This document shows positions 1 to 64,000 of a stretch of 64,000 nucleotides of DNA, one piece after another. The notes under the pieces are model-generated. The model was not told the DNA's origin, made no database searches, and worked only from the letters and a program-made list of their open reading frames with translations. The translations under genes were made by a program, and so were the position numbers. Numbering within the stretch: position 1 is the stretch's first letter; the number at the start of each line of letters is the position of its first letter. This DNA comes from Halobacteriovoraceae bacterium. GTDB lineage: Bacteria > Bdellovibrionota > Bacteriovoracia > Bacteriovoracales > Bacteriovoracaceae. The stretch is taken from NCBI GenBank assembly GCA_002711995.1, contig PASN01000018.1:62001-126000 (forward strand), written 5' to 3'.

Positions 1-446
1 CCGTAAGTATTCTCCAACCAGATGGGGAAATAAGAACTGAAAAAATAGGCCCAGAATCTTTTTCTTATAGAAAAAATAAATTTGTCAAAAACGGTGAAAT
101 TATCATCGGCGCCACATTGATTCATAGAGGACAAGATCCTGAAATAGGCAGAAAAATTAAAGAATACATGTCCTTTAGAAAGAGAACACAACCACTTTCA
201 AGCTTCAATTGTGGCTGTGTTTGGAAAAATTATGACCAAAACCACAAGGCCGGGCTTTTTATCGATAAACTAAAACTGAATCTTCTTAAATTCAACACAA
301 TGGAAGTCAGTGACAAGCATTGTAACTTTTTAGAAAATAAGGGAGGCGCCAGTTTTGATGACTTCAAGGCCCTAATTGAGCTTTCACAGGAAGAATTGTT
401 GCTTCATTCGGGAATAAAATTTGAATTAGAAGCCAAAATTTATTAA
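1..446 (+). CDS. murB: UDP-N-acetylenolpyruvoylglucosamine reductase, C-terminal part (5' end outside window)
   Basis: MurB reduces UDP-GlcNAc-enolpyruvate to UDP-MurNAc with NADPH and FAD, in cytoplasmic peptidoglycan precursor synthesis. The frame is open from base 3 with no stop, so the gene begins to the left of the window. Visible family features are a YRK segment (the YRxS region) and, in the C-terminal domain, the GCVWKN motif (usual GSVFKN/P), the AGLFID segment and VSDKHCNFLEN, where MurB proteins have a VSxKHANFxxN stretch. The serine of the usual GS(x)FKN motif, a proton donor in many MurB enzymes, reads as cysteine here; some MurB families use Cys at this site. It ends 9 bases before the FtsQ-like gene, matching the murB-ftsQ-ftsA-ftsZ order of the dcw cluster. 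Confidence 0.9.
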   Translation, partial: VSILQPDGEIRTEKIGPESFSYRKNKFVKNGEIIIGATLIHRGQDPEIGRKIKEYMSFRKRTQPLSSFNCGCVWKNYDQNHKAGLFIDKLKLNLLKFNTMEVSDKHCNFLENKGGASFDDFKALIELSQEELLLHSGIKFELEAKIY

Positions 447-455
447 AATTTTAAT

Positions 456-1205
456 ATGAAGTTTATCACCGCGTTATTTTGCGCTCTATTACCCTTTGCT
501 TCTTTAGCAAAACAACCACCTAGAAAACTACTAAGTGATGTCCAATACAAAACATACTTTGGAGCGTGTCCTTCAAAAGTTGCGGGTAAATTAACGCTTA
601 CATTAATGAGAAAGTTTGAAGAAACCAGCTCTCTCGCCGCGGTAAAAAAGCTTATTATAGACAAGAAATTGGACGATAAACACTTCCTTTCTTCATACAA
701 AATCTCTTATGACCCAAGTTTAAAACTTATTCGTTTCAACTTTGATTGCCCAAAGCCTGTGATGAAGGCCCAAATTTACAAAGAGAATGGGGAAGAATTC
801 TACACAGCTGTTTTGGTTGATAGCGGGGAGTTTGTTGATCCAACTTACGAAGTTCTTTTGCGTTCAGAGAAGAAACTCAAAAAAAGCCTACCAAACCTAG
901 CATTTCCGGTGGGGCTAATTGACACCGATATCCAAAAACAGATGACTCACCTAGCGCTTACCTTTGACCACTCTTTTAAAGACAGTCTTTCTGAAATCAT
1001 CCTAGATGACGATAAAAAGCTTACAATGATCTTTTCAATAAATAGAAGGCCTTCATCTGCATTTTTGGGAAAAGACTTCTGGAATCAAAAGGTTGAAAAG
1101 CTCGCAAAGGTCATTGAATACATGAAAAAGAAGAACACAATACCCGCCGTAATAAATCTTACAAATTCCAAAAAAATTGTTGTCAAGTTCTCTGACACAA
1201 TCTAG
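456..1205 (+). CDS. ftsQ: FtsQ-like cell division protein (divergent)
   Basis: This 249-residue protein occupies the ftsQ position between murB and ftsA. The N-terminus has a short hydrophobic segment (about residues 3-17) ending in SLAK, which could be an uncleaved anchor or a signal peptide. A POTRA-like stretch follows. The last 130 residues resemble an FtsQ beta domain: a LAFPVGL segment, then LSEIILDDDKKL, LGKDFWNQKVEKL, and a closing IPAVINLTNSKKIVVKF that parallels the IDLR/VVV end of FtsQ. FtsQ links FtsA/FtsZ to FtsB/FtsL and FtsWI in the divisome. Identity is inferred from this weak pattern plus gene order. No clear Shine-Dalgarno site precedes the ATG; a TAAAAT sequence lies 6 bases upstream. 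Confidence 0.6.
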   Translation: MKFITALFCALLPFASLAKQPPRKLLSDVQYKTYFGACPSKVAGKLTLTLMRKFEETSSLAAVKKLIIDKKLDDKHFLSSYKISYDPSLKLIRFNFDCPKPVMKAQIYKENGEEFYTAVLVDSGEFVDPTYEVLLRSEKKLKKSLPNLAFPVGLIDTDIQKQMTHLALTFDHSFKDSLSEIILDDDKKLTMIFSINRRPSSAFLGKDFWNQKVEKLAKVIEYMKKKNTIPAVINLTNSKKIVVKFSDTI

Positions 1206-1289
1206 GATTAAATAATAAGGTGCAGTATGCGCCTGGCAGAATGACTCTGTTTCTATGTCTGAGTGATATAGTGAGAAAGGAATCTCATC

Positions 1290-2542
1290 ATGAACGAAAA
1301 AGACTATTCATTAGCTCTTGATGTCGGCACCACTAAAGTATGTGCTATTTTAGGCGCTCAAACCTCCGAAAATATTGACGGTTATGAGATTATTGGTGTT
1401 GGCTCCCACCCTAGCTACGGCCTTAAAAAAGGCTCAGTGGTAAATATTGATAAAACTGTAAGATCGATTAGATGTGCTATAGAAGAGGCCAAAATGATGG
1501 CCGGCCTATCTGAAATCAGATCTGCAACCCTTGGAATTGCTGGAAATCACATCTACTGCTTCAATAGTTCGGGTGTTGTTGCCGTAAAAGGCGAAGAAAT
1601 AACAAATGAAGACGTTGAAAGGGTTGTTGAAGCCGCTAAGGCGGTATTGATTCCTACTGATAGAGAAGTTCTTCATGTGATTCCTCAAGAATTCAGAGTT
1701 GATTCAACTAGCGGGGTAAAAGACCCTGTAGGAATGTGTGGTTCTAGACTTGAAGCTCATGTTCATATTGTCACTGGTAAAACTCCACTTATTCAAAACC
1801 TTATTAAGTGCGTTGAAGCTTCAGGCATTGAGGCCAAGGATATCGTGCTCCAGCCAATAGCTTCATCAAGGTCTGTTTTAACTCCCGAAGAGAAAGATCT
1901 TGGAGTTGTACTTGTTGATATTGGGGGGGGACAACTGATTTGGCCGTCTGGAAAGATGGAAGCCTCGCCCACTCTCAAATCATTCCAGTTGGCGGCAACC
2001 ATTTTACAAATGACCTGGCGGTAGCTCTTAAGATACCTCACAATGAAGCTGAGAGAATAAAAGTAAATCATGGCAGTGTTTTGCCGGAACAGGTTAATCA
2101 ATCAGCTCATATTACAGTTAATGGTCTTTCAAATACTAAGCAGCGTGAAGTTAAAGTTGGTCAAGTTGCTGAGGTGCTTGGCGCAAGAGCTGAAGAGCTA
2201 TTTACTATCATTCAAGACATCCTTAAAGAAAAGAATCTTTTTGAAATGATCAATGGCGGCTACATTATTACCGGTGGTGGTGCTCTTATTAAAGGTCTAC
2301 CGGAACTTGCTGAGTATGTTTTGGAGAAGCCTGCAAAAATAGGTTATCCAAAACCTTTTGGAAGCATGACCAATGTAATGCAAAATCCCAAGTTTTCAAC
2401 GGTCTTGGGGCTTCTTCTCGAGTCTAGAGGTGTGCCTCAAGCTAAGAATAAAAATAGCAATAAACAACTAAATAATACAGAACAAGACATCTTTGGACGT
2501 TTTAGCGATTCTATTAAAAGCGTCTTCAGAGAGATTTTTTAA
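1290..2542 (+). CDS. ftsA: cell division protein FtsA, interrupted by a one-base frameshift
   Basis: FtsA is the actin-like ATPase that tethers FtsZ to the membrane. The first frame gives the N-terminal half (LALDVGTTK phosphate-1 motif near residue 8, then the 1C domain) up to VVLVDIGGG. The frame then shifts, and the rest (TTDLAVWKDGSLAHSQ, IPVGGNHFTNDLA, and a TGGGALIKG adenosine motif) continues one frame over to a stop at 2542. The break is a run of eight G at 1923-1930; nine G would restore one 417-residue protein of normal length, ending in the basic/aromatic tail SIKSVFREIF expected for the membrane-targeting helix. A clear ribosome binding site (AAAGGA) precedes the ATG. ftsZ follows after 12 bases. 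I read this as one real gene with a likely homopolymer error. Confidence 0.88.
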
Positions 2543-2554
2543 TTCGGAGGAAAT

Positions 2555-4033
2555 ATGTTTGAAATTGCCGAGAACAAGGAAGCATCTTCAGGGGCAAAAA
2601 TAAAGGTTATTGGTGTTGGCGGAGGCGGATGCAACGCTGTAAACACAATGATCAAGTCTGGCCTTCAGGGCGTAGAGTTCATTGTTGCCAACACTGACTC
2701 CCAAGCTTTATCGGCGAATCTTGCGCCAACAAAAATACAGTTGGGCTCCGATCTAACAAAAGGTCTTGGAGCGGGTGCAAACCCAGAAGTTGGAAGAAAA
2801 GCAGCTCTTGATGACTACGAAAGGTTAAGCGAAGTTGTTGAAGGCGCTGATATGGTTTTTGTTACTGCAGGAATGGGTGGTGGAACTGGTACTGGCGCGG
2901 CACCTGTAATTGCTAAGCTTGCTAAAGAAATGGGAGCTTTGACTGTTGGTGTTGTTACAAAGCCATTTGTATTTGAAGGCAGAAAGAGAATGAAGCAAGC
3001 GAACCTTGGGATTAAAGCACTCGAGGAAAGTGTTGATTCTTTAATTACTATACCAAACCAGAGACTTCTACAGCTTGCGGGAGAAAGCCTATCTTTGGTA
3101 GATACTTTCAAGAAAGCTGACGACGTACTTTTAAACGCAGTTCAAGGTATCTCCGATCTCATCAATAATACTGGATTTATCAATGCTGACTTTGCGGATG
3201 TTAGCACTGTTATGTCTAACAAGGGTCTGGCTCTTATGGGAACAGGTATCGCTGAAGGTGCTGACAGAGCGGTTAAAGCTGCAAACAGCTCAATCAGCTC
3301 TCCTCTTCTTGAAGACATCACGATAGATGGAGCAACTGGAATCATCGTAAATATCACTGGTAATGAAACTCTAAGCATGCATGAAGCTAATGAAGCTATG
3401 ACTTTGATTATGGAAGCTGCGGACGAAGATGCTGAGATTATTTTTGGAACTGTAATTGATGAAGACATGGGTGATGAAATAAAAGTTACCGTTATTGCAA
3501 CTGGACTTGGTGGACAAGAAAAAGTTGCAGCTCCAACAGAGACAGTTCAAAGACCAGTTGAGAGACCACTTGAAACTGTTCAGGTTCAAGAAACAGTTGC
3601 TCAGGTCGAGGAATCAAGACCTGTTGAACAAGATTTCTCAAACTCTGTTTCAAACAACACTGGTTCTTTAAATAAGTTTTTAGATGAAAACTACTACTCT
3701 GAAGTAAAAGAAAGCAGAATCGAAGCTGAAGAGAAAAGATTTGAAGAAGCGGAGGCCAATAGGGCTGCAAGACCAAATCTTGCTCAAAGTATTAAAGATG
3801 CCGCTTCCAACTACGGAACAACTAAGTCTGAAGAAACTTACGACTCTCAAGAAAACACTGAGCAGCCGAGAAGGTTCACAAGAGAAACTGAAGAAGTTAA
3901 AGTTGAGGCAACAAGCTCAAAAGCGAAGTCAATTGCAGAAAAGCTTGGCTTCATGAATTTTGATGATGACGAGTTTGACACTCCATCCTTCATGAGAAAA
4001 GACAGCTCAAACGAACTTTCAGAAAGAAACTAA
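2555..4033 (+). CDS. ftsZ: cell division protein FtsZ
   Basis: This is the tubulin-like GTPase that forms the Z ring. The GTP-binding core is intact: [12 protein letters not shown] near residues 19-30 and the tubulin signature GGGTGTG at about 108-114. The 492 residues are longer than the usual 350-400 because of a roughly 150-residue, Glu/Gln/Val-rich, disordered linker after the core. The C-terminus carries the conserved peptide [12 protein letters not shown], which in other bacteria binds FtsA and other partners, followed by a short hydrophilic tail. The start has a good ribosome binding site (CGGAGGA). It sits directly behind ftsA, as in most dcw clusters, and converges on the small minus-strand gene, overlapping its 3' end by 4 bases. 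Confidence 0.98.
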
Positions 4034-4431
4034 TTTAAGATAGATTTTGAGAGGGTTTGGGCCCTCTCAAAATTCTCTTCCAATACCATCAAGCTCATAA
4101 TTGTTACAAAATTTTCATCTTTAAATTCATAGTCAACCACTATATAACAGGGCATTTCGAGTTGACTCAAAAGTGTTTTGGCCTTGTAAATGCTTACACC
4201 ATGTTCGGGATCTTCGCTAGTGGCGTTTCCTTTGTGCAGGAGTTTCCATTTACCATGTTTGTACACGTGTAAGTGTGTGCTGCAAAAAGCGTGACCATCT
4301 TGGTAGTGAGGGTCAGACAACTCTTGCTCACAAATTAAACAGAGCTCTTTTGGCCCATCCTTTTTTCTTGAAAGCTTAATGGCAATAGTGGCACAGACAA
4401 GAATTGATAAAATGGAAATGGCCAGCGTCAT
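4030..4431 (-). CDS. small membrane-anchored protein with a Cys/His metal-site-like motif
   Basis: I do not recognise a family. The 133-residue product starts with one hydrophobic helix (about residues 2-19), then a basic stretch, then CLICEQEL followed some 17 residues later by CSTHLHVY. The CxxC...CxxH spacing resembles a zinc-binding knuckle. The C-terminal half ([26 protein letters not shown]) looks like a small globular domain. It overlaps the start of the upstream RNase J gene region by 4 bases (ATGA), so it is probably cotranslated with RNase J and uridine kinase. A cytoplasmic domain tethered to the inner membrane is the likely topology, but the function is unknown. Confidence 0.75.
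4045..4072. terminator. perfect inverted repeat at the ftsZ 3' end
   Basis: An 11-bp perfect stem (TTTTGAGAGGG with CCCTCTCAAAA, 6-base loop) lies just after the ftsZ stop. It falls inside the coding end of the convergent minus-strand gene. Neither side has a real U tract, so it is a weak intrinsic terminator at best, but the position at a convergent junction suggests a shared transcription end or a 3' protective hairpin. Confidence 0.5.
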
Positions 4432-6062
4432 AGCAAGTGAACCACTGTGATAGGTTTATACCCTAAAAAATTCTTGAAAAGATTTCTGGTAAAGATTCTT
4501 ACCTCTTCTTTGATTTGGTCCGGATCCTTCTCCATTAGCTTTTTACTTAGCTGACCTTTGGCCAATGCTTGGATCTTGTCTAGTTTATCGTTTATGCTCT
4601 CTGGAAGACCCTCTGTGGTTAAATCAAGCTTTTTGTTTTTACTATTGATACTAATGAAGCAGACTCCATTACAGGCCATCTTTCTTCTTCTAGAGATTGC
4701 CTCTCTTTCAATCACCATGGCGTTCCCATGAATTAAAAGGGGTTGTTCTTCCTCAAGATCCTCTAGGTTTACATCGCCATTCTTATGAAACAAAATTCTT
4801 TGAAAGTTATTAATATAAAGAGCGTCTGAGATATTGTTGGACTCAATAAATTCAACGTGTTTTTTAAGAAAGTAGCTTTCACCATGAATCGGGATAACTA
4901 AATCTGGATTAATCTTTTTGTAAAACTCTAAGAGATCAAGTTGCGATGGGTGTCCAGATGCATGTATTAGTTTATCCCTTGCCGTAATAAGGTCTGCACC
5001 TTTCTCTGTTATTTGATTATATATTCTAGTTACTTTCTTTTCATTGCCAGGGATGCTTTTGGAGCTAAATATAAATAAATCATTTACCATCGGCCTAAGA
5101 AACTTATGTTCTCCTGCTACAACTCGTCTCAAGGCACCAAAGTGGTCTCCTTGGCAGCCTGTCAAAAGATAAAGATAGCTTGAGCTTTTTGGATCCTTGA
5201 CTTCTTCTTCTCTTCTAAGAACAGACAGCTCTTCTCCAAGAAGATCACATTCTTTTGCTGATTCTATGTAGTGATGGATTGATCTTCCAATTGGCACCAC
5301 TCGCTTATTGTGTTGTTGTGCCAATCTTAAAATGGTTTTTACTCTATGGATATTAGATGAGAAAAGGGTAATAAACTCCCTTCTAGGTAGAGAGATAAGC
5401 TCGGAAAGATCTTTAACTATGTCCCTCTCTGAATCTGTTGAGCCCTCGTTAAGAATGTTTGTGGAATCAATCATGCAAACATTTTTAGATGTTTTCTTAA
5501 AGAGAGAAATTATTTTTTGATAATTAAAGGGACGTTCGTAAAGAGGGTTTAAATCAAATTTAAAATCAGAGATGAATAGAACCGAAAAAGCTTTTTCCTT
5601 GTCTTGAATGACAAGCCCAAAGGTATCGGGGATTGAGTGTGTGACAGCGACCGGATGGATTTCGTAACTTCCAAAATCAAGGATTGTCTCTTCGGAATAC
5701 TCTTCAATCTTGGCCGCAACTCCGGCCTGGTGCAGTTTGGTTCTGATAAGCTTTTTAGCAAATCTTGGAGCATGAATGATGGCGTTTGGAAAAACTTCCA
5801 TCAAATGGGAAATTGCTCCGATGTGATCTTCATGTCCATGGGTTATGAAAATTGTAACGGTCTTTTCTGTGTTTTTAATTTGATCTAGGGAGGGAATTAA
5901 ATAGTTAATGTCAAAAAAGTCTTCATAAGGAAATAGAATGCCATAGTCAATAATCGTAATTGAGCTTTCGTTTTCTATGACAGTGCAGTTGGAGCCAATT
6001 TCACCTACTCCTCCTAAAGGTGTTAAAGTAAAGGAGGTTGAGTTTGATTGGCCTTTAGTCAC
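4428..6062 (-). CDS. rnj: ribonuclease J (metallo-beta-lactamase/beta-CASP RNase)
   Basis: RNase J has 5'-3' exonuclease and endonuclease activity in mRNA decay and rRNA maturation. The metal-binding signature HGHEDH is at about residues 75-80 in a typical metallo-beta-lactamase fold, with further motifs THSIPD and FISDFKFD. The beta-CASP region and the late motif HASGHPSQLDLLEFYKKINPDLVIPIHGE (read in parts) match RNase J. At 544 residues it is the usual length and keeps the small C-terminal domain. The 5' end overlaps the uridine kinase stop by 8 bases and the 3' end overlaps the small Cys/His protein by 4 bases, so the three form an operon. Confidence 0.95.
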   Translation of the reverse strand: MTKGQSNSTSFTLTPLGGVGEIGSNCTVIENESSITIIDYGILFPYEDFFDINYLIPSLDQIKNTEKTVTIFITHGHEDHIGAISHLMEVFPNAIIHAPRFAKKLIRTKLHQAGVAAKIEEYSEETILDFGSYEIHPVAVTHSIPDTFGLVIQDKEKAFSVLFISDFKFDLNPLYERPFNYQKIISLFKKTSKNVCMIDSTNILNEGSTDSERDIVKDLSELISLPRREFITLFSSNIHRVKTILRLAQQHNKRVVPIGRSIHHYIESAKECDLLGEELSVLRREEEVKDPKSSSYLYLLTGCQGDHFGALRRVVAGEHKFLRPMVNDLFIFSSKSIPGNEKKVTRIYNQITEKGADLITARDKLIHASGHPSQLDLLEFYKKINPDLVIPIHGESYFLKKHVEFIESNNISDALYINNFQRILFHKNGDVNLEDLEEEQPLLIHGNAMVIEREAISRRRKMACNGVCFISINSKNKKLDLTTEGLPESINDKLDKIQALAKGQLSKKLMEKDPDQIKEEVRIFTRNLFKNFLGYKPITVVHLL

Positions 6063-6663
6063 TTATGAGTTCCTTTATTCTGGCCGCGAGAATTTTGGCG
6101 GCAACACTAGTTTCTTCGCCAACTGTAAAGTCTGCGAACTGTTTTTGAGGCTCAAGGTATTTTTGGTACATAGGTCGAACCGTTTCATAATATTGAGCAA
6201 TTACAGATTCGAGAGATCTTCCTCTTTCATTAACGTCCCTATGGAGCCTTCTAGTAAAGCGTATATCGGCATCCACATGTAGAAAACACTTTATATCCAA
6301 TTTATCTCTTATTTCTTTATCGAAAAGAGAAAAAATACCCTCAAAAAGCAGTACCTTATTAGGACGGATTAAGTTTGTTTCTTCAGTTCTTGAGTTCGTT
6401 TTAAAGTCATAAACTGGGCTTTCTACGGCCCTACCAAGCTTTAGCTCTTGAATATGTTCTCTAAGAAGATCCCAGTCAAAAGAGTGTGGATGGTCAAAGT
6501 TTGGTTGCCCGGAGCTCGTTTCTATTTCTTTTGGGGGGTGATGAAGGTAGTAAGAATCCATATGTAAGAGCGACAGACTGGAGTCTCCTGCGCCGTTTAA
6601 AACCTTCTTAGCAAAAGTAGTCTTTCCAGAGCCGGACCCACCGGCGATACCAACAAGATACAA
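6055..6663 (-). CDS. udk: uridine kinase
   Basis: Uridine kinase phosphorylates uridine or cytidine in pyrimidine salvage. The P-loop GGSGSGKT is at residues 8-15, followed by the family's HMDSYYL segment and FDHPHSFDWDLL, which corresponds to the NFDHPDAFD substrate motif of Udk. The length (202 residues) is close to the usual 210. The start codon is TTG, supported by a GGGGGA ribosome binding site just upstream and by the typical N-terminus YLVGIAGGSGSGK. It is the first gene of the udk-rnj-small protein operon and is transcribed away from prmA; the 116-base gap between them must hold both promoters. Confidence 0.93.
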   Translation of the reverse strand: MYLVGIAGGSGSGKTTFAKKVLNGAGDSSLSLLHMDSYYLHHPPKEIETSSGQPNFDHPHSFDWDLLREHIQELKLGRAVESPVYDFKTNSRTEETNLIRPNKVLLFEGIFSLFDKEIRDKLDIKCFLHVDADIRFTRRLHRDVNERGRSLESVIAQYYETVRPMYQKYLEPQKQFADFTVGEETSVAAKILAARIKELISD

Positions 6664-6766
6664 ACGAATCCCCCTGTGATTATAGTATGTTAGCGTTTAG
6701 CATGATTCAAAGCGCCATTTAAGTAAAAATATTACAATGTGGCCAATAAAACTGTAAATTTTAACG

Positions 6767-6779
6767 TATAAAATCCCCC
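6767..6779 (+). promoter_or_regulatory. -10 box of a probable leaderless prmA transcript
   Basis: TATAAA at 6767-6772 is followed by exactly 7 bases (ATCCCCC) and then the prmA ATG. The stretch before the ATG has no purine-rich ribosome binding site, so initiation at or near the A of ATG is likely. The -35 region is not clear. Confidence 0.5.
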
Positions 6780-7742
6780 ATGAACCACTATTATTTTATT
6801 GAGTTGGATATTAAAGACGAACAGCTTCTATCTGCTATAGAGGCGGAAGCTTTCAAAAGTTTTGGCTGCGAAGGGGTCCAAGAATTCACCTTGGAAGAAG
6901 AGGAAGTCGATAGAATTCTTGGAGAAAGGTCTTATTCTGGGGGGGATCTTCCTCTAGAAGTACTTGAAGAAGTAGAGCAAACCTTAATTGCCGAAGGAAA
7001 AGTCAAACGAACCTTGTACTTTTCAGATCCTACCCAGGCCCAGGGTTTTATTGAATTTTTAAGAGGTTGGGGACTTGAAGCAAATGCTAAAGCGCAGGAG
7101 GGTGAAGTTCGCGATTGGAATGAAAACTGGAAAAAAAATTTCAAAACAATCGAGGTGACTTCATCATTCAGTATTGTTCCCTCATGGGAGAAGAAGGAAG
7201 AGGACGGAGATAAGATATTTATTTATCCAGGAATGGGTTTTGGAACAGGAAACCACGAAACAACCTTCTTATGCTTAAAGCTTATGCTTGAAGAAATTGA
7301 AGACCTAAATTCCATCAAAACATGTTTGGATTTTGGATGTGGTTCAGGAATTTTAGGCATCGGCGCATCAAGAAAGTCCCAAAGTTTAGAACGTGTGGAC
7401 TACTTAGATATCGATCAGGAAGCGTTAAACAATACTGAGTACAATATAGGGTTTAACTCCAGTGCCGAAGCTAAAGACAATAAGCTGCTTCTGCCATCAG
7501 ACTCGGATAAAATGTTGAGCTCCTATGACCTAGTATTTGCAAACATCCTCAAGCACACTCTTCTTGAGCAAGCAGACACAATTCTAAGTAAAACAGGTAA
7601 ATATTTAATTGTTTCAGGGTTGTTGAAAGGGCAGGAGCAGGATATATGTGTGGCATATAAGCAGTATGGTACAAAGCTTGAACCTGTTAAAACTCTGATT
7701 AAGAATGATTGGTCAGCAGTCTTGTTCAAAAGAGGTTTATGA
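6780..7742 (+). CDS. prmA: ribosomal protein L11 methyltransferase
   Basis: PrmA trimethylates ribosomal protein L11 using S-adenosylmethionine. The first 120 residues are the alpha/beta substrate-recognition domain. The catalytic domain has the PrmA-specific PGMGFGTGNHETT segment, where the family has AFGTGxHxTT. It also carries the SAM motif LDFGCGSGILGIGA and the post-motif LVFANILKHTL (family xANILxxxL). The length of 320 residues is normal. No Shine-Dalgarno sequence is visible, in line with a leaderless message. The stop overlaps the next gene's start in an ATGA, so rsmE is translationally coupled. Confidence 0.94.
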   Translation: MNHYYFIELDIKDEQLLSAIEAEAFKSFGCEGVQEFTLEEEEVDRILGERSYSGGDLPLEVLEEVEQTLIAEGKVKRTLYFSDPTQAQGFIEFLRGWGLEANAKAQEGEVRDWNENWKKNFKTIEVTSSFSIVPSWEKKEEDGDKIFIYPGMGFGTGNHETTFLCLKLMLEEIEDLNSIKTCLDFGCGSGILGIGASRKSQSLERVDYLDIDQEALNNTEYNIGFNSSAEAKDNKLLLPSDSDKMLSSYDLVFANILKHTLLEQADTILSKTGKYLIVSGLLKGQEQDICVAYKQYGTKLEPVKTLIKNDWSAVLFKRGL

Positions 7743-8428
7743 GGGCAATATTCCTTAAAGGTGAGACATTTCAACTGGGTGCTAAGCAGCTCACAGGTGA
7801 GAAAACCCATCACCTACTCAATGTTGTTCGTATAAAAGTAGGACAGCACATTCTTCTTCTAAATGGTAATGGCACGAGGGCCTTAAGTTCTGTGGAGTCC
7901 ATTTCAAAAAAAGCTGTGGGTTTGAACATTACTAGTGTTGAAGAGGTCGAGAATAAAAAAGGACTCTCTATAGCGTTTGCCTTGCCAAAAAAGGACGCAT
8001 TTGAAAGTGCGCTTCGAGCATGTGTGGAAGTGGGTGCTAATGAGATTATAGTTTTGTCTACTGAGAGATCCCAAACTTACCCAATTAAAGAGGACCGAGT
8101 TCAAAAGATTTTAACAGCAGCAATTGAGCAAAGTAACAACCCCTATGAACCCAGATTTGAAAAATTGGAAATTGGCGATCTTGATTCTTCTAAATATGGC
8201 CAAGTGGTTTTAGCCACCCTGGCTAAGGGGGAAGGCACTTCACTTAAAGATTCTATTGAGGGCACTCTTTTAGTAATTGGGCCCGAAGGAGGTCTAACTG
8301 ACGCCGAGGAGCTTAACCTCCTAAATCGTGGAGCCCATGCACTAAGGGTGAATGTGCCAATCCTTCGAACGCAAACTGCCATCCCATTTTTATCCGGCTA
8401 CCTCTTAGGAAACGCTGTAGATTGTTGA
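7739..8428 (+). CDS. rsmE: 16S rRNA (uracil(1498)-N(3))-methyltransferase
   Basis: RsmE is a SPOUT-class (knotted) methyltransferase acting on U1498 of 16S rRNA. I chose the ATG at 7739, which overlaps the prmA stop (ATGA) and gives the usual N-terminus MRAIFLKG; a longer reading from an upstream TTG lies inside prmA. The PUA-like N-terminal domain includes HHLLNVVRIKVG, and the C-terminal knot has the family motifs LLVIGPEGGLTDAEE and LRVNVPILRTQTA. The product is 229 residues. The adjacent prmA gene also encodes a translation-apparatus methyltransferase, a pairing seen in many bacteria. Confidence 0.94.
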   Translation: MRAIFLKGETFQLGAKQLTGEKTHHLLNVVRIKVGQHILLLNGNGTRALSSVESISKKAVGLNITSVEEVENKKGLSIAFALPKKDAFESALRACVEVGANEIIVLSTERSQTYPIKEDRVQKILTAAIEQSNNPYEPRFEKLEIGDLDSSKYGQVVLATLAKGEGTSLKDSIEGTLLVIGPEGGLTDAEELNLLNRGAHALRVNVPILRTQTAIPFLSGYLLGNAVDC

Positions 8429-8469
8429 TGCTTGGAAACAATTGTGAGAGACTTTAATTAGAGGTTTTT

Positions 8470-9192
8470 ATGGAAATAAATGATACTGAAATCGATAGTC
8501 TTTTTGATGACGACATAAGTTTTAAACCAATCACTAAAGGTCTTGGCTTCCACCATGGAGAGAAGTCTGGTGAAGAAAAGCTGGACACCCTAAAGGCGAG
8601 AAGTCTTGACTTGGAGAAGAGCTTAAACGAAAGAGCTTCCCAAATTAATAAAACAAAGAGTGTTGCCCAAACACCTAAAAGCGCAAACTTACTTTCCACG
8701 AAGGATTTGGGGGAGCTTGCTCCTTTTTACGCATCAGAAGATAATAAAGATACCGAGCTTGATATAAATGTTTCAGATCCTGTTGAAGTTGAGGAAGCTA
8801 GTGCTATCTCAAGATTATTGGCGTTTGGAGTCGACCTTGGGATAATTTCATCAGCTTTTGGTTTAATGATTCTTTCAACCCTTCTGGCCTCTGGCATATC
8901 TTTAGGTGTTGTTCGAGAAAGTTTAAATAGCATGTTCTTCATAACAACCGTACTGCCTTTGGCCGTGATGTTTTATCTCTTTTATTTTACTTTCTTTGAT
9001 AAGACAGTGTTCTCTACTCCAGGCAAAAAGATTGTTGGAATTGCAGTTGTAGCCAACACATCAGACAGGGTTAAAATGACTCAGTCTTTTTCCAGGGCCT
9101 TGCTTTCTCTTGCTTCAGTTTTCACACTAGGTATGCCTAGCATTTTAGACTTCCACAGCAAGATCACCGATACAAAAGTGGTTAAAAAGTAA
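8470..9192 (+). CDS. RDD family membrane protein
   Basis: This 240-residue protein has a long, charged, probably disordered cytoplasmic N-terminus (about residues 1-105). An RDD domain follows: ISRLLAFGVDLGII with the R and D of the first helix, a second and third hydrophobic helix, then FDKTVFSTPGKKIVGIAVV and SRALL. That pattern is typical of RDD proteins, whose functions vary and are mostly unknown (some are ion transporters). The N-terminal tail is unusual for the family and could be a protein-binding region. The stop overlaps the ATG of the next gene by one base. Confidence 0.82.
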   Translation: MEINDTEIDSLFDDDISFKPITKGLGFHHGEKSGEEKLDTLKARSLDLEKSLNERASQINKTKSVAQTPKSANLLSTKDLGELAPFYASEDNKDTELDINVSDPVEVEEASAISRLLAFGVDLGIISSAFGLMILSTLLASGISLGVVRESLNSMFFITTVLPLAVMFYLFYFTFFDKTVFSTPGKKIVGIAVVANTSDRVKMTQSFSRALLSLASVFTLGMPSILDFHSKITDTKVVKK

Positions 9193-9632
9193 TGACGCTA
9201 AAAGAATTTCTAGATTCCAATAAAGGTAAAAAGCTTGTCTTCACGAACGGCTGCTTTGATATCCTTCATAAAGGACATGTTGCCTACCTTAATGAAGCGA
9301 AGGCTTTGGGAGATCTATTAATAGTAGGACTTAACTCCGACCAAAGTGTTCGAGGACTCAAAGGTCCCGAGAGGCCTGTGAACTCTGAACTTGATCGAAA
9401 GTTCGTTCTAGAGAATCTAAAGTCCGTTGACTTTGTTGAAATCTTCAATGACTCCACCCCTTATGACCTCATTAAGGAAGTTATGCCTGATATTCTTGTT
9501 AAGGGTGGTGACTGGAAACCTGAGGATATTGTAGGTTCGGATATTGTTTTAGGCAGTGGTGGCAAGGTTATGTCTCTAAATTTTGTGAATGGTTATTCAA
9601 CCACAAATATTATCTCTAAAATTAATAAATAA
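9192..9632 (+). CDS. rfaE2: D-glycero-beta-D-manno-heptose 1-phosphate adenylyltransferase (HldE C-terminal domain, stand-alone)
   Basis: This is a 146-residue nucleotidyltransferase. Motifs are TNGCFDILHKGHVAYL (the HxGH-type signature), VGLNSDQSVRGLKGPERPV, and the closing SGGKVMSLNFVNGYSTTNII segment typical of the adenylyltransferase half of HldE. It makes ADP-heptose from heptose-1-phosphate for the lipopolysaccharide inner core, and indicates an LPS-bearing Gram-negative. The kinase half is not fused and is not in this window. It is coupled to the RDD gene by a TAATG overlap. Confidence 0.93.
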   Translation: MTLKEFLDSNKGKKLVFTNGCFDILHKGHVAYLNEAKALGDLLIVGLNSDQSVRGLKGPERPVNSELDRKFVLENLKSVDFVEIFNDSTPYDLIKEVMPDILVKGGDWKPEDIVGSDIVLGSGGKVMSLNFVNGYSTTNIISKINK

Positions 9633-9674
9633 ATCCTAAAACTTTCCACTGTAAATGCTTGTTTTTGCTTGTAA

Positions 9675-9691
9675 TTGACAGTTTTTGTCAA
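9675..9691. repeat. palindrome TTGACA-N5-TGTCAA upstream of the flagellin promoter
   Basis: A perfect 6-bp inverted repeat (TTGACA, spacer GTTTT, TGTCAA) lies 19 bases before the sigma-28 -35 element of the flagellin gene. It could be an operator or a weak end-of-transcript hairpin for the upstream gene. No well-placed -10 box follows the TTGACA half, so it is not read as a sigma-70 promoter. Confidence 0.35.
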
Positions 9692-9709
9692 GATTGTGGT
9701 GATTTAAAC

Positions 9710-9736
9710 TAAATTAATTCTTGAGTTTGTCGATAG
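9710..9736 (+). promoter_or_regulatory. sigma-28 (FliA) promoter of the flagellin gene
   Basis: TAAA at 9710-9713, exactly 15 bases, then GTCGATAG at 9729-9736, compared with the consensus TAAA-N15-GCCGATAA. It predicts a start near 9743 and a 5' leader of about 65 bases that ends in an AAAGGGG ribosome binding site before the flagellin ATG. Confidence 0.8.
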
Positions 9737-9808
9737 GGTATTTGTCCGATCAATCTACTAGGTTTTTCAGGCAAAGCTTAAGACTAATCGACTAACAAAG
9801 GGGTAATT

Positions 9809-10645
9809 ATGGGCTTAAGAATTAAGACTAACGTTGCATCACAAGCGGTTCAAAAGAACCTGAAAGTGGCAGAGAGAAAAACAAGTGATAGTTATGAAAA
9901 ACTTGCATCTGGAAAAAGAATTACCAAATCAGCTGACGACGCCGCTGGTTTAGGGATTGCAAAGAAGATGGAAGCCGAAGTTCGCGGCTACCAAATGGCG
10001 CAAAGAAACGCCAATAACGGGATCTCAATGATTCAGGTTGCAGAGGGTGGCTTGGATGAGTCCACCAATATTATGACCAGAATGAGAGAGCTTTCCATTC
10101 AGGCCGCTTCAGACACCGTTGGTGAGAAAGAACGTGGCTACCTTAATATGGAATATGAACAACTTCTCAGTGAAGTGGATAGAATATCAAAGACAACATC
10201 ATTTAGTGGAGCGCCTCTACTTACCGGTGAGAATGAAAATGGTGTGATGGAAGTGCATGTCGGAGCCTACGCTGGGGAAGACAATAAAATTTCTATTGAT
10301 ACTGAGGCGACAGACGCTACTGTTGATAGCTTAGGGTTGGCCGGAACAAACATCACCTCAAAGGATGATGCCGCAGACAACCTCGAAAAGATTGATGACG
10401 CTATCGACAAGGTTTCAGGTTTCAGGGCAAACTTTGGATCGATTCAATCAAGGCTTCAGTCGACGATTTCAAACTTGGACAATGCTGTAACCAACACAGA
10501 GGCGGCAAGGTCAAGAATCGAGGATGTGGATGTAGCCGCTGAAACAGCAAAACTTGCATCAACGAATGTAATGAAACAAGCGGGGATTTCAACATTGTCT
10601 CAGGCAAACAATCTGCCGAACAGTGCCCTAAGATTGATAGGATAG
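9809..10645 (+). CDS. fliC: flagellin
   Basis: This is the flagellar filament subunit, exported by the flagellar type III apparatus. The conserved N-terminal helix region (LRIKTNVASQAVQKNL, LASGKRITKSADDAAGLGIA) and the C-terminal region (VDVAAETAKLASTNVMKQAG, then ending NSALRLIG) are intact. The central variable part is short, so the whole protein is only 278 residues, a compact D0-D1-type flagellin. The gene is monocistronic, with a sigma-28 promoter upstream and a GC-rich hairpin just after the stop. A set of filament-cap, chaperone and candidate glycosylation genes lies about 10 kb away on the other strand under the same type of promoter. Confidence 0.97.
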   Translation: MGLRIKTNVASQAVQKNLKVAERKTSDSYEKLASGKRITKSADDAAGLGIAKKMEAEVRGYQMAQRNANNGISMIQVAEGGLDESTNIMTRMRELSIQAASDTVGEKERGYLNMEYEQLLSEVDRISKTTSFSGAPLLTGENENGVMEVHVGAYAGEDNKISIDTEATDATVDSLGLAGTNITSKDDAADNLEKIDDAIDKVSGFRANFGSIQSRLQSTISNLDNAVTNTEAARSRIEDVDVAAETAKLASTNVMKQAGISTLSQANNLPNSALRLIG

Positions 10646-10653
10646 GTATAAGT

Positions 10654-10674
10654 TGGAGGGGGAATCCCCCTCCA
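10654..10674 (+). terminator. terminator after flagellin
   Basis: A 9-bp perfect GC-rich stem (TGGAGGGGG with CCCCCTCCA, loop AAT) begins 8 bases after the flagellin stop. The following tail has only a short T run (CTTTAAAA), so it may act as a terminator or as a 3' stabilising hairpin of an abundant message. Confidence 0.7.
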
Positions 10675-10695
10675 CTTTAAAACAAATAAAACTGC

Positions 10696-10770
10696 GTAAC
10701 GAAAGTTACTCCAGGTCTTAAGCTTCGCCTCCCTGGATTTAGTCGTTTAGGGAGGCAATTTAAGCGGGAG
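10696..10770 (+). promoter_or_regulatory. structured leader of the PilZ gene (candidate RNA switch)
   Basis: Three elements can pair: GTAAC-GAAA-GTTAC (10696-10709, GNRA loop); CCAGG (10711-10715) with CCTGG (10732-10736); and GCCTCCCT (10727-10734) with AGGGAGGC (10749-10756). The last two share bases and exclude each other. In addition, CTCCC at 10729-10733 can pair with the ribosome binding site GGGAG at 10766-10770. That is the logic of a translational switch. It does not match the class I or II cyclic di-GMP riboswitch consensus that I know. Confidence 0.45.
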
Positions 10771-10775
10771 ATAAT

Positions 10776-11525
10776 ATGAGCAAAGCTGGAAATAATTCAT
10801 TGAAAAAAAACTTTTCTGCTTGGGCCATATTCAGCATAGTGAGCAATACAAAAATCAATGCTAAACCTGTGCTTTGCTGGAGAATAGTTAACGGACAAAA
10901 GAAAACAGTTGAAGGCTTTTTCCGTGTGATAAGAAAGTTTAGAAACGAAATTGTTCTAAGGGCCACGGCCAACGATTCTCAAAGAGAGCTTGGAAAGTTG
11001 GTTGCAGGTTGTGAGACAATGAATTTTTTCCTACCCGAGGATATGGTTTTGTTTCAAACACAGGTAAAAAGTGTGGATCAAAACGGTGACCTCGTCATTG
11101 CCATACCAAAGATGATTGCCCAGGTGGATAGAAGAAAACACATGCGCTTGAATTTGGGGGGAGAGGTTTCGGCTATTGCCAGATTTCAAAAAGAGAATCA
11201 CGGTCAAATCAAAAGAAAACATGTTTTTGAGAAAAGCTGCTACGACATTAGTGGAGGCGGACTTTCGTTCATCGTATCTAAGACTGAGTCAAAGTTCTTT
11301 AAAATCGGGGATGAGGTTGGTCCAATAAGTGTTAATGTTGAAAACAAAGATGTGCCCCTAAAAGGTAAGGTACTCAGTATTTTGGAGATTGAACCAAATG
11401 AGCACAACGACTTACACTATAAGGGATACAAAATTTGCATTCAGTATTCAAAAATAGGTTCAAAAGCTCAGAAGTTTCTTGAGGAGTTTGTTTTCCGCCA
11501 TATTGACCTGGATGAGGCCGGATAA
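10776..11525 (+). CDS. PilZ domain protein (probable cyclic di-GMP receptor)
   Basis: The 249-residue protein has an N-terminal YcgR-like half (about residues 25-112) and a C-terminal PilZ domain. The cyclic di-GMP binding residues are present: RxxxR as R120-K-H-M-R124 and DxSxxG as D157-I-S-G-G-G162. Proteins of this layout often act on flagellar motility, adhesion or surface behaviour when cyclic di-GMP rises. Its place directly behind flagellin fits a motility role, but the target is unknown. The ATG follows a GCGGGAG ribosome binding site that may be masked by the leader. No signal peptide or membrane segment is seen, so it should be cytoplasmic. Confidence 0.85.
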   Translation: MSKAGNNSLKKNFSAWAIFSIVSNTKINAKPVLCWRIVNGQKKTVEGFFRVIRKFRNEIVLRATANDSQRELGKLVAGCETMNFFLPEDMVLFQTQVKSVDQNGDLVIAIPKMIAQVDRRKHMRLNLGGEVSAIARFQKENHGQIKRKHVFEKSCYDISGGGLSFIVSKTESKFFKIGDEVGPISVNVENKDVPLKGKVLSILEIEPNEHNDLHYKGYKICIQYSKIGSKAQKFLEEFVFRHIDLDEAG

Positions 11526-11554
11526 TTTACTCTCATACAATAATGTCCTATAAT
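11526..11554 (+). promoter_or_regulatory. sigma-70-type promoter giving a probable leaderless message
   Basis: TTTACT at 11526-11531, 17 bases, then a perfect TATAAT at 11549-11554, followed by 7 bases and the ATG at 11562. No ribosome binding site is present. The expected +1 coincides with the A of ATG. Confidence 0.65.
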
Positions 11555-11561
11555 CGGCTCA

Positions 11562-12317
11562 ATGAGCATCTCTTGCATATCCGATATTCACGTTACTACT
11601 GTTGATTCAAAGCAATATGCTTTGCTTCTGTCCTTCATTCGACATGAGAAAGTGCAAAACTCTAAGCGAGTGATGTTCTTAGGCGATATTTTTGATCATT
11701 TAACCGGTGAACATCATCAGTATTTGGAAAAATATAGTGAATTCTTCAACGAGGTGGCAAAGCTTTTAGATAAAGGTGTGAGAGTATATTATTTGGAAGG
11801 GAATCATGACTTTCACTTTAAAAGAACATTTAATTCTGCATTAAAAAAACTCTGTTCGAATTCCGCCAATCTTTCAAATTTCCAATATTCGAGTGTCCCC
11901 GTTGAGGTCATAAACGGCAATAAGTCTATTACCTTTTGCCATGGCGACGACCTAGATTTAAATAATAAAGCTTACCAAAGATGGAAAAAGATCTATTCAT
12001 CAAAAGCGTTTGGCTTTTTTATAAGCAATCTTTTGCCCTATAAACTTGTAGAGCACATTGGTGACAAAGCTTCTTCCAATAGTAGAGAACGTGGTAAGGC
12101 CAGCTTTGTATACGACCAAGAGAAGGCCAAATACCGTGAAGCCGCAAAGGAGTTCTTGGAAAATATTGGTGGCCAAATACTTGTCGCAGGACATACACAT
12201 ATCCCGGACATCTATTCGTGGAACGGGAAAACCTATGCCAATATAGGCTTTCCACCAAGAGACAATGAATTCCTCTTTATTGAAAACGGGAAACTACAAA
12301 AAGTTTTAATCCAGTAG
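11562..12317 (+). CDS. LpxH-like UDP-2,3-diacylglucosamine hydrolase / metallophosphoesterase
   Basis: This is a calcineurin-like phosphoesterase with the five metal-binding blocks in order: SDIH (residues 7-10), GDIFDH (41-46), GNHDFH (near 80), HGDDLDL, and GHTHIP near 205. The FCHGDDLDLNNKAYQRWK stretch resembles LpxH, which cleaves UDP-2,3-diacylglucosamine to lipid X in lipid A synthesis, where the family has HGDxLCTxDxxYQxxR. The length of 251 residues matches LpxH. I give a moderate level of certainty to the exact substrate because LpxH-like paralogues exist. The stop overlaps the 3' end of the convergent recN by 12 bases. Confidence 0.8.
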   Translation: MSISCISDIHVTTVDSKQYALLLSFIRHEKVQNSKRVMFLGDIFDHLTGEHHQYLEKYSEFFNEVAKLLDKGVRVYYLEGNHDFHFKRTFNSALKKLCSNSANLSNFQYSSVPVEVINGNKSITFCHGDDLDLNNKAYQRWKKIYSSKAFGFFISNLLPYKLVEHIGDKASSNSRERGKASFVYDQEKAKYREAAKEFLENIGGQILVAGHTHIPDIYSWNGKTYANIGFPPRDNEFLFIENGKLQKVLIQ

Positions 12318-13931
12318 GGGCGTCATTTCGCTAACGTGGCTCTTTATCTTATCCCCTACAATCTCTTTAACTTGAGAGACTGTTCGGTTTTCACCGCCAG
12401 ACTTTTTAATGTTCTTTTCCACTTCCAAGAGCCTGTCACTAAAAGTTGCAATCTGTGGCAAATGCGTTATTGCAATCACCTGAGAATGTTCACTTACCTT
12501 TTTCAGAGATTTGCCTATGTGAAATGCTGTTTCTCCACCCATACCAGTGTCAATTTCATCAAATAGAAAAATTGATACAGAGTCTCTTGAAGAGAGAACT
12601 TGCCTTAGCGCTAGGAGGATTCTGGACAACTCCCCTCCTGAAGCGATGTCTTTTACTCGATGATAACCCTCACCTGGATTGATCTCAGCATTTAGATCTA
12701 TTTTAGTCATACCACTTGGACCAATTTCAGATTCAGTGAGTTTGATTTGAAATGAGGCACCTTCCATCTTTAGGCCGTGCACAGCATTGGTTAAAAGTTT
12801 AGAAAGTCTGCTCGCAGCCTCAACTCTTTTCTCATGAAGTTTTGAAGCTAGGGATTGCAAATTGCTCAGCTTCTCTTGAATGGAGCGTTCAAGTCCTGAA
12901 AGACTGGACTCAATATTCTCCAAACTCTGTTTTTCTACTTGAAACTCCCTCATCTGCAGAATAAGACCTGGTGTGTCTGTATGATACTTTCTTTGAAGTT
13001 TTGTATATAGATCCAGGCGGTCGACAATTTCTGAGAGTTCTTCTTCAGACAGTTCTATGTCCAGATCTTTATTGAGAAGAAAATTAATCTCAAAAAGATC
13101 ATCTCTTGCGACTTGAAACTTTTCTATAATGTCAGAATTTAAACTTTTGGATTGTGCTAATGCCCTCTCCAGTTTGCCTAAAATAACCTGCAATCCCGGA
13201 AAGGAGTCGCCCCCTTCAAAATAATAGTTAATCTCTTCTAAGAGCTTCTGGTTGCTTTCCAACTCAAGGAACTTGTCTTTTTTCTCTTTTAGAGCGGCTT
13301 CCTCGTGAGCGTCTGGAGATAGTTGCTCTAGCTCAGTAAGCTGAAAGTTTAAATAATCAAGTCTTTGATGGGTTTGACCCTCTTTCTCCTTAAGAGATTC
13401 AAGCTCTGCAAGTTCGTTTTGATAAGCTTGAAAAGCATCCTGGTAAGATGAAAGAAGATTGTGATTATTTGCAAAGTTGTCTAAAAGAGAAAGTTGGTAC
13501 TTTTCACTGAATAACTCTTGGTTTTCAAACTGGCCTACCAAATCGATGAAGCGTTTTCCAGCTTTGGCAAGGAGAGATACCGGGCATTGATGAAAGTTAA
13601 GAAAGGCCTTCGAAGCTCCAGACTTGTGGATAACTCTTTTAATTACTATTTCATCTTCAAAAGGGTGTCCAATTTCAAAAAAATAGTTCTTTATTTCTTC
13701 ATCGGTAGTTGAAAATACAGCCTCTACACATGAGAATTCACAGTCCTTCCGAATAATCCTTTTATCGGCCCTATTTCCCAGAATAAGCTGTAGAGCGTCT
13801 AGAATAAGACTTTTTCCAGAACCGGTTTCGCCCACAATGGCGTTAAAGTTGTCACCAAAATTGATTACCTGATCTTCAAATGTTGCAAAATTAGTAAGAT
13901 TTAAAGTCTTTAGCTTTAAGTTCCCAGACAT
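12306..13931 (-). CDS. recN: DNA repair protein RecN
   Basis: RecN is an SMC-like ATPase that acts in double-strand-break repair. The N-terminal Walker A GETGSGKS is at residues 34-41. Two long coiled-coil arms follow (many Glu/Leu/Lys heptads between about 150 and 380). The C-terminal half carries the signature VKDIASGGELSRILLALR, the Walker B FLFDEIDTGMGG, and AITHLPQIATFSDRLLEVEK, all diagnostic of RecN. At 541 residues it has normal length. It is the last gene of the leftward unit, 19 bases behind nadK. Confidence 0.96.
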   Translation of the reverse strand: MSGNLKLKTLNLTNFATFEDQVINFGDNFNAIVGETGSGKSLILDALQLILGNRADKRIIRKDCEFSCVEAVFSTTDEEIKNYFFEIGHPFEDEIVIKRVIHKSGASKAFLNFHQCPVSLLAKAGKRFIDLVGQFENQELFSEKYQLSLLDNFANNHNLLSSYQDAFQAYQNELAELESLKEKEGQTHQRLDYLNFQLTELEQLSPDAHEEAALKEKKDKFLELESNQKLLEEINYYFEGGDSFPGLQVILGKLERALAQSKSLNSDIIEKFQVARDDLFEINFLLNKDLDIELSEEELSEIVDRLDLYTKLQRKYHTDTPGLILQMREFQVEKQSLENIESSLSGLERSIQEKLSNLQSLASKLHEKRVEAASRLSKLLTNAVHGLKMEGASFQIKLTESEIGPSGMTKIDLNAEINPGEGYHRVKDIASGGELSRILLALRQVLSSRDSVSIFLFDEIDTGMGGETAFHIGKSLKKVSEHSQVIAITHLPQIATFSDRLLEVEKNIKKSGGENRTVSQVKEIVGDKIKSHVSEMTPLLD

Positions 13932-13950
13932 AGAAAAAACCCCTGTTCAG

Positions 13951-14856
13951 TTATAGCTCCCTTCTACCATGAACAAACTTTTCTTTTAAAGTATGAAAAT
14001 AGGTTCTTTCATCATTTTTTATAATTGAAATGTAATTTCGCGCCTTTGAGATGGAAACATCTATTCTTCTATCAAGTTTAAGAGCAACCTGGCCATCAAC
14101 TGTGATAGTGACCGAATCAATATCGTCCAAAAGCTTGATTTTGACTTCGTGAGCATCAGGAATCACAAGCGGACGGTGAGTTAAGCTATGAGGGCAAATT
14201 GGCGTCAAAAGGAGTGCTTTGACGTCAGGGTGAACAATTGGACCACCTGCGGCAAGTGAATAAGCGGTGGACCCCATTGTGGAGCTTATGATAAGTCCAT
14301 CGCCAGAAAGGTCATAGATGTGTTCTTCATTGGATTGAACAGAAAGAGTGAACATGCGTGCGATTTCGTTTTTGTTGAAAACGACATCGTTGAAGAAGTA
14401 CTCCCTCTCAAGTTCTTTCGAGTTCTTTAATAACTTTATGCAGAAAAGGTGCTTTCGGTAAATTTCATATTTTCCAGCAAGTATGCAACTTAGCTTTTCA
14501 TAGAAGTCATTCTTACTAAATTCAGTGATAAACCCTAGACGACCAAGGTTCACCCCCATCACTGGAACTTTTGCGTTCACAGAGCGAGCCACACCTAAGA
14601 AAGTGCCGTCTCCGCCTAAAGATATAATTAGGTCTGTCTTGCTAAAAAATTCTTTTTCCTGCCAAAATTGAACTTCTTTAAAAAGTTTGGGAGAAATCGA
14701 AACTGAGAAGCGCCTTTCTTCATGGTTAAGAAAAACGATTTTCTTTTTCCTCTTTAGAAGCCACCTAATTAGGTTGTTCATAATGTTGGGAAGGTCCTCA
14801 AAACCTGAAGGCTTCAGGGCGATTCCAATTGTGGTGATTTTGTTTTGTTTACTCAT
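13951..14856 (-). CDS. nadK: NAD kinase
   Basis: NAD kinase makes NADP from NAD and ATP or polyphosphate. The GGDGTF motif at residues 81-86 lies in LIISLGGDGTFLGVAR, and GVNLGRLGFITEF, DGLIISSTMGSTAYSLAAGGPI and TPICPHSL follow, as in all bacterial NadK proteins. The length (301 residues) is normal. The gene sits between the lone receiver and recN; nadK-recN adjacency is frequent in bacteria. Its start overlaps the receiver gene's stop by 8 bases, so translation is probably coupled. Confidence 0.95.
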   Translation of the reverse strand: MSKQNKITTIGIALKPSGFEDLPNIMNNLIRWLLKRKKKIVFLNHEERRFSVSISPKLFKEVQFWQEKEFFSKTDLIISLGGDGTFLGVARSVNAKVPVMGVNLGRLGFITEFSKNDFYEKLSCILAGKYEIYRKHLFCIKLLKNSKELEREYFFNDVVFNKNEIARMFTLSVQSNEEHIYDLSGDGLIISSTMGSTAYSLAAGGPIVHPDVKALLLTPICPHSLTHRPLVIPDAHEVKIKLLDDIDSVTITVDGQVALKLDRRIDVSISKARNYISIIKNDERTYFHTLKEKFVHGRREL

Positions 14857-15223
14857 TCGCTGGCCTTTGGGACATCATGGTGCTCAGTGCATCATCCATG
14901 TTTTCAAATGGCTTATTTAAAACTTTACAATTATATCGTTCAGCCTTCTCTAGGACTTGCTGAGAGGAGTAAGCGGTAATGATTACAAAAAGATCGGAAA
15001 TCTGCTCCAGAGTATATTTGCTCTTTGCCTCTTCTATGACATCAAAGCCTGTGATGTCTTGAAGCATTAAGTCACATACTACCCTATCGTATGTGTGCTC
15101 CTTAATCATCTCAATCGCCTTCTTGCCCGAGGAGGAAACATCAACCTGGGCTCCTCGCTTCTGCAGAAATATTTGAAGGGACTTTTGAATTAGTATTTCG
15201 TCTTCAACTACTAGTATTTTCAT
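14849..15223 (-). CDS. stand-alone response regulator receiver protein
   Basis: The 124 residues form one REC domain and nothing else: acidic pair E7-D8, phospho-acceptor D51 (VCDLML), the T/S position in IITAYSS, and K104 in LNKPF. Lacking an output domain, it resembles CheY or a phosphorelay intermediate. It overlaps the histidine kinase gene by 20 bases, so the two are a cognate pair by position. Since the operon starts with filament-cap and glycosyltransferase genes, a role in motility or surface control is plausible, but this is inference. Confidence 0.9.
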   Translation of the reverse strand: MKILVVEDEILIQKSLQIFLQKRGAQVDVSSSGKKAIEMIKEHTYDRVVCDLMLQDITGFDVIEEAKSKYTLEQISDLFVIITAYSSQQVLEKAERYNCKVLNKPFENMDDALSTMMSQRPANE

Positions 15224-16610
15224 TATTAAACTTTAGTATAAAGTGGGCACCTTGTCCCTTTTCATTGTAAACAATACTTCCACCTAGTTTTTTTGCCAGA
15301 CTTTGCGATATCGCGAGCCCTAGACCAGTGCCTTTATTTTTGGTGGTGAAAAAGGGCTTAAACATGCTTTTTCTAACATTCTCGGGAATACCAGGACCGT
15401 TGTCGCGAACGTGGATCTCTCCTGGACCATCGAGTCGTACAACCACATTGATTTCGGGAGATTCAACCGCAGAAGAATTTAAGGCCTGAGCGCTGTTTAC
15501 AACAAGGTTGAATAATATTTGCGCCAGCCAAACACTGTTGGCCATAATGACGCAATCCCCATTGTGTTCTCCTTCAAGCTTAAAATTCTTTTTAACTTGC
15601 CTACTTTCGCTTTTGGTAAGTGTAAAAACTTCGTTAACAAGTTTTTCCAAATCCTTTGCTTTTATCTGCTCATTAGAGGTGTAAAGCTCAGTAAAGTTTC
15701 CAATGATATTTTGGGATCTTTTAATAGAGGAAGATATCTCATGCATGAACTCTTTATTGTCTTCATTTTCAAGCTCCATATGCAATAGTTCTGCTGAGAG
15801 TTGGAGACCAAAAAGAGGGTTGCTGAGCTCATGCCTTAGGGTGTTTAGAAGCTCCCCTAATAAAGCAATTCGCTCCTGGTGGAAGACATCCGCTTTATCA
15901 ATGCCCTCTTCCTCTTCAATTTTAAAAAACGTGTTGGAAGGCAGCTGCTTAAACTCCGGTAGCGGTGCATTTGAGGTGTTAATTTTAAATGGTAGATGCT
16001 CCAAAACAAGTCGAATGTTCGAATGTTGTTTTACCTCCAATTCAGTTTTTAATATAGAATCAAGAAAGGGAGGAATAACATTCGTAACTTTTTGAAAAGA
16101 CTTTTTTTCTTCATCCGTCTGAGACAGGAAGTCGTTTCTTGAAGCTATCAATATCACATTGTGAGTTTCTAGCGAGAACTCCCTCGCTAGAAAAGTGCCG
16201 AGAATGTCAAAGCTAAAACCTTTTAGCCCATCCTGACCAAAAGTTCTATTCCTAGACTTTTTGATTCTCTGAAAGAGAGTGTTGAATTCATTAATGTGAA
16301 AATTTTTATGATAGGCGGCCGTTGTCGAGACTTCATGCTTAAGTGCAAAGCTCTGCCCTTTTTCGTGAGTGAATAAATGAACTGTTCGAAAAGAATTAAA
16401 CTCATCTAGTTCAAGCAATTTGCTGCAAAACTCACCTACAGATTTAACATTTCTCATGTTCTCTTTAATACTAGAAAAGGTGGGAAGTAGATTAGAGCGT
16501 TTAATTCGCTCCTTTCTGAACCGAAGGTATCCTTGTGGTCTTTTGTGAAAAGTCTTGCTTAGGAACGATGGCTCATTCGCTTGAGCATGGGGATTACGCA
16601 GATCTTCCAT
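15204..16610 (-). CDS. sensor histidine kinase with GAF-like N-terminal region
   Basis: The 468-residue protein has no membrane segment. Residues about 55-195 look like a GAF-type sensory fold, followed by a linker. A HisKA dimerisation domain follows, with the phospho-acceptor H260 in LRHELSNPL, and a HATPase_c domain: N box LAQILFNLVVNSAQAL, G1 VRDNGPGIP, F box FKPFFTTK, G2 GTGLGLAIS. It should autophosphorylate and pass phosphate to the lone receiver encoded directly downstream. The signal is probably cytoplasmic. Its first 52 bases overlap the preceding 140-residue gene, an unusually long overlap; internal starts are possible. Confidence 0.9.
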   Translation of the reverse strand: MEDLRNPHAQANEPSFLSKTFHKRPQGYLRFRKERIKRSNLLPTFSSIKENMRNVKSVGEFCSKLLELDEFNSFRTVHLFTHEKGQSFALKHEVSTTAAYHKNFHINEFNTLFQRIKKSRNRTFGQDGLKGFSFDILGTFLAREFSLETHNVILIASRNDFLSQTDEEKKSFQKVTNVIPPFLDSILKTELEVKQHSNIRLVLEHLPFKINTSNAPLPEFKQLPSNTFFKIEEEEGIDKADVFHQERIALLGELLNTLRHELSNPLFGLQLSAELLHMELENEDNKEFMHEISSSIKRSQNIIGNFTELYTSNEQIKAKDLEKLVNEVFTLTKSESRQVKKNFKLEGEHNGDCVIMANSVWLAQILFNLVVNSAQALNSSAVESPEINVVVRLDGPGEIHVRDNGPGIPENVRKSMFKPFFTTKNKGTGLGLAISQSLAKKLGGSIVYNEKGQGAHFILKFNNENTSS

Positions 16611-16981
16611 TGGGTCAGATTATCTTGTAATTCATATTCGAGCAAGTCCGCTAGCAAGACAGTGTCTTGAACAAGATAAGCGCTTTTTACGGCCTTGAGT
16701 ATTGAAAGCAAATGAATTTCAACAGCTTTCACAGCTTCATTGCTGGAATTGTCCTGTGAATACACTTTGCATTCCGAATGAACTATTGAAAATAACCTAA
16801 TAAGAGAGCTAACTTTGTCAATCAACTGTCCAAACTCCTTAATGGAGTCCATAGATTCATCTAGCTTGGGAACTAGCTCCCTGGATTTGGATTGAATATG
16901 GTCGATGTATCTTGGTAAAAGCTCAACAGTTTCTTTAAGAAGGCCTTCAGAGGCCTTCCCTGATTTGGTATTAAATTGCAT
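16559..16981 (-). CDS. hypothetical helical protein upstream of the histidine kinase
   Basis: I recognise no family in this 140-residue protein. It is predicted from composition to be all-helical, with Leu/Glu/Lys-rich segments (ELLPRYIDHIQSKSRELVPK, then LLADLLEYELQDNL) and no signal peptide or membrane segment. It starts 3 bases after the glycosyltransferase stop and overlaps the histidine kinase by 52 bases, so it belongs to this operon. It could be a partner of the kinase or of the glycosyltransferases, whose C-terminal parts are similarly helical. Confidence 0.7.
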   Translation of the reverse strand: MQFNTKSGKASEGLLKETVELLPRYIDHIQSKSRELVPKLDESMDSIKEFGQLIDKVSSLIRLFSIVHSECKVYSQDNSSNEAVKAVEIHLLSILKAVKSAYLVQDTVLLADLLEYELQDNLTQWKICVIPMLKRMSHRS

Positions 16982-16984
16982 GGA

Positions 16985-18631
16985 TTACACTTCCTTAATT
17001 GGCTCACGACCCACTGCATCTCTTGTGATGTTGTCTATTAAGTCAAACACAACCTTGATCATGTTTTGTCCATCATAGAACGATAGGAGGTTGCTTTGAG
17101 TGATTTCCAAAATATTGGCACCCTTTGCGTTGGCCTTGTTTACAAAGAAAAAGTCGACAATTGGAGTTAATAGAGGAAATGTCTTCTTAGTGACAGTGCA
17201 CAACTGGTCAATTTCTCCCATTTTGTTGATGTTGTCTTGAATTACTTTAATATTTGGTTGCTCTTTTTTGGCTTCTTCGATGACAGCGTTGGAATATTTC
17301 ATTCCAAAACCATAAAGCTCATATATATAGCTGCAGCCTTTGGCGTACTCTGACAACGTAGCTAGTGACTCTTTGCCGAGTTCAGGTATGGCGTAGTTTA
17401 ATTCCTGCTCTTTAAAGTAGAAGGACCAAACAATTTTATAAAAGGTCTTAAACACGTCCTGAACTGTTTGTGCCGACTCTGTGATATCTATGAGATCCAT
17501 ACCCATTTCTGAAAAGTGAGGCGCAAAAATTGCGACATTTTGTAGGTAGAATGGGGAAACTTGCTCTTTGAAAAACGTGGAGTCGAAGTTTTCTTGATTA
17601 AGAATACCTTTAACCAGCCTGCTAACCAGTTGGTGCGATATATCCTTATGGCATGGCAAGAGTTCGCACTTCTCCTGAACCTTACAAGGAAAGCACTTTC
17701 TCTTTGGAGCAAGGTTTAAAACATTTTCATGATAAGGAGTTGTTTCACTCGGCCTAACTGTTCCCATGGATAAAACAATTGTTGGAGTTTGGGACACTGC
17801 TGCCAGGTGGGAAACCATAGAGTCATGGCAAACCAATAGTTTGGCATCGCTTACCAGCCGAAAGGTTTCCTCTATAGAAGATTTCCCAGTCATATTGTGG
17901 ATGCGCTTGGAGAACTCGCCAAGTGCGGGTGAGTTTACAAGTTTTTCAGCTTGTGTTTGATCTGCTTTTCCACCAACAACGTATAGCTCTTGTTCTGGGT
18001 TTTCCTTTAGGACTTTATAGCAAAGATCAACCCACTTATTTACACCCCAGTGCTTCTTTTTAGACGATGCAAAAGGGTGAATGACAATCTTGTCTTCTCT
18101 GGTTTTTTCTTTGTATTCAGGCGAGAAGCTCTTCGCTCCAAGAATATTTTTAAAGAGATCAACAAGATTAAAAGGGATGGACTCAGAGTTCATCACAGTG
18201 GAAAATACATACTGAGACCAACTGTCTTCAATAGATATTTGGTTTTGGCTGTTTCTGGTAAGTCCAAGCTTGTGACGTGCTTCGATCATACTGGCCAGGT
18301 ACTCGGAGCTTTTACTGAAGCTTAAATTAACCAAAACATCAAAGTCCAACTTGTTTAAGTCTGTGACAAGATCTTTTACAGAGTTCCTTGCCTCCATTAG
18401 TGTGGATGAAGGCGATTTAATAAAGTCTTTAATTTCAATAAAAACCATGTGAGAGAAGACTTCATCGAGTAAAAAATGAAGACCTTGGGCAAACTCTTTT
18501 CTAGCAACCAAGGTAAGCTCAACGTTGGGGTTTTCAATTTTTAACTGTTTGGCCGCTTGGTAGGTTTGAATTACATCGCCAATTCTAGTTAACTGAATAA
18601 TTCCAATTGAGGTGCTTTTATTTCCTGACAT
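16985..18631 (-). CDS. glycosyltransferase family 9 (heptosyltransferase-like) with helical C-terminal extension
   Basis: Residues 1-350 have the GT9 pattern: GIIQLTRIGDVIQTYQAAKQL at the N-terminus (the xxRIGDVxxxxP-type loop), IHPFASSKKKHWGVNKWVDL, VVGGKADQ, and KLLVCHDSMVSHLAAV. The CFPC...C...CHKDI cysteine cluster common in ADP-heptose transferases follows. About 190 helical residues follow that I cannot assign. The ATG at 18631 is preferred because a perfect GAGGAGG ribosome binding site lies just upstream; a TTG six codons earlier has none. Placed between filament assembly genes and a Maf-type gene, it may glycosylate flagellin rather than LPS. This is inference. Confidence 0.85.
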   Translation of the reverse strand: MSGNKSTSIGIIQLTRIGDVIQTYQAAKQLKIENPNVELTLVARKEFAQGLHFLLDEVFSHMVFIEIKDFIKSPSSTLMEARNSVKDLVTDLNKLDFDVLVNLSFSKSSEYLASMIEARHKLGLTRNSQNQISIEDSWSQYVFSTVMNSESIPFNLVDLFKNILGAKSFSPEYKEKTREDKIVIHPFASSKKKHWGVNKWVDLCYKVLKENPEQELYVVGGKADQTQAEKLVNSPALGEFSKRIHNMTGKSSIEETFRLVSDAKLLVCHDSMVSHLAAVSQTPTIVLSMGTVRPSETTPYHENVLNLAPKRKCFPCKVQEKCELLPCHKDISHQLVSRLVKGILNQENFDSTFFKEQVSPFYLQNVAIFAPHFSEMGMDLIDITESAQTVQDVFKTFYKIVWSFYFKEQELNYAIPELGKESLATLSEYAKGCSYIYELYGFGMKYSNAVIEEAKKEQPNIKVIQDNINKMGEIDQLCTVTKKTFPLLTPIVDFFFVNKANAKGANILEITQSNLLSFYDGQNMIKVVFDLIDNITRDAVGREPIKEV

Positions 18632-18761
18632 TTGGAGCCTCCTCTTCAAGGAGAGAGGTTAAGAACAGAAGGGTCATATCTTCTTTGGATATATTCAACT
18701 CACTGCTGTTCTTTTTTTGAAGTTCGTTCATTGCTTTGTGAATTTCTTCCTGAATACTCAC
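18618..18761 (-). CDS. small overlapping gene, 47 residues
   Basis: A short frame bridges the two GT9-type genes. It starts with GTG at 18761, sharing one base with the upstream stop (TAGTG), after an AGAGGAG ribosome binding site, and ends at 18618, overlapping the start of the next gene by 14 bases. The product (beginning MSIQEEIHKAMNELQ) is a charged amphipathic helix with no known family. Close packing and the ribosome binding site argue that it is translated, perhaps to couple the two genes. Confidence 0.5.
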   Translation of the reverse strand: MSIQEEIHKAMNELQKKNSSELNISKEDMTLLFLTSLLEEEAPNVRK

Positions 18762-20344
18762 TAGAGCTCCTCTTGAGTCCTTTTTTCTGCACTGTTTTCG
18801 CTAAGTAGGTCCTCAAATATACTGGTTAATAGTTTAAAATCGCCCTTTAGGGTAAATAGGCTTGCCTCAATATCTTCCAAGTTCTTTGAAAAGTCTGTTG
18901 AAGTGATATTTTCAACGGACGCTTCAAACAAGGAAATAGCAGCCTGAGGAAGGATATCCTCCTTTCCAAGCGCCATTAGGTTTTCCATATACTGAAGAAA
19001 TCTTGGTGCATTTTTGGTGGACTGCTTTACGCTTTGAAGAGATCTAAGAGTTGCCAATAATGTTTTAACACATTCAGTAAGCTCTTCCTTTGCCTGGGAA
19101 GCATAGGATACAAGCTCATCTCGGCTAGTCCCTTCTTGTAGGCTTTTAATAAGCTCTTGGTCTGGCTCATATCCCATAAGAGCGTAATGGTAGCTTCTTG
19201 AAACATGATAGTTCAGTTCTTCTTTAAGGTTCATTTCCCCTCTGATGAGAGTTTTGAAAAAACCTAGTTCATCTTTAAGTCTTGAGTAAACTTTGTTGGC
19301 ACTATTTTTAACTCCCATTGGAAGAACTGTCTGATTCTCTTGATTCAGCAAGAAGTAAATATCGTCAGCGGTATGATTGGAGTCAAGTTCTTGAATTACG
19401 AAAGACCCGTCTTTAAAAGTTCTCGATATCTCTCCCTTGCATACAGTCTCAATAATATTTGCGTCAATCGCCTCAGCAAGAGCACATATCCTGTTTGGTC
19501 TTGTAATTAGCCAGTCAAGGTTTGCCAAAACGGATGGAGCTGCGGTTATGTCCATGTTTACAGAGATTAAATTATTGTTGAACTGTCTATTGAGTTCATT
19601 AACGATCTGTTTTTCTTCATGGGAGCCATTGGTAAGAAGAACTGGTTTGTACTCAAAAGAGCTCTCCATTGTTTCAACCATGTCAGCAAGAGTTTCAATT
19701 TTAAAAGAATTTCCAGACTTGCTTTCAGTCAAATTAATGCCAACAACTATGGCACCTTGTTCTCCATTCTTGCTGGCCCTTATCCTTGCAAAGTTTTGAT
19801 TGGCAACCATTGAGAAGTCTTGGCCCATTCTTATTCTTTCGCAGTCATTATGCATAGGGGTCAGAGCGCTATGGTGAAAACAAGTTTGGGGTTCAATCTG
19901 GGTTTCACCACTTGCTGGTCTAAAATAGTTTGCGTAGGAAGACCAGCGATCACTCGTGGAGACGCTTCCGTAGTTGGTAATATGGGATCCGGCGATCTCC
20001 TCAGTTTGTAAAAGAGGAATTAAGTGAGCTGATATTTGATCGTTTCCAAAGTTTACAACCTTGCTCCACTCTGTTGACATAACTACGGATAGAGAATCAG
20101 CAAGGGTGTTGAGAGCAAAGGCGTCAGAATAAAGAGCTCCACTTTTTAAATGCTCTATTTTAAACCTGTCTATTGTGAAGACATTCCTCGCATCTTTGAT
20201 TAATTTGGCACTGGACTCAAGGTCGGCAAATGTAAGAATGGAAATCTCACAGTGTGGATTTTCCTTTGCAAGTGATGTAACCAAATGGCTTGATTGCAAA
20301 AGGTTTGTTTCATCTTTAAGACATGTAACCAAAATATTCTTCAT
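18761..20344 (-). CDS. degenerate GT9-type glycosyltransferase with helical C-terminal extension
   Basis: The 527-residue protein has the same layout as the GT9 gene downstream: a two-domain Rossmann-like N-terminal part (MKNILVTCLKDETNLL at the start; VVGINLTESKSGNS...KPVLLTNGSHEE as the sugar-nucleotide half), then about 180 helical residues. The usual HDSxxxHLAA motif is replaced by ITRPNRICALAEA, so it may be catalytically different or inactive. I chose the ATG at 20344 (ribosome binding site AAAGGT); a longer frame upstream runs into the preceding gene. It lies 4 bases after the Maf-like gene, and the two GT9 genes may have arisen by duplication. Confidence 0.75.
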   Translation of the reverse strand: MKNILVTCLKDETNLLQSSHLVTSLAKENPHCEISILTFADLESSAKLIKDARNVFTIDRFKIEHLKSGALYSDAFALNTLADSLSVVMSTEWSKVVNFGNDQISAHLIPLLQTEEIAGSHITNYGSVSTSDRWSSYANYFRPASGETQIEPQTCFHHSALTPMHNDCERIRMGQDFSMVANQNFARIRASKNGEQGAIVVGINLTESKSGNSFKIETLADMVETMESSFEYKPVLLTNGSHEEKQIVNELNRQFNNNLISVNMDITAAPSVLANLDWLITRPNRICALAEAIDANIIETVCKGEISRTFKDGSFVIQELDSNHTADDIYFLLNQENQTVLPMGVKNSANKVYSRLKDELGFFKTLIRGEMNLKEELNYHVSRSYHYALMGYEPDQELIKSLQEGTSRDELVSYASQAKEELTECVKTLLATLRSLQSVKQSTKNAPRFLQYMENLMALGKEDILPQAAISLFEASVENITSTDFSKNLEDIEASLFTLKGDFKLLTSIFEDLLSENSAEKRTQEEL

Positions 20345-20348
20345 TATT

Positions 20349-21002
20349 TTACCTTTTAGAGTTTTGTTTAGCTGAATTAACAACAGCATCAAGAACAAAG
20401 TATGCGAAGTCCCTAGTGTCTTTTAATGCGCCTGCTGTTCTAGCTGAGTTCAATGCCTGGTCAACACTGCCATCCTTAATTGGAAAAAAGGATTTGGCAG
20501 CTTCAGAAAGAAGGGAGCTATAGTCTTGCATATTCTGTTTGGCCTTGAAGGTTAAGAATCTTCTATAGAAGTCTTTGCTTAGATTAAAGCTTGTCTCATG
20601 TCGAAGAATCGCTGGTCTTCGACTCAAAAACATCACAAACTCAATACTGTTGTATAAGTCATTCACATCGCATGCGTGTAAGACTTCAATGTTTGGATTG
20701 CTAAAGCCGCCTGCATGATTGTGCATCTGAACCAATTCTTTATTTGGCTCAATGACTATGATTCTGTAGTTCTCATGATATTTAGCAGCAAGGTTGGCAA
20801 CTTCTTCGCAGTGATAGCCAAACCCTAAACCAAGTATGAGAATATAGGGTTTCTTTTTGATAGAGTCTTCGTAATTGGTGGCAAACGCTTGGGCCTCTTT
20901 TTCAGGATTGTAGATTGAGTGCAGGTGCACACCGTCGACTACTGGTACGGAATGGCCGGTTCTTGATTGTTTTAGTTCAATCGTTGCGTTGAGTTCTTCC
21001 AT
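20349..21002 (-). CDS. Maf/DUF115-type flagellin-modification protein (N-terminal domain type)
   Basis: The 217-residue product has a Rossmann-like segment: a strand-loop YILILGLGFGYHCEEVA followed by RIIVIEPNKELVQ. It is preceded by PVVDGVHLHSIYNPEKEAQAF. This matches the start of motility accessory factor (Maf, DUF115) proteins, which transfer nonulosonic acids to flagellin, but the usual 500-residue C-terminal remainder is missing. It could be a short family member or an interaction domain. Position directly after the fliT-like gene and before the two glycosyltransferases fits flagellin glycosylation. Confidence 0.65.
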   Translation of the reverse strand: MEELNATIELKQSRTGHSVPVVDGVHLHSIYNPEKEAQAFATNYEDSIKKKPYILILGLGFGYHCEEVANLAAKYHENYRIIVIEPNKELVQMHNHAGGFSNPNIEVLHACDVNDLYNSIEFVMFLSRRPAILRHETSFNLSKDFYRRFLTFKAKQNMQDYSSLLSEAAKSFFPIKDGSVDQALNSARTAGALKDTRDFAYFVLDAVVNSAKQNSKR

Positions 21003-21024
21003 GAGCTTCTCGCTTTTTTAAGAA

Positions 21025-21366
21025 TTATTTTAAATCGTTAAGGTTGTACCCTTTGAAATTCTCTTTGTTTTTGCGCGTTTTTGCAATTTCATTTTGAGTC
21101 AAGAGCTTCTCGTGGGTAAGCAAGTTAAAAATCTCTTGGTCCATTTTGGTGATTTCAGAAAATAACTTATTTAGTTGGTTATTATCTTTGGGTATCCCAT
21201 ACTGTTCATCCAAGTGGAGGATGATGTTAACCACTCGTTCTTTATTGTTTAAGATCTCGAGGGCTTTGTCGTACTTCTTTTTTTCCAGAAGATTTAGGCA
21301 AAGCTCTGCGAGCTCATGAGCGGTGTTTACCGCTTTAAATAAAACGTCTTGGTTTTTACTGTTCAT
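21025..21366 (-). CDS. fliT: FliT-like flagellar export chaperone
   Basis: This is a small (113 residues), all-helical, charged protein directly following fliS; the fliS stop and its start touch at base 21366. Gene order fliD-fliS-fliT is typical of flagellar loci, where FliT is the chaperone for the FliD cap. The sequence (helices around AVNTAHELAELCLNLLEKKKYDKALEILNNKE and KLFSEITKMDQEIFNLL, in pieces) fits such a helix bundle, but FliT sequences are weakly conserved, so the name rests mainly on position. Confidence 0.6.
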   Translation of the reverse strand: MNSKNQDVLFKAVNTAHELAELCLNLLEKKKYDKALEILNNKERVVNIILHLDEQYGIPKDNNQLNKLFSEITKMDQEIFNLLTHEKLLTQNEIAKTRKNKENFKGYNLNDLK

Positions 21367-21770
21367 CAGGCCTCTTTCTTGAGCTCTGCTCCACGATCCT
21401 TCTTAACAGACCTAACCGCCTGTGCCCAACCTTCGTATAGAGTGTTGAGAACACTTAAGCATCCTTCCAGGGGCTCTTTATCAATTTTGATATTGGCCTG
21501 GGGGCTTGAATAAAGAAGGTAGTCGTATAGCGAAGAAAGCTCTCTTGCAACGTCGCCCCCGATCTCGAAATCAAGGCTGTTATTAAGCTCAATAACAATG
21601 TCTTGTAGCTTGCCAATGTGGACACCTTTTCCAGCAATGTTTTTCTGATCAATTGCTTCAATCGCCTTTTTACAGTTTTTGATCGCAGCCTGATAAAGCA
21701 TAAGGAGGATTTGCTCCTTGCTAGCTGTTTGTACTGATGTCTTTTTGTAAGCGCCTAATCCGTAACTCAT
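21366..21770 (-). CDS. fliS: flagellar export chaperone FliS
   Basis: FliS binds the flagellin C-terminus in the cytoplasm and prevents premature polymerisation. The 134-residue sequence has the family start (GLGAYKKTSVQTASKEQILLMLYQAAIKNCKKA) and the central LNNSLDFEIGG and LSSLYDYLLYSSPQANIK, the most conserved blocks of FliS. It is the second gene of the leftward operon, 20 bases after fliD. Confidence 0.93.
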   Translation of the reverse strand: MSYGLGAYKKTSVQTASKEQILLMLYQAAIKNCKKAIEAIDQKNIAGKGVHIGKLQDIVIELNNSLDFEIGGDVARELSSLYDYLLYSSPQANIKIDKEPLEGCLSVLNTLYEGWAQAVRSVKKDRGAELKKEA

Positions 21771-21790
21771 TTTTTATACCCCTTTAAGCG

Positions 21791-23182
21791 TTAACCTAAT
21801 TGCTGGACAGGGTTAAAACCGCCACCGGTCATACCCGCAAGTCCAGAACCTTGTGATTTTATTCTTGATATAGTTTCTTCAAGTCTTGCAAATTTTGCTT
21901 TGAGAACTCTTTCTTTCTGATCGATCTGTCTCTGCTTGTTTTCAATTCTTCGATCAATCTGTTTTATTTTACTGTTTAACCCCTCTTTCCTGGAGGTAAG
22001 AGTGCCCGAAGGTCTTTTTAAGGCTCCATTCACAACACCTTCAAGGTTGTCGATAAAGCCATTGATTTTGCCATTTTCTATTGTGTATATCCCTGCAATA
22101 ATTTGGGACACCTCTTTATAGTTCTTCTCCAAGGCGACCTTGAATTTATTTTCATCAAGTTCGATAAGCCCGTTTCTTTGAAATGTTAGCCCGAGATCTC
22201 CAATTCTTCTTGGGCCAAAGTCTGTCTTTATTGTGGCGAACATTGCGTTTCTAACTCTGGATTCAATGGTCTGCAATGTAATGTCCCCGCCCAGTGTTCT
22301 CGAGGTGTCGGTGGTTTCATCCATTGCGTTTTGCTCTTTTATAAAGGAAAGAACGTCATTGATGCTCTTAACGATATCCTGCATTTTTCCAGCGATCTTT
22401 CCAACGTCTTCCACAATTTCGATCGTTATTTCTTCACCTGGCTTGGCCTTCTTTAAATCAAGCGTCACGCCTGGAATCAGCTCAGTTGCCTGATTGGTGG
22501 GCAATTCAATTTCAAAGCCATCAAGCTTCACTTTGGCATCCTGAGCGTCACGGTGAGAGTCAAACCAAATATCTACTTCACCGTCCACCAAATAAAGGTT
22601 GGGAAAGATTGCTTTGTTTTCATCGCCTGTTTCTTCAAGTGAGATGATAAGCTTCCACGGCTCGTCAGTTCCGTCTCCGGAGTTTACGACATTTGCTCGC
22701 ATTCCATTTTCACTATCTCGGTTAATTAGCTTGGCGATTCCTGAAAGAGAGGAATGCTCTTGATCTACATAAATCTCTTTCTCTTCACCGTTTGGCAGTT
22801 CATAAGTAATATAGCCAACTCCAAGGTAGGTGTTGTCTTTGTCTTCGACACCGTTGGAAATTGCTGAAGACTTTTGCGCCAACTGGGTGACCTCTATTTG
22901 ATAGGTTCCAGGTTCTGCAAGGTTTTTGTCCACGTTGGCGGTAATGTTGTCACCACCGACATTAATGGCCAATTCACGAAAACTTCTGTCACCCTTGTTT
23001 GCGTATATGTTGCCTTTGAGTTTCTCAACTCGTTGGGTGAGATCCGCAAGCAAGGCCTTCTTGCTGTTGATCTTGTCTTTCTTCTCGTTCATTTTTTGCA
23101 AAGGAATTTTTTCAGCAGCGATAAGCTGCTCGACGATATTTTTTGGCAGTCCTGAATTTATTGAACCAAAAGATATGCCCAA
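21791..23182 (-). CDS. fliD: flagellar filament cap protein FliD
   Basis: FliD caps the growing filament. The N-terminal block ISFGSINSGLPKNIVEQLI with the later KIPLQKMNEKKDKINSKKALL, the middle GTYQIEVTQLAQKSS, and the C-terminal coiled coil (KIKQIDRRIENKQRQID, KAKFARLEETISR) are typical. A GAGGAAAAT ribosome binding site sits 5 bases before a TTG at 23182. That start gives MGISFGSINSG, the usual FliD beginning, so I prefer it to the upstream in-frame GTG at 23221 or ATG at 23212. The product is 463 residues. The sigma-28 promoter lies about 200 bases upstream, with a terminator hairpin between. Confidence 0.92.
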   Translation of the reverse strand: MGISFGSINSGLPKNIVEQLIAAEKIPLQKMNEKKDKINSKKALLADLTQRVEKLKGNIYANKGDRSFRELAINVGGDNITANVDKNLAEPGTYQIEVTQLAQKSSAISNGVEDKDNTYLGVGYITYELPNGEEKEIYVDQEHSSLSGIAKLINRDSENGMRANVVNSGDGTDEPWKLIISLEETGDENKAIFPNLYLVDGEVDIWFDSHRDAQDAKVKLDGFEIELPTNQATELIPGVTLDLKKAKPGEEITIEIVEDVGKIAGKMQDIVKSINDVLSFIKEQNAMDETTDTSRTLGGDITLQTIESRVRNAMFATIKTDFGPRRIGDLGLTFQRNGLIELDENKFKVALEKNYKEVSQIIAGIYTIENGKINGFIDNLEGVVNGALKRPSGTLTSRKEGLNSKIKQIDRRIENKQRQIDQKERVLKAKFARLEETISRIKSQGSGLAGMTGGGFNPVQQLG

Positions 23183-23298
23183 ATTTTCCTCCTGAAAACG
23201 TGTGGCACGCATCCTGCGCACTCTTAGGCTACCTCTAGGTTAGCATATCAAGAACTTGATGCAATAGGGAACAATATGAGTTAACATAGGCTAAGTTG

Positions 23299-23327
23299 TT
23301 AAAAAAGGCCTTCCATAAGGAAGGCCT
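23299..23327 (-). terminator. intrinsic terminator upstream of fliD
   Basis: Reading leftward: AGGCCTTCC (23327-23319), loop TTAT, GGAAGGCCT (23314-23306), with a T run beginning at the stem base and continuing to 23301. It is a textbook intrinsic terminator for minus-strand transcription. It lies downstream of the sigma-28 promoter and upstream of fliD, and no minus-strand protein gene ends here. Confidence 0.75.
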
Positions 23328-23373
23328 AGGATTAGGATTTGGGTTGGGATTTTAGTTCAAGTTGTGAACTGTA
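23299..23373 (-). ncRNA. candidate sigma-28-dependent small RNA or fliD-operon attenuator
   Basis: Starting about 7 bases after the sigma-28 -10 element, the minus strand encodes a hairpin AGTTCA-N5-TGAACT (23354-23370) and a C-rich single-stranded linker with UCCC, CCC and two UCCU runs (23328-23353). A 9-bp GC-rich stem with a six-T tail ends the unit at about 23299. The whole, about 75 nt, has the layout of a bacterial trans-acting RNA; the C-rich linker could pair with Shine-Dalgarno sequences. Alternatively it is a conditional terminator in the fliD leader. Confidence 0.5.
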
Positions 23374-23379
23374 CTAATT

Positions 23380-23406
23380 TTATCGGTTATTATGGATAAA
23401 GCTTTA
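23380..23406 (-). promoter_or_regulatory. sigma-28 (FliA) promoter of the fliD operon, inside the start of the divergent gene
   Basis: On the minus strand: TAAA (23406-23403), exactly 15 bases, then ACCGATAA (23387-23380), 7 of 8 matches to GCCGATAA. The -35 element lies within the first codons of the plus-strand membrane-protein gene that starts at 23392. Confidence 0.8.
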
Positions 23407-24927
23407 TCAAAAAAGTCAGACTTTCTGAAAATAAAGTCCAAATTCTTTATAAATCGGCTAGTTACCTACTTTTCTTTTCTTCTGGTTCCTATATGGTTGC
23501 AGAAAACTGTTCAATTAAATTTATTTTTTCAATCCTTAACACTGCTTCTCTATATGTTCTTTATGCTCGGGCAGTGGTATCTGCTTGGCAAAGAAATTGA
23601 TCACAGATTAAAAATCTATTACCGGGCAAATTCTTCCATGGACCGGATCATCTATAGAATTTTGAGCGGCAATATCTTTATAATTTTATTTTTCAATATT
23701 TTACACCTAATGCCCTACCAAGTGGCGACGTTTGGCTTTTGGGTTTTCTTTGTCTCCATAGGACTCTTTTACTCATGGCCAACTAGAGGAAAAATCATTG
23801 AAGAGTCTATGGCCGGTCAATTTGGAGAATTTAGATTTTTAGACAACTTTGAACGAACAGTTCTAATAATGATTACTGCAATGTTTCTAGTTTCTCTTCC
23901 TGAATTGCCACTTTTCCAAAATATTGAAGCTTTAAAGCTTTACTTTGATCCAAGGGAGCAGGTCCACTCAATTATATGGAATTTTCTTTCGGTTAACTAC
24001 CTTCCTTTTGATAAATATCCAAAGCTTTTTAACCTTGCTTGGAGCTTTCATTTCTACGTTTATGGAATAGGAATCTTTTTATTGGCCTTCTATTGTGTTC
24101 TGCGATTTTTCTTTGCAAGAAGGCTAGCTATCCTTGGCGTGTTTGCTGTGGTTTCCTCTTGGTCTTTCTCGAGGATTTTAGCTGAGGATTTTCTGGCAAG
24201 CTATACTCACACTTTTCCATTGCTTTTTGTCTGGGCGCTGTTTTGGAGCTCTAAGAGCTCGACCTATAGAAGTGGACTGCTTACTGGTTTAGTCTGTGCC
24301 CTAGGTGCGATGATTAATGTCAATTATGCTTTGTTGTTTCCAGCGATGCTAGTAGGGATGCCTATGCTGTTTTCAAAGACAAAAACAGCTTGGTACAGGA
24401 AACAATGGCTCAAGTACAATATCTTGGGCGGCATCATTTTGTTGGCCGTGGTTTTCTCCCACTCAGAAACAGCATTTGTTTTCGAGCCTTTTGAAACTAA
24501 AAAAATAGGCGAGATGTTTGCGACATTCTTCACCCGAAAGGCCTTTTACTCGGTTGGGGTCATTGGGGCCTTGATGACTGGAGTATACTTGTTTAGAAAA
24601 AAGGGCAATGCTCACTCTAGCGTAAGCTTTGATCAGTCGAAAGTGTCCGAAATGGGCTTTTGTCTATTCTTATTTATGGGCCTTTCAATATTGGTTAACC
24701 CACTATTTGTTTCAAACTTCACCGCTATGTGGATTCTAACCGTATTCAGTCTGGTTCCGTTGGAATGGATCTTTCAATCGATAAGCAGGCTTAGAAGTAA
24801 AAGAAATCTAATTTACGTGCTTTATATTCTGGTATGCCTTTTGGATTCTCACTTTGAGGGCAGGGTGAGAATTATAGGAAAGATGTTTCTTGAGGACGAA
24901 ATCTTTAAGTACATAAACCAGATATAA
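23392..24927 (+). CDS. polytopic membrane protein, unknown function
   Basis: The 511-residue product has roughly ten hydrophobic segments spread over its length and a basic N-terminus. The long loop between the early and middle helices contains EFRFLDNFERT and FDPREQVHSIIWNFLSVNYLPFD. I do not recognise a family; the general shape resembles lipid-linked-sugar or polysaccharide membrane enzymes, but no diagnostic motif is seen. There is no Shine-Dalgarno site before the ATG. Its 5' end holds the sigma-28 promoter of the opposite strand, so strong flagellar transcription could interfere with its expression. Confidence 0.75.
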   Translation: MDKALSKKSDFLKIKSKFFINRLVTYFSFLLVPIWLQKTVQLNLFFQSLTLLLYMFFMLGQWYLLGKEIDHRLKIYYRANSSMDRIIYRILSGNIFIILFFNILHLMPYQVATFGFWVFFVSIGLFYSWPTRGKIIEESMAGQFGEFRFLDNFERTVLIMITAMFLVSLPELPLFQNIEALKLYFDPREQVHSIIWNFLSVNYLPFDKYPKLFNLAWSFHFYVYGIGIFLLAFYCVLRFFFARRLAILGVFAVVSSWSFSRILAEDFLASYTHTFPLLFVWALFWSSKSSTYRSGLLTGLVCALGAMINVNYALLFPAMLVGMPMLFSKTKTAWYRKQWLKYNILGGIILLAVVFSHSETAFVFEPFETKKIGEMFATFFTRKAFYSVGVIGALMTGVYLFRKKGNAHSSVSFDQSKVSEMGFCLFLFMGLSILVNPLFVSNFTAMWILTVFSLVPLEWIFQSISRLRSKRNLIYVLYILVCLLDSHFEGRVRIIGKMFLEDEIFKYINQI

Positions 24928-25029
24928 GTAACCATTATTGTTAGTAAATGGCTTTATTTTCTTGCTTCAAATTCTCCAAGCGCATACAATTTAATTAAGA
25001 CTGGGACTACATATGGCAAGGAGGTCATA

Positions 25030-25257
25030 TTGTTAAAATCTTCCCTTAGCGACAACTTGTTTCAAAGCTTCGTTTCCTCTTATCAAAACATCCCTCGTTC
25101 ATCTTATTCCTCTGACATTCCTTTTGTATTTGTTGACACCGAAGGCGGCGTTAAACTTCTTACGAATGTGGTTGAAAATGACGATCGAAATGATGGAGTT
25201 TTTGCTGTATCCATGGCCGAAGATGGCTGGATGGAGTTTCTTGCACTGCAGGATTGA
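25030..25257 (+). CDS. small hypothetical protein, 75 residues
   Basis: The start codon is TTG, chosen because an exceptionally strong ribosome binding site (AAGGAGGT, 25018-25025) lies 4 bases upstream. The product is soluble, acidic at its C-terminal half (VVENDDRNDGVFAVSMAEDGWMEFLALQD), with no family that I recognise. A 7-codon frame from an ATG at 25013 includes the ribosome binding site and stops at 25036, overlapping this start; it may be chance. Codon use and the ribosome binding site support a real gene. Confidence 0.6.
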   Translation: MLKSSLSDNLFQSFVSSYQNIPRSSYSSDIPFVFVDTEGGVKLLTNVVENDDRNDGVFAVSMAEDGWMEFLALQD

Positions 25258-25629
25258 TTTTTGGGGAAAACTTTTTTGCGCAGCTGCTAAATGAACTTTA
25301 TGTTTGTAAGGCGCGTTGAAAACTTTGGAAACAAAGCAATACAAGGTATTGAAAACTCAACACTTTAAAAAGTTTGTGAACAGAAATTGTTGATAACTTT
25401 CAGTGAATTTTATTGTGGAAAACTAAAACATTCTTGTTGATAAGTAGGTTTAATCAACTTCAAAAAGGTGATGATAATCAATTAAGGCACCTAAAATGTC
25501 AAACGAATCTTTTCTAAAATATTATAAAGTCATTTTTCATAAATAAAACGTTTCTATTGCACCCCTCAAATTAAACAACTTTTTTGACTTCATAGGGTAA
25601 TTCTCCTCAAACGAAAGGAGTTTTAATCT
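25258..25629. other. 372-base AT-rich intergenic region, no gene found
   Basis: No convincing reading frame or RNA gene is seen. The region is strongly AT-rich. It includes three same-direction DnaA-box-like 9-mers: TGTTGATAA at 25388-25396, TGTGGAAAA at 25414-25422 and TGTTGATAA at 25435-25443, each one mismatch from TGTGGATAA. No sigma-54 promoter (GG-N10-GC in a good context) was found before the downstream sigma-54 activator gene. Confidence 0.5.
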
Positions 25630-26541
25630 ATGAAAGAAGTAAAGTTTGCCCAATCTGATGAAACCATTCTTATCACCGGTTCTACCGGAACAGGAAAAAG
25701 CCGGATGGCAAAAAGGATTCATGATCATTCGAGCAGGGCCAGTAGAAGGTTTTTACACGTTAATCTATGCAATTTTTCAAATGAGCTGTTCCAGAGTGAG
25801 CTTTTTGGGCATGTGAAAGGCTCTTTCACTGGTGCGGGTTCAGATAAAAAAGGTTTTTTCGAGAGGGTTGGACAGGGAACACTATTCTTGGATGAGCTTG
25901 GGGAAATAAGCATGGAAACCCAGGCCAAGCTTCTAATGGTCTTAGAGGAGGGAATATTCTATCCTATAGGTTCAACTTCTCCAGTGAGCTTTGATGGCAG
26001 AATTATTTTTGCAACCAATAAGAATTTGGAGAAGATGGTTGAGAAAGGAACTTTTAGGGAGGATTTGTTCTTTAGGATTCGCACGTTTGAATTACAAATG
26101 TCCTCATTGAAGGAAATGCCCGATTTTAAAGATATAGTTGAACGAGAGTTTTTAAATCTCAAACTAAATCACTCTAAGTCGGCTTTAATTTTGGAGGCCG
26201 AGGCTTTGGCCTTTATAGAGAGCTATGACTGGCCTGGAAATTATAGGGAGCTGTTAAATGTCTTAAATTACGTCATTTTGATGGCACAAGGGGCAGTAAA
26301 GCTAAGTGACTTTCCCAGTTATCTTCAAAAAGTCTGCAGCGCTTTTGAGAGCTCTGATGACTATCACTCCAATTTAGCAGATTTTGAAAGACGCTTTCTT
26401 CAAAGGATGCTGGAAAAAAGGGAGTTTAAAATAAATAAAACTGCTAGGGAAACCAATATTAGCAAAGTGACGCTTCTGGCAAAAATAAAAAAATATGATA
26501 TTAAGATAGAAACGAAAAATCTAAAACAACGAAAAGCCTAA
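25630..26541 (+). CDS. sigma-54-dependent transcriptional activator without receiver domain
   Basis: The 303-residue protein is an AAA+ central domain and a C-terminal Fis-type helix-turn-helix. It has Walker A GSTGTGKS (near residue 18), the sigma-54 contact loop as GSFTGA (usual GAFTGA), Walker B TLFLDELGE, and the sensor/arginine segment FREDLFFRI. The HTH segment reads NKTARETNISKVTLLAKIKKY. There is no sensory domain, so the activity may be controlled by a partner or by expression, as in PspF-type proteins. The ATG has an AAAGGAG ribosome binding site, and rlmE follows after 2 bases. Targets are unknown. Confidence 0.9.
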   Translation: MKEVKFAQSDETILITGSTGTGKSRMAKRIHDHSSRASRRFLHVNLCNFSNELFQSELFGHVKGSFTGAGSDKKGFFERVGQGTLFLDELGEISMETQAKLLMVLEEGIFYPIGSTSPVSFDGRIIFATNKNLEKMVEKGTFREDLFFRIRTFELQMSSLKEMPDFKDIVEREFLNLKLNHSKSALILEAEALAFIESYDWPGNYRELLNVLNYVILMAQGAVKLSDFPSYLQKVCSAFESSDDYHSNLADFERRFLQRMLEKREFKINKTARETNISKVTLLAKIKKYDIKIETKNLKQRKA

Positions 26542-26543
26542 AT

Positions 26544-27143
26544 ATGAGTTTTAAAGTTAAAGATCACTATTTCAATAAGGCCAAGAAAGAGAACTTTGTA
26601 GCCAGAAGTATTTATAAACTAGAGGAAATAGATAAGAAGTACAAAGTCATCTCCAAGGGAGATTTGGTGTTCGATCTTGGCTACTACCCAGGCTCATGGA
26701 TTCAATACACCTCTAGAAAAATTGGATCCGAAGGAAAGGTTGTGGGCATCGATATTAAAGAAGTAAATGACAAAATGAACAAAATACCTAATGTTGAGGT
26801 GTTTCACAAAGACATAAATGACCTTAAGACATTGGAGGAGCTCGGAGTTGACCGCCCTTTTGATGTGGTTGTGTCTGATATGGCCCCAAACACCACTGGA
26901 ATAAAGTCTGTTGACCAGGCCAGAAGTTTGAATCTGGTTGAAATGGTATTTTTTCACCTTCCAAAACTTTTAAGAAACGGCGGAAATTTTGTTATCAAGG
27001 TCTTTGACAGCAATGACGCTCAGAACTTTTTAAAGGCCCAGCGTTCTATGTTCAAAGAATTTAGCTATTTAAAACCAAAATCTACAAGAAGTGTCAGCAA
27101 AGAGTTTTTTGTAATCGGCAAAGGATTTAAACACAATGGTTAA
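26544..27143 (+). CDS. rlmE: 23S rRNA (uridine-2'-O)-methyltransferase RlmE/FtsJ
   Basis: RlmE methylates U2552 in the A-loop of 23S rRNA. The 199-residue sequence shows DHYFNKAKKENFVARSIYKLEEI at the N-terminus (catalytic Lys), DLGYYPGSWIQYTSR as the SAM motif (usual LGxAPGGWSQ), VVSDMAPNTTG with the catalytic Asp, and NFVIKVFDSND with the second Lys. KPKSTRSVSKEFFVIGKGF, with the last Glu, closes the set. The K-D-K-E tetrad is complete. The SAM loop YPGSW is slightly unusual compared with APGGW. The stop overlaps the next gene by 8 bases. Confidence 0.93.
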   Translation: MSFKVKDHYFNKAKKENFVARSIYKLEEIDKKYKVISKGDLVFDLGYYPGSWIQYTSRKIGSEGKVVGIDIKEVNDKMNKIPNVEVFHKDINDLKTLEELGVDRPFDVVVSDMAPNTTGIKSVDQARSLNLVEMVFFHLPKLLRNGGNFVIKVFDSNDAQNFLKAQRSMFKEFSYLKPKSTRSVSKEFFVIGKGFKHNG

Positions 27144-28329
27144 GTTTTTTGTCGTCTCTCTGTTCTTGCCCCAATTGTTATTGGCCAACTTTAACTTTGG
27201 AAAAGATCTTAGTTTTGAGCTGTTCGATGAGGAAGGATTTAAAAAATCGCTTTCTAAGTCGGTCTTTGAAACCCAAGGCTGGCCTGAGCATCATGAGTAT
27301 AAAGAAAGAGAGTATGAAGTTGATTACACAATCAATGATCAACTCACTAAATACATTGTAAAACAGCTTAAAAGGTATAGATCTGACTATACCTCGGTGG
27401 TTGTTTTAGATAATAACACCGGCGCAATTTTAAGTGCGGTTGATTTACAAAGAAAAGGCAACAAGGTTGGAAAATCCATGGCGTTTTCTCCGGCCCATCC
27501 AGCTGCTAGTGTCTTTAAAGTTATTACGGCAGCTGACCTTTTGGACAATACAGATGTAAGCAAAGAAACAAAATTTACCTACAATGGTAGATCAACAACT
27601 TTGTATAAATATCAGCTAAAAGATAAGAAGAACCGTTGGACTAGAGCTATACCTTTTGAAAAGGCATTTGCATGGTCCAACAATGTTGTTTTTGGAAAGG
27701 CGGCCATTAAGAATACGAACTTCAAAAGCATTTTTAGCACCGCTTCGAAGTTTGGCTTTAATGAAGAGCTTTTACAAATTGTGGAGTCTGGCACTTCAAA
27801 ACTATTTCCAGTTGAGAGCAAATACAACTTGGCCGAATTGGCGTCGGGTTTCAATAGAAAGACCATGATTAGCCCTCTGCATGGAGCTTTGATTGCATCA
27901 GTCATTGCCAATGAGGGTGTGTTAAAAAAACCTTATGTTGTTAACTCAATAAAAGATATTAAACAGGACAGGGAAGTATGGAGTCCTAGTTATATTCTGA
28001 GTCGGTCTTTGTCTAAGGAGGCCGCGCTTGAGCTTCGCTCAATGATGAACTTAACGGTTAAGCGTGGTACAGCTCGTGGCGCTTTTAGACCTTGGAAAAC
28101 AAAAAAAATTAGGGATATAGAAATCGGTGGAAAAACTGGCACTATTACCGGAGGAATACCTCATGGCCGTAGGGACTGGTTCGTCTCCTATGCTAAACCA
28201 AAAGATGATCAATCGGATGCAGGCATTTCGGTTTGCGTTATGATTGTCAATCTCGAGAAGTGGTATATAAAAAGCACCTATCTTGCTAAAAAAATTATTC
28301 AATATTATTATGATTCTTTAAAAGAATAA
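27136..28329 (+). CDS. penicillin-binding protein (transpeptidase domain, FtsI/PBP2-like fold)
   Basis: The 397-residue protein has a signal peptide (about residues 1-17, ending LLLANF) and a short N-terminal region. The penicillin-binding transpeptidase domain has its active-site motifs: S125-V-F-K128, S181-N-N183, and K333-T-G335 in GGKTGT. It lacks the large pedestal domain of FtsI/PBP2, so it is smaller than classical class B enzymes. It should act in the periplasm on peptidoglycan cross-links. A predator would need specialised wall enzymes, but that role here is inference. It overlaps rlmE by 8 bases and is followed by lepB after 12 bases. Confidence 0.9.
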   Translation: MVKFFVVSLFLPQLLLANFNFGKDLSFELFDEEGFKKSLSKSVFETQGWPEHHEYKEREYEVDYTINDQLTKYIVKQLKRYRSDYTSVVVLDNNTGAILSAVDLQRKGNKVGKSMAFSPAHPAASVFKVITAADLLDNTDVSKETKFTYNGRSTTLYKYQLKDKKNRWTRAIPFEKAFAWSNNVVFGKAAIKNTNFKSIFSTASKFGFNEELLQIVESGTSKLFPVESKYNLAELASGFNRKTMISPLHGALIASVIANEGVLKKPYVVNSIKDIKQDREVWSPSYILSRSLSKEAALELRSMMNLTVKRGTARGAFRPWKTKKIRDIEIGGKTGTITGGIPHGRRDWFVSYAKPKDDQSDAGISVCVMIVNLEKWYIKSTYLAKKIIQYYYDSLKE

Positions 28330-28341
28330 GGATTACGTCAT

Positions 28342-29118
28342 ATGAGCGACGACCAATTAGAAAAAGAGCTTTCTGAAAATGAAAGTACTGAGATATCTTC
28401 AACCAAAAAGTTTGTAAAAGAGTTTAAGTCAATTGTCTTGATTGTGGTGACAGTTCTTGCTTTTCGTTCAACTTTTTTTGAACCGTTCAAGATTCCATCT
28501 GGCTCTATGATCCCAACACTCTTAATAGGCGACTTTATTCTAGTTAATAAATTCTCCTATGGTTTCAAAGTGCCTTTTTCTGACTGGTTCAGCGATCCTA
28601 TTTACTTAACGGGTCCTGATAGGCCAGAGAGAGGCGATGTTGTGGTCTTCAAATATCCTAAAAATACGGAACTTAACTACATCAAGCGTGTGGTTGGATT
28701 GCCTGGCGATACTGTTCAAATTATCGATAAGGTTGTTTACGTTAACGATCAACCGGTAAGCGCCAAACCAATGGATGGGTCTGAGATAATGGAAGATATG
28801 GATGATAAATTTAAAAGGTTTAATTTTAAATTTTTCAAAACTCAGACAGGAGAGCATGAACACGTCACTCAAGTTGATGAAGACAACATTTACATCGCGA
28901 ATTTTAATAAAATTCAAGTTCCCCAAGGCCATTACTTTGTAATGGGCGATAATAGAGATTTTTCTGCTGATAGCCGCATATGGGGCTTTGTGCCTTTTGA
29001 AAATATTAAAGGTGAGGCGATACTTGTGTGGTTCTCACTTTCTTTTCCTTGGCCTTGGTCTAACGGCGATGAAACGTTCAAGTTTAGGCCGTGGAGAATT
29101 GGTACTCTAATAGAGTAA
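28342..29118 (+). CDS. lepB: signal peptidase I
   Basis: This is the membrane-bound serine protease that removes signal peptides from exported proteins. It has one N-terminal membrane segment (about residues 29-41), then box B IPSGSMIPTL with the catalytic Ser55, and box D YIKRVVGLPGD with Lys115 as general base. Box E is VMGDNRDFSADSRIWGFVP, as in other type I peptidases. The acidic, Glu/Ser-rich first 25 residues precede the membrane segment. The 258-residue length is normal. It is preceded by an AAGGA ribosome binding site. Confidence 0.96.
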   Translation: MSDDQLEKELSENESTEISSTKKFVKEFKSIVLIVVTVLAFRSTFFEPFKIPSGSMIPTLLIGDFILVNKFSYGFKVPFSDWFSDPIYLTGPDRPERGDVVVFKYPKNTELNYIKRVVGLPGDTVQIIDKVVYVNDQPVSAKPMDGSEIMEDMDDKFKRFNFKFFKTQTGEHEHVTQVDEDNIYIANFNKIQVPQGHYFVMGDNRDFSADSRIWGFVPFENIKGEAILVWFSLSFPWPWSNGDETFKFRPWRIGTLIE

Positions 29119-29136
29119 AAAAATCTTAGGCGAGAA

Positions 29137-31491
29137 TTACTTGGCAATTACTCTAGTTTCACCGTCATTGCCACTCTCGCCCTTATCCCACATAATTGAG
29201 TCATTCTTAGTGATGAAGTCCCTGAGCCACTTTTTAAGTGTGCCGTTTCCATGACCATGTATGAAGTTAATGAAGGGAAGTTCTCCGCTTAAAAGATCTG
29301 GTATGGCATTTTCCACGATATTTTGAAACTCATGAAGTCGCATCCCTCTACAGTCATATTCCAACTTGGATGGGGCAGTGCGGAATGTGTTAACAATTAC
29401 TTTCCCACTTTTGGCCTGCTTGTTAGGAGAGTGAAGGGAGTCGATTGGACATTTAATTTTTAGATTTCCACGAGAGACCACGGCCTCTTTTTTGTTGTTT
29501 AGCTTGATAAGAGTTACAGTTTGATTAACGAAAGAGCAAAAATACTTATTTCCAACTACCAACTCTTTGGGCCTTGGCATATCCTTAAACTTTTCAACTC
29601 TCGGGCCTTCGTCTTTTTTAGTTATAAATGGAGAAATTTCTTTTTGTAGTTGGGAAAACTTTTTGTCCTGAGCGCGAGTGCTTTTGATTTCTCCACTTTT
29701 AGTTTGCTTGAGAAGCGAATAGGCCTTTTTCTCTATTTTAGAGAGTTCTCTTTTAACTTTGGAAACTTCTTCATCGACTTTCAATTGAATGAGACCTTTA
29801 GCGGCTTCTTTTTGATTTTTGAGCTCTTTATTAAGTCTTTCGTTCTCTTCAATGATCTTAGACAGTTTTCCTTCGCGCTCGGATAGCCCGTGTAAAAGCT
29901 TTTCATAATTGATCATTTTATTGTCTAAGCGCTTCAAGGCCAAATTGTAGATCTCTTCGCATTTTGAATCATTGCCACTAAGCTTTTTAAAGATATCTAA
30001 AGCAAGAGAGCTTCCCGGGGCTCCAAAAATTAGCTTGTAGGTTGGCGAGTTTGTGGACTCATCAAAGCCGACATGACATGAGATATAATTGCTCTCTGAG
30101 TGAGTGATTGTCTTTAATGTTTGGTGGTGAGTTGAAACAATTACTTTGGAACCAGAGGTCTTGGTTATCTCTTCAAAAAATGAAAACGCCAGCGCAGACG
30201 CTTCTTCACTGCTCGTTGAATTGAAGATTTCATCAATAATAACTAAATTGCTCTCTCCAAGAAGGCTTAATAGTTCAGTGTAGTTTTTAACCTCGGCAGC
30301 AAAGGAGCTAAGTCCTTCTTCTAAACTTTGCTGATCATTGCCAAAGTAAAAAATATTCTGAAAATTGAATACTTCGGCTTTCCTAGCGGATACAAATAGC
30401 CCATGTTTAATAAAAAAACTTGTAAGCGCAATCGCTTTAATTGTTGCTGTTTTTCCGCCTGTATTCGGTCCGGATATTACTAGGCCTTTGTCTGATGGTT
30501 TGATTAGCAAGCTGTTCTTAACCGGGTTTTCAATCAGGGGATGGAAGAAGGAGTCAAGTTCCAACTTGTGATCCGAACACAAAACAGGCCTGTTGAGATG
30601 AAACTCCATAGCAAAGTTTGCTCTCGTTCTGTACTCATCAAAAGCGAATATAAGATCGGTAACATAATCAATCTGTGAACCATGAGCTGCAAGTCTTGAT
30701 GAGAAGTCCCTAGCGATATCATGCAAAATTTGATCTATTTTTAAAACAACTTCCATTCGCATAAGGTTTAGATTTTTAACCTCAAGAGGTTCAACGTAAA
30801 GTGTTCTCCCAGACTCCGACCTGGCAATAATGGCCCCGAGTCCACTGTTATAGCCATCGCTCTTAATTGGAAGAACATATTTATCATTTATGATGTCATG
30901 ACTTTCAAATTGAAGGGGGTTTTCAAATTTTGAGTTTTGCCTAAGCTTTGAAAGGAGTCCTCTGGAACTTTGTTCTATTTCCATCTGCTGTTTGTAGAGA
31001 TGGTTGAGCTTTGGATGTTTAAAAAAATCTATTTCACAGTCTTTGGAGACAAAGGTTCTAAATTCTCTAAGGGTGTTTCTTCGAAAATCTGAAATAAAGC
31101 GTTCGGTATCTTCACTAAGAAATTCAAGAAGGTTGTCTGAGAGAAACTTTTTATGCTCAATAAAAACTTCGACAATTCTTATAAGAGTGGCAAGTCGCTC
31201 CAATGAGAACACTTCACCTTTGGCCAGCTTTGAGCCTGAGGTGTGATTAATGTGCTCGAAATTGAGATCAGAGAGTTTATGTTGAATCTCTACTATCTCC
31301 TCATAATTTTCGGGTTCAATAAACTTCTCAGTTATTGTGTATACCGCTTCGAGTCGTTGTTGATCGACTTCATTTTCCATGATTCTAGAGGCGGTTTCAG
31401 GGAAAAGAGAAATGGCCTGGGCCTTGCCAAAGAATAAATCCCATTCCAACTGTTTTAAAATCGTATTTTTATTCTGTATATTGGTTGTCAT
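29137..31491 (-). CDS. mutS2: MutS2-type ATPase with Smr nuclease domain
   Basis: MutS2 in Bacillus subtilis recognises collided ribosomes and splits them (RqcU); in other species it limits recombination. The protein has MutS core domains, the Walker A GPNTGGKT near residues 341-348 (numbered from the start used here), NLVIIDEIFNSTSSEEASALA as the Walker B/signature, a coiled coil rich in Glu/Lys, and a C-terminal Smr domain (YDCRGMRLHE and HGHGNGTLKKWL). I use the ATG at 31491 (784 residues); another in-frame ATG is at 31512. Neither has a good ribosome binding site. The start overlaps that of the divergent RqcH-like gene. Confidence 0.93.
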   Translation of the reverse strand: MTTNIQNKNTILKQLEWDLFFGKAQAISLFPETASRIMENEVDQQRLEAVYTITEKFIEPENYEEIVEIQHKLSDLNFEHINHTSGSKLAKGEVFSLERLATLIRIVEVFIEHKKFLSDNLLEFLSEDTERFISDFRRNTLREFRTFVSKDCEIDFFKHPKLNHLYKQQMEIEQSSRGLLSKLRQNSKFENPLQFESHDIINDKYVLPIKSDGYNSGLGAIIARSESGRTLYVEPLEVKNLNLMRMEVVLKIDQILHDIARDFSSRLAAHGSQIDYVTDLIFAFDEYRTRANFAMEFHLNRPVLCSDHKLELDSFFHPLIENPVKNSLLIKPSDKGLVISGPNTGGKTATIKAIALTSFFIKHGLFVSARKAEVFNFQNIFYFGNDQQSLEEGLSSFAAEVKNYTELLSLLGESNLVIIDEIFNSTSSEEASALAFSFFEEITKTSGSKVIVSTHHQTLKTITHSESNYISCHVGFDESTNSPTYKLIFGAPGSSLALDIFKKLSGNDSKCEEIYNLALKRLDNKMINYEKLLHGLSEREGKLSKIIEENERLNKELKNQKEAAKGLIQLKVDEEVSKVKRELSKIEKKAYSLLKQTKSGEIKSTRAQDKKFSQLQKEISPFITKKDEGPRVEKFKDMPRPKELVVGNKYFCSFVNQTVTLIKLNNKKEAVVSRGNLKIKCPIDSLHSPNKQAKSGKVIVNTFRTAPSKLEYDCRGMRLHEFQNIVENAIPDLLSGELPFINFIHGHGNGTLKKWLRDFITKNDSIMWDKGESGNDGETRVIAK
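31477..31489 (+). promoter_or_regulatory. -10 box of a probable leaderless rqcH-like transcript
   Basis: TATATT at 31477-31482 is followed by 7 bases and the ATG at 31490. No ribosome binding site is visible. The element is inside the first codons of mutS2 on the other strand if mutS2 starts at 31491 or 31512. Confidence 0.45.
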
Positions 31492-32782
31492 GATAATGAC
31501 GTATGATGACATAGTGGGACAAGTTAGGCAATTTCAAACGAGTTGGAAGGGGATCGGACAACTACAGAAATGCTACAGTAGTTCTCGGTTTATATCGATT
31601 TCGCTAAGAGAGTCTGGGAAATCAACCTATCTCATTTTTGGCAGAGGTAAAGGATTTGAAGGCCTTTGGCTGTCAGAAAAGCAAATCCCAAGCGTAATAA
31701 GAAAGAAAGACAGATTTCTCGAATATTTAAGAAAACATTTGGGCGGAGCAAGATTACTAGGTATTGAAGTTGATCAGCTAGATAGAATTATTTACATCAA
31801 ATACCAAAAGTTTGGCAGGGAATGTATTTTCGGAGTCTTTTACAAGGGACGACAGCTTTTATTTGCCAACAAGTATTATAGTCAAAAATTAGACACGATG
31901 AAGATTCTTTGCTCGTGTGACCCTAAGTTTAACCCTGATTCGATTGTTGAGGCCTTTGACTCTGTTGGCCGAACCAAACAAGAAAAGCTTGAGAGAAATA
32001 AGTGCTGCACACAAATAGTGGAGCTTCTTGAAGAAGAGATTGAAGAAGGAGTTGACCCTGTTAAAGACAAACGCTCTAAAAATTTTATCAATAGGAAGTA
32101 TAAAAATATAAAAGATGATCTGGAAAAAAATAAAGAGTGGGTCAAACTTCGTGATTATATAGAGAAGAACAGCGATTTTGATTTACTCCCAAAAAAAACT
32201 AAAATTTGTGGATTTAAAATAAATTTCCAAGAGAAATCAAATTTTAAGAGACGTGATGAGCTTTATAACAAAGTGAAAAAGCTTAAAAGGGGTGAGGCCA
32301 TCCTATCGGAAAGATTAAAAGAGGTGAAAGGCCAATTAATTCCCGAAAAGCAGGAGCCACTTGAAAAAAGCAAGCTTGATGTTATTGAACCACTATGGGG
32401 AAAAGGGAAAAAAGAGAACGAAATAAAGAAAACTCATGATTCTTCCGGTTTTTACATTGTTGATTACCCCGGTTTTAAGATGGGCGTTGGGACAACGGCC
32501 CATGGAAATGATCAATTAAGAAAAAACTGGGGAAAGAAAGAGGACTGGTGGTTCCACCTAGACGGCCAGACAAGTGCGCATATAATTGTAAAGACGGATG
32601 TCTTGGATGAAGGACTCTTCAAATTGGTAGGTAAAGAACTTATTAGGGTGGGAGGGCTTCAAACATCTGAGGTGAATCTCATCTATACACAAGTTAAAAA
32701 CCTAAAGGGTATTGCCAAGAGTCCTGGGTCTGTTAACTTTAAGAAAGAAAAAAGGCTAAGAGTTTATTTAAATGAAAATTAA
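31490..32782 (+). CDS. rqcH: RqcH/Rqc2-like NFACT protein
   Basis: RqcH binds stalled 50S-peptidyl-tRNA complexes and adds C-terminal alanine tails. The N-terminal NFACT domain has FLEYLRKHLGGARLLGIEVDQLDR (shown in part), with the DR motif at D98-R99, matching the position of the essential DR in Bacillus RqcH. A charged coiled coil (about residues 180-310) follows. The C-terminal NFACT-R domain includes GVGTTAHGNDQLRKNW, DWWFHLDGQTSAHIIVK and AKSPGSVNF. The length of 430 residues is shorter than the usual 560-570, mainly in the HhH/coiled-coil part. A second in-frame ATG is at 31496. The stop overlaps the next gene by 11 bases. Confidence 0.88.
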   Translation: MIMTYDDIVGQVRQFQTSWKGIGQLQKCYSSSRFISISLRESGKSTYLIFGRGKGFEGLWLSEKQIPSVIRKKDRFLEYLRKHLGGARLLGIEVDQLDRIIYIKYQKFGRECIFGVFYKGRQLLFANKYYSQKLDTMKILCSCDPKFNPDSIVEAFDSVGRTKQEKLERNKCCTQIVELLEEEIEEGVDPVKDKRSKNFINRKYKNIKDDLEKNKEWVKLRDYIEKNSDFDLLPKKTKICGFKINFQEKSNFKRRDELYNKVKKLKRGEAILSERLKEVKGQLIPEKQEPLEKSKLDVIEPLWGKGKKENEIKKTHDSSGFYIVDYPGFKMGVGTTAHGNDQLRKNWGKKEDWWFHLDGQTSAHIIVKTDVLDEGLFKLVGKELIRVGGLQTSEVNLIYTQVKNLKGIAKSPGSVNFKKEKRLRVYLNEN

Positions 32783-33491
32783 AGTTGTGTGCCTTTTCTT
32801 TATTGCTCTATTTTCTGGTCAATGTTTCTCTAAACAGATTAAGGATTTGTATTTCGAAATCCACAGCGACGATCTAAAAAGCCTTGTTGAGGAAAATTAC
32901 AAACTAAAAAAGCTTGGTGGTCTTTATTGTAAAGTTTATTGGACGGAGGGCCGCAACGAGGTTGTAGTTGTAACCAATGATTTAGCTGATAATAATATTA
33001 AGGCCTCAATAAAAAAAGCTTGTTCTCGAAAAGCTCAATTAGCGATTCCAAACACACTTGGCCAATACTTAAAGGGTTTTAAAAAGATAAAAAGCTCTGA
33101 TGGCTGGGATACTTACCAAGATACAACTGGTCTTTCTGATAAGAATGAAATTCTAGTTAAAAGGGGAGCGAGTTTTACGAGATTGATCGTGAAAAAAGCA
33201 ACAGGCACAACTAAATTACATTACTATTATCGTCAGGTTAAGAATCATAAGATTTTAAGAAAGTTGAAAGTTTCTTCTTACGAGGGAATTCAAAACGTTA
33301 AAAGCACGATTAATATTGTCAGCCATGGAAAAAGGAACAAGTATGTTCCTAAAAAGGTCGTGGTTAACACATCCCAAAACCTAATTAAAAAAGGAGTGGG
33401 AAGTTATAGCCGATCTTTAAAAGAAATCTACCACTTTAAGAATTATAAAATTAATAATTCAAAAGCTGTTTTATATTTTAGTAAAAAGTAA
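32772..33491 (+). CDS. exported hypothetical protein
   Basis: The 239-residue product begins with a signal peptide (KIKVVCLFFIALFSGQCFSK, cleavage near residue 20). The mature part is basic (many Lys) with no recognised domain. A two-cysteine pair (GGLYCKVYW and KKACSRK) could form a disulfide in the periplasm. It overlaps the rqcH-like gene by 11 bases and so is probably cotranslated. I cannot suggest a function. Confidence 0.72.
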   Translation: MKIKVVCLFFIALFSGQCFSKQIKDLYFEIHSDDLKSLVEENYKLKKLGGLYCKVYWTEGRNEVVVVTNDLADNNIKASIKKACSRKAQLAIPNTLGQYLKGFKKIKSSDGWDTYQDTTGLSDKNEILVKRGASFTRLIVKKATGTTKLHYYYRQVKNHKILRKLKVSSYEGIQNVKSTINIVSHGKRNKYVPKKVVVNTSQNLIKKGVGSYSRSLKEIYHFKNYKINNSKAVLYFSKK

Positions 33492-33576
33492 AGATGAGCA
33501 GAATGCTCTGAATACAATTTAGACTGTAATCAACTCCTGTTAGGATGTATAATGTGTACTTGCTTAGGGAGGATGT

Positions 33577-34764
33577 TTGAGAGAAATAATTCTTAATAAA
33601 ACTGGAAGTTTAAAATGCTACAATTTACCTTCAGGCCTGTTCGCCTCAGACTTTGAATCCTCTATAAAGTCTTTTACTCCTGGTGAGTGGGCGGTCTTTA
33701 CCAATAAAAAAAAGGGAGAAAGCTTCCTTGGTTTCATCAATCCATTGGTCGAGGGAGGAAGTCCTTGCGCATATGCTCTTACAAAAGATGTTAATTTGGA
33801 GCCATTGCACTTGTTGGAGACTCAATTAATTAAATCTTGGGAGAAGAGAAAGCGAATCACTGATTACAACGAAAATGCTCGCATGATTTATGGCACTTCC
33901 GATGGTCTTCCTGGTCTGATCGTTGACGCTTTCAAAAATTGTGTCGTGGTTCAGATAAACTGCGCAGGCCTAGACAAGTATCGAGAGGAACTTAAAGAAT
34001 CAATTGAAAAGTTATCCAAGAAGCCTGTGATGCTCCTAGATAATCAGAGTTATCGAATGGCCGAAGGATTGCCGTCTTTCCCCTCTAGCAGCGCGGTTGA
34101 TCGACTAGAGATTCAGGAAGGTGAGTTATTGTTCAATCTTGATGCCAAACAAATGCAAAAAGTAGGCTTCTACTATGATCACCGAGAAAATAGAAGAAAA
34201 CTCAAAGGGTACTTGGAACGCTTAGATTGGAAACCTGAAAAGGCACTTGATCTGTTTTCTTACCTTGGAGCTTGGGGAATGACCATGTCCCTCGCTGGGG
34301 TAAAAAGTGTGGAGCTTGTGGATCAGGCCGACTTTACGAAACTAATTTCTGAAAACTGGGAAGCTAATAAGCTTGAGGGAGAGTTCAAGTTCCACCACGA
34401 AGACGTTTTCAATTTTCTAAAACAGAAATCAAATGAAGGTGAGAAGTATGAGCTCATCGTTAGTGACCCCCCTGCGTTTTGCAAATCCCCCAAGGGAGCT
34501 AAAAAAGCTTTGCAAGGCTATTTGAAGCTACATCGCGCTTGCTTGAAGTTGTTGGAAGATAAGTCTCTCTTCGCAGTATGTTCATGCACGCGATACGTAG
34601 ATATTGATTCTTTGGCGCAAAACGCATCTTTAGCGGCGAGACAGGAAGGAAAAAGACTCACCCTCTTGGATATTGGCACCCAAGGGTTTGATCACCCTAG
34701 CTCCAATTTCAAAGACAACGCAAATTATCTTAAATATCTATTATTTTACGTGGAGAATTTATGA
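33577..34764 (+). CDS. class I SAM-dependent rRNA methyltransferase (RlmI-like)
   Basis: The 395-residue protein has an N-terminal PUA-like region (about 1-75), a middle domain (YNENARMIYGTSDGLPGLIVDAF, in part the family GExDGLPGLxVDxY motif) and a Rossmann-type methyltransferase domain. That last domain shows ALDLFSYLGAWGMTMSLAG, ELIVSDPPAFCKSPK (the catalytic DPPxF) and CSCTRYVD. RlmI of E. coli makes m5C1962 in 23S rRNA. The start is TTG with a GGGAGG ribosome binding site 4-5 bases upstream. The stop overlaps moxR in an ATGA. Confidence 0.88.
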   Translation: MREIILNKTGSLKCYNLPSGLFASDFESSIKSFTPGEWAVFTNKKKGESFLGFINPLVEGGSPCAYALTKDVNLEPLHLLETQLIKSWEKRKRITDYNENARMIYGTSDGLPGLIVDAFKNCVVVQINCAGLDKYREELKESIEKLSKKPVMLLDNQSYRMAEGLPSFPSSSAVDRLEIQEGELLFNLDAKQMQKVGFYYDHRENRRKLKGYLERLDWKPEKALDLFSYLGAWGMTMSLAGVKSVELVDQADFTKLISENWEANKLEGEFKFHHEDVFNFLKQKSNEGEKYELIVSDPPAFCKSPKGAKKALQGYLKLHRACLKLLEDKSLFAVCSCTRYVDIDSLAQNASLAARQEGKRLTLLDIGTQGFDHPSSNFKDNANYLKYLLFYVENL

Positions 34765-35708
34765 CCCAGATTAGAGAAAATGTTCTTGAGGTTCTTAACC
34801 AGGCAAAAAAAGTCGTTTACGGGCAAGATGACATGCTTGAAGCGATTGTTGCTGCGCTAGTTTGTGAGGGGCACCTACTGATAGAGGGAATGCCCGGTCT
34901 TGGAAAGACTCTCTCAGTTTCCATCATGAGCAAACTTTGTGATATGAACTTTAATAGAATCCAATTTACACCGGATCTTCTTCCTTCTGATCTGATTGGT
35001 ACGATGATTTATAATCAGCAAAAGGAGGAGTTCTCAACAAAGTTTGGCCCAATCTTCACTCAATTAGTTTTAGCTGATGAGATAAATAGGTCTCCTGCAA
35101 AGGTTCAAGCCGCTTTACTGGAGGCAATGGCAGAAAGACAAGTTACTATTGGGGACACATCTTATCCGCTCAAGTCTCCATTTGTTGTTTTGGCAACCCA
35201 AAACCCAATTGAGCAAGAAGGGACTTACAACCTCCCAGAGGCCCAACTTGACAGATTTATGATGAAGATTAGTGTGGACTATCCAGACTTTGAAGCTGAG
35301 AAGTCAATACTCGATCTAAGGCCAAGCGACTTCAACTCCTTAACCCCACTTCTTAACAATGAAAACCTAACGATGATGAAAAAGGCGGTTGGGGAGATTT
35401 ATGTGGATGAAAAAATAAAGGACATGATCGTAAAAATAGTTCATTCAACTCGACCGGATTCAAAATTTTTCAACAAGAAAAGAGAAGGTATGATTTTGGC
35501 AGGGGCCTCTCCAAGAGCATCAATATGGCTCTATAAAATATCAAAGTTCCAGGCCATGCTTGCTGGAAAGGACTATGTTTCCCCTGAACATGTGCTTAGC
35601 GTTGTTAAAAGCGTTTTGGGTCATAGGGTAATTCTCTCTTACGAGGCAATCATTGATAAGGTGGATGTTAAAGAGTTGGTTTACGACATCGCAAGTGAGT
35701 GTGTGTAA
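34761..35708 (+). CDS. moxR: MoxR-family AAA+ ATPase
   Basis: MoxR ATPases are chaperone-like and act with von Willebrand factor A (VWA) proteins. The 315 residues have Walker A GMPGLGKT at 43-50, DLLPSDLIGTMIYNQ (the conserved DLLPSDxxG), Walker B LVLADEINRSPAKVQAALLEAM and the sensor TQNPIEQEGTYNLPEAQLDRF. These are the invariant MoxR blocks. It is the first of six closely packed genes (moxR, DUF58, a membrane protein, batA, batB/C, batD). Confidence 0.95.
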   Translation: MTQIRENVLEVLNQAKKVVYGQDDMLEAIVAALVCEGHLLIEGMPGLGKTLSVSIMSKLCDMNFNRIQFTPDLLPSDLIGTMIYNQQKEEFSTKFGPIFTQLVLADEINRSPAKVQAALLEAMAERQVTIGDTSYPLKSPFVVLATQNPIEQEGTYNLPEAQLDRFMMKISVDYPDFEAEKSILDLRPSDFNSLTPLLNNENLTMMKKAVGEIYVDEKIKDMIVKIVHSTRPDSKFFNKKREGMILAGASPRASIWLYKISKFQAMLAGKDYVSPEHVLSVVKSVLGHRVILSYEAIIDKVDVKELVYDIASECV

Positions 35709-35711
35709 TAA

Positions 35712-36539
35712 ATGAATATAAAGGAAGTAGAAAAGGCGGTTGCTCGAATTCAGTCGCACCTTTTCCAAAACTCTAACTCTTTTTCCGTTGGAATGCTTAA
35801 ATCTCACTTTAAGGGAGCGGGACTCCAGTTTAAAGAACATCAGATCTACAACCCAGGTGATGACGTGCGTTTTATTGATTGGAAGTTATCCGCAAAAACC
35901 GCCAATACGTTCGTTAAAACTTTTGAAGAAGAAAGAAATATTGAAATTGTGGTTGTTTTGGATTTATGCGACAGCATGCTCATAGGTTACAAAGGAGTCA
36001 GTAAACTTCAGGCCTCTTTGGAGATTGCATGTTTGCTTTATCTTCTTGCTGAAAAAACAAAAGACAATGTGAAAATAGTTTTGTTTACAGATCAAGTTGA
36101 AATTCTTCCTGGAGCTTCTGGGCAAAAGGGAATCGTTCTTCTTATGTCTGTATTGCAAAGATTAAACATTGTTAATGCGGAAGGAGTTGTTAATCCCTTT
36201 TACCGTGTCCCCTCAGCTTACGAAGAAAAAAAGAAGTTGGCGCAGATCAAGTCTCTTGTTGCTAGAGGCAAAGAGGCGGTTCTTTTATCAGACTTTAATG
36301 CCTTGGATAACTTCGATGAACTAAACAAGCTTTTTTATCGAAAGAACATGCACTGTTTCCAACTCACCAGCCCAATTGATGAGCAACGAACAAGTCAATT
36401 TTCTATTTTTACAAAACTTGGTGGAAAGAGGGTGTTGGCAAAAACTGGCAGGAAGAAAGAGTCAGGACTTAAGGGAAGATATAGAAAGATTTCTGTTAAA
36501 GACCGATATTTGGAGAGTTTTATTCGTGAAATGCTTTAG
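35712..36539 (+). CDS. DUF58 protein (VWA-like, MoxR partner)
   Basis: The 275-residue protein has the DUF58 signature DVRFIDWKLSAKT within a block rich in basic residues, followed by a VWA-like fold: IVVVLDLCDSML has the DxxxS start of a metal site. Such proteins are encoded next to moxR in many bacteria and probably bind the ATPase. It begins 3 bases after the moxR stop. Its last 14 bases overlap the start of the next gene (GTG at 36526). Confidence 0.9.
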   Translation: MNIKEVEKAVARIQSHLFQNSNSFSVGMLKSHFKGAGLQFKEHQIYNPGDDVRFIDWKLSAKTANTFVKTFEEERNIEIVVVLDLCDSMLIGYKGVSKLQASLEIACLLYLLAEKTKDNVKIVLFTDQVEILPGASGQKGIVLLMSVLQRLNIVNAEGVVNPFYRVPSAYEEKKKLAQIKSLVARGKEAVLLSDFNALDNFDELNKLFYRKNMHCFQLTSPIDEQRTSQFSIFTKLGGKRVLAKTGRKKESGLKGRYRKISVKDRYLESFIREML

Positions 36540-37236
36540 CGTTCTAATACTATTTTCATCTTTGGCCTTTGCTGAGCTTGTAATAAAGCCTTTAGAAAAG
36601 TCAAAGATTACTACTGGGGATATTATCGAGGTCGAGGTTGAGACTAAACCTGGGGAGAGCATCCCATCCCTTGAAGGAGAAAGACTCGGAAATATTCTCT
36701 ACGTTTTGGAACAGGACGAAAAAAAATTGAAAGTTATCGTCGCTCCGGCCAAAAACAATAATATTGAAGTTAAATCAATTGATGTTAGGCTTCAGGGTTT
36801 TGATTTTGAGTATAAACAAGTGAACCCACACAAAGATTTTTTAATGGAGGAGAAGGACTACAAATTATTAACTCCTGTAGAGCCGTGGAAAAAAATAATT
36901 GTCACTTTTTTTCTTGTGGTCGCTGGATGGTTTGGTGTCAGATTCTTGGTTCAAAAAAATAGGGTGCGTAATGAGAAAAGGAAGTTTGCAATTAAGGCGA
37001 ATGAGGCGTTAGAAATAGTGAAAAAGGCAGATAGCCGCCAAGAAATAGAAGCATTTTTTAGAAAAAGAAAAGAGTATGAAACTATGCTGGAGTGGAATGA
37101 AAAAAGCTTTAGCACATTTGTCTACACATTGAACTCTCATCAGTTCAAGCCGGCCTGGAGTGAGGCGGAGGAGAACGAGGTCAAAAAAGCGTTTATGAAC
37201 TTAAAGAAAAGTATGGGTGTGAAAAGTGGAATATAA
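36526..37236 (+). CDS. membrane protein of the Bat operon
   Basis: The true start is GTG at 36526, overlapping the DUF58 stop; a longer frame upstream lies inside that gene. The 236-residue product has a signal peptide (KCFSVLILFSSLAFAE), a periplasmic beta-rich part and one membrane helix (about residues 125-147: IIVTFFLVVAGWFGVRFLV in part). A cytoplasmic helical domain with basic and acidic stretches follows. It resembles the small DUF4381-type proteins found in moxR/bat operons, but I see no diagnostic motif. It overlaps the next gene by 11 bases. Confidence 0.78.
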   Translation: MKCFSVLILFSSLAFAELVIKPLEKSKITTGDIIEVEVETKPGESIPSLEGERLGNILYVLEQDEKKLKVIVAPAKNNNIEVKSIDVRLQGFDFEYKQVNPHKDFLMEEKDYKLLTPVEPWKKIIVTFFLVVAGWFGVRFLVQKNRVRNEKRKFAIKANEALEIVKKADSRQEIEAFFRKRKEYETMLEWNEKSFSTFVYTLNSHQFKPAWSEAEENEVKKAFMNLKKSMGVKSGI

Positions 37237-38197
37237 AAGCGCTTCTTTTGCCATTCTTGGATTGTTGGGGTTACTTTTCTGGGCCTTGGAGTACTGGAAG
37301 GTGTTGAAGACGCCAGAGTTGGTGGCCCCTACAAACTTAAAGGTTGGCGGAGCTAATATGCTAAGGGGCATGGTCTTTCTTTTAGGTGTCGCTGGCTGGC
37401 TGTTGATTTCCTATTCAATGACTGGGCCTAGGAAAGCACTGAAATTCATTCCTTCGAACATAGAGGTGAATGATATCTTTTTTGTGGTGGACGTTTCTAG
37501 GTCTATGCTTGCAGATGACATGCAGCCAAACCGTTTGGAAGTTGCGAAGGAAAAGCTGAGGGAGTTCGCTAAGCTTAGGCCCACAGCCAGGGTTGGAGTT
37601 ATCATATTTTCGGAAAAAGTTTTTACAATGCTTCCTCTTACAACAGACCCCACTTTGGTGGATAAGATACTTTCTGACATTCAGGTCGGCTTTCTAGGAA
37701 GCGGGACAAACATTGGTGATGGACTTGCTCTTGCAGTGGCGCGGGCACAAGATAGTAAGACAAAAAATAAGGTTGTCATTCTTCTAACTGACGGTGTTAA
37801 CAACGTTGGAAAGGTGACACCTATTCAAGCTGCTGAACTAGCTAAAGAAAATGACATAAGAGTCTATACGATTACTCTTGGAACTCGAAGCGATGCTAAA
37901 ATCCCTGTAGGAAAAGGTATGTTTGGAACTCAATATCAAACAATTCCTGGTGGGTCTTTTGACCTTAAGACTATGAAAGAAATTTCGGATATGACAAACG
38001 GTAAAAGCTATATGGCGGATAGTGAAGAGAGCTTAAAGGAAATTCTCGGTGAAATCCAAAGTTTGGAAAAGACTGAGATTAAGAGTGCAAATCAAGTTGT
38101 GTATGATGAATTGTTTCACAAATACCTTCTCTGGGGTGTTTTATTATTAGCAGGATGTGAATTAACGAGAAGAAATCTCTTAAAGGAGGTCTCTTGA
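37226..38197 (+). CDS. batA: VWA-domain protein BatA
   Basis: BatA is a membrane protein of the Bacteroides aerotolerance (Bat) set. Two N-terminal helices (about residues 8-22 and 50-64) anchor it; the VWA domain follows with an intact metal-ion-dependent adhesion site: D89-V-S91-R-S93, then the later T and D in GTNIGDGL and LLTDGVNNVG. A third helix is at the C-terminus (YLLWGVLLLAGCEL). The start is GTG at 37226 and overlaps the previous gene. The exact cellular role of Bat proteins is not settled. Confidence 0.92.
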   Translation: MEYKSASFAILGLLGLLFWALEYWKVLKTPELVAPTNLKVGGANMLRGMVFLLGVAGWLLISYSMTGPRKALKFIPSNIEVNDIFFVVDVSRSMLADDMQPNRLEVAKEKLREFAKLRPTARVGVIIFSEKVFTMLPLTTDPTLVDKILSDIQVGFLGSGTNIGDGLALAVARAQDSKTKNKVVILLTDGVNNVGKVTPIQAAELAKENDIRVYTITLGTRSDAKIPVGKGMFGTQYQTIPGGSFDLKTMKEISDMTNGKSYMADSEESLKEILGEIQSLEKTEIKSANQVVYDELFHKYLLWGVLLLAGCELTRRNLLKEVS

Positions 38198-39927
38198 GTT
38201 TTAATTATATAGAATATCTACCATTGGTTGTATTGGGTATTGCGGCCTTTTGGCTTATGACGATAAAGGTTGAAAAAAAATACTACAGCTGGGTCTTAAC
38301 TCATTGGTTTTATAAACAAAGCCTTGCAAGCAAACTTTCAAGTGTGTTTTTCTTTGCTGGCTTCTCATTTTTGCTATTAGCTCTACTAGATCTGCGTGGT
38401 CCGGAGGAAAGGGTAACCGGAAAGAGCTCTGATCAAAAGACTGTTGTATTAATTGACGCCTCAGCAAGCATGCTTGCTGAAGACGTAAGACCGAACCGCT
38501 TTGAAAAGGCCACTTTGCTCGCTAAGCACTTCATCAAAAAGGCCGTGGGACATCAAGTGTCTGTTGTGGTTTTTTCTGACGGTCAAAAAAGAATAGTACC
38601 TTTTACAAAAGATATGGATCTTGTTGAGGCTAGGTTGAATACTCTCAAAGGTCTTGATTTAGAACGAGGAGGTACTGGCCTATCAATGGCTATTCAGGAG
38701 TCTATTCAGTATTTCATTAATAGCGAGCAAAGACCTTTTGGAAACATTTTAGTAATTACGGATGCGGAAGAAACTGAAGGTGGCCTTAAGTTGAAAGTGC
38801 CCGATGGCATAAGTGTGGCTGTGGTGGGAGTTGGTACGGCAAAAGGTGGCCCAATCCCTATAAGGAACTCTAGAGGTGTTTTTCGAGGAAATAAAAAATT
38901 CAGAGGTGAGACGGTTATTTCCAAATTGGATGAATCTTTTCTCAAGCAATTGGGACAAGAAATTAAACACTTTAAATATTGGGTTGCAAGTTCTTACTCC
39001 CTACCTACAGAAGAAATTCTTCGCTTTTTTAGGAGAAGCTTCAAAACTAAGAAAACCGAGGATGACTTCAGAGTAAGGCCCGTTCTTGCCAATTATATGA
39101 TGGTTCCTGGTGTTGTGTTTTTAATCGCTGCTTTTATGCTCAAAAATTTAAAGAGCTTCGTTATGGTGATGCTATTAATTGTTTCAATGAACACTTTTGG
39201 ACAAGATAAAAAAGAGCCTGAAAAAAACAAAGTGATTGTTGATCTTGAAGAAAGGTTCGCGAGAAACGAACTGGGAGTGGAAGGCAAAAAGAAGCTTGCG
39301 TCAGAGCTTTTAAAACAAGGATTTTCTGAAGAAGCATCGAAGCTTTACGAGGAAATTTTGCATAAAGACATAAACAATAATAATGCCATTGAAAAGTTTA
39401 ATTTGGGATCGGCTTATTTAAAGTCCGGGAAAATTCAAGAAGGCCTGAAAATATACACCGATTTAATTGACCACCTAGAGTCTGATGCGTCCGGGAAAAA
39501 CCAGGAACTTCTTCAAAAAGCGAAATTAAATATGCTAAAGGCCATCCATGCCCAAGCGAGTCAGAAAAATAATAAAAGCCAAAAAAACGATAAGAAACAG
39601 AAAAAAGATGAAAAAGGAAAAGATAAAAAGCAAAAAGGCCAAGATGGGGGCCAGTCGAAAGATCAGAAAGAGTCCAAAGACCAAGGGCAACAGAAAGATA
39701 AAAAAGACAAAAAAGATAAAGATGAAAGCAAGGATCCATCTGATTCTAACAAAAATCAGGATCAAAAAAATAAACAAAAGAATGACCAGGCAAAAGATGG
39801 AAAGGCAAAGAAAGATAAAGTTCCTTCCATCCTTAAACAGTTGCTTTCTGACGATAACCAGTTGCAAAAGAAAGTAATAGACGCCAATACAGTTAAAGGT
39901 AAATCTAGAGAGAAGAAGGATTGGTAG
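38194..39927 (+). CDS. batB: BatB/BatC fusion protein (VWA domain, TPR, Lys/Asp/Gln-rich tail)
   Basis: This combines two usual genes. Residues 1-330 match BatB: two N-terminal helices, a VWA domain with D88-A-S90-A-S92, LVITDAEETEGG and a third helix. Residues from about 330 resemble BatC: a short signal-like helix (VMVMLLIVSMNTFGQ), TPR-like repeats (EEASKLYEEILHKDINNNNAIEKFNLGSAYLKSG, in part), then a roughly 100-residue low-complexity tail of K, D, Q, N and S. The TTG start follows a perfect AAGGAGGT ribosome binding site 3 bases away. The fusion places the TPR and tail outside the membrane if the topology is as predicted. Confidence 0.88.
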   Translation: MSFNYIEYLPLVVLGIAAFWLMTIKVEKKYYSWVLTHWFYKQSLASKLSSVFFFAGFSFLLLALLDLRGPEERVTGKSSDQKTVVLIDASASMLAEDVRPNRFEKATLLAKHFIKKAVGHQVSVVVFSDGQKRIVPFTKDMDLVEARLNTLKGLDLERGGTGLSMAIQESIQYFINSEQRPFGNILVITDAEETEGGLKLKVPDGISVAVVGVGTAKGGPIPIRNSRGVFRGNKKFRGETVISKLDESFLKQLGQEIKHFKYWVASSYSLPTEEILRFFRRSFKTKKTEDDFRVRPVLANYMMVPGVVFLIAAFMLKNLKSFVMVMLLIVSMNTFGQDKKEPEKNKVIVDLEERFARNELGVEGKKKLASELLKQGFSEEASKLYEEILHKDINNNNAIEKFNLGSAYLKSGKIQEGLKIYTDLIDHLESDASGKNQELLQKAKLNMLKAIHAQASQKNNKSQKNDKKQKKDEKGKDKKQKGQDGGQSKDQKESKDQGQQKDKKDKKDKDESKDPSDSNKNQDQKNKQKNDQAKDGKAKKDKVPSILKQLLSDDNQLQKKVIDANTVKGKSREKKDW

Positions 39928-39928
39928 A

Positions 39929-41575
39929 ATGACAAAGTTCTTAATGATAGCACTTTTTTGTGTGGCTAACGTATTTGCCGACTCTTTGGAGATCAATATT
40001 GATCCAAGGGAACCTTTGGTAAATGAAAATTTTAGAGTCCAATTTGAAATCAAAACCCAACAAGGAACAGACCCAGTCATAAGCTTTGATCCACTTAATG
40101 TGGATGTTATCTCTAGACAAGAAACAGGGATAAAAACTAGGACAACCTATATTAATGGGCAATTAAGTACCGAGAGAAGTGTGACTGTGGAGTATGAAAT
40201 GGTTGCAAAAAGGGCTGGAAGTGCATTCTTAAGGGATATCAATGTTGAGATTGGTGGACAAAAGCTTAAACACAGAACGTTGCGAATCAATGTGCTTAGA
40301 ACCCCTAAGAAGGCCCGAAATATTTTAGTTAAAGCCGAAGTTAGTAAAGAAGAAGCATTCGTGGGTGAGTCAATTATTGTCCGGTACTACCTATATAATA
40401 AGGTTCCAGTATCCAGCACAGACATTAAAAAATTTCCTAAACTTGATAAGTTCTTAAAGCGTTACCACCAAGAAAAAATGACTGCGCAACGGGCTACCGT
40501 GGATGGTGAGATCTATACAAGACGCGTAATATACACCGCACAGCTCTATGGAACTGAACCTGGAACCTATAAGGTCGATCCCATAACTTTGGGCGTTCAA
40601 TATTCAACACGTGGGAATAATCCATTTAATACTTTTGGCTTTGGGTCTCGACTCGGTGGACTTAGGAAAATGACCATGTCCAGCAAGCCGGTGGTAATAA
40701 AAATTAAAGCGCTTCCCAAAAATAATGTACCTTCAAGCTTTACGGGACTTGTGGGTGAACATCAATTCAACCTTGAGTTGAGTAAAAACAAGTTCGTTGT
40801 GAATGAGCCCATTGAACTAAAACTAAGAGTGTCTGGTCCTGGCGCTTTAGAGCTTTTCGAGGCTCCTAAAATTTTTACTTCATCGGTCATAGAAGAGTTT
40901 GAAAAAAATGGGGATCTCAAAGTCGCAGCTGACTTCAGTGCTACGAAAACCGTACTATACACTTACCTTGGAAGAGAGCCGGTTACAATTGAAAATAAGA
41001 CGATCCCATTTACTTATTTTGATCCTGAAAGTCTAAGTTTTAAAACCAAAAACGTTGATCTGGGTAAAGTTTTGGTTGCTGGAGGAATAAGTAACAGGCC
41101 ACTATCTGTCACAGGTGAACAAGATAGAAATCAAAACTCCGGTTCAAGTCAATCTGGGAATGTCACTGAGAGTACTGAGGTTCTAGAGCCTGTTTTCCGT
41201 CTGAGCAATACTTACACATACAACGCTGTTAAGATAGCATTTGCACTTGCTATAATTATTATAGTCTCGCTTATGTGGAATTTTAGAGACTCAATTATGT
41301 CACTGACGAGATCAAAAAATGACCCTCTCTCTGTTTTAATCAAGGAGGGAGCCGACTATTCAAGGTTGCATCAAGTTGTTCATGCTCTTGGGCATGGACC
41401 TGATATGGAAACCATAATCAATAACAGCAGTTTGATGAACTCTAGCAAAAAAGAATTGATTGAGGTTGCAAAGAAATGTGAAAAAGAGTTTCAAGCAAAT
41501 GGGAAGGCAAAGTCTTTCAAGATTTCAAAGAAAACGGCAAGAGATTTAGTTCGGACAGGGAATATCAAGGAATGA
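39929..41575 (+). CDS. batD: BatD-like protein
   Basis: The 548-residue product has a signal peptide (MTKFLMIALFCVANVFADS), several beta-sandwich repeats typical of the BatD/oxygen tolerance domain (for example VGESIIVRYYLYNKV and YTRRVIYTAQLYGTEPGTYKVDP, in parts) and one membrane helix (about residues 425-445). A cytoplasmic C-terminal helical part follows. The start sits one base after the batB/C stop. It is the last gene of the Bat set and overlaps ribF by 4 bases (ATGA). Confidence 0.9.
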   Translation: MTKFLMIALFCVANVFADSLEINIDPREPLVNENFRVQFEIKTQQGTDPVISFDPLNVDVISRQETGIKTRTTYINGQLSTERSVTVEYEMVAKRAGSAFLRDINVEIGGQKLKHRTLRINVLRTPKKARNILVKAEVSKEEAFVGESIIVRYYLYNKVPVSSTDIKKFPKLDKFLKRYHQEKMTAQRATVDGEIYTRRVIYTAQLYGTEPGTYKVDPITLGVQYSTRGNNPFNTFGFGSRLGGLRKMTMSSKPVVIKIKALPKNNVPSSFTGLVGEHQFNLELSKNKFVVNEPIELKLRVSGPGALELFEAPKIFTSSVIEEFEKNGDLKVAADFSATKTVLYTYLGREPVTIENKTIPFTYFDPESLSFKTKNVDLGKVLVAGGISNRPLSVTGEQDRNQNSGSSQSGNVTESTEVLEPVFRLSNTYTYNAVKIAFALAIIIIVSLMWNFRDSIMSLTRSKNDPLSVLIKEGADYSRLHQVVHALGHGPDMETIINNSSLMNSSKKELIEVAKKCEKEFQANGKAKSFKISKKTARDLVRTGNIKE

Positions 41576-42483
41576 TTAGCTTTAAGGATTTTGAACCAGC
41601 CATAGGTGATAAAGAATTTGGTGTGAGCATCGGAAACTTTGACGGGGTTCACCTTGGCCATCAAAACTTACTGAAAGGCTTTTTAAGTGAATGCAAGAAC
41701 AGATCAATTGCTTCGGTTGTTTTTACCTTCACACCCCATCCGGCACTTTATTTTGATCCGGCTAAACACCATCTGTTAACAAGTTATAGGAAGAAGTGCC
41801 AGATGATAAAGGAGCTAGGAGTCGACTTTGTTGTTGAGCTGGCCTTTGACAAGAAACTACAAGAAATGACAGGTAAAGAATTTTCCGAAAAGATGCTCCT
41901 ATCATATAAAAACCTGAAACTTTTGTGGGTAGGGCATGACTTTAAATTTGGCAAAGACAAAGAGGATCCCATGTGGATTGGTGAGCTTGATCGTGATCTA
42001 AAGTTTCAAAGATTTCCCGCGTTTCAATGCGAAAAAGAAACAGTCTCGTCTTCGTTAATACGAAACTATCTGATGGAGGGAAATGTGGTTGCGGCAAATC
42101 GCTTTCTTGGAAGGAGTTTTTCGATTGAGGGCATGGTTGTCGAGGGCAAAAAGCTTGGAAGAAAATTAGGGTTTCCAACAATGAACGTAAACCCTAATTA
42201 TCCCTTTCTTATCCCCGCCTTGGGAGTTTATAAAGTTCGATGCATTTTGAAAGGCAAAACGTATGAAGGCTTGATGAATCTTGGACGGAATCCATCAATC
42301 GATTTTGATGATAGAATTAAAATCGAAGTTCATCTTTTAAAGTTTTCGGAAGATGTCTACGGTGAATATGTTGAAGTTCTTGTCGATGACTATGTTCGTG
42401 AAGAACGAAAATTTGATGATCTAGAAGATCTTAAAGCACAGATAACGCTTGATAAGAGGGTGTATGAAAAATCAAAAAAATAA
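41572..42483 (+). CDS. ribF: bifunctional riboflavin kinase / FAD synthetase
   Basis: RibF makes FMN and then FAD. The N-terminal adenylyltransferase domain shows GNFDGVHLGHQNLL and FTPHPALYF near the start, then VGHDFKFGK and the SSSLIRNYL motif. The C-terminal kinase domain shows GRKLGFPTMNV and GVYKVR, plus NLGRNPSI and EVHLL. The 303-residue length is normal. It follows batD with an ATGA overlap and overlaps aroE by 20 bases, so it is likely to be transcribed with the Bat operon. Confidence 0.95.
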   Translation: MISFKDFEPAIGDKEFGVSIGNFDGVHLGHQNLLKGFLSECKNRSIASVVFTFTPHPALYFDPAKHHLLTSYRKKCQMIKELGVDFVVELAFDKKLQEMTGKEFSEKMLLSYKNLKLLWVGHDFKFGKDKEDPMWIGELDRDLKFQRFPAFQCEKETVSSSLIRNYLMEGNVVAANRFLGRSFSIEGMVVEGKKLGRKLGFPTMNVNPNYPFLIPALGVYKVRCILKGKTYEGLMNLGRNPSIDFDDRIKIEVHLLKFSEDVYGEYVEVLVDDYVREERKFDDLEDLKAQITLDKRVYEKSKK

Positions 42484-43153
42484 ATACGCGCTTATTGGAA
42501 AAAACATCCAACATTCAAAGTCCCCTGAGATGTATAAAAAGCTTCTTGGACACGAAGTGGATTACACTTTTTTAGATTATGAGTCCGAAAAGAAGATACC
42601 GCCACTTAATGAGTTGCTTGAAAAGTATTGCCGTATCAGTGTGACTGCACCATATAAGAACTACGTTTTTAGGCATTGTGATATTCTCAGTGAACAGGCG
42701 CAGGCACTAGAGGCCGTGAATGCCATTAAGCTTAAAAATGCAGAGGTGATAGGTACCAATACTGATGCCTTGGCCTTTGAGGAGATCTTTTCTTCAAAAT
42801 ATCTTGGGACTTATCCAATAATTTTGGGAGATGGGGCCATGTCCAGACTGGCGCAACAGTATTTCAAAAAGACTGGAGTGGAACACATAGTTTTGAGTCG
42901 TAAGAGAAAAAATCTTGAACAAATTGATCAATACCTTCACGAATTAAGTGATAGAAGCCTTTTAATCATTAATGCATGTGGAAGGTCATACAATTTTGAC
43001 TTCAAATCACCTAAGCCATTGAAAGTGTGGGATTTGAATTACTCAATGCCTGAGCAGCAAAACTATGTTTTAAAGAGTGGCCATGAATACACTGATGGGG
43101 AAGATTTGCTAATCCGACAGGCGGAGTACGCTTTAAGTTTCTGGAATTCCTAA
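42464..43153 (+). CDS. aroE: shikimate dehydrogenase (short)
   Basis: AroE reduces 3-dehydroshikimate to shikimate with NADPH. The N-terminal motif YALIGKNIQHSKSPEMYKKL is clear, with ISVTAPYKNYV (catalytic Lys, family VTxPxK) and AVNAIKL followed by GTNTDALAF (usual NTDxxG). The cofactor loop LGDGAMSRLAQQYF departs from the usual GxGGxA. The protein has 229 residues against the usual 265-280 and is divergent, so activity is likely but not certain. I use the ATG at 42464 because it matches the family N-terminus; it overlaps ribF by 20 bases. Confidence 0.85.
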   Translation: MKNQKNKYALIGKNIQHSKSPEMYKKLLGHEVDYTFLDYESEKKIPPLNELLEKYCRISVTAPYKNYVFRHCDILSEQAQALEAVNAIKLKNAEVIGTNTDALAFEEIFSSKYLGTYPIILGDGAMSRLAQQYFKKTGVEHIVLSRKRKNLEQIDQYLHELSDRSLLIINACGRSYNFDFKSPKPLKVWDLNYSMPEQQNYVLKSGHEYTDGEDLLIRQAEYALSFWNS

Positions 43154-43159
43154 ATATAT

Positions 43160-43186
43160 TCAAATTATTTTTATAAATTCCGATAA
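43160..43186 (+). promoter_or_regulatory. possible sigma-28-like promoter before pilB
   Basis: TCAA at 43160-43163, 15 bases, then TCCGATAA at 43179-43186 (7 of 8 matches to GCCGATAA). Start would be near 43193, leaving an AAGGA ribosome binding site ahead of the pilB ATG. The -35 element has one mismatch. Confidence 0.4.
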
Positions 43187-43210
43187 TTTAACCAACACAA
43201 GGAAAAGTAG

Positions 43211-44881
43211 ATGGTTCGTAAGGAATTTATTGAGGTCATTACCAATACTGGTATGGCAACTCTTAAGGAGTTGCGACGGCTAATGATGAACAAGGATGAT
43301 GATGAAGTTACTGAGTTTGAACTTCTGGCACTTCCTGGTTTTGATGAAAACAAATTTGCAAAGTCCATCTCTGAAAAGTATGGGCTCACCTTCATAGATT
43401 TAAAAAATGCAAAGGTCTCAAAAGATACAATTAAGTTTCTCAAAAAGAAACTTGTAATAAACCACAGAGCAATACCTATTCAGGTCACTGCGGGGAAAGT
43501 TACTGTTGCGACTTTTGATCCAACGGTTATAGGTCACAAAGCAAAACTCGGGCAAGAACTTAAGAAGCCAGTGGAGTTTATTCTAACCAATATTTCATCT
43601 TGGCAGAAACTGTTCTCCAATGTTGAGGATTCTGTTGAAGACTTGGTTCACAGTGTTGTTGAGGTTAAGGCCAATGCGGAAGTTGAGACTGAGTTAAAAG
43701 CTGAAGACATCGGGCAAGACACAGTTACATTTGTGAATAGAATCTTGGCCGAGGCTTTTGTTAAGGGAGTTTCCGATATTCATGTTGAGCCTTATGAGAA
43801 AGCTTTTAGGGTTAGATTTAGACTTGATGGGTCTCTAGTTGAGGTTGCAAGACCTCCAAAATCGATGATGGGACCTATGATATCGAGACTAAAGATTATG
43901 GCCTCATTAGATATCTCTGAGAAGAGAAAACCCCAAGACGGAAGGATTAAACTTGCGATTGGTGGAAAGCCGATTGACTATAGAGTGTCTTCTCTTCCAA
44001 CGCTTTTTGGTGAAAAGGTCGTTTTGCGACTTCTGGATCAATCAAATCTACAGCTGGATATGACTAAGCTTGGCTTTGAGGCCAAACAAATTGAAGTCTT
44101 TCAAAGAGGCATACACAATCCTTATGGAATGGTTCTTGTAACAGGTCCCACTGGATCTGGGAAAACAACGACTCTCTATTCGGCTTTGGCAGAGTTAAAT
44201 ACGGAAGACACCAATATTTCCACAGCAGAGGATCCTTGTGAGTTCAACTTGGAAGGTATTAACCAAGTAAATGTAAAAAAAGAAGTTGGACTCACTTTTG
44301 CTTCGGCCCTGAAGGCATTCTTACGTCAGGATCCTGATATTATTATGGTTGGAGAGATAAGGGATTTTGAGGTCGGAGAGATTGCTGTTGAAGCAGCTCT
44401 TACTGGCCACATGGTACTGTCCACACTTCACACAAATGATGCTCCATCCACGGTGACAAGGCTTTTAAACATGGGGATTGAACCCTTTTTGGTCGTGGCA
44501 GCTCTTAACGTAGTCGTCGCTCAGAGACTTTGTAGAAAAATTTGCATCAACTGTAGAGAGCCTCACAAGGTCTCCCTAAACGAACTAGTATCCTGTGGAT
44601 TTGCTCCCGCTTCTGCCGAGAAGATAAAAGTTTATAAAGGCAAAGGTTGTGAAGTATGCAATGGAACCGGATACAAGGGAAGAGTTGCAATCTATGAGGT
44701 ATTGGAAATGTCACCTAGACTTAGAGAGTTGGTTTTAAAGCACGCCTCCTCTGATGATATTAAAGCAATGGCCATCAAAGAGGGTATGAAAACCCTAAGG
44801 ATGTGTGCACTGACTAAAGTGGCTCAAGGTTTAACAACCATTGAAGAGGCCCTTTCAAATTCAGCTTCGGATAATATGTAA
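43211..44881 (+). CDS. pilB: type IV pilus extension ATPase PilB
   Basis: PilB drives pilus polymerisation. The protein has 556 residues with an N-terminal MshEN-like region, then an ATPase domain with Walker A GPTGSGKTT at 312-320. It also has the Asp box and Walker B (RQDPDIIMVGEIRD), the His box (TGHMVLSTLHTND) and a four-cysteine zinc site: C441, C445, C448 and the later CEVC. PilT and PilC follow. A possible sigma-28-like promoter precedes it. Confidence 0.96.
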   Translation: MVRKEFIEVITNTGMATLKELRRLMMNKDDDEVTEFELLALPGFDENKFAKSISEKYGLTFIDLKNAKVSKDTIKFLKKKLVINHRAIPIQVTAGKVTVATFDPTVIGHKAKLGQELKKPVEFILTNISSWQKLFSNVEDSVEDLVHSVVEVKANAEVETELKAEDIGQDTVTFVNRILAEAFVKGVSDIHVEPYEKAFRVRFRLDGSLVEVARPPKSMMGPMISRLKIMASLDISEKRKPQDGRIKLAIGGKPIDYRVSSLPTLFGEKVVLRLLDQSNLQLDMTKLGFEAKQIEVFQRGIHNPYGMVLVTGPTGSGKTTTLYSALAELNTEDTNISTAEDPCEFNLEGINQVNVKKEVGLTFASALKAFLRQDPDIIMVGEIRDFEVGEIAVEAALTGHMVLSTLHTNDAPSTVTRLLNMGIEPFLVVAALNVVVAQRLCRKICINCREPHKVSLNELVSCGFAPASAEKIKVYKGKGCEVCNGTGYKGRVAIYEVLEMSPRLRELVLKHASSDDIKAMAIKEGMKTLRMCALTKVAQGLTTIEEALSNSASDNM

Positions 44882-44893
44882 GGAGATAAGCAT

Positions 44894-46009
44894 ATGAGTG
44901 ATGAAACTAAAACACGAACCCAGTCAGTGCAAGGCACTCAAAATCTTCAAATTCAACAGCTGTTTAAGGTTATGGTTGAAAACGGAGCATCCGATTTGCA
45001 TATCACTATGGGGACATCACCGGGTATGAGAATATCAGGAGAAGTAATCAGGGTTAAAACCGGCCCACTTTCTTCAGATGACACTAAAAGGCTTATCTAC
45101 CAAATTCTTACAGAAGCCCAGAGGTCTGAGCTTGAAAAAAATCTTGAGCTTGATTTCTCTTTTGGGGTTAAAGGACTTGCAAGATTTAGAGCAAACTGCT
45201 TTTACTCTAAAGGGGCTGTCGCTGCTGTTTTTAGACAGATTCCAACCCAGGTTCCAGACTTTGACTCTCTTGGATTGCCACAGGTCCTATTGGATATGAC
45301 TGATGTCTCCAATGGGCTTATGCTTGTAACTGGGCCGACGGGCTCTGGTAAGTCCACAACTCTTGCTTCAATCATTGATAGGCTGAATTCAACTGAGCCA
45401 GGACATATTATTACATTGGAAGATCCAATTGAATTTGTTCACAACCATAAGTCCAGTATTGTTAACCAAAGAGAGATTGGAGTAGACACATTAAAATTTA
45501 AAAACGGCCTGAAAAGCTTACTGCGTCAAGACCCTGACATCGTATTGGTTGGGGAGCTTAGAGACGTTGAGACAATTGAAGCAGCTTTGGAAATTGCGGA
45601 AACCGGACACTTGGTTTTTGGAACGCTTCACACAAACTCAACGATTCAAACGATATCAAGAGTCATAAATGTTTTCCCAGCAGACCAGCAAGAACAGGTT
45701 AGAACGCTTCTTTCATTCGTGTTGCAAGGAGTTGTGGCACAGCAACTACTGCCAAAGAAAGGTGGAGGTAGAGTGCTTGCCCAGGAAATTCTAAGGATGA
45801 CCCCTGCGATTAGGAACTTGGTTAGAGAGGACAAGCTGCACCAGGTTTACTCTCAAATGCAGATTAATCAAGACGCAACCCATATGGTGACGATGAATCA
45901 AAGTATCAAAAGGGCCTTGGACAAAGGTCTTATAAATGCTGATACCGCAATGTCATACTCAAACAACCCTGAGGAGATGGCAAAGATGCTAGGTATACAG
46001 AAAAAATAG
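44894..46009 (+). CDS. pilT: type IV pilus retraction ATPase PilT
   Basis: PilT depolymerises pili and powers twitching. The 371-residue length is typical. The protein shows GASDLHITMGTSPGMRISG, Walker A GPTGSGKST at 147-155, LRQDPDIVLVGELRDVETI, and TGHLVFGTLHTNSTIQTISR. The C-terminal AIRNLVREDK segment matches the AIRNLIRE motif of PilT, which separates it from PilB. The start ATG has a ribosome binding site AAGGAGATAAGC. The gene lies between pilB and pilC, as in Myxococcus and Bdellovibrio. Confidence 0.96.
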   Translation: MSDETKTRTQSVQGTQNLQIQQLFKVMVENGASDLHITMGTSPGMRISGEVIRVKTGPLSSDDTKRLIYQILTEAQRSELEKNLELDFSFGVKGLARFRANCFYSKGAVAAVFRQIPTQVPDFDSLGLPQVLLDMTDVSNGLMLVTGPTGSGKSTTLASIIDRLNSTEPGHIITLEDPIEFVHNHKSSIVNQREIGVDTLKFKNGLKSLLRQDPDIVLVGELRDVETIEAALEIAETGHLVFGTLHTNSTIQTISRVINVFPADQQEQVRTLLSFVLQGVVAQQLLPKKGGGRVLAQEILRMTPAIRNLVREDKLHQVYSQMQINQDATHMVTMNQSIKRALDKGLINADTAMSYSNNPEEMAKMLGIQKK

Positions 46010-46018
46010 GATTGAATA

Positions 46019-47245
46019 ATGGCCAATGGCAAATTCAAATATGAAGGCGTAAATTCAGAAGGGCGCAGTGTTCAAGGCGAGATTGCCGGCAAAGACGTTC
46101 GCCACGTGAAGCGCTTGCTTAGGAGAAAAGGCATTCGTGCAAAAAAAGTGAGCGCGCCTAACCCTCTTGATATCGACCTCGGTATGTGGATGGTTGAAAA
46201 AGGGCTCGCCAAGGCCTTCGGCAAAGCGGAACTTAATAGATTCACAAGACAGCTCTCTATTCTTATAAATGCGGGTGTTCCCATTCTTGAATGTATGGAG
46301 ATACTTGCCAAACAAGAGCAAAACCCATCTCTAAAAGCTACAATTAAAAAAGTTATGGACGATGTTGGAAGCGGAAAGTCTTTGCATGAAGGGCTAAGCT
46401 CTCAAAAGGGCTTTGATAAGCTTTACTGTTCTCTGGTTAAAGCGGGAGAAGCAGCAGGTATCTTGGACACCATTCTAGTTAAACTCAGCGAGTTCATGGA
46501 TAAGCAGGAGGGAATCAAAAAGAAGATTAAAGGCGCTCTTACATATCCAGTTATTGTTGTTCTTATCGGTATTGCTGTTGTTTGGGGGTTGATGGTTTTT
46601 GTTGTACCCCAGTTTGTGGGAATGCTTAAGGAGTCTGGACAAGAGATTCCCGCTGTCACACAATTTGTAATTGATACATCAAACTTTTTTCAAGACTACA
46701 CGCTATATATGATTCCTGGCGGTTTTGTTGGATCAATACTCTTTTTAAACTTTATTCGAAGCAAAGATGGGAAAGTGAAGTGGGACCGCTTCACAATGAA
46801 GTCACCTGTGTTTGGAGACATTATAATCAAAGGTAACCTTTCAAGTTTTTCAAGAACACTTTCCACTATGCTCAGCTCTGGGGTGGATCTTTTAGAGTCC
46901 TTGGAAGTTTGTATCGATACTGTCGACAACACCCAGATCCAAAAAGACTTAAAGCTTGTAAGGCAGGCTGTTATGAAAGGGCAATCCATTACAGAACCGC
47001 TTGGAAGAATTAAGTATTTTCCACCACTAGTGAATCAGATGGTGAAGGTTGGCGAGTCGACAGGTAATTTAGACGAAATGCTTCTTAAAGTTGCGGATGT
47101 TTTTGAAGAAGAAACGGAAGAGGCGATAGATAATATGACAAAGCTGATTGAGCCAGCAATTCTTGTTGGACTGGGTGGAATGGTTGGCACTGTTCTAATA
47201 GCGATGTATTTGCCTATCTTTATGGCTGCAGGTGGTGCCGGGTAG
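46019..47245 (+). CDS. pilC: type IV pilus platform protein PilC
   Basis: PilC is the inner-membrane platform protein that couples PilB and PilT to pilin. The 408 residues have two T2SSF domains, each with the pattern FTRQLSILINAGVPILECM and FSRTLSTMLSSGVDLLESLE, and three hydrophobic helices including VIVVLIGIAVVWGLMVFVVP. The C-terminal LIEPAILVGLGGMVGTVLIAMYLPIF is typical. Position 9 bases after pilT, ending before the pilA leader, agrees with the pilus locus order. Confidence 0.95.
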   Translation: MANGKFKYEGVNSEGRSVQGEIAGKDVRHVKRLLRRKGIRAKKVSAPNPLDIDLGMWMVEKGLAKAFGKAELNRFTRQLSILINAGVPILECMEILAKQEQNPSLKATIKKVMDDVGSGKSLHEGLSSQKGFDKLYCSLVKAGEAAGILDTILVKLSEFMDKQEGIKKKIKGALTYPVIVVLIGIAVVWGLMVFVVPQFVGMLKESGQEIPAVTQFVIDTSNFFQDYTLYMIPGGFVGSILFLNFIRSKDGKVKWDRFTMKSPVFGDIIIKGNLSSFSRTLSTMLSSGVDLLESLEVCIDTVDNTQIQKDLKLVRQAVMKGQSITEPLGRIKYFPPLVNQMVKVGESTGNLDEMLLKVADVFEEETEEAIDNMTKLIEPAILVGLGGMVGTVLIAMYLPIFMAAGGAG

Positions 47246-47290
47246 TAAGTGATTGAATTTGTTGTAAAATGATAAAAATATTTAAGGTTT

Positions 47291-47319
47291 TTCACATTTA
47301 TGGCGAAAAATATTTAAAT
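47291..47319 (+). promoter_or_regulatory. possible pilA promoter
   Basis: TTCACA at 47291-47296, 17 bases, TTAAAT at 47314-47319. This is a weak sigma-70-like match; it would put the start near 47327, just before the tandem mini-ORFs. No sigma-54 consensus is seen although pilA uses sigma-54 in several other bacteria. Confidence 0.35.
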
Positions 47320-47342
47320 CGGATTAAAATTAACCTTGAGGA

Positions 47343-47407
47343 AGACTCTTAATGTCCAATCAAGAAACTTTAGACTCTTAATGTCTAAAAACAAGGAGTA
47401 CGTATGA
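47343..47407 (+). promoter_or_regulatory. pilA leader with two tandem mini-ORFs in a 29-base duplication
   Basis: The 14-mer AGACTCTTAATGTC occurs at 47343-47356 and 47372-47385. Each copy holds an ATG. Mini-ORF 1 (47352-47381, MSNQETLDS) ends in TAA, sharing an A with the ATG of mini-ORF 2 (47381-47407, MSKNKEYV). The TGA of mini-ORF 2 overlaps the pilA ATG as ATGA. Mini-ORF 1 has a GAGGA ribosome binding site; the pilA AAGGAG site lies within mini-ORF 2. Confidence 0.55.
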
Positions 47408-48048
47408 AGCTACAAACACTTAAACTGCGCGATCAGTCTGGCTTTACACTAGTAGAGCTTATGATCGTTGTCGCAATCATCGGAGTTCTATCCGCGGTTG
47501 CAGTTCCAAACTTTAAGAAGTACCAGGCCAAGGCCAAGACTTCTGAAGCGAAAGTTCAACTTGCCGCAGCTTACACTGCACAGCAAGCATTTTTTGGCGA
47601 CTTCTCAATCTATCATGCATGTCTTGCATACATGGGATATGAGCCAGTAAATGAGTTCAACTCAAGATTCTTCGCTGTTGGTTTTGCTACTGATGTAACT
47701 ACAAACCTTGATAATAATGCATATGCTGATGCTGTAAACGGTGGAATGAACGCTGCTGTTTGTCCTGATCCTGTTGTAAGTTTAGATGCTTCAGCAGCTC
47801 AAGTTAACGGTGCAACCCTATTCCTAGCTGGAAAGGGTATGGGTGGTGTATCGTCTGATACGACTGCTTTTTTTGATGCTCAAATGGACACTGGAACTAC
47901 TGATTTAGGAGATCAAACTGCTGCGGACCAGACATTTGTAATGGGTGCAGTCGGTGTTGTTTCATCAGACAATATTACTGGTGCAAACGCATCATCTTTC
48001 ACAATCAATCAAGATAAAGTAATCAGTAACCTCAATACGGGTTACTAA
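47404..48048 (+). CDS. pilA: major type IV pilin PilA
   Basis: This is a type IV pilin with a 13-residue leader and a cleavage site G13-F14 in [18 protein letters not shown], with the conserved Glu at +5. The mature form is 201 residues, larger than most, and the C-terminal two-thirds is low in charge, rich in Ala/Thr/Asp/Asn, as in surface-exposed regions. Two cysteines (YHACLAY and AAVCPDP) can make a disulfide. PilD encoded downstream should process it. A strong terminator follows. There is no pilSR two-component pair next to it, unlike in Myxococcus. Confidence 0.95.
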
Positions 48049-48902
48049 GACAATTTTTTGAAAATCAAGAAAGAATGGGGGACTATTTTTAGTCCCCCTT
48101 TTTTTTTTGTGTAAAGTTTGTAGGGGGAGAATGGCTCTTGAGTTGTGAATTCATCATCTCTCAGAACATATGGCTGACCTTTGTAATCCAACCTTGAGCA
48201 TGAAGAGTCATTGATAGTATTTAGACATTCAAGATCTATTGTGGCCTTGATAGAGTAAAGATCCTTTTTAAGTTTTTCGATGAGAAGCGTATCCCTACTC
48301 TCATTTTTTAACATTTCTTTTAGAACATTAAAGGTTGTCTTTAAGTCGCCAGTTTCTTCATATTTTAATTTAGCTATCAAAGAGTCAATGAACTTTGGCG
48401 CACTAGGGTGGTGCCTAATTCTTTCATAGAGTTTTACTGCTCGGTCGTACTCTGCAAGCTCAAAAGCGTATAGATAGCCACCGTTAAAATTTAAGGAATA
48501 GTTGTTTGGGTAATAGGACAAACCTTTGTCAAAAAGGTAGGCTGCCCCTTCCACATCATCTTTGATGATGTTTAGGTATTGCCCTCCAAAGGAATACGCG
48601 TGTAAGAATTTTGGATCTAAGTCTGTAATAGATTTGAAACGTAAAAACATCCAGTTGTTCAAATCTTTCTTCTTGTAATGTGATAGGTCCGACTCCAAAA
48701 GAGTTGCTATCCAAAGTAAATCAGCGACCATTCTTTTGTAACCTGCAAAAAGCAGTCTATAAAAAGAGTCTTGGAAGTTTATTGCAGACATTTGCTTTTC
48801 AATCTTTATAGGCGGCTTTGAAATTTGTTTGTTTAGGACAGCAGAAGTTACAAAGAAAAAGCATGTAAGAGCTATTGAGAAAAATAGGGATTTTTTAGTC
48901 AT
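48045..48902 (-). CDS. membrane-anchored TPR-like protein at the pilG position
   Basis: The 285-residue protein has an N-terminal membrane segment (about residues 6-22) and helical repeats ([30 protein letters not shown], and [28 protein letters not shown], in parts) that look like TPR units. It stands where pilG is found in Myxococcus (between pilA and pilH), but on the opposite strand. Whether it is a PilG counterpart is inference. The 3' end overlaps pilA by 4 bases and contains the pilA terminator, so its last 20 residues are encoded by that hairpin region. Confidence 0.75.
48077..48108 (+). terminator. strong intrinsic terminator after pilA
   Basis: A 9-bp stem (GGGGGACTA with TAGTCCCCC, loop TTTT) is followed by ten T. 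It lies inside the last codons of the convergent minus-strand gene, which therefore encodes Lys/Gly codons from the T and C runs. Confidence 0.9.
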
Positions 48903-48946
48903 AAAAAGATATTGTCAATTTTAGCAGGAAGTATCAACATGAATGT

Positions 48947-49804
48947 ATGTTAAAATTCTCATCTGTAACTAAAGTATTTAAGTCGGACTTTCTCAAAAAG
49001 CCAGTTGTTGCTGTTGACGACCTTTCCTTTAATGTGGATGAGGGAAGTATTGTAGGGTTCTTAGGAGCCAATGGTGCTGGAAAAACCACCTCATTAAAAA
49101 TTGCAATGGACTTTACTAGGTCTACTAAAGGCGAAGTGAGTTTTGAAGGCCTTGGGAAAAATAAATCTGAAATCTTTTCCAACATAGGCTTCCTACCCGA
49201 GAGGCCATATTTTTATCCACACCTTACTGGAAGAGCCTTTTGTCATTACATGGGTAAACTTGTGGATATGAAAAAATCAAAGATTGAGGACCAGATTGAG
49301 CGTTGGGCACCAAAGCTTAGAATTGAATTTGCTCTTGATAGAGAGATAAAAACCTACTCTAAAGGAATGCTTCAAAGAATTGGTTTCTTAACCACTCTTT
49401 TACACGACCCCAAATTGATTATCTTAGACGAACCACTATCTGGTGTGGATCCCATAGGAAGAAAAGAGCTTAAAGATATTATTTATGAAGTTAACCAGCT
49501 TGGTAAAACCATCTTCTTTAGCAGTCACATCGTTTCTGATGTCGAGGAAGTATGTGATAAGGTTATTTTTCTTAAAAATGGAAAACTTGTTTATCAAGGA
49601 AGAGTTGATGACATTATCAACAAGAATATCAGGCCTGTTACTAAAATTAGGTACGTTCTAAATAATGAGACGCTAAGTATAAAGACTGAAGACAGCTCAA
49701 AGACTATGAGGCTCAAAGAACTTATTGAAAAAGGCGCTGATATCATTTCGGTTGAGCAGGATAAACCTACTCTTGAAAATATTTTTTACAATGTGGGATC
49801 ATGA
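48947..49804 (+). CDS. ABC transporter ATP-binding protein (PilH-like)
   Basis: The 285-residue ATPase has Walker A GANGAGKTT near residue 43, the signature YSKGMLQRIG, Walker B LIILDEPLSGVDP and the switch His (FFSSHIVSD). The order after pilA, and before a permease and pilD, matches pilH of Myxococcus xanthus, whose PilG-H-I ABC system is needed for pilus function. The assignment of role is from gene order. The permease overlaps it by 4 bases (ATGA). Confidence 0.9.
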   Translation: MLKFSSVTKVFKSDFLKKPVVAVDDLSFNVDEGSIVGFLGANGAGKTTSLKIAMDFTRSTKGEVSFEGLGKNKSEIFSNIGFLPERPYFYPHLTGRAFCHYMGKLVDMKKSKIEDQIERWAPKLRIEFALDREIKTYSKGMLQRIGFLTTLLHDPKLIILDEPLSGVDPIGRKELKDIIYEVNQLGKTIFFSSHIVSDVEEVCDKVIFLKNGKLVYQGRVDDIINKNIRPVTKIRYVLNNETLSIKTEDSSKTMRLKELIEKGADIISVEQDKPTLENIFYNVGS

Positions 49805-50577
49805 AAGAACTAAGAAAGATTAGAACTATAGCTTCGTACACATTTCAAGAGATACTTAAAAGTAAGGTTTTATATAACACTCTCTTCTTAGGTATCGGGC
49901 TTTTAATTGTAACATATGTGGCCCAACAGTTCACTTACGGCACTCCCAGTCGCATAGCCTTGGACTTCGGCGTTGGTGCTTTAAGTTTAAGCTCTGTAGG
50001 AATCGCAATATTCATGGGTGTAGGCCTTCTATCGAAAGAAATTGAAAATAGAACTGTCTACATGACAGTCTCAAGACCAGTTAAAAGAAGCAGCTTTGTA
50101 CTTGGGCGCATTATTGGTCTCAACCTTGTTTTAATTTTAAATGTTTTTATTTTGTCGATTCTCACTTTGATGGTTTATTTTCTTTCTGGAGGAGTTTTCC
50201 AACCTCTTATAATTTGGACTATCTTCTTCATAATTATAGAGTCAACCATGGTTTTGTTAATGGTAAGCCTTCTTTCGCTTCTTACCAGCACCACCCTTTC
50301 TGTCATTGTCTCAATTGTGCTATTCTTTGCAGGGCATGGGATAAGCGAAGCACAAATGACGACCTTTGCTCAAAACAGGCCAGCACTGCAATGGCTTTTG
50401 GATTTATACCACTACGCACTACCCGCCTTTGGAAAGATTAACACAAGAGATCTTTTACTCTATTCGCAAAATGTTGAAAGTAGCTTTTTCTGGTCGGCAT
50501 TGACCTATAGCATGGCCTACTCCGCATTTTTAGTTTTGTTAACGATAGTTATCTTTGAAAAAAAGAATTTGGATTAA
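49801..50577 (+). CDS. ABC transporter permease (PilI-like)
   Basis: The 258-residue protein has six hydrophobic stretches and the ABC-2 permease look (TVYMTVSRPVKRSSFVLGRI near the second helix, matching the family's cytoplasmic coupling region). It pairs with the overlapping ATPase gene and stands where pilI is in Myxococcus. It ends one base before pilD. The transported substrate is unknown. Confidence 0.88.
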   Translation: MKELRKIRTIASYTFQEILKSKVLYNTLFLGIGLLIVTYVAQQFTYGTPSRIALDFGVGALSLSSVGIAIFMGVGLLSKEIENRTVYMTVSRPVKRSSFVLGRIIGLNLVLILNVFILSILTLMVYFLSGGVFQPLIIWTIFFIIIESTMVLLMVSLLSLLTSTTLSVIVSIVLFFAGHGISEAQMTTFAQNRPALQWLLDLYHYALPAFGKINTRDLLLYSQNVESSFFWSALTYSMAYSAFLVLLTIVIFEKKNLD

Positions 50578-51363
50578 ATGGCTGCAATATACTTTCTTGT
50601 ATTTATTTTTGGATTATTGATTGGCTCCTTTTTGAATGTCGTAATTTATCGACTGCCAAAGAACTTGTCTGTGGTTAGGCCGAGATCTTCATGTCCTACG
50701 TGTGGGCACCAAGTCGCGTGGTACCAAAATTTACCAGTGATTAGTTATACTGTTTTAAGGGGAAAATGCGCTTCTTGTGATCAAAAGATAGGAATTCAGT
50801 ATCCGCTGGTGGAAATGCTCGTTGGATTGTTTGCTGTCCTTTTATTTCCCTTTGAAAAGGGCCTCTTAGGCATTGAACACTTGGATTTATTTAAATTTAT
50901 AGTTGAGTTTTCCATCGCATGTGTTTTTCTTGCGCACTTCATCATTGATATTAAACATCAGCTCTTGCCCGACAAATTAAATTTATATCTCTTAGCAGTC
51001 GTCACTCCCTTTGCAGCATTGAGTTATCCACCTCACTATTGGGTTCTTGGAGGTGTTGTAGGCTTTATGGGTCCTTATTTGGTGACATTGTTCTTTCTAA
51101 AAGTTCGCGGAGTAGTTGGACTTGGAGGGGGAGATATAAAGCTGTTTGGGATACTAGGGATACTTCTTGGTCCTATAGGGGTAATTAACACAATTTTTAT
51201 GAGCAGCCTTGCTGGGTCAATTATTGGCCTTGGACTAATTGCCTCTAAACGTATGAATAAAAACACCGCACTGGCCTTCGGTCCGTATATTTTAGTGGTG
51301 GCCACTCTTCAAATTTTCTTTCCTGATCTTTTTGATATGATTAATCCATTTGTGTTTAATTAA
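50578..51363 (+). CDS. pilD: prepilin peptidase/N-methyltransferase PilD
   Basis: PilD cleaves the prepilin leader and methylates the new N-terminus. The 261 residues have the cysteine pairs C39-x2-C42 and C64-x2-C67 (zinc-type methylation domain). They also carry the two aspartate motifs of the aspartic protease: DIKHQLLPD and GLGGGDIKLFG. Several membrane helices span the rest. It immediately follows the ABC permease and precedes pilM, a compact pilus biogenesis block. Confidence 0.95.
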   Translation: MAAIYFLVFIFGLLIGSFLNVVIYRLPKNLSVVRPRSSCPTCGHQVAWYQNLPVISYTVLRGKCASCDQKIGIQYPLVEMLVGLFAVLLFPFEKGLLGIEHLDLFKFIVEFSIACVFLAHFIIDIKHQLLPDKLNLYLLAVVTPFAALSYPPHYWVLGGVVGFMGPYLVTLFFLKVRGVVGLGGGDIKLFGILGILLGPIGVINTIFMSSLAGSIIGLGLIASKRMNKNTALAFGPYILVVATLQIFFPDLFDMINPFVFN

Positions 51364-51444
51364 CATTTTGCAGTATAAATCCTTGATATAAGAAAAATCT
51401 TACATGTATAATGACATATTGATAATTTCATCAGGGACGGAGAA

Positions 51445-52542
51445 TTGTCAGATCTTGTAACGCAATTTAAAAACTTCATGGCCAATTTTGAAAAGGGCCA
51501 GCTAATTGGTGTGGACATCGGGCTTAGCTCCGTGAAGGTTGCCCTATTGTCAAAAGGAAAGAAGAACAAGTTCAAATTAGAGAACTATGCTTCCATTCCA
51601 TTAAGTGAAGCTGCAATCATTGAAGATGAAATCCAAAAACCTGAAGAGATTATTGGAGCACTCATACAGGCCTTGGAGTCTGCAAAAATAAAACCAAAAA
51701 TTTGCAATCTTGGCATGGATGGGCCTAACACAATGACTAAAAGGCTTCAGGTGCCGGACGGTTCAAAGGATGAGGTTGAAGACAATATTCTTTGGGAATC
51801 TGAACAGTATATTCCGTTTGGAGCTGACGAGTCCGAGGTCGATTTTGCAATTCTTGGAAAGCTTGAAGAAGATGACGTCGTTGATGTGGTTGTAGCAGCT
51901 GCAAAGATCAGCGTCATCGAAACATATATGGAATACCTAAGAGAGGCGGGACTTATCGTTAAAAAGGTGGACCTCAACGTATTTGCAATTAACAACCTTT
52001 TTGAGCTTGTTGTTCAAGATGAATTGGAGAATGTAAGTGATTTAGGGTCAATCATTATTGACTTTGGTGCGCAAACCACAACTGTGCTTGTTTATAAAGA
52101 TGGTGGTCCAATACTCAGCAAAGAGATCCCTGTTGGAGGAGTTCTTGTAACAGAAGAAATCCAAAGACAGATGGGAGTTTCGTATGAGGAGGCCGAAGAC
52201 CTTAAGACTAGCGGAGATGAAAATGGAAATCTCCCTGAAGAAATCGTTGCTATTATTCAGGCCCAAATTCAAAATCAAATGAGTGAATTGAGAAAAGTTT
52301 TAAACTTTTTCATTGCAGCTGGCTCTTCTGAACAGGTTGGATTTTGCTATGTTACTGGTGGAAGTTCCAGGCTGCCTGGTCTAATGAGCGCATTGCAAGA
52401 TATTGTGGGGATTGAGCCAAAACTTCTAAACCCATTTGATGTTATCGACTATGATAAAAAGGTGTTTGACTCTGAAAGTGTTGATAGCATTTCCGCCACA
52501 GGTGCTGTGTCTATGGGTCTTGGTTTGAGGTCAGCACAATGA
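51445..52542 (+). CDS. pilM: type IV pilus assembly protein PilM
   Basis: PilM is an actin-like cytoplasmic ATPase-fold protein that binds the N-terminus of PilN. The start is TTG at 51445 with a GGAG ribosome binding site. The 365 residues include the ATPase-fold signature IGVDIGLSSVKVALL, VDLNVFAINNLFEL, SIIIDFGAQTTTVLVYKDG (phosphate-2) and YVTGGSSRLPGL. It overlaps pilN by 4 bases. Confidence 0.95.
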   Translation: MSDLVTQFKNFMANFEKGQLIGVDIGLSSVKVALLSKGKKNKFKLENYASIPLSEAAIIEDEIQKPEEIIGALIQALESAKIKPKICNLGMDGPNTMTKRLQVPDGSKDEVEDNILWESEQYIPFGADESEVDFAILGKLEEDDVVDVVVAAAKISVIETYMEYLREAGLIVKKVDLNVFAINNLFELVVQDELENVSDLGSIIIDFGAQTTTVLVYKDGGPILSKEIPVGGVLVTEEIQRQMGVSYEEAEDLKTSGDENGNLPEEIVAIIQAQIQNQMSELRKVLNFFIAAGSSEQVGFCYVTGGSSRLPGLMSALQDIVGIEPKLLNPFDVIDYDKKVFDSESVDSISATGAVSMGLGLRSAQ

Positions 52543-53135
52543 TTGAAGTTAATCTTTCCCCCACTAAAAGTGACTTTGATGTAGCAAATTTTGGCGGAAT
52601 CAACTTCAGCCTTATAAACGTCAAACTAATGGTTATTGCTTTGGTTGTTCTGTATGTGCCAGAGCCCTTTTTGACATCTCACTACGAAGATTTAATTAAA
52701 AATGAGCAGTCCAAACAGGCAAAACTTAATAGCGAATATCGAAAAATTAAAGGAAAAGTTGCTCAGCTCCAAGTTATTGAGAAACAGGTAAATGCATTAA
52801 AGGCGCAAGAGGAGAAGCTCGCGAATAAGCTTGAAATTGTAAAAGAGATCATTAATAAAAGGCAGAACCCTTATAAAATTTTAAAATATGTGGCCGAAAA
52901 TATCCCTGAGGGTGTCTGGCTTGTTGACCTCAGTCTTAATGAGTGAGAAATAGCATTGAAAGGCTACGCTAGAAACTTTAAAAGCATTGGACAGTTTCTG
53001 GAGAATTTAAAGAATTCAATATTTTTTAATAAGAATAATATTGAATATGAAAGGCCGGACTCCCTTCCAAATGAAATTGATGGAGTCTTCTTGGAAGTAT
53101 TTGAGATTAAGGCCCCAATTGTGAGTTTTGAATGA
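52539..53135 (+). CDS. pilN: type IV pilus assembly protein PilN, interrupted by an in-frame TGA
   Basis: PilN is a bitopic inner-membrane protein of the alignment complex. The N-terminus EVNLSPTKSDFD (usual INLLPWR-type region), a membrane segment, and a long coiled coil come first, then VWLVDLSLNE. A TGA at 52944-52946 (codon 136) follows, and the same frame continues with EIALKGYARNFKSIGQFLENL, matching the conserved PilN end (xLxGxAxSNxxIxxFMxxL), to a stop at 53135 that overlaps the pilO ATG. The intact protein would be about 198 residues. A G-to-T change of GGA to TGA is the simplest cause. I treat it as one gene. Confidence 0.8.
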
Positions 53136-53746
53136 AAGATTCAATAGTTAAAAATCTTCATTGGTTTATCTTGGCTTATGCTGTGCAGATGCTTTATTTC
53201 ACCTACGAGGAAAAAGACGAACAGTATCAATCCCTCATCCAGCAAACACCGGCCATTCAAAGCAAAATAGCTAGAGAGAAGCGAAAACTAACTCAAATTG
53301 AAGAGTTTAAAAAGAACCTTAGTTCAACTAAAGAGAGGGTGAAAGAAGTTGTAAAACAAATTGAAAAAGTACAAAGACAACTTCCTACAGATGTTAATGA
53401 TGCTCAAGTCCAAGAGGTTCTTGGTGGAATTGCTGACAAGCTGAAAATTAAAAACCCTGTTCAATACCCTGAAGCCGAAACAAATAAAGGCTTCTACTTT
53501 GCCAAGGAGTATGTTTTTAAAGGCAGGGGCACATTTTTGCAATCACTAATCTTTTTTGAGAATCTAGCTAAGACGGAAAGAATTCTTAATGTTAAAAATG
53601 TTAAGATAACTCAATCTCAAGAACAAGGCAGAGGAAGGTTCCAGATTGTTGAAATGGAAACGATGGTAGAATCATTTAGATATAACGAAAATCATAAAGA
53701 AAAGACTGGGATTGATGAAATTGAGGCACAACTTAAAGTTAATTAG
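53132..53746 (+). CDS. pilO: type IV pilus assembly protein PilO
   Basis: PilO is the bitopic partner of PilN in the inner membrane. The 204 residues start with a membrane segment (WFILAYAVQMLYFTY), then a coiled coil (IAREKRKLTQIEEFKKNLSS, in part) and an alpha/beta domain ending in QIVEMETMVESFRY, all typical. QRQLPTDVNDAQVQEVLGGIADKL matches the family's xLPxxxExxxLLxxI segment. It overlaps both pilN (ATGA) and pilP. Confidence 0.92.
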   Translation: MKDSIVKNLHWFILAYAVQMLYFTYEEKDEQYQSLIQQTPAIQSKIAREKRKLTQIEEFKKNLSSTKERVKEVVKQIEKVQRQLPTDVNDAQVQEVLGGIADKLKIKNPVQYPEAETNKGFYFAKEYVFKGRGTFLQSLIFFENLAKTERILNVKNVKITQSQEQGRGRFQIVEMETMVESFRYNENHKEKTGIDEIEAQLKVN

Positions 53747-54182
53747 CGCTTTTTTGATGCCTTTTTTGGCCTCAAACGCAACATTTGCTGTAGAAATAGA
53801 AGAAATCTTCAAAAAGATGAGTGAGCTAGAAGAGCCTTTTGAGCTCAGAGACCCGTTCCAGCCGCCAAAGTTTAAAAGAAAAGAATCTAAAATAGATAGT
53901 ATCCCAAAGACTGATGGAGTTTATACAAATCTTCCTCAGCTTTATGTTGAGGACCTTAATGAAATAAGAGTCACTGGTGTGCTTATCGGAACTGAGAGAA
54001 GAGCTTTTGTTAAAGTTGGAGAAAAGGGTTCAACCTATACCGTTAAAGAAGGAATGACTTTAGGCTCCAACGAAGCCGAAATAAAAGCAATACTTCCTGG
54101 CGGCCTAATATTGGCCGAAAAAGTCGTGAATATTTACGGAGAAACTGAATATTTAGAGACAGTTATTCCTATTTCCAAATAA
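53715..54182 (+). CDS. pilP: type IV pilus assembly protein PilP
   Basis: PilP is the periplasmic link between PilNO and the PilQ secretin. I use the ATG at 53715 (155 residues); a TTG one codon upstream is in frame. There is a signal peptide (about residues 1-25) without a lipobox cysteine, although many PilP proteins are lipoproteins. The family segment LRDPFQPP is near residue 45, followed by the beta domain with NEIRVTGVLIGTERRAFVKV and YTVKEGMTLGSNEAEI. It overlaps pilO by 32 bases and precedes pilQ. Confidence 0.9.
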   Translation: MKLRHNLKLISAFLMPFLASNATFAVEIEEIFKKMSELEEPFELRDPFQPPKFKRKESKIDSIPKTDGVYTNLPQLYVEDLNEIRVTGVLIGTERRAFVKVGEKGSTYTVKEGMTLGSNEAEIKAILPGGLILAEKVVNIYGETEYLETVIPISK

Positions 54183-54226
54183 AGTTGGTAAGATTATTAG
54201 CATAATAACTTTACGGAAGAGGTTAT

Positions 54227-56032
54227 ATGTTTAAATGGATTTTATGCCTATTATTTGCGTGCTCAATAACGATCGCTCAAGATAATATCCCTGCCAAAAT
54301 TACCAACGTTCACTTTTTGCCTGAAGGCGAAATATCCAAGCTTATTATAGACTTTGATCGTCCTGTGTATGGTGAGAGAACCCATATTAAAGATGCCAGA
54401 CAGGTGATTTTGGATCTTAAGAACGTGTCCGCACCTAAAAAATTCATGAGAGGAATTGACACCTCTGAATTTTCTGGAGCCGCGGATTTTATTTCTCCAT
54501 ATAAGAAACCGGAAGAGAAGAACTCTATTCGTTTTGCGATACAGCTAAGAGATAATGTTAGATCTATTCTTGAAAATAAGGGGAAAAGAGTCATTCTTAG
54601 CTTGGAAAACAGGTTTGGAGCTTTTTCAAGATCCACAATGAAGAGTGCTGAAAACTCTGCTGATGCTTCCGCTACAAGTGAAATAGATGAAAAAATCTTG
54701 ATCCCGAAATCTAAAAGTCTAATGGATATCCTCGATAACCTCACTCAGTCAGGTGTTAAAAAGTACGTTGGTAAAAAGATATCAATCAATGTCAATGATG
54801 TTGCCTATAGAGAAGTTTTAAAAATGATTGCCGACACATCAGGCTTCAATGTTATCATTGATGACCAAGTAAATGAGCTTCCACCTCTTACAATCAGCCT
54901 TACCAATATTCCATGGGATCAGGCATTGGACACGATTATGAAGCTTGGAGATCTAGTGGCATTTAAACATGCAAATATTTTAACGATTAAAACTGCAGTG
55001 AAGGCGAGAGAGGAACGTCAGGCCGAACTTGCCAGTCAGAACGCCAATAAAAGACAAGAGCCATTAGTAACCAAGATCTTTCCTATAAGCTTTGCAAAGC
55101 CATCGGAAATTAGCACGATCTTGGAGGATTACATAACACCTGAAAGAGGTGCTATAAAAATCGACGAAAGAACTAGCAACTTAATTGTTAAAGACACAAT
55201 AGATGCAATTGAAAGAATGGGTAAAATTATAGAAACCTTGGATACAGAGACTCCACAGGTTTTGATTGAAGCAAAAGTTGTGGAAGCAAATGAAGATTAT
55301 GAGTTCAGAGCTGGTCTTGGTAGAAGAGGTTTGTCTTTTGGTTATGATCCATTAACATCAGGAGGTAGTCTCCGTGAAAACAGTGGATCTTTTTCTTTTA
55401 GCTCGGCAACAGATGGAGAGTTTTCAAATGTTATCTCTGCCAGTATAGATGTATATAAAAGATTAACTGGTCTTAACTTTAGTCTTGAGCTAATGGAGTC
55501 CGAATCTAAAGGTAAGGTAGTTTCTTCCCCTAAGATTATTACTCAAAACAACCAAGCAGCTACTATTAACAGTACCACTACTGAAAGGTTTCCGGTAACC
55601 AATATTGCGGCTGGTGGAGCTGCTGTAACAACTTTGGAAGAGGTGCCTGTAAGTATTAATCTTACCGTAACTCCAAAAGTTACCCCTGATGGCTCCATAT
55701 CCATGAATGTTGATATCACTAAAGGTGGTTTTGAGGCTACAGATACCCCAAATACTGTGCCGCCGACCACCAAAAAGACCATTACAACAAATGTTTTGGT
55801 TGATAATGGCTCAACTGTTGTTATTGGCGGGCTTTACCAAACATCCACAAGCGAAATTGAGTCGGGGATTCCATTTCTAAAAGACCTGCCTCTTATAGGT
55901 TGGCTTTTCAGAAACGCCTATAATCCCAATAGATCTAGAGATGAGCTGATAGTGTTTTTGACTCCAAGAGTGGTTAACCAAGAAGAAGCTGGACTTGTGA
56001 GCAGAGACTCTCAAGACGTAGTTGGGCTTTAG
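54227..56032 (+). CDS. pilQ: type IV pilus secretin PilQ
   Basis: PilQ is the outer-membrane secretin pore for pili. The signal peptide (residues 1-17) precedes one AMIN domain (about 20-125), a secretin/TonB short N domain (ISINVNDVAYREVLKMIADTSGFNV, in part), an N1-type domain and the secretin core. Typical segments are VSSPKIITQNNQAATIN, VTPKVTPDGSISMNVDITKG, VVIGGLYQ and the end IPFLKDLPLIGWLFRN. The length (601 residues) is short to normal since only one AMIN domain is present. Confidence 0.95.
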   Translation: MFKWILCLLFACSITIAQDNIPAKITNVHFLPEGEISKLIIDFDRPVYGERTHIKDARQVILDLKNVSAPKKFMRGIDTSEFSGAADFISPYKKPEEKNSIRFAIQLRDNVRSILENKGKRVILSLENRFGAFSRSTMKSAENSADASATSEIDEKILIPKSKSLMDILDNLTQSGVKKYVGKKISINVNDVAYREVLKMIADTSGFNVIIDDQVNELPPLTISLTNIPWDQALDTIMKLGDLVAFKHANILTIKTAVKAREERQAELASQNANKRQEPLVTKIFPISFAKPSEISTILEDYITPERGAIKIDERTSNLIVKDTIDAIERMGKIIETLDTETPQVLIEAKVVEANEDYEFRAGLGRRGLSFGYDPLTSGGSLRENSGSFSFSSATDGEFSNVISASIDVYKRLTGLNFSLELMESESKGKVVSSPKIITQNNQAATINSTTTERFPVTNIAAGGAAVTTLEEVPVSINLTVTPKVTPDGSISMNVDITKGGFEATDTPNTVPPTTKKTITTNVLVDNGSTVVIGGLYQTSTSEIESGIPFLKDLPLIGWLFRNAYNPNRSRDELIVFLTPRVVNQEEAGLVSRDSQDVVGL

Positions 56033-57078
56033 TGTCTATGAAGAATTCTAGAACTAAAAAGTCGTCACTTCTGGCCAAATACTCAGCTCTGTATGAGAAA
56101 AATCCAAAGTCTAGGGTTTTTGCTCCATTAGCTGAGTCTTACAGAAAGCTTGGAATGTTGGATGAGGCCTTAAAAATTTTAAAAGATGGAATCAAAAGAC
56201 ATCCAACATATGTAATGGGCTACATTGTCCTCTCCCATTGTTACTTTGATCAGCAAAACTATGAATTGGCCTACGATACAATTAGACCATTTGTTTCCGA
56301 CAACCTTGATAACATAAGCTTGCAAAAACTCTTTGCTCAAATCTGCATTAATCTTGGCTACCTTGAGGAGGCATTGCAAACTTTCAAATATTTACTTCTT
56401 ATAAATCCTAAAGACCAGTATGTATCCGAGCAGGTAAAGCTACTTGAAGATGATCTTTTAGTTCAAGATGAAGTTGAACATGCTCAACCTTCAAAGAGTG
56501 AAAGCTTTGAAGATGATGAGGATGAATGGGTTCAAGTGAACTTTAGCCAGCAGGGGGAAACTCCTGAGGAAGATGACTTGGATGACTGGAGTGTTGAGGC
56601 TCCACTAAAAGAGAAACTCAATGAGTTTAAAAGCGATATACAAAGCGAAAAGCTCTCCATTGAAGAAAGAGATATAGACGATGAGTACTTTCATGAAGAG
56701 TATGACAATGAGGACGAGATGGGTGATGAAGCGTTGGCCAAGGATGAAGATCCAATAATCACCCATACTCTTGTTGATCTATACATCCGCCAGGGCTACC
56801 CGGAAAAAGCAGTTGAGATCTTGGAAAGCATCTTGGAGCTTCACCCCAATGACAAAGCGACTCTTAAAAAGTTGGTGGAAACAAAAGCGCTTGGAGCGCC
56901 AAAGTCATTTGTAGATGAAAACGATATTGAAGACGGCCAGGAAGAGGATCTTGCAAATATTGTTGAGGCCAAGGTGAAGTCTGAAAAAGAGCGATCAATG
57001 AAAGAGCTTGAGAATAAGCTCTCCATTTTCCTTCAAAAAATCAAAAAAACATCCAAGCAAAGATTGGAGGAGTTTTGA
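56032..57078 (+). CDS. TPR protein of the pilus operon
   Basis: The 348-residue protein has three or four TPR-like repeats at the N-terminus (SRVFAPLAESYRKLGMLDEALKILKDGI, and so on), a middle acidic, disordered region (Glu/Asp-rich, residues about 140-235), and another TPR pair (LYIRQGYPEKAVEILESILELHPN). It has no signal peptide or lipobox, so it is not a Tgl-type pilotin. The GTG start at 56032 shares one base with the pilQ stop; an in-frame ATG is two codons later. It overlaps aroQ by 4 bases. Confidence 0.82.
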   Translation: MSMKNSRTKKSSLLAKYSALYEKNPKSRVFAPLAESYRKLGMLDEALKILKDGIKRHPTYVMGYIVLSHCYFDQQNYELAYDTIRPFVSDNLDNISLQKLFAQICINLGYLEEALQTFKYLLLINPKDQYVSEQVKLLEDDLLVQDEVEHAQPSKSESFEDDEDEWVQVNFSQQGETPEEDDLDDWSVEAPLKEKLNEFKSDIQSEKLSIEERDIDDEYFHEEYDNEDEMGDEALAKDEDPIITHTLVDLYIRQGYPEKAVEILESILELHPNDKATLKKLVETKALGAPKSFVDENDIEDGQEEDLANIVEAKVKSEKERSMKELENKLSIFLQKIKKTSKQRLEEF

Positions 57079-57518
57079 AAAAGTACCTCATCATTAATGG
57101 CCCTAATTTAAATATGGTTGGCACTAGAGAGCCTGAAAAGTATGGGACAAAAACGTTGGAAGAAATTAAAAGCTACACCCAAAGAAAGCTTTCAGACAAA
57201 GATGTTTCTTTAGAGTGGTACCAATCAAATATTGAAGGTGAAATTGTCGATAGGATACAGCAATTTATAAAAGAGGATTTTGAGGCCTTAATTATCAATC
57301 CTGGAGCATATTCACACACGTCCGTTGCAATTTATGACGCGTTGAAAATATTAACGAAACCTATAATTGAAGTCCATTTAACAAATATTCATTCTAGAGA
57401 AGAGTTTAGACAAACATTGTTGACGGGAAAAGTCGCTTCTAAGATAATGTGTGGGCTTGGACAGGAAGCTTACTTTTTGGCGGTTTTAAGTGATCATTTG
57501 GCCGAAAAGAAACAATAG
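57075..57518 (+). CDS. aroQ: 3-dehydroquinate dehydratase, type II
   Basis: This enzyme converts 3-dehydroquinate to 3-dehydroshikimate in the shikimate route. The 147 residues show the family motifs INGPNLNMVGTREPEKYG, QSNIEGEIVDRIQ, INPGAYSHTSVAIYDAL and IEVHLTNIHSREEFR. The start is TTG at 57075, overlapping the TPR gene stop (TTGA). Together with aroE in this window, two shikimate steps are represented. Confidence 0.94.
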   Translation: MKKYLIINGPNLNMVGTREPEKYGTKTLEEIKSYTQRKLSDKDVSLEWYQSNIEGEIVDRIQQFIKEDFEALIINPGAYSHTSVAIYDALKILTKPIIEVHLTNIHSREEFRQTLLTGKVASKIMCGLGQEAYFLAVLSDHLAEKKQ

Positions 57519-57551
57519 TTAAAAATTTATCACTGCGTTAAAGAGGCATTA

Positions 57552-58121
57552 ATGAAATACCAAACTACAGACTTTAGAAATGGTCTCAAAATAGAGATCG
57601 AAGGCAAACCTTTTATTGTTGTAAACTTCGCCCATGTGAATCCAGGGAAAGGCTCGGCATTTGTTAAGGCCAAAATTAAAAACTTGGAAACAGGGCAAGT
57701 TTTGGAAAGAACCTTCAAAGCTGGCGTGGACACTGTAGATGTTCCAAATATGGACGACCGTGAAATGGAGTACACCTACTCAGATATGGATGGTTACAAT
57801 TTCATGGACACAAAAACTTTCGAGTCCGTTCACCTAAGTCATGACCATGTAGGCGACGCAAAATATTACCTTCAAGATGGAATCAAAGTCGCAATTCTTT
57901 ACTTTAATGAAAGACCTATCTCCATTGATCTTCCAAACTTTGTTGAATTGGTTGTTAAGGAAACTGATCCAGGTCTTAAAGGCGACACCGCTCAGGGTGG
58001 CACTAAAAAAGCAATTATGGACACAGGTCTTCAGGTAAGTGTTCCACTTTTTATAGAAGAAGGTGAAAAGTTAAAAATTGACACTCGTACTGGCGAATAT
58101 GTTGAAAGAGTGAAGTCTTAG
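57552..58121 (+). CDS. efp: translation elongation factor P
   Basis: EF-P rescues ribosomes stalled at polyproline. The 189 residues have the three OB-fold domains; the lysine that is modified in many bacteria is K33 within HVNPGKGSAFVKAK. The C-terminus (TGLQVSVPLFIEEGEKLKIDTRTGEYVERVKS, in part) is canonical. No modifying enzyme (EpmA, EpmB or EarP) is in the window. It stands ahead of accB-accC, a common association. Confidence 0.96.
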   Translation: MKYQTTDFRNGLKIEIEGKPFIVVNFAHVNPGKGSAFVKAKIKNLETGQVLERTFKAGVDTVDVPNMDDREMEYTYSDMDGYNFMDTKTFESVHLSHDHVGDAKYYLQDGIKVAILYFNERPISIDLPNFVELVVKETDPGLKGDTAQGGTKKAIMDTGLQVSVPLFIEEGEKLKIDTRTGEYVERVKS

Positions 58122-58130
58122 GAAGTTTTT

Positions 58131-58565
58131 ATGGATTTAAATATTTTAAAAGAGTTTATTCAGTTGGCTAAAGACGAAGGTGTTAGCGAGCTAAAATATG
58201 AGACAAAAGAGCAGAAGCTAAGCGTTTCTTTCGGAACTTCGGTTGCCACGGTCGCTCAGCCAGCACCAATAGTTGCTCATTCCACTAAAGCTGCGACAGC
58301 TGCACCGGCCGAAAGTTCTGGTGAACAGTTTCATGAGATAAAATCTCCTTTTGTTGGAACATTTTACGCATCTCCAGCTCCTGACAAGGGCGCTTATGTT
58401 AAGGTTGGTGATAAAGTGTCAAAAGGCCAGACTCTCTGCATTTTAGAAGCAATGAAGATAATGAATGAAATAGAGTCTGATGCTTCTGGTGAAATCGTAG
58501 AGATTTGTGTTGAGAATGAAAGTTTGGTTGAATTCGGCCAGACGTTATTTAAAGTAAGAGTTTAA
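58131..58565 (+). CDS. accB: biotin carboxyl carrier protein of acetyl-CoA carboxylase
   Basis: BCCP carries the biotin in acetyl-CoA carboxylase, first step of fatty acid synthesis. The 144-residue protein ends in a biotinyl domain with K109 in EAMKIMNE, the GTFYASPAPDKGAYVKVGD and VEFGQTLFKVRV segments, and the usual Ala/Pro-rich linker. It lies 9 bases after efp and 3 bases before the accC start. Confidence 0.96.
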   Translation: MDLNILKEFIQLAKDEGVSELKYETKEQKLSVSFGTSVATVAQPAPIVAHSTKAATAAPAESSGEQFHEIKSPFVGTFYASPAPDKGAYVKVGDKVSKGQTLCILEAMKIMNEIESDASGEIVEICVENESLVEFGQTLFKVRV

Positions 58566-58568
58566 GCT

Positions 58569-59912
58569 GTGAAAAAATTTTCAAAAGTTCTTATTGCCAA
58601 TCGCGGAGAGATTGCCATCAGAATTCTTCGCAGCTGTAAGGAACTCGGCATAGAGACTGTGGCAGTCCACTCAGAAGCGGATGAAGACTCTCTTCATGTT
58701 AAACTTGCCGATGAGTCGGTTTGCATTGGACCTGCAAAATCTTCATTAAGTTATTTGAACATTCCTTCTATTCTTTCAGCGGCAGAGATAACCGGCGCTG
58801 ATGCGATACACCCTGGATATGGTTTTTTGGCCGAAAACACTGAGTTTGCTTCAATGTGTAAAAAGTGGAAGGTAGAGTTTATTGGCCCCAAAATAGACTG
58901 TATTCGCTCAATGGGCGATAAGATTGAATCCAAAGCGATAGCAAAAGCAGCAAATGTTCCCACACTTGAGCCTATAAAAGTTAAAGGAATGGAAGATGCT
59001 GATATTGAAGCTGAAGTAAAAAAGATGGGACTTCCCGTAATCATTAAGGCATCTGCTGGAGGTGGTGGCCGTGGAATGAGAAGGGTTGATGACATCAAAG
59101 ATGTGGTGCCAACTGTTGCTGTTCTCAAAAAAGAAGCATTGGCGGGCTTTGGCGACGATACTTTATTCATTGAAAAATATATTGAAAATCCAAGGCACAT
59201 CGAAGTCCAAATCCTGGCCGACAGGCATGGAAATATTATTCACTTAGGTGAGCGTGACTGTACGATTCAAAGACGATTCCAAAAGATTATTTAAGAATCC
59301 CCTTCACCTGTATTATCACCTGAAAAAAGGGAAGAGATTTGTGATTCAGCGGTGAGATTGGCCAGACATGTCGGCTATGACTCTGCTGGAACAGTTGAAT
59401 ACTTGTATGACCTAAATACTCAAGAGTTCTACTTCATGGAAATGAATACTAGAATTCAGGTTGAGCATCCTGTCACTGAAGAAAGAAGTAATGTAGACCT
59501 GATAAAGGAGCAAATTCTACATGCCTGTGACAATAGAATGAGATACTCACAACGCGATGTTGAATTAAATGGTCATGTAATGGAATTCAGAATAAACGCT
59601 GAGGATCCAAAAACCTCAATGCCCTCTCCTGGCCTAATTACGCATTATCACAGGCCAGGCGGTCTCGGTATTAGAGTGGACGACTATATTTACACTGGCT
59701 ACCAGGTGCCACCATTTTATGACTCGATGATTTCTAAAATAATTGTGTCAGGTATTAATAGAGATGAGTGCATCACCCGAGCGAAAAGGGCCTTGGGCGA
59801 AACTGTCGTGGGCGGAATTCAGACAAATATTGGCCTTCACCAAAAAATCTTAGCAGATGAGGACTTTAGGAAAAATTCGTATGACACAAATTTTTTAGCT
59901 AAAAAATGCTAA
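58569..59912 (+). CDS. accC: biotin carboxylase of acetyl-CoA carboxylase, interrupted by an in-frame TAA
   Basis: AccC carboxylates the biotin on AccB. Start GTG at 58569. The N-terminal half ([59 protein letters not shown]) reads up to QRRFQKII. The TAA at 59292-59294 (codon 242) stands where the family has Glu (QKxxEExP). The same frame then continues without gap: [33 protein letters not shown] and [14 protein letters not shown], ending at the usual length (447 codons). The region after the stop holds the catalytic Arg and metal-binding Glu. A single G-to-T change (GAA to TAA) explains it. I treat it as one gene with a lesion. Confidence 0.85.
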
Positions 59913-59953
59913 AATAATCATAGGTTATAACGAATTCTCTAGGAGTCGCTCGC

Positions 59954-61303
59954 TTGAAACAAGCACTTGAGCTTTTTAATGAAAAGTCCTACTTAAGGGC
60001 CGAAAAAGAATTTCTTGCACGAAAGTCTGAGGACTTAGTGCAAGCTAATAAATATCTATTTTTAATATCTTCAAAACTTAAAAAGCAAGACCTTCCTGTT
60101 CGCTTTAACGAATATCTTTCCAATCTATTTGAGCTTAAAGACAGAAAAGAGTTTTTAAAAATCATTCGTGAGCATCCAAGGATTGAAGTCTCTTCAACCA
60201 ATTGGGAGGCCTTGTTAGTTTTTCTTTGGGACGAGGGGGATCTGAACGGTTTTGATCTATGGTCAAATAAAATCTGGACAAAAGTCATAGATAAAAAACT
60301 TTATAATCACTCAAAGACCATATTTAATCTATTAAAAGAACGCAGGCCGTTTGAGCTATCCAACTATCTTTGTTATTTGGCATGCTTGGTTGATATTGGA
60401 GATGAGCCATCTCAGGCGCAAATTGTGTCAAGTGTCTTGGAATTAACTAAATCCTCAAAGTTAAAGTCCAAAGGCAAAAAAATTGACCAGCTTAAAGGCC
60501 TGACCCGAGTACAGAATTTATTAAGCACGACCTCTGAAACTTCAATAGAACTTGAGCTTGAATATTTACGACTTTCAAGAGCAATTCATCTCCTTGAGGG
60601 AAGCTCACTTAAGAAGTCATTTTTGCTGGAATACATTGTAATGTTTAAAGATAGTCTGAAAGACTTGGCATTGCTTTTGGAAAATGAGTTGCTAGAAGAT
60701 AGACTTGCGCTTGTGAATTCTATAAAAGAATCACCAGATCTTTATAGGAATTTTACAAGCTTGCCGTCATCTTTAAAAGCTCTTCTATCTTCAAGTATCC
60801 CAAAAGAAAAATCTATTAAAGTAGAAGAGAAAAATGAAAGATTCGTTTACGATCTTGCAGATTCAAAACCCAAAAGCGAATCTAATAAAAAAAGTTATCT
60901 ATGTGGACCTGAAGAGAAAGAGTTGATTGTTAAAATTAAGGCCAAAGATGAAGAGATGCTTTCTAACTATTTGGAGGTCGCACAGTCTCTTGTGGGCATT
61001 GGGTTCCTCGAAGCGGCAAACGAACTTTTAAAACTTCAACAAACAAAAGCTGAAAATGCTTATTTGAAATCTCATGTGCTTGAGGAATTAGGCAGATACT
61101 ATGAGCTTCGAGACTTTGTCGAAGAGCTAGTAGGTGATGAAAAGATTTATATTGAAGATAAAACCCCATACTACTATCTGCTAGGCATAGCCAATTTAGA
61201 GTTGGGAGATAAAGAAAAGTCCTTGGTGGCCTTTAAGGAGGTTTTTGGAGCAGATCCAAACTATCGAGATATTCAGGAGTTGATCGCACGTGCGCAGTCT
61301 TAA
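59954..61303 (+). CDS. TPR-like protein, unknown function
   Basis: The 449-residue product is helical throughout, with TPR-like units near the N-terminus (ALELFNEKSYLRAEKEFLARK) and again at the C-terminus (PYYYLLGIANLELGDKEKSLVAFKEVFGADPNYRDI, in part). No signal peptide or membrane segment is seen. The start is TTG at 59954 with an AGGAG ribosome binding site 8 bases upstream. It overlaps the TamB/AsmA-like gene by 14 bases and may be a cytoplasmic partner. I cannot name a family. Confidence 0.75.
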   Translation: MKQALELFNEKSYLRAEKEFLARKSEDLVQANKYLFLISSKLKKQDLPVRFNEYLSNLFELKDRKEFLKIIREHPRIEVSSTNWEALLVFLWDEGDLNGFDLWSNKIWTKVIDKKLYNHSKTIFNLLKERRPFELSNYLCYLACLVDIGDEPSQAQIVSSVLELTKSSKLKSKGKKIDQLKGLTRVQNLLSTTSETSIELELEYLRLSRAIHLLEGSSLKKSFLLEYIVMFKDSLKDLALLLENELLEDRLALVNSIKESPDLYRNFTSLPSSLKALLSSSIPKEKSIKVEEKNERFVYDLADSKPKSESNKKSYLCGPEEKELIVKIKAKDEEMLSNYLEVAQSLVGIGFLEAANELLKLQQTKAENAYLKSHVLEELGRYYELRDFVEELVGDEKIYIEDKTPYYYLLGIANLELGDKEKSLVAFKEVFGADPNYRDIQELIARAQS

Positions 61304-64000
61304 CAAAATTCTTTTGCTTTTTGTTGCGATCATAACCGTAATACTGATTGGGGTTTGGCAATTTCTTCAGACTGACTTCTTTGGCAGAAGTCTCTCAAAG
61401 AGTGTAGATAACTTTACAAAAAATCAAGCAAACGTTTCTGTTTCATTTGAAAATTTGGACTTTCAATTCTTCCCTCCTGGGGCCAGGTTGAATAATGTAA
61501 AAATAAATGCGGATAGAGAGGAAGTAGAAGCTGAAGCGTACATTTCCTCCCTTGGTGTTTATTTCAATTTAATGGATAGCTTCAAGACCAAACTCACCAT
61601 AAAAGAGCTTTCTTTGGAAGATGCCGCCATACACATAAAAGAGTTAAAGTCCGGCAAGAAATCCGAAGGAGACTTTAAAGTCACAAATATTCTTGAGTTT
61701 TTAAATGATGAACTGCCTGTGAGTTTCAAAAAAGCTAAAGTAAAGGATCTAAATTTAAAATATAAAAATTTTGAGCAGTTTATAAACTCGGCAACTTTGG
61801 AGCTCAAGGCCAGAGAACTTTTATTTGGTGCCGATTTAAGAAATATTGATCTTGGCAAGTTTTCCAAAGTCAATCAAGAGCTTGACCGTATAAATCTTAT
61901 GGCAAGTCTATCCGACAAAAAACTCGATTTGCGGAACTTGGAGATTTACAAAGGTGTAAACAAGCTTGAAACAAAGGGAGTGGTAACCACACCTTTTAGC
62001 TCTCCAAAAGCAGACCTCACTGGAAATTTGTTCGGAGAGGTAAGCGAACTTCATAAATATCTTGATTTCGAAAGAATTGGAAAGATTGATAAAGGAGTTC
62101 TAAAAGCAAGCTTTAAAGCTCAGGGTGATATTTCAAATTATGAAGTGATTACTTCGGCCACAGTAAGTGACTTCAAAAGTGACTTTGCCTATGGAGAAAC
62201 TCTTAGTGCCGAATTGAAGGTAACTCCTAATGAATTGACGCTTCTTAAGGCAAGCTTGATAGATGGTAAGCATCAGGCAAAGTTGACCCGACCATTTAAA
62301 CTTTTCAATATCAAAAATAAATCTTTGGGTGAAAATAGAATCTATCTTCGTGCTAATGATTTAAAACTCGATAATACGCTTAGATATATTAGAAAGACTT
62401 TATCACCTCTAAAAGGAGAACTGTCTGGGGATATAATTGTGGAGTTTGGCCCCGGAAGAGTGCGGTTTTTTAGTGAGAAATCTATAAATGTCTCAAATCT
62501 TCGTTTTAAAACCAGACCTGATGCCAAAAAGATCTTGGGGGCCAAGCAGGTAGAGCTAATTAGGCCTGTCTTTTCTATAGTTAAAGGCACGTTTTTCATG
62601 AATTCCAATGCAAAGACAAGTAATAGTGAGTTCAAAGTTGTCGGACAGGCATCTAAGGAAGGCATTGACTTCGTGATCAATCAAGGAAGAATCGCTCTTG
62701 AAGATTTTGGTCCTTACGCTGGCCTAGACATAAAAGGCAGAGGAGAGTTCAGTCTTATTGCAAGGGGCAAAGGCAAGAACACAGTGTTAAAAATTAAAAC
62801 CTCCCTTGAGAACTTTGCCTTTCAAGGATATCGACTTCGTCAGGCGAGGATGAACGTTTTGTTTGATTTTGCCAAGTCTGAGTTGGTGGTTGGCAGCTTA
62901 GGAGGCTCTCAGGGCAAGGCTCGTCTTGCTGGAGAGTTAAAGTTAAACTATAAAACCCTGGACATATCTGCTAATGGAAACCTTTCTTCTCAACGCTATA
63001 GCGATGTGAAGGAAATACTTAGACCTTTATTGGGTGACGTTTCTTTTGTACCCTCCAGCCTGTATGGGAAGTGGAACTATGATTTTGTGGTCGGTGGAAA
63101 GGCCACTCTTAATGATTTGAAATTGGAAAGCGTTTTTTCGGGAGAGAATAATTATATATATGACGAAGGCTTTGAGTTCCTAGGGTTTAAGTTGGAGCTA
63201 AAAAACAAAACTCTGTCTCTTAATGAGTTTATCTTGAAAAAATCTACTGGTTTTTTTGAGGGAACCTTGGAGTACGGACTAGGTGCGAAGGCTCTGACGT
63301 ACAATCTTAATGTCTTTAATATTCCAGTGGCCGAGATATCAAACTTTTCTAAAACCCCCTTCGCATTCAATGGCCTGGTGTCTGGAAAGCTTTCAGGAAA
63401 ACGGGTTGAAGGCACTAATAAGGGCACTCTTTCCCTAAGTTTGACTGAAACGAAGCTCGCGGGAAAAGCCTATGATAATTCCAACGTCACTATCAAACTT
63501 GCAGACGATAGCATCGAATACGGCCTGAACTTTTTGGGTCAAGAAGTTGTTTCAAGGGGTGAGGTGTTTATTCGCTCAGGAAAAAGCAGAAGTAAAATCT
63601 TTCTAGAGGTGAACTCCACAGACATTCAAAAACCACTAGGCCTTTTAAAATTTGTTGATCAGGGTTCCCTTCAGGCACAAGGCGCTGTTCAATTGGAATC
63701 GAAGCTTTCATTTGACGGCCTGAGCTTCGATCAAAGTGACTTCTTTGTTAATCTTAAAAGACTCTACTTGGAAAAGGACAAACTTAAGCTTAATTATGCC
63801 AACACCGGTCAACCACAAATCATCGTAAAGAAGGGTGAAATTCAGAGATGGAATATTGAGTTGGGTGGTAGGAGAGTATTCCTAGTGTCAAAAGGCAGTG
63901 GCACTTTAGGCTCTAGTTACGACATTGATAATAAGTTTAAAATTGACGCAAGCATTCTTGAAGTGTTTAACAGTTTGGTGTCAAGCTCCTCAGGCACGAT
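61290..64000 (+). CDS. TamB/AsmA-like large envelope protein (3' end outside window)
   Basis: The frame is open from GTG at 61290 to the window edge (more than 900 residues) with no stop. A single N-terminal membrane helix (NKILLLFVAIITVILIGVWQ) is followed by a long periplasmic part made of repeating beta segments (for example ANVSVSFENLDFQFFPPGAR and LSGDIIVEFGPGRVRF). This is the pattern of the AsmA/TamB/YhdP group, which forms lipid bridges between inner and outer membranes. The GTG is the first possible start after the in-frame stop at 61281. It overlaps the preceding TPR-like gene by 14 bases. Confidence 0.82.
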   Translation, partial: MRSLNKILLLFVAIITVILIGVWQFLQTDFFGRSLSKSVDNFTKNQANVSVSFENLDFQFFPPGARLNNVKINADREEVEAEAYISSLGVYFNLMDSFKTKLTIKELSLEDAAIHIKELKSGKKSEGDFKVTNILEFLNDELPVSFKKAKVKDLNLKYKNFEQFINSATLELKARELLFGADLRNIDLGKFSKVNQELDRINLMASLSDKKLDLRNLEIYKGVNKLETKGVVTTPFSSPKADLTGNLFGEVSELHKYLDFERIGKIDKGVLKASFKAQGDISNYEVITSATVSDFKSDFAYGETLSAELKVTPNELTLLKASLIDGKHQAKLTRPFKLFNIKNKSLGENRIYLRANDLKLDNTLRYIRKTLSPLKGELSGDIIVEFGPGRVRFFSEKSINVSNLRFKTRPDAKKILGAKQVELIRPVFSIVKGTFFMNSNAKTSNSEFKVVGQASKEGIDFVINQGRIALEDFGPYAGLDIKGRGEFSLIARGKGKNTVLKIKTSLENFAFQGYRLRQARMNVLFDFAKSELVVGSLGGSQGKARLAGELKLNYKTLDISANGNLSSQRYSDVKEILRPLLGDVSFVPSSLYGKWNYDFVVGGKATLNDLKLESVFSGENNYIYDEGFEFLGFKLELKNKTLSLNEFILKKSTGFFEGTLEYGLGAKALTYNLNVFNIPVAEISNFSKTPFAFNGLVSGKLSGKRVEGTNKGTLSLSLTETKLAGKAYDNSNVTIKLADDSIEYGLNFLGQEVVSRGEVFIRSGKSRSKIFLEVNSTDIQKPLGLLKFVDQGSLQAQGAVQLESKLSFDGLSFDQSDFFVNLKRLYLEKDKLKLNYANTGQPQIIVKKGEIQRWNIELGGRRVFLVSKGSGTLGSSYDIDNKFKIDASILEVFNSLVSSSSGT

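Follow-up and report, generated by a model that had tools for sequence, protein, structure and literature searches.

The window, a 64,000-nucleotide stretch of a genome from the Bacteriovoracaceae (Halobacteriovoraceae), carries on its minus strand the filament-cap gene fliD (21791-23182; Pfam FliD_N/FliD_C), whose Shine-Dalgarno (SD) sequence AGGAGG is followed by TTG GGC, and on its plus strand a divergent gene for a 511-aa membrane protein that matches no Pfam or NCBIfam entry (23392-24927). In 116 of 119 loci a homologue of the latter is transcribed divergently from fliD; the protein is possibly part of the flagellin glycosylation cluster. Downstream of the fliD, fliS and fliT-like genes, at 16985-21002 on the minus strand, a GT9 glycosyltransferase and two proteins without Pfam match probably serve flagellin glycosylation. 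Between the two divergent genes, at minus-strand positions 23406-23301, a sigma-28 promoter is followed by a 5' hairpin, then a C-rich linker and finally a strong intrinsic terminator; from this arrangement an RNA of about 75 nt is predicted. No minus-strand gene ends at that terminator, as had been pointed out originally.

The promoter (23406-23380, minus strand) is of the sigma-28 (FliA) type, TAAAG-N15-CCGATAA, with the full sequence TAAAGCTTTATCCATAATAACCGATAA. The exact pattern TAAAG-N15-CCGATA has one match in 64 kb against 0.03 expected, and the start codon of the divergent membrane-protein gene (23392-23394) falls within the promoter, so that the original prediction of a sigma-28 promoter within the first codons of this gene holds. 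It resembles the attack-phase consensus of Bdellovibrio bacteriovorus, TTAAG-N16-CCGATA (PMC3627812), and TAAAG...CCGA recurs at the same place in 84 distinct relatives, with CCGA 20-21 nt from TAAAG. A conserved TAGTA at 23376-23372 marks the expected transcript start at about 23375; a start in this stretch had been anticipated near 23373, and only its position shifts. Further strong sigma-28-type promoters (TAAAG/TTAAG..CCGA..TAGTA) sit directly before open reading frames (ORFs) elsewhere in the Bacteriovoracaceae (L231, L232, L234, L235 and L238), which suggests that the FliA regulon of this family may be wider than flagella, as in Bdellovibrio.

From the conserved TAGTA to the U tract, the predicted RNA (23375-23301, minus strand) folds at -21.8 kcal/mol, compared with -8.6 for shuffled sequences (z -5.6). 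It opens with a 6-bp hairpin, AGUUCA-CAACU-UGAACU (23370-23354), continues with a single-stranded, C-rich linker (23353-23328) and closes with the intrinsic terminator AGGCCUUCC-UUAU-GGAAGGCC(U) followed by a U tract (23327-23301), in which the stem occupies 23327-23306 and the T run extends to 23301. The terminator stem comprises 9 bp, 6 of them GC, and has the most pairs among 13 terminator-like matches in 10 kb. All three parts of the architecture proposed at the outset are thus recovered. No Rfam family, leader or riboswitch reached the gathering threshold for the element, and an E-value search returned chance-level scores. We also discarded a CsrA-sponge RNA of the CsrB/RsmZ type, which needs several GGA hairpin loops: GGA occurs just once in the window RNA, at the edge of the terminator loop, and its orthologues lack repeated GGA loops.

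Of 108 fliD loci in the family, a hand count finds the promoter-RNA-terminator unit ahead of the gene in about 90 and not in about 18. Across the 84 distinct sequences, the TAAAG-N15-CCGA spacing is identical in 76; the promoter is followed by a TAGTA-like start, then a hairpin, an unpaired stretch and the terminator, and the orthologous RNAs measure 61-99 nt (median 79). The terminator loop contains CCC in 51 of the 84 RNAs, the window's own loop having none. For comparison we divided the sequences into group A, the clade of the window; group B, the genus g37 and its neighbours; and group C, the rest. The 5' part of the RNA folds at a mean z of -2.5 over the 84 RNAs, and compensatory changes support its helix. 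Among 13 group B sequences, 95% of the cells are paired versus 50-64% in slid controls, both sides have changed in 5 of 8 pairs, and the covariation score is reached by none of 500 shuffles; the group A alignment, with fewer sequences, points in the same direction. The covariance check proposed for the two-hairpin element is in this way borne out for the 5' helix.

The Bdellovibrio setting of the original prediction has to be given up. The organism belongs to the Bacteriovoracaceae/Halobacteriovoraceae, and Bdellovibrio genomes, including G130 (3,782,950 bp, the length of strain HD100), have another gene upstream of fliD and lack the element there. Our RNA model R1 finds nothing in G130 at an E value of 1 or better, and homology to a Bdellovibrio attack-phase RNA was rejected on these grounds. 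Additional low-E-value R1 matches (for example, G000:C14:296166, in the genome of the window) are other sigma-28 promoters before ORFs and not copies of the RNA.

This conservation bears on two readings in which the RNA itself would matter little. A chance or decaying promoter beside an ordinary terminator, devoid of function, would fit a promoter pattern that is merely enriched genome-wide (47 matches versus 27 in the control) and an RNA whose expression is predicted only. Conservation across dozens of genera, the covariation and the kept order of promoter and terminator, however, make such an accident hardly credible. The second reading places the function at the level of DNA or in cis: sigma-28 polymerase would interfere with the divergent membrane-protein gene, or the RNA would be antisense to the leader of that gene, with the RNA as a by-product. 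The promoter does overlap the divergent start codon in the window and in many relatives, and the divergent partner is nearly always there. Yet the promoter is kept where the overlap with the ATG is gone (L085, L091 and L102), and the hairpin covariation, together with the linker-flagellin matching described below, needs a function at the RNA level; we regard an effect in cis alone as very unlikely.

Downstream of the terminator, fliD has a predicted promoter of its own (23264-23237, minus strand), composed of TTGCAT (23264-23259), a 13-nt gap and the extended -10 element TGCTAACCT (23245-23237). The -35 element was identified by visual inspection of groups A and B, and 80 of 84 loci have the -10 pattern TGnTAnnnT between terminator and fliD, against 9.6 expected from shuffles, mostly 40-99 nt ahead of the start codon. 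The original prediction had left a choice between a small RNA and a conditional leader of the fliD operon, in which sigma-28 transcripts would be attenuated at the terminator and read-through would yield late fliD mRNA. Promoter, terminator and fliD do share one orientation, and the distance from terminator to fliD is modest, at about 90-340 nt. Against a leader stand the conserved fliD promoter, the lack of any Rfam leader or riboswitch at threshold and the lack of an apparent antiterminator: complementarity of the 5' part to the terminator arm scores 3.70, the same as for shuffles (3.70). Because fliD has its own conserved promoter and an antiterminator is missing, the predicted terminated RNA is a separate, stand-alone unit and not a fliD leader, and fliD has a putative start of its own; of the two options the small RNA is favoured, and attenuation appears improbable.

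Two side observations concern the fliD leader. The TTG start (23182-23180, minus strand) is used in nearly all family members, which suggests that fliD translation may be tuned down. Just upstream of the SD AGGAGG, GTGCGCAGGATGCGTGC (23221-23205, minus strand) folds into a hairpin whose loop contains GGA, a CsrA-like double site; hairpins of this kind are present in 37 of 84 fliD leaders against 5.2 expected, and csrA is present in the genome of the window at C2:41119.

The original prediction had further proposed that the C-rich linker could pair with ribosome-binding sites, an idea that the comparison of relatives supports and makes more specific. The target search covered flagellar neighbourhoods and flagellins. 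Generic anti-SD pairing to all flagellins was rejected, with a mean z near -0.7 and no clear signal before one paralogue, distinguished by a leader ORF, was separated from the others. This one flagellin paralogue has seeds that co-vary with the RNA and stood at or near the top of pairing in three group C genomes. A leader ORF of five to six codons, typically M-x-x-G-D-stop, precedes 42 of 43 target flagellins and ends 1-4 nt before the flagellin ATG, as in ATG ATT CGA GGA GAT TAG T ATG GGT, in which the flagellin begins at the final ATG. The leader-ORF set consists of L128 (G000:C10, about 22540) and its relatives L241-L270, and other flagellin paralogues have the leader ORF MYNDGA-stop.

Linker and flagellin have changed in matched fashion between genera, as in CUCGAAUC/GAUUCGAG, CUCUAAUC/GAUUAGAG, CCUAGAUU/AAUCUAGG and UCCUAGAAU/AUUCUAGGA. 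In genus g4 it is the 5' hairpin loop, AUCCCAUACU, that is complementary to AGUAUGGGAU at the flagellin start, and L056 has ACCCAUUA as its 5' loop and UAAUGGGU in the mRNA. Exceptions are genus g18, in which the usual seed is missing, and L093, with a mismatch. Within group B, the same flagellin orthologue, again with a short leader ORF, pairs best in 7 of 7 genomes, and the conserved linker UAGAC is complementary to GUCUA(UGGG); within group A, the leader-ORF flagellin pairs best in 6 of 8. In the genome of the window the best flagellin, C10:22554, has the leader ORF MYVGD-stop, and the linker segment AUCCUAAUC (23338-23330, minus strand) is complementary to GAUUAGGAU over 9 bp that cover the leader stop and part of the ATG.

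Upstream of the target flagellins a sigma-54 consensus was found in 0 of 43 cases, and sigma-54 control of the target was rejected. Sigma-28-like promoters precede part of the set only; degenerate sigma-28-like elements (TCAAG-N16-CCGT and similar) were seen at L253, L241 and L265, and several flagellin leaders contain a repeated short hairpin with CACGGT.

Over 43 own sRNA-flagellin pairs, the longest perfect match averages 7.77 nt, compared with 6.40 for swapped partners and 5.75 for shuffled RNAs. The own pairing energy exceeds that of a reversed-target control by only some 2.3 kcal/mol (-20.1 versus -17.8). Group C taken alone gives permutation p values of < 0.0002 for the match and 0.0004 for the energy. 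When each of 13 genera contributes a single pair (G030 added), own pairs reach 7.9 nt and -19.0 kcal/mol, and swapped pairs 6.2 nt and -16.3 kcal/mol (median permutation p < 1/300). Swap tests within group A, group B or genus g4 alone were not significant. In the genome of the window, the 9-bp flagellin match is marginal by itself (p 0.043), and the duplex energy gives p 0.38. Across 42 genomes the flagellin outpairs the fliD of the same genome (-20.4 versus -14.4, p 6e-7), where the target flagellins of groups A and B were chosen among paralogues after the energies had been seen, with group B giving one orthologue throughout. In group A the order is slightly reversed, fliD pairing at -19.4 and flagellin at -17.8, which makes fliD quite possible as a second target in this group.

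The fliD start deserves consideration as the main target in group A, in which case the same sigma-28 small RNA would act there as a brake on the adjacent filament-cap operon. In the window, linker CCCAAAU (23343-23337, minus strand) is complementary to AUUUGGG of the fliD start. Linkers of group A, for instance TACCCAA...AATTCATCCT, are complementary to the fliD SD and the TTG-GGT start (mean z -2.6 relative to shuffled linkers), L004 and L016 share the 10-nt match AATTCATCCT/AGGATGAATT with fliD, and in L022 the GGG of the fliD start and the ACCCAA of the linker have been lost together. Among genes near fliD in 11 genomes, those for FliS, FliD and flagellin rank high for pairing, much of this being due to strong SD sequences. 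Once SD strength is controlled by shuffled RNAs, however, the fliD mean z drops to -0.6; groups B and C give no fliD signal (mean z -0.4 and -0.5), and flagellin pairs far better there (-20 and -21 versus -12 and -14 for fliD). We consider it unlikely that fliD is the main target in group A. As a universal target fliD was rejected, its signal being strong in group A alone, and so was a general rule of C-rich loops facing a fliD TTGGG start, as CCC loops are also kept in loci whose fliD start lacks GGG.

Our preferred reading is that the element encodes an independent small RNA of about 75 nt that depends on sigma-28 and acts in trans, pairing with the translation start of one flagellin and lowering its translation; on present evidence we judge this probable. 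Promoter, terminator, conservation, hairpin covariation, the separate fliD promoter and seed-target co-variation between genera are all seen at the level of sequence. That the RNA is made, that the pairing happens, that its effect is repression and that the target in the window's own genome is the flagellin G000:C10:22554 is what we infer from them. When FliA is active, the RNA would be transcribed and would stop at its own terminator, with fliD transcribed from the separate promoter further downstream. The linker, and in some genera the 5' hairpin loop, would then base-pair with one flagellin mRNA in the region where its translation begins, across the leader codons, the flagellin SD and/or the start codon. 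Ribosome loading would be blocked and less of that flagellin made, giving a brake on supply within the sigma-28 stage. Repression would be the simplest effect because the paired sites cover the leader codons, the SD and/or the start codon, and the sigma-28-like promoters of some target flagellins would make the RNA a feed-forward brake. A bolder extension, which we put forward only tentatively and think rather doubtful, is a family-wide, Hfq-free circuit of predatory bacteria in which two antisense sites, the 5' loop and the linker, pair across the leader ORF and the start of the flagellin. The RNA would then control reinitiation of translation at the leader instead of simply masking the SD, and would thereby set the ratio of flagellin paralogues in the filament.

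Base-pairing small RNAs are poorly understood in bacteria without Hfq, and Hfq (PF17209) was not found in the genome of the window, which is 96% complete, whereas control genomes gave matches. A predicted target backed by co-variation between genera makes a concrete test available. The RNA also points to a leader ORF on flagellin mRNAs that is both unusual and conserved, and it bears on the choice among many flagellin genes when these bacteria swim to their prey. We found no paper on small RNAs of Bacteriovorax-like predators, and comparison is therefore with better-studied systems.

In B. bacteriovorus HD100, 3 of 8 attack-phase small RNAs have a FliA promoter, and merRNA is a 445-nt c-di-GMP-riboswitch RNA (PMC3627812). 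These are likewise small RNAs of a predatory relative, but the window RNA has no riboswitch and R1 retrieves nothing from G130. CsrA-FliW control of flagellin is post-transcriptional and protein-based (PMC4894983), whereas the window RNA would act by base pairing, the fliD leader nonetheless having CsrA-like hairpins. The Escherichia coli RNAs MotR, FliX, UhpU and FlgO are sigma-28-dependent and adjust flagellin and flagella number, FliX lowering fliC; they originate from UTRs, bind Hfq and base-pair within the coding sequence of fliC (PMC10578931). Unlike them, the window RNA is intergenic, has its own promoter, comes from a genome without detectable Hfq and is predicted to pair at a translation start.

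The closest parallels in logic are these E. coli RNAs and, in Campylobacter, FlmR and CjNC1/CjNC4. In C. jejuni, FlmR (CJnc170) is FliA-dependent and shortens flagella when overexpressed, and FlmE (CJnc230) is processed from flgE mRNA and targets flgM (PMC11187230); we found no sequence link to either. CjNC1 and CjNC4 of thermophilic Campylobacter are sigma-28-dependent flagellar non-coding RNAs, paralogues of about 44 nt that repress in an Hfq-independent manner in an E. coli reporter and are predicted by conservation to pair with sigma-54-dependent flagellar 5' UTRs (PMC4626219). Like them, the window RNA has a sigma-28-type promoter and a predicted flagellar mRNA target; unlike them, it is single, longer and two-hairpin, its flagellin target lacks a sigma-54 consensus, and no Rfam match links them. 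With a FliA/sigma-28 promoter, an intrinsic terminator and co-varying complementarity to flagellar mRNA (weak in group A), the element would in kind be a sigma-28-dependent flagellar base-pairing small RNA, drawn from a new sequence family.
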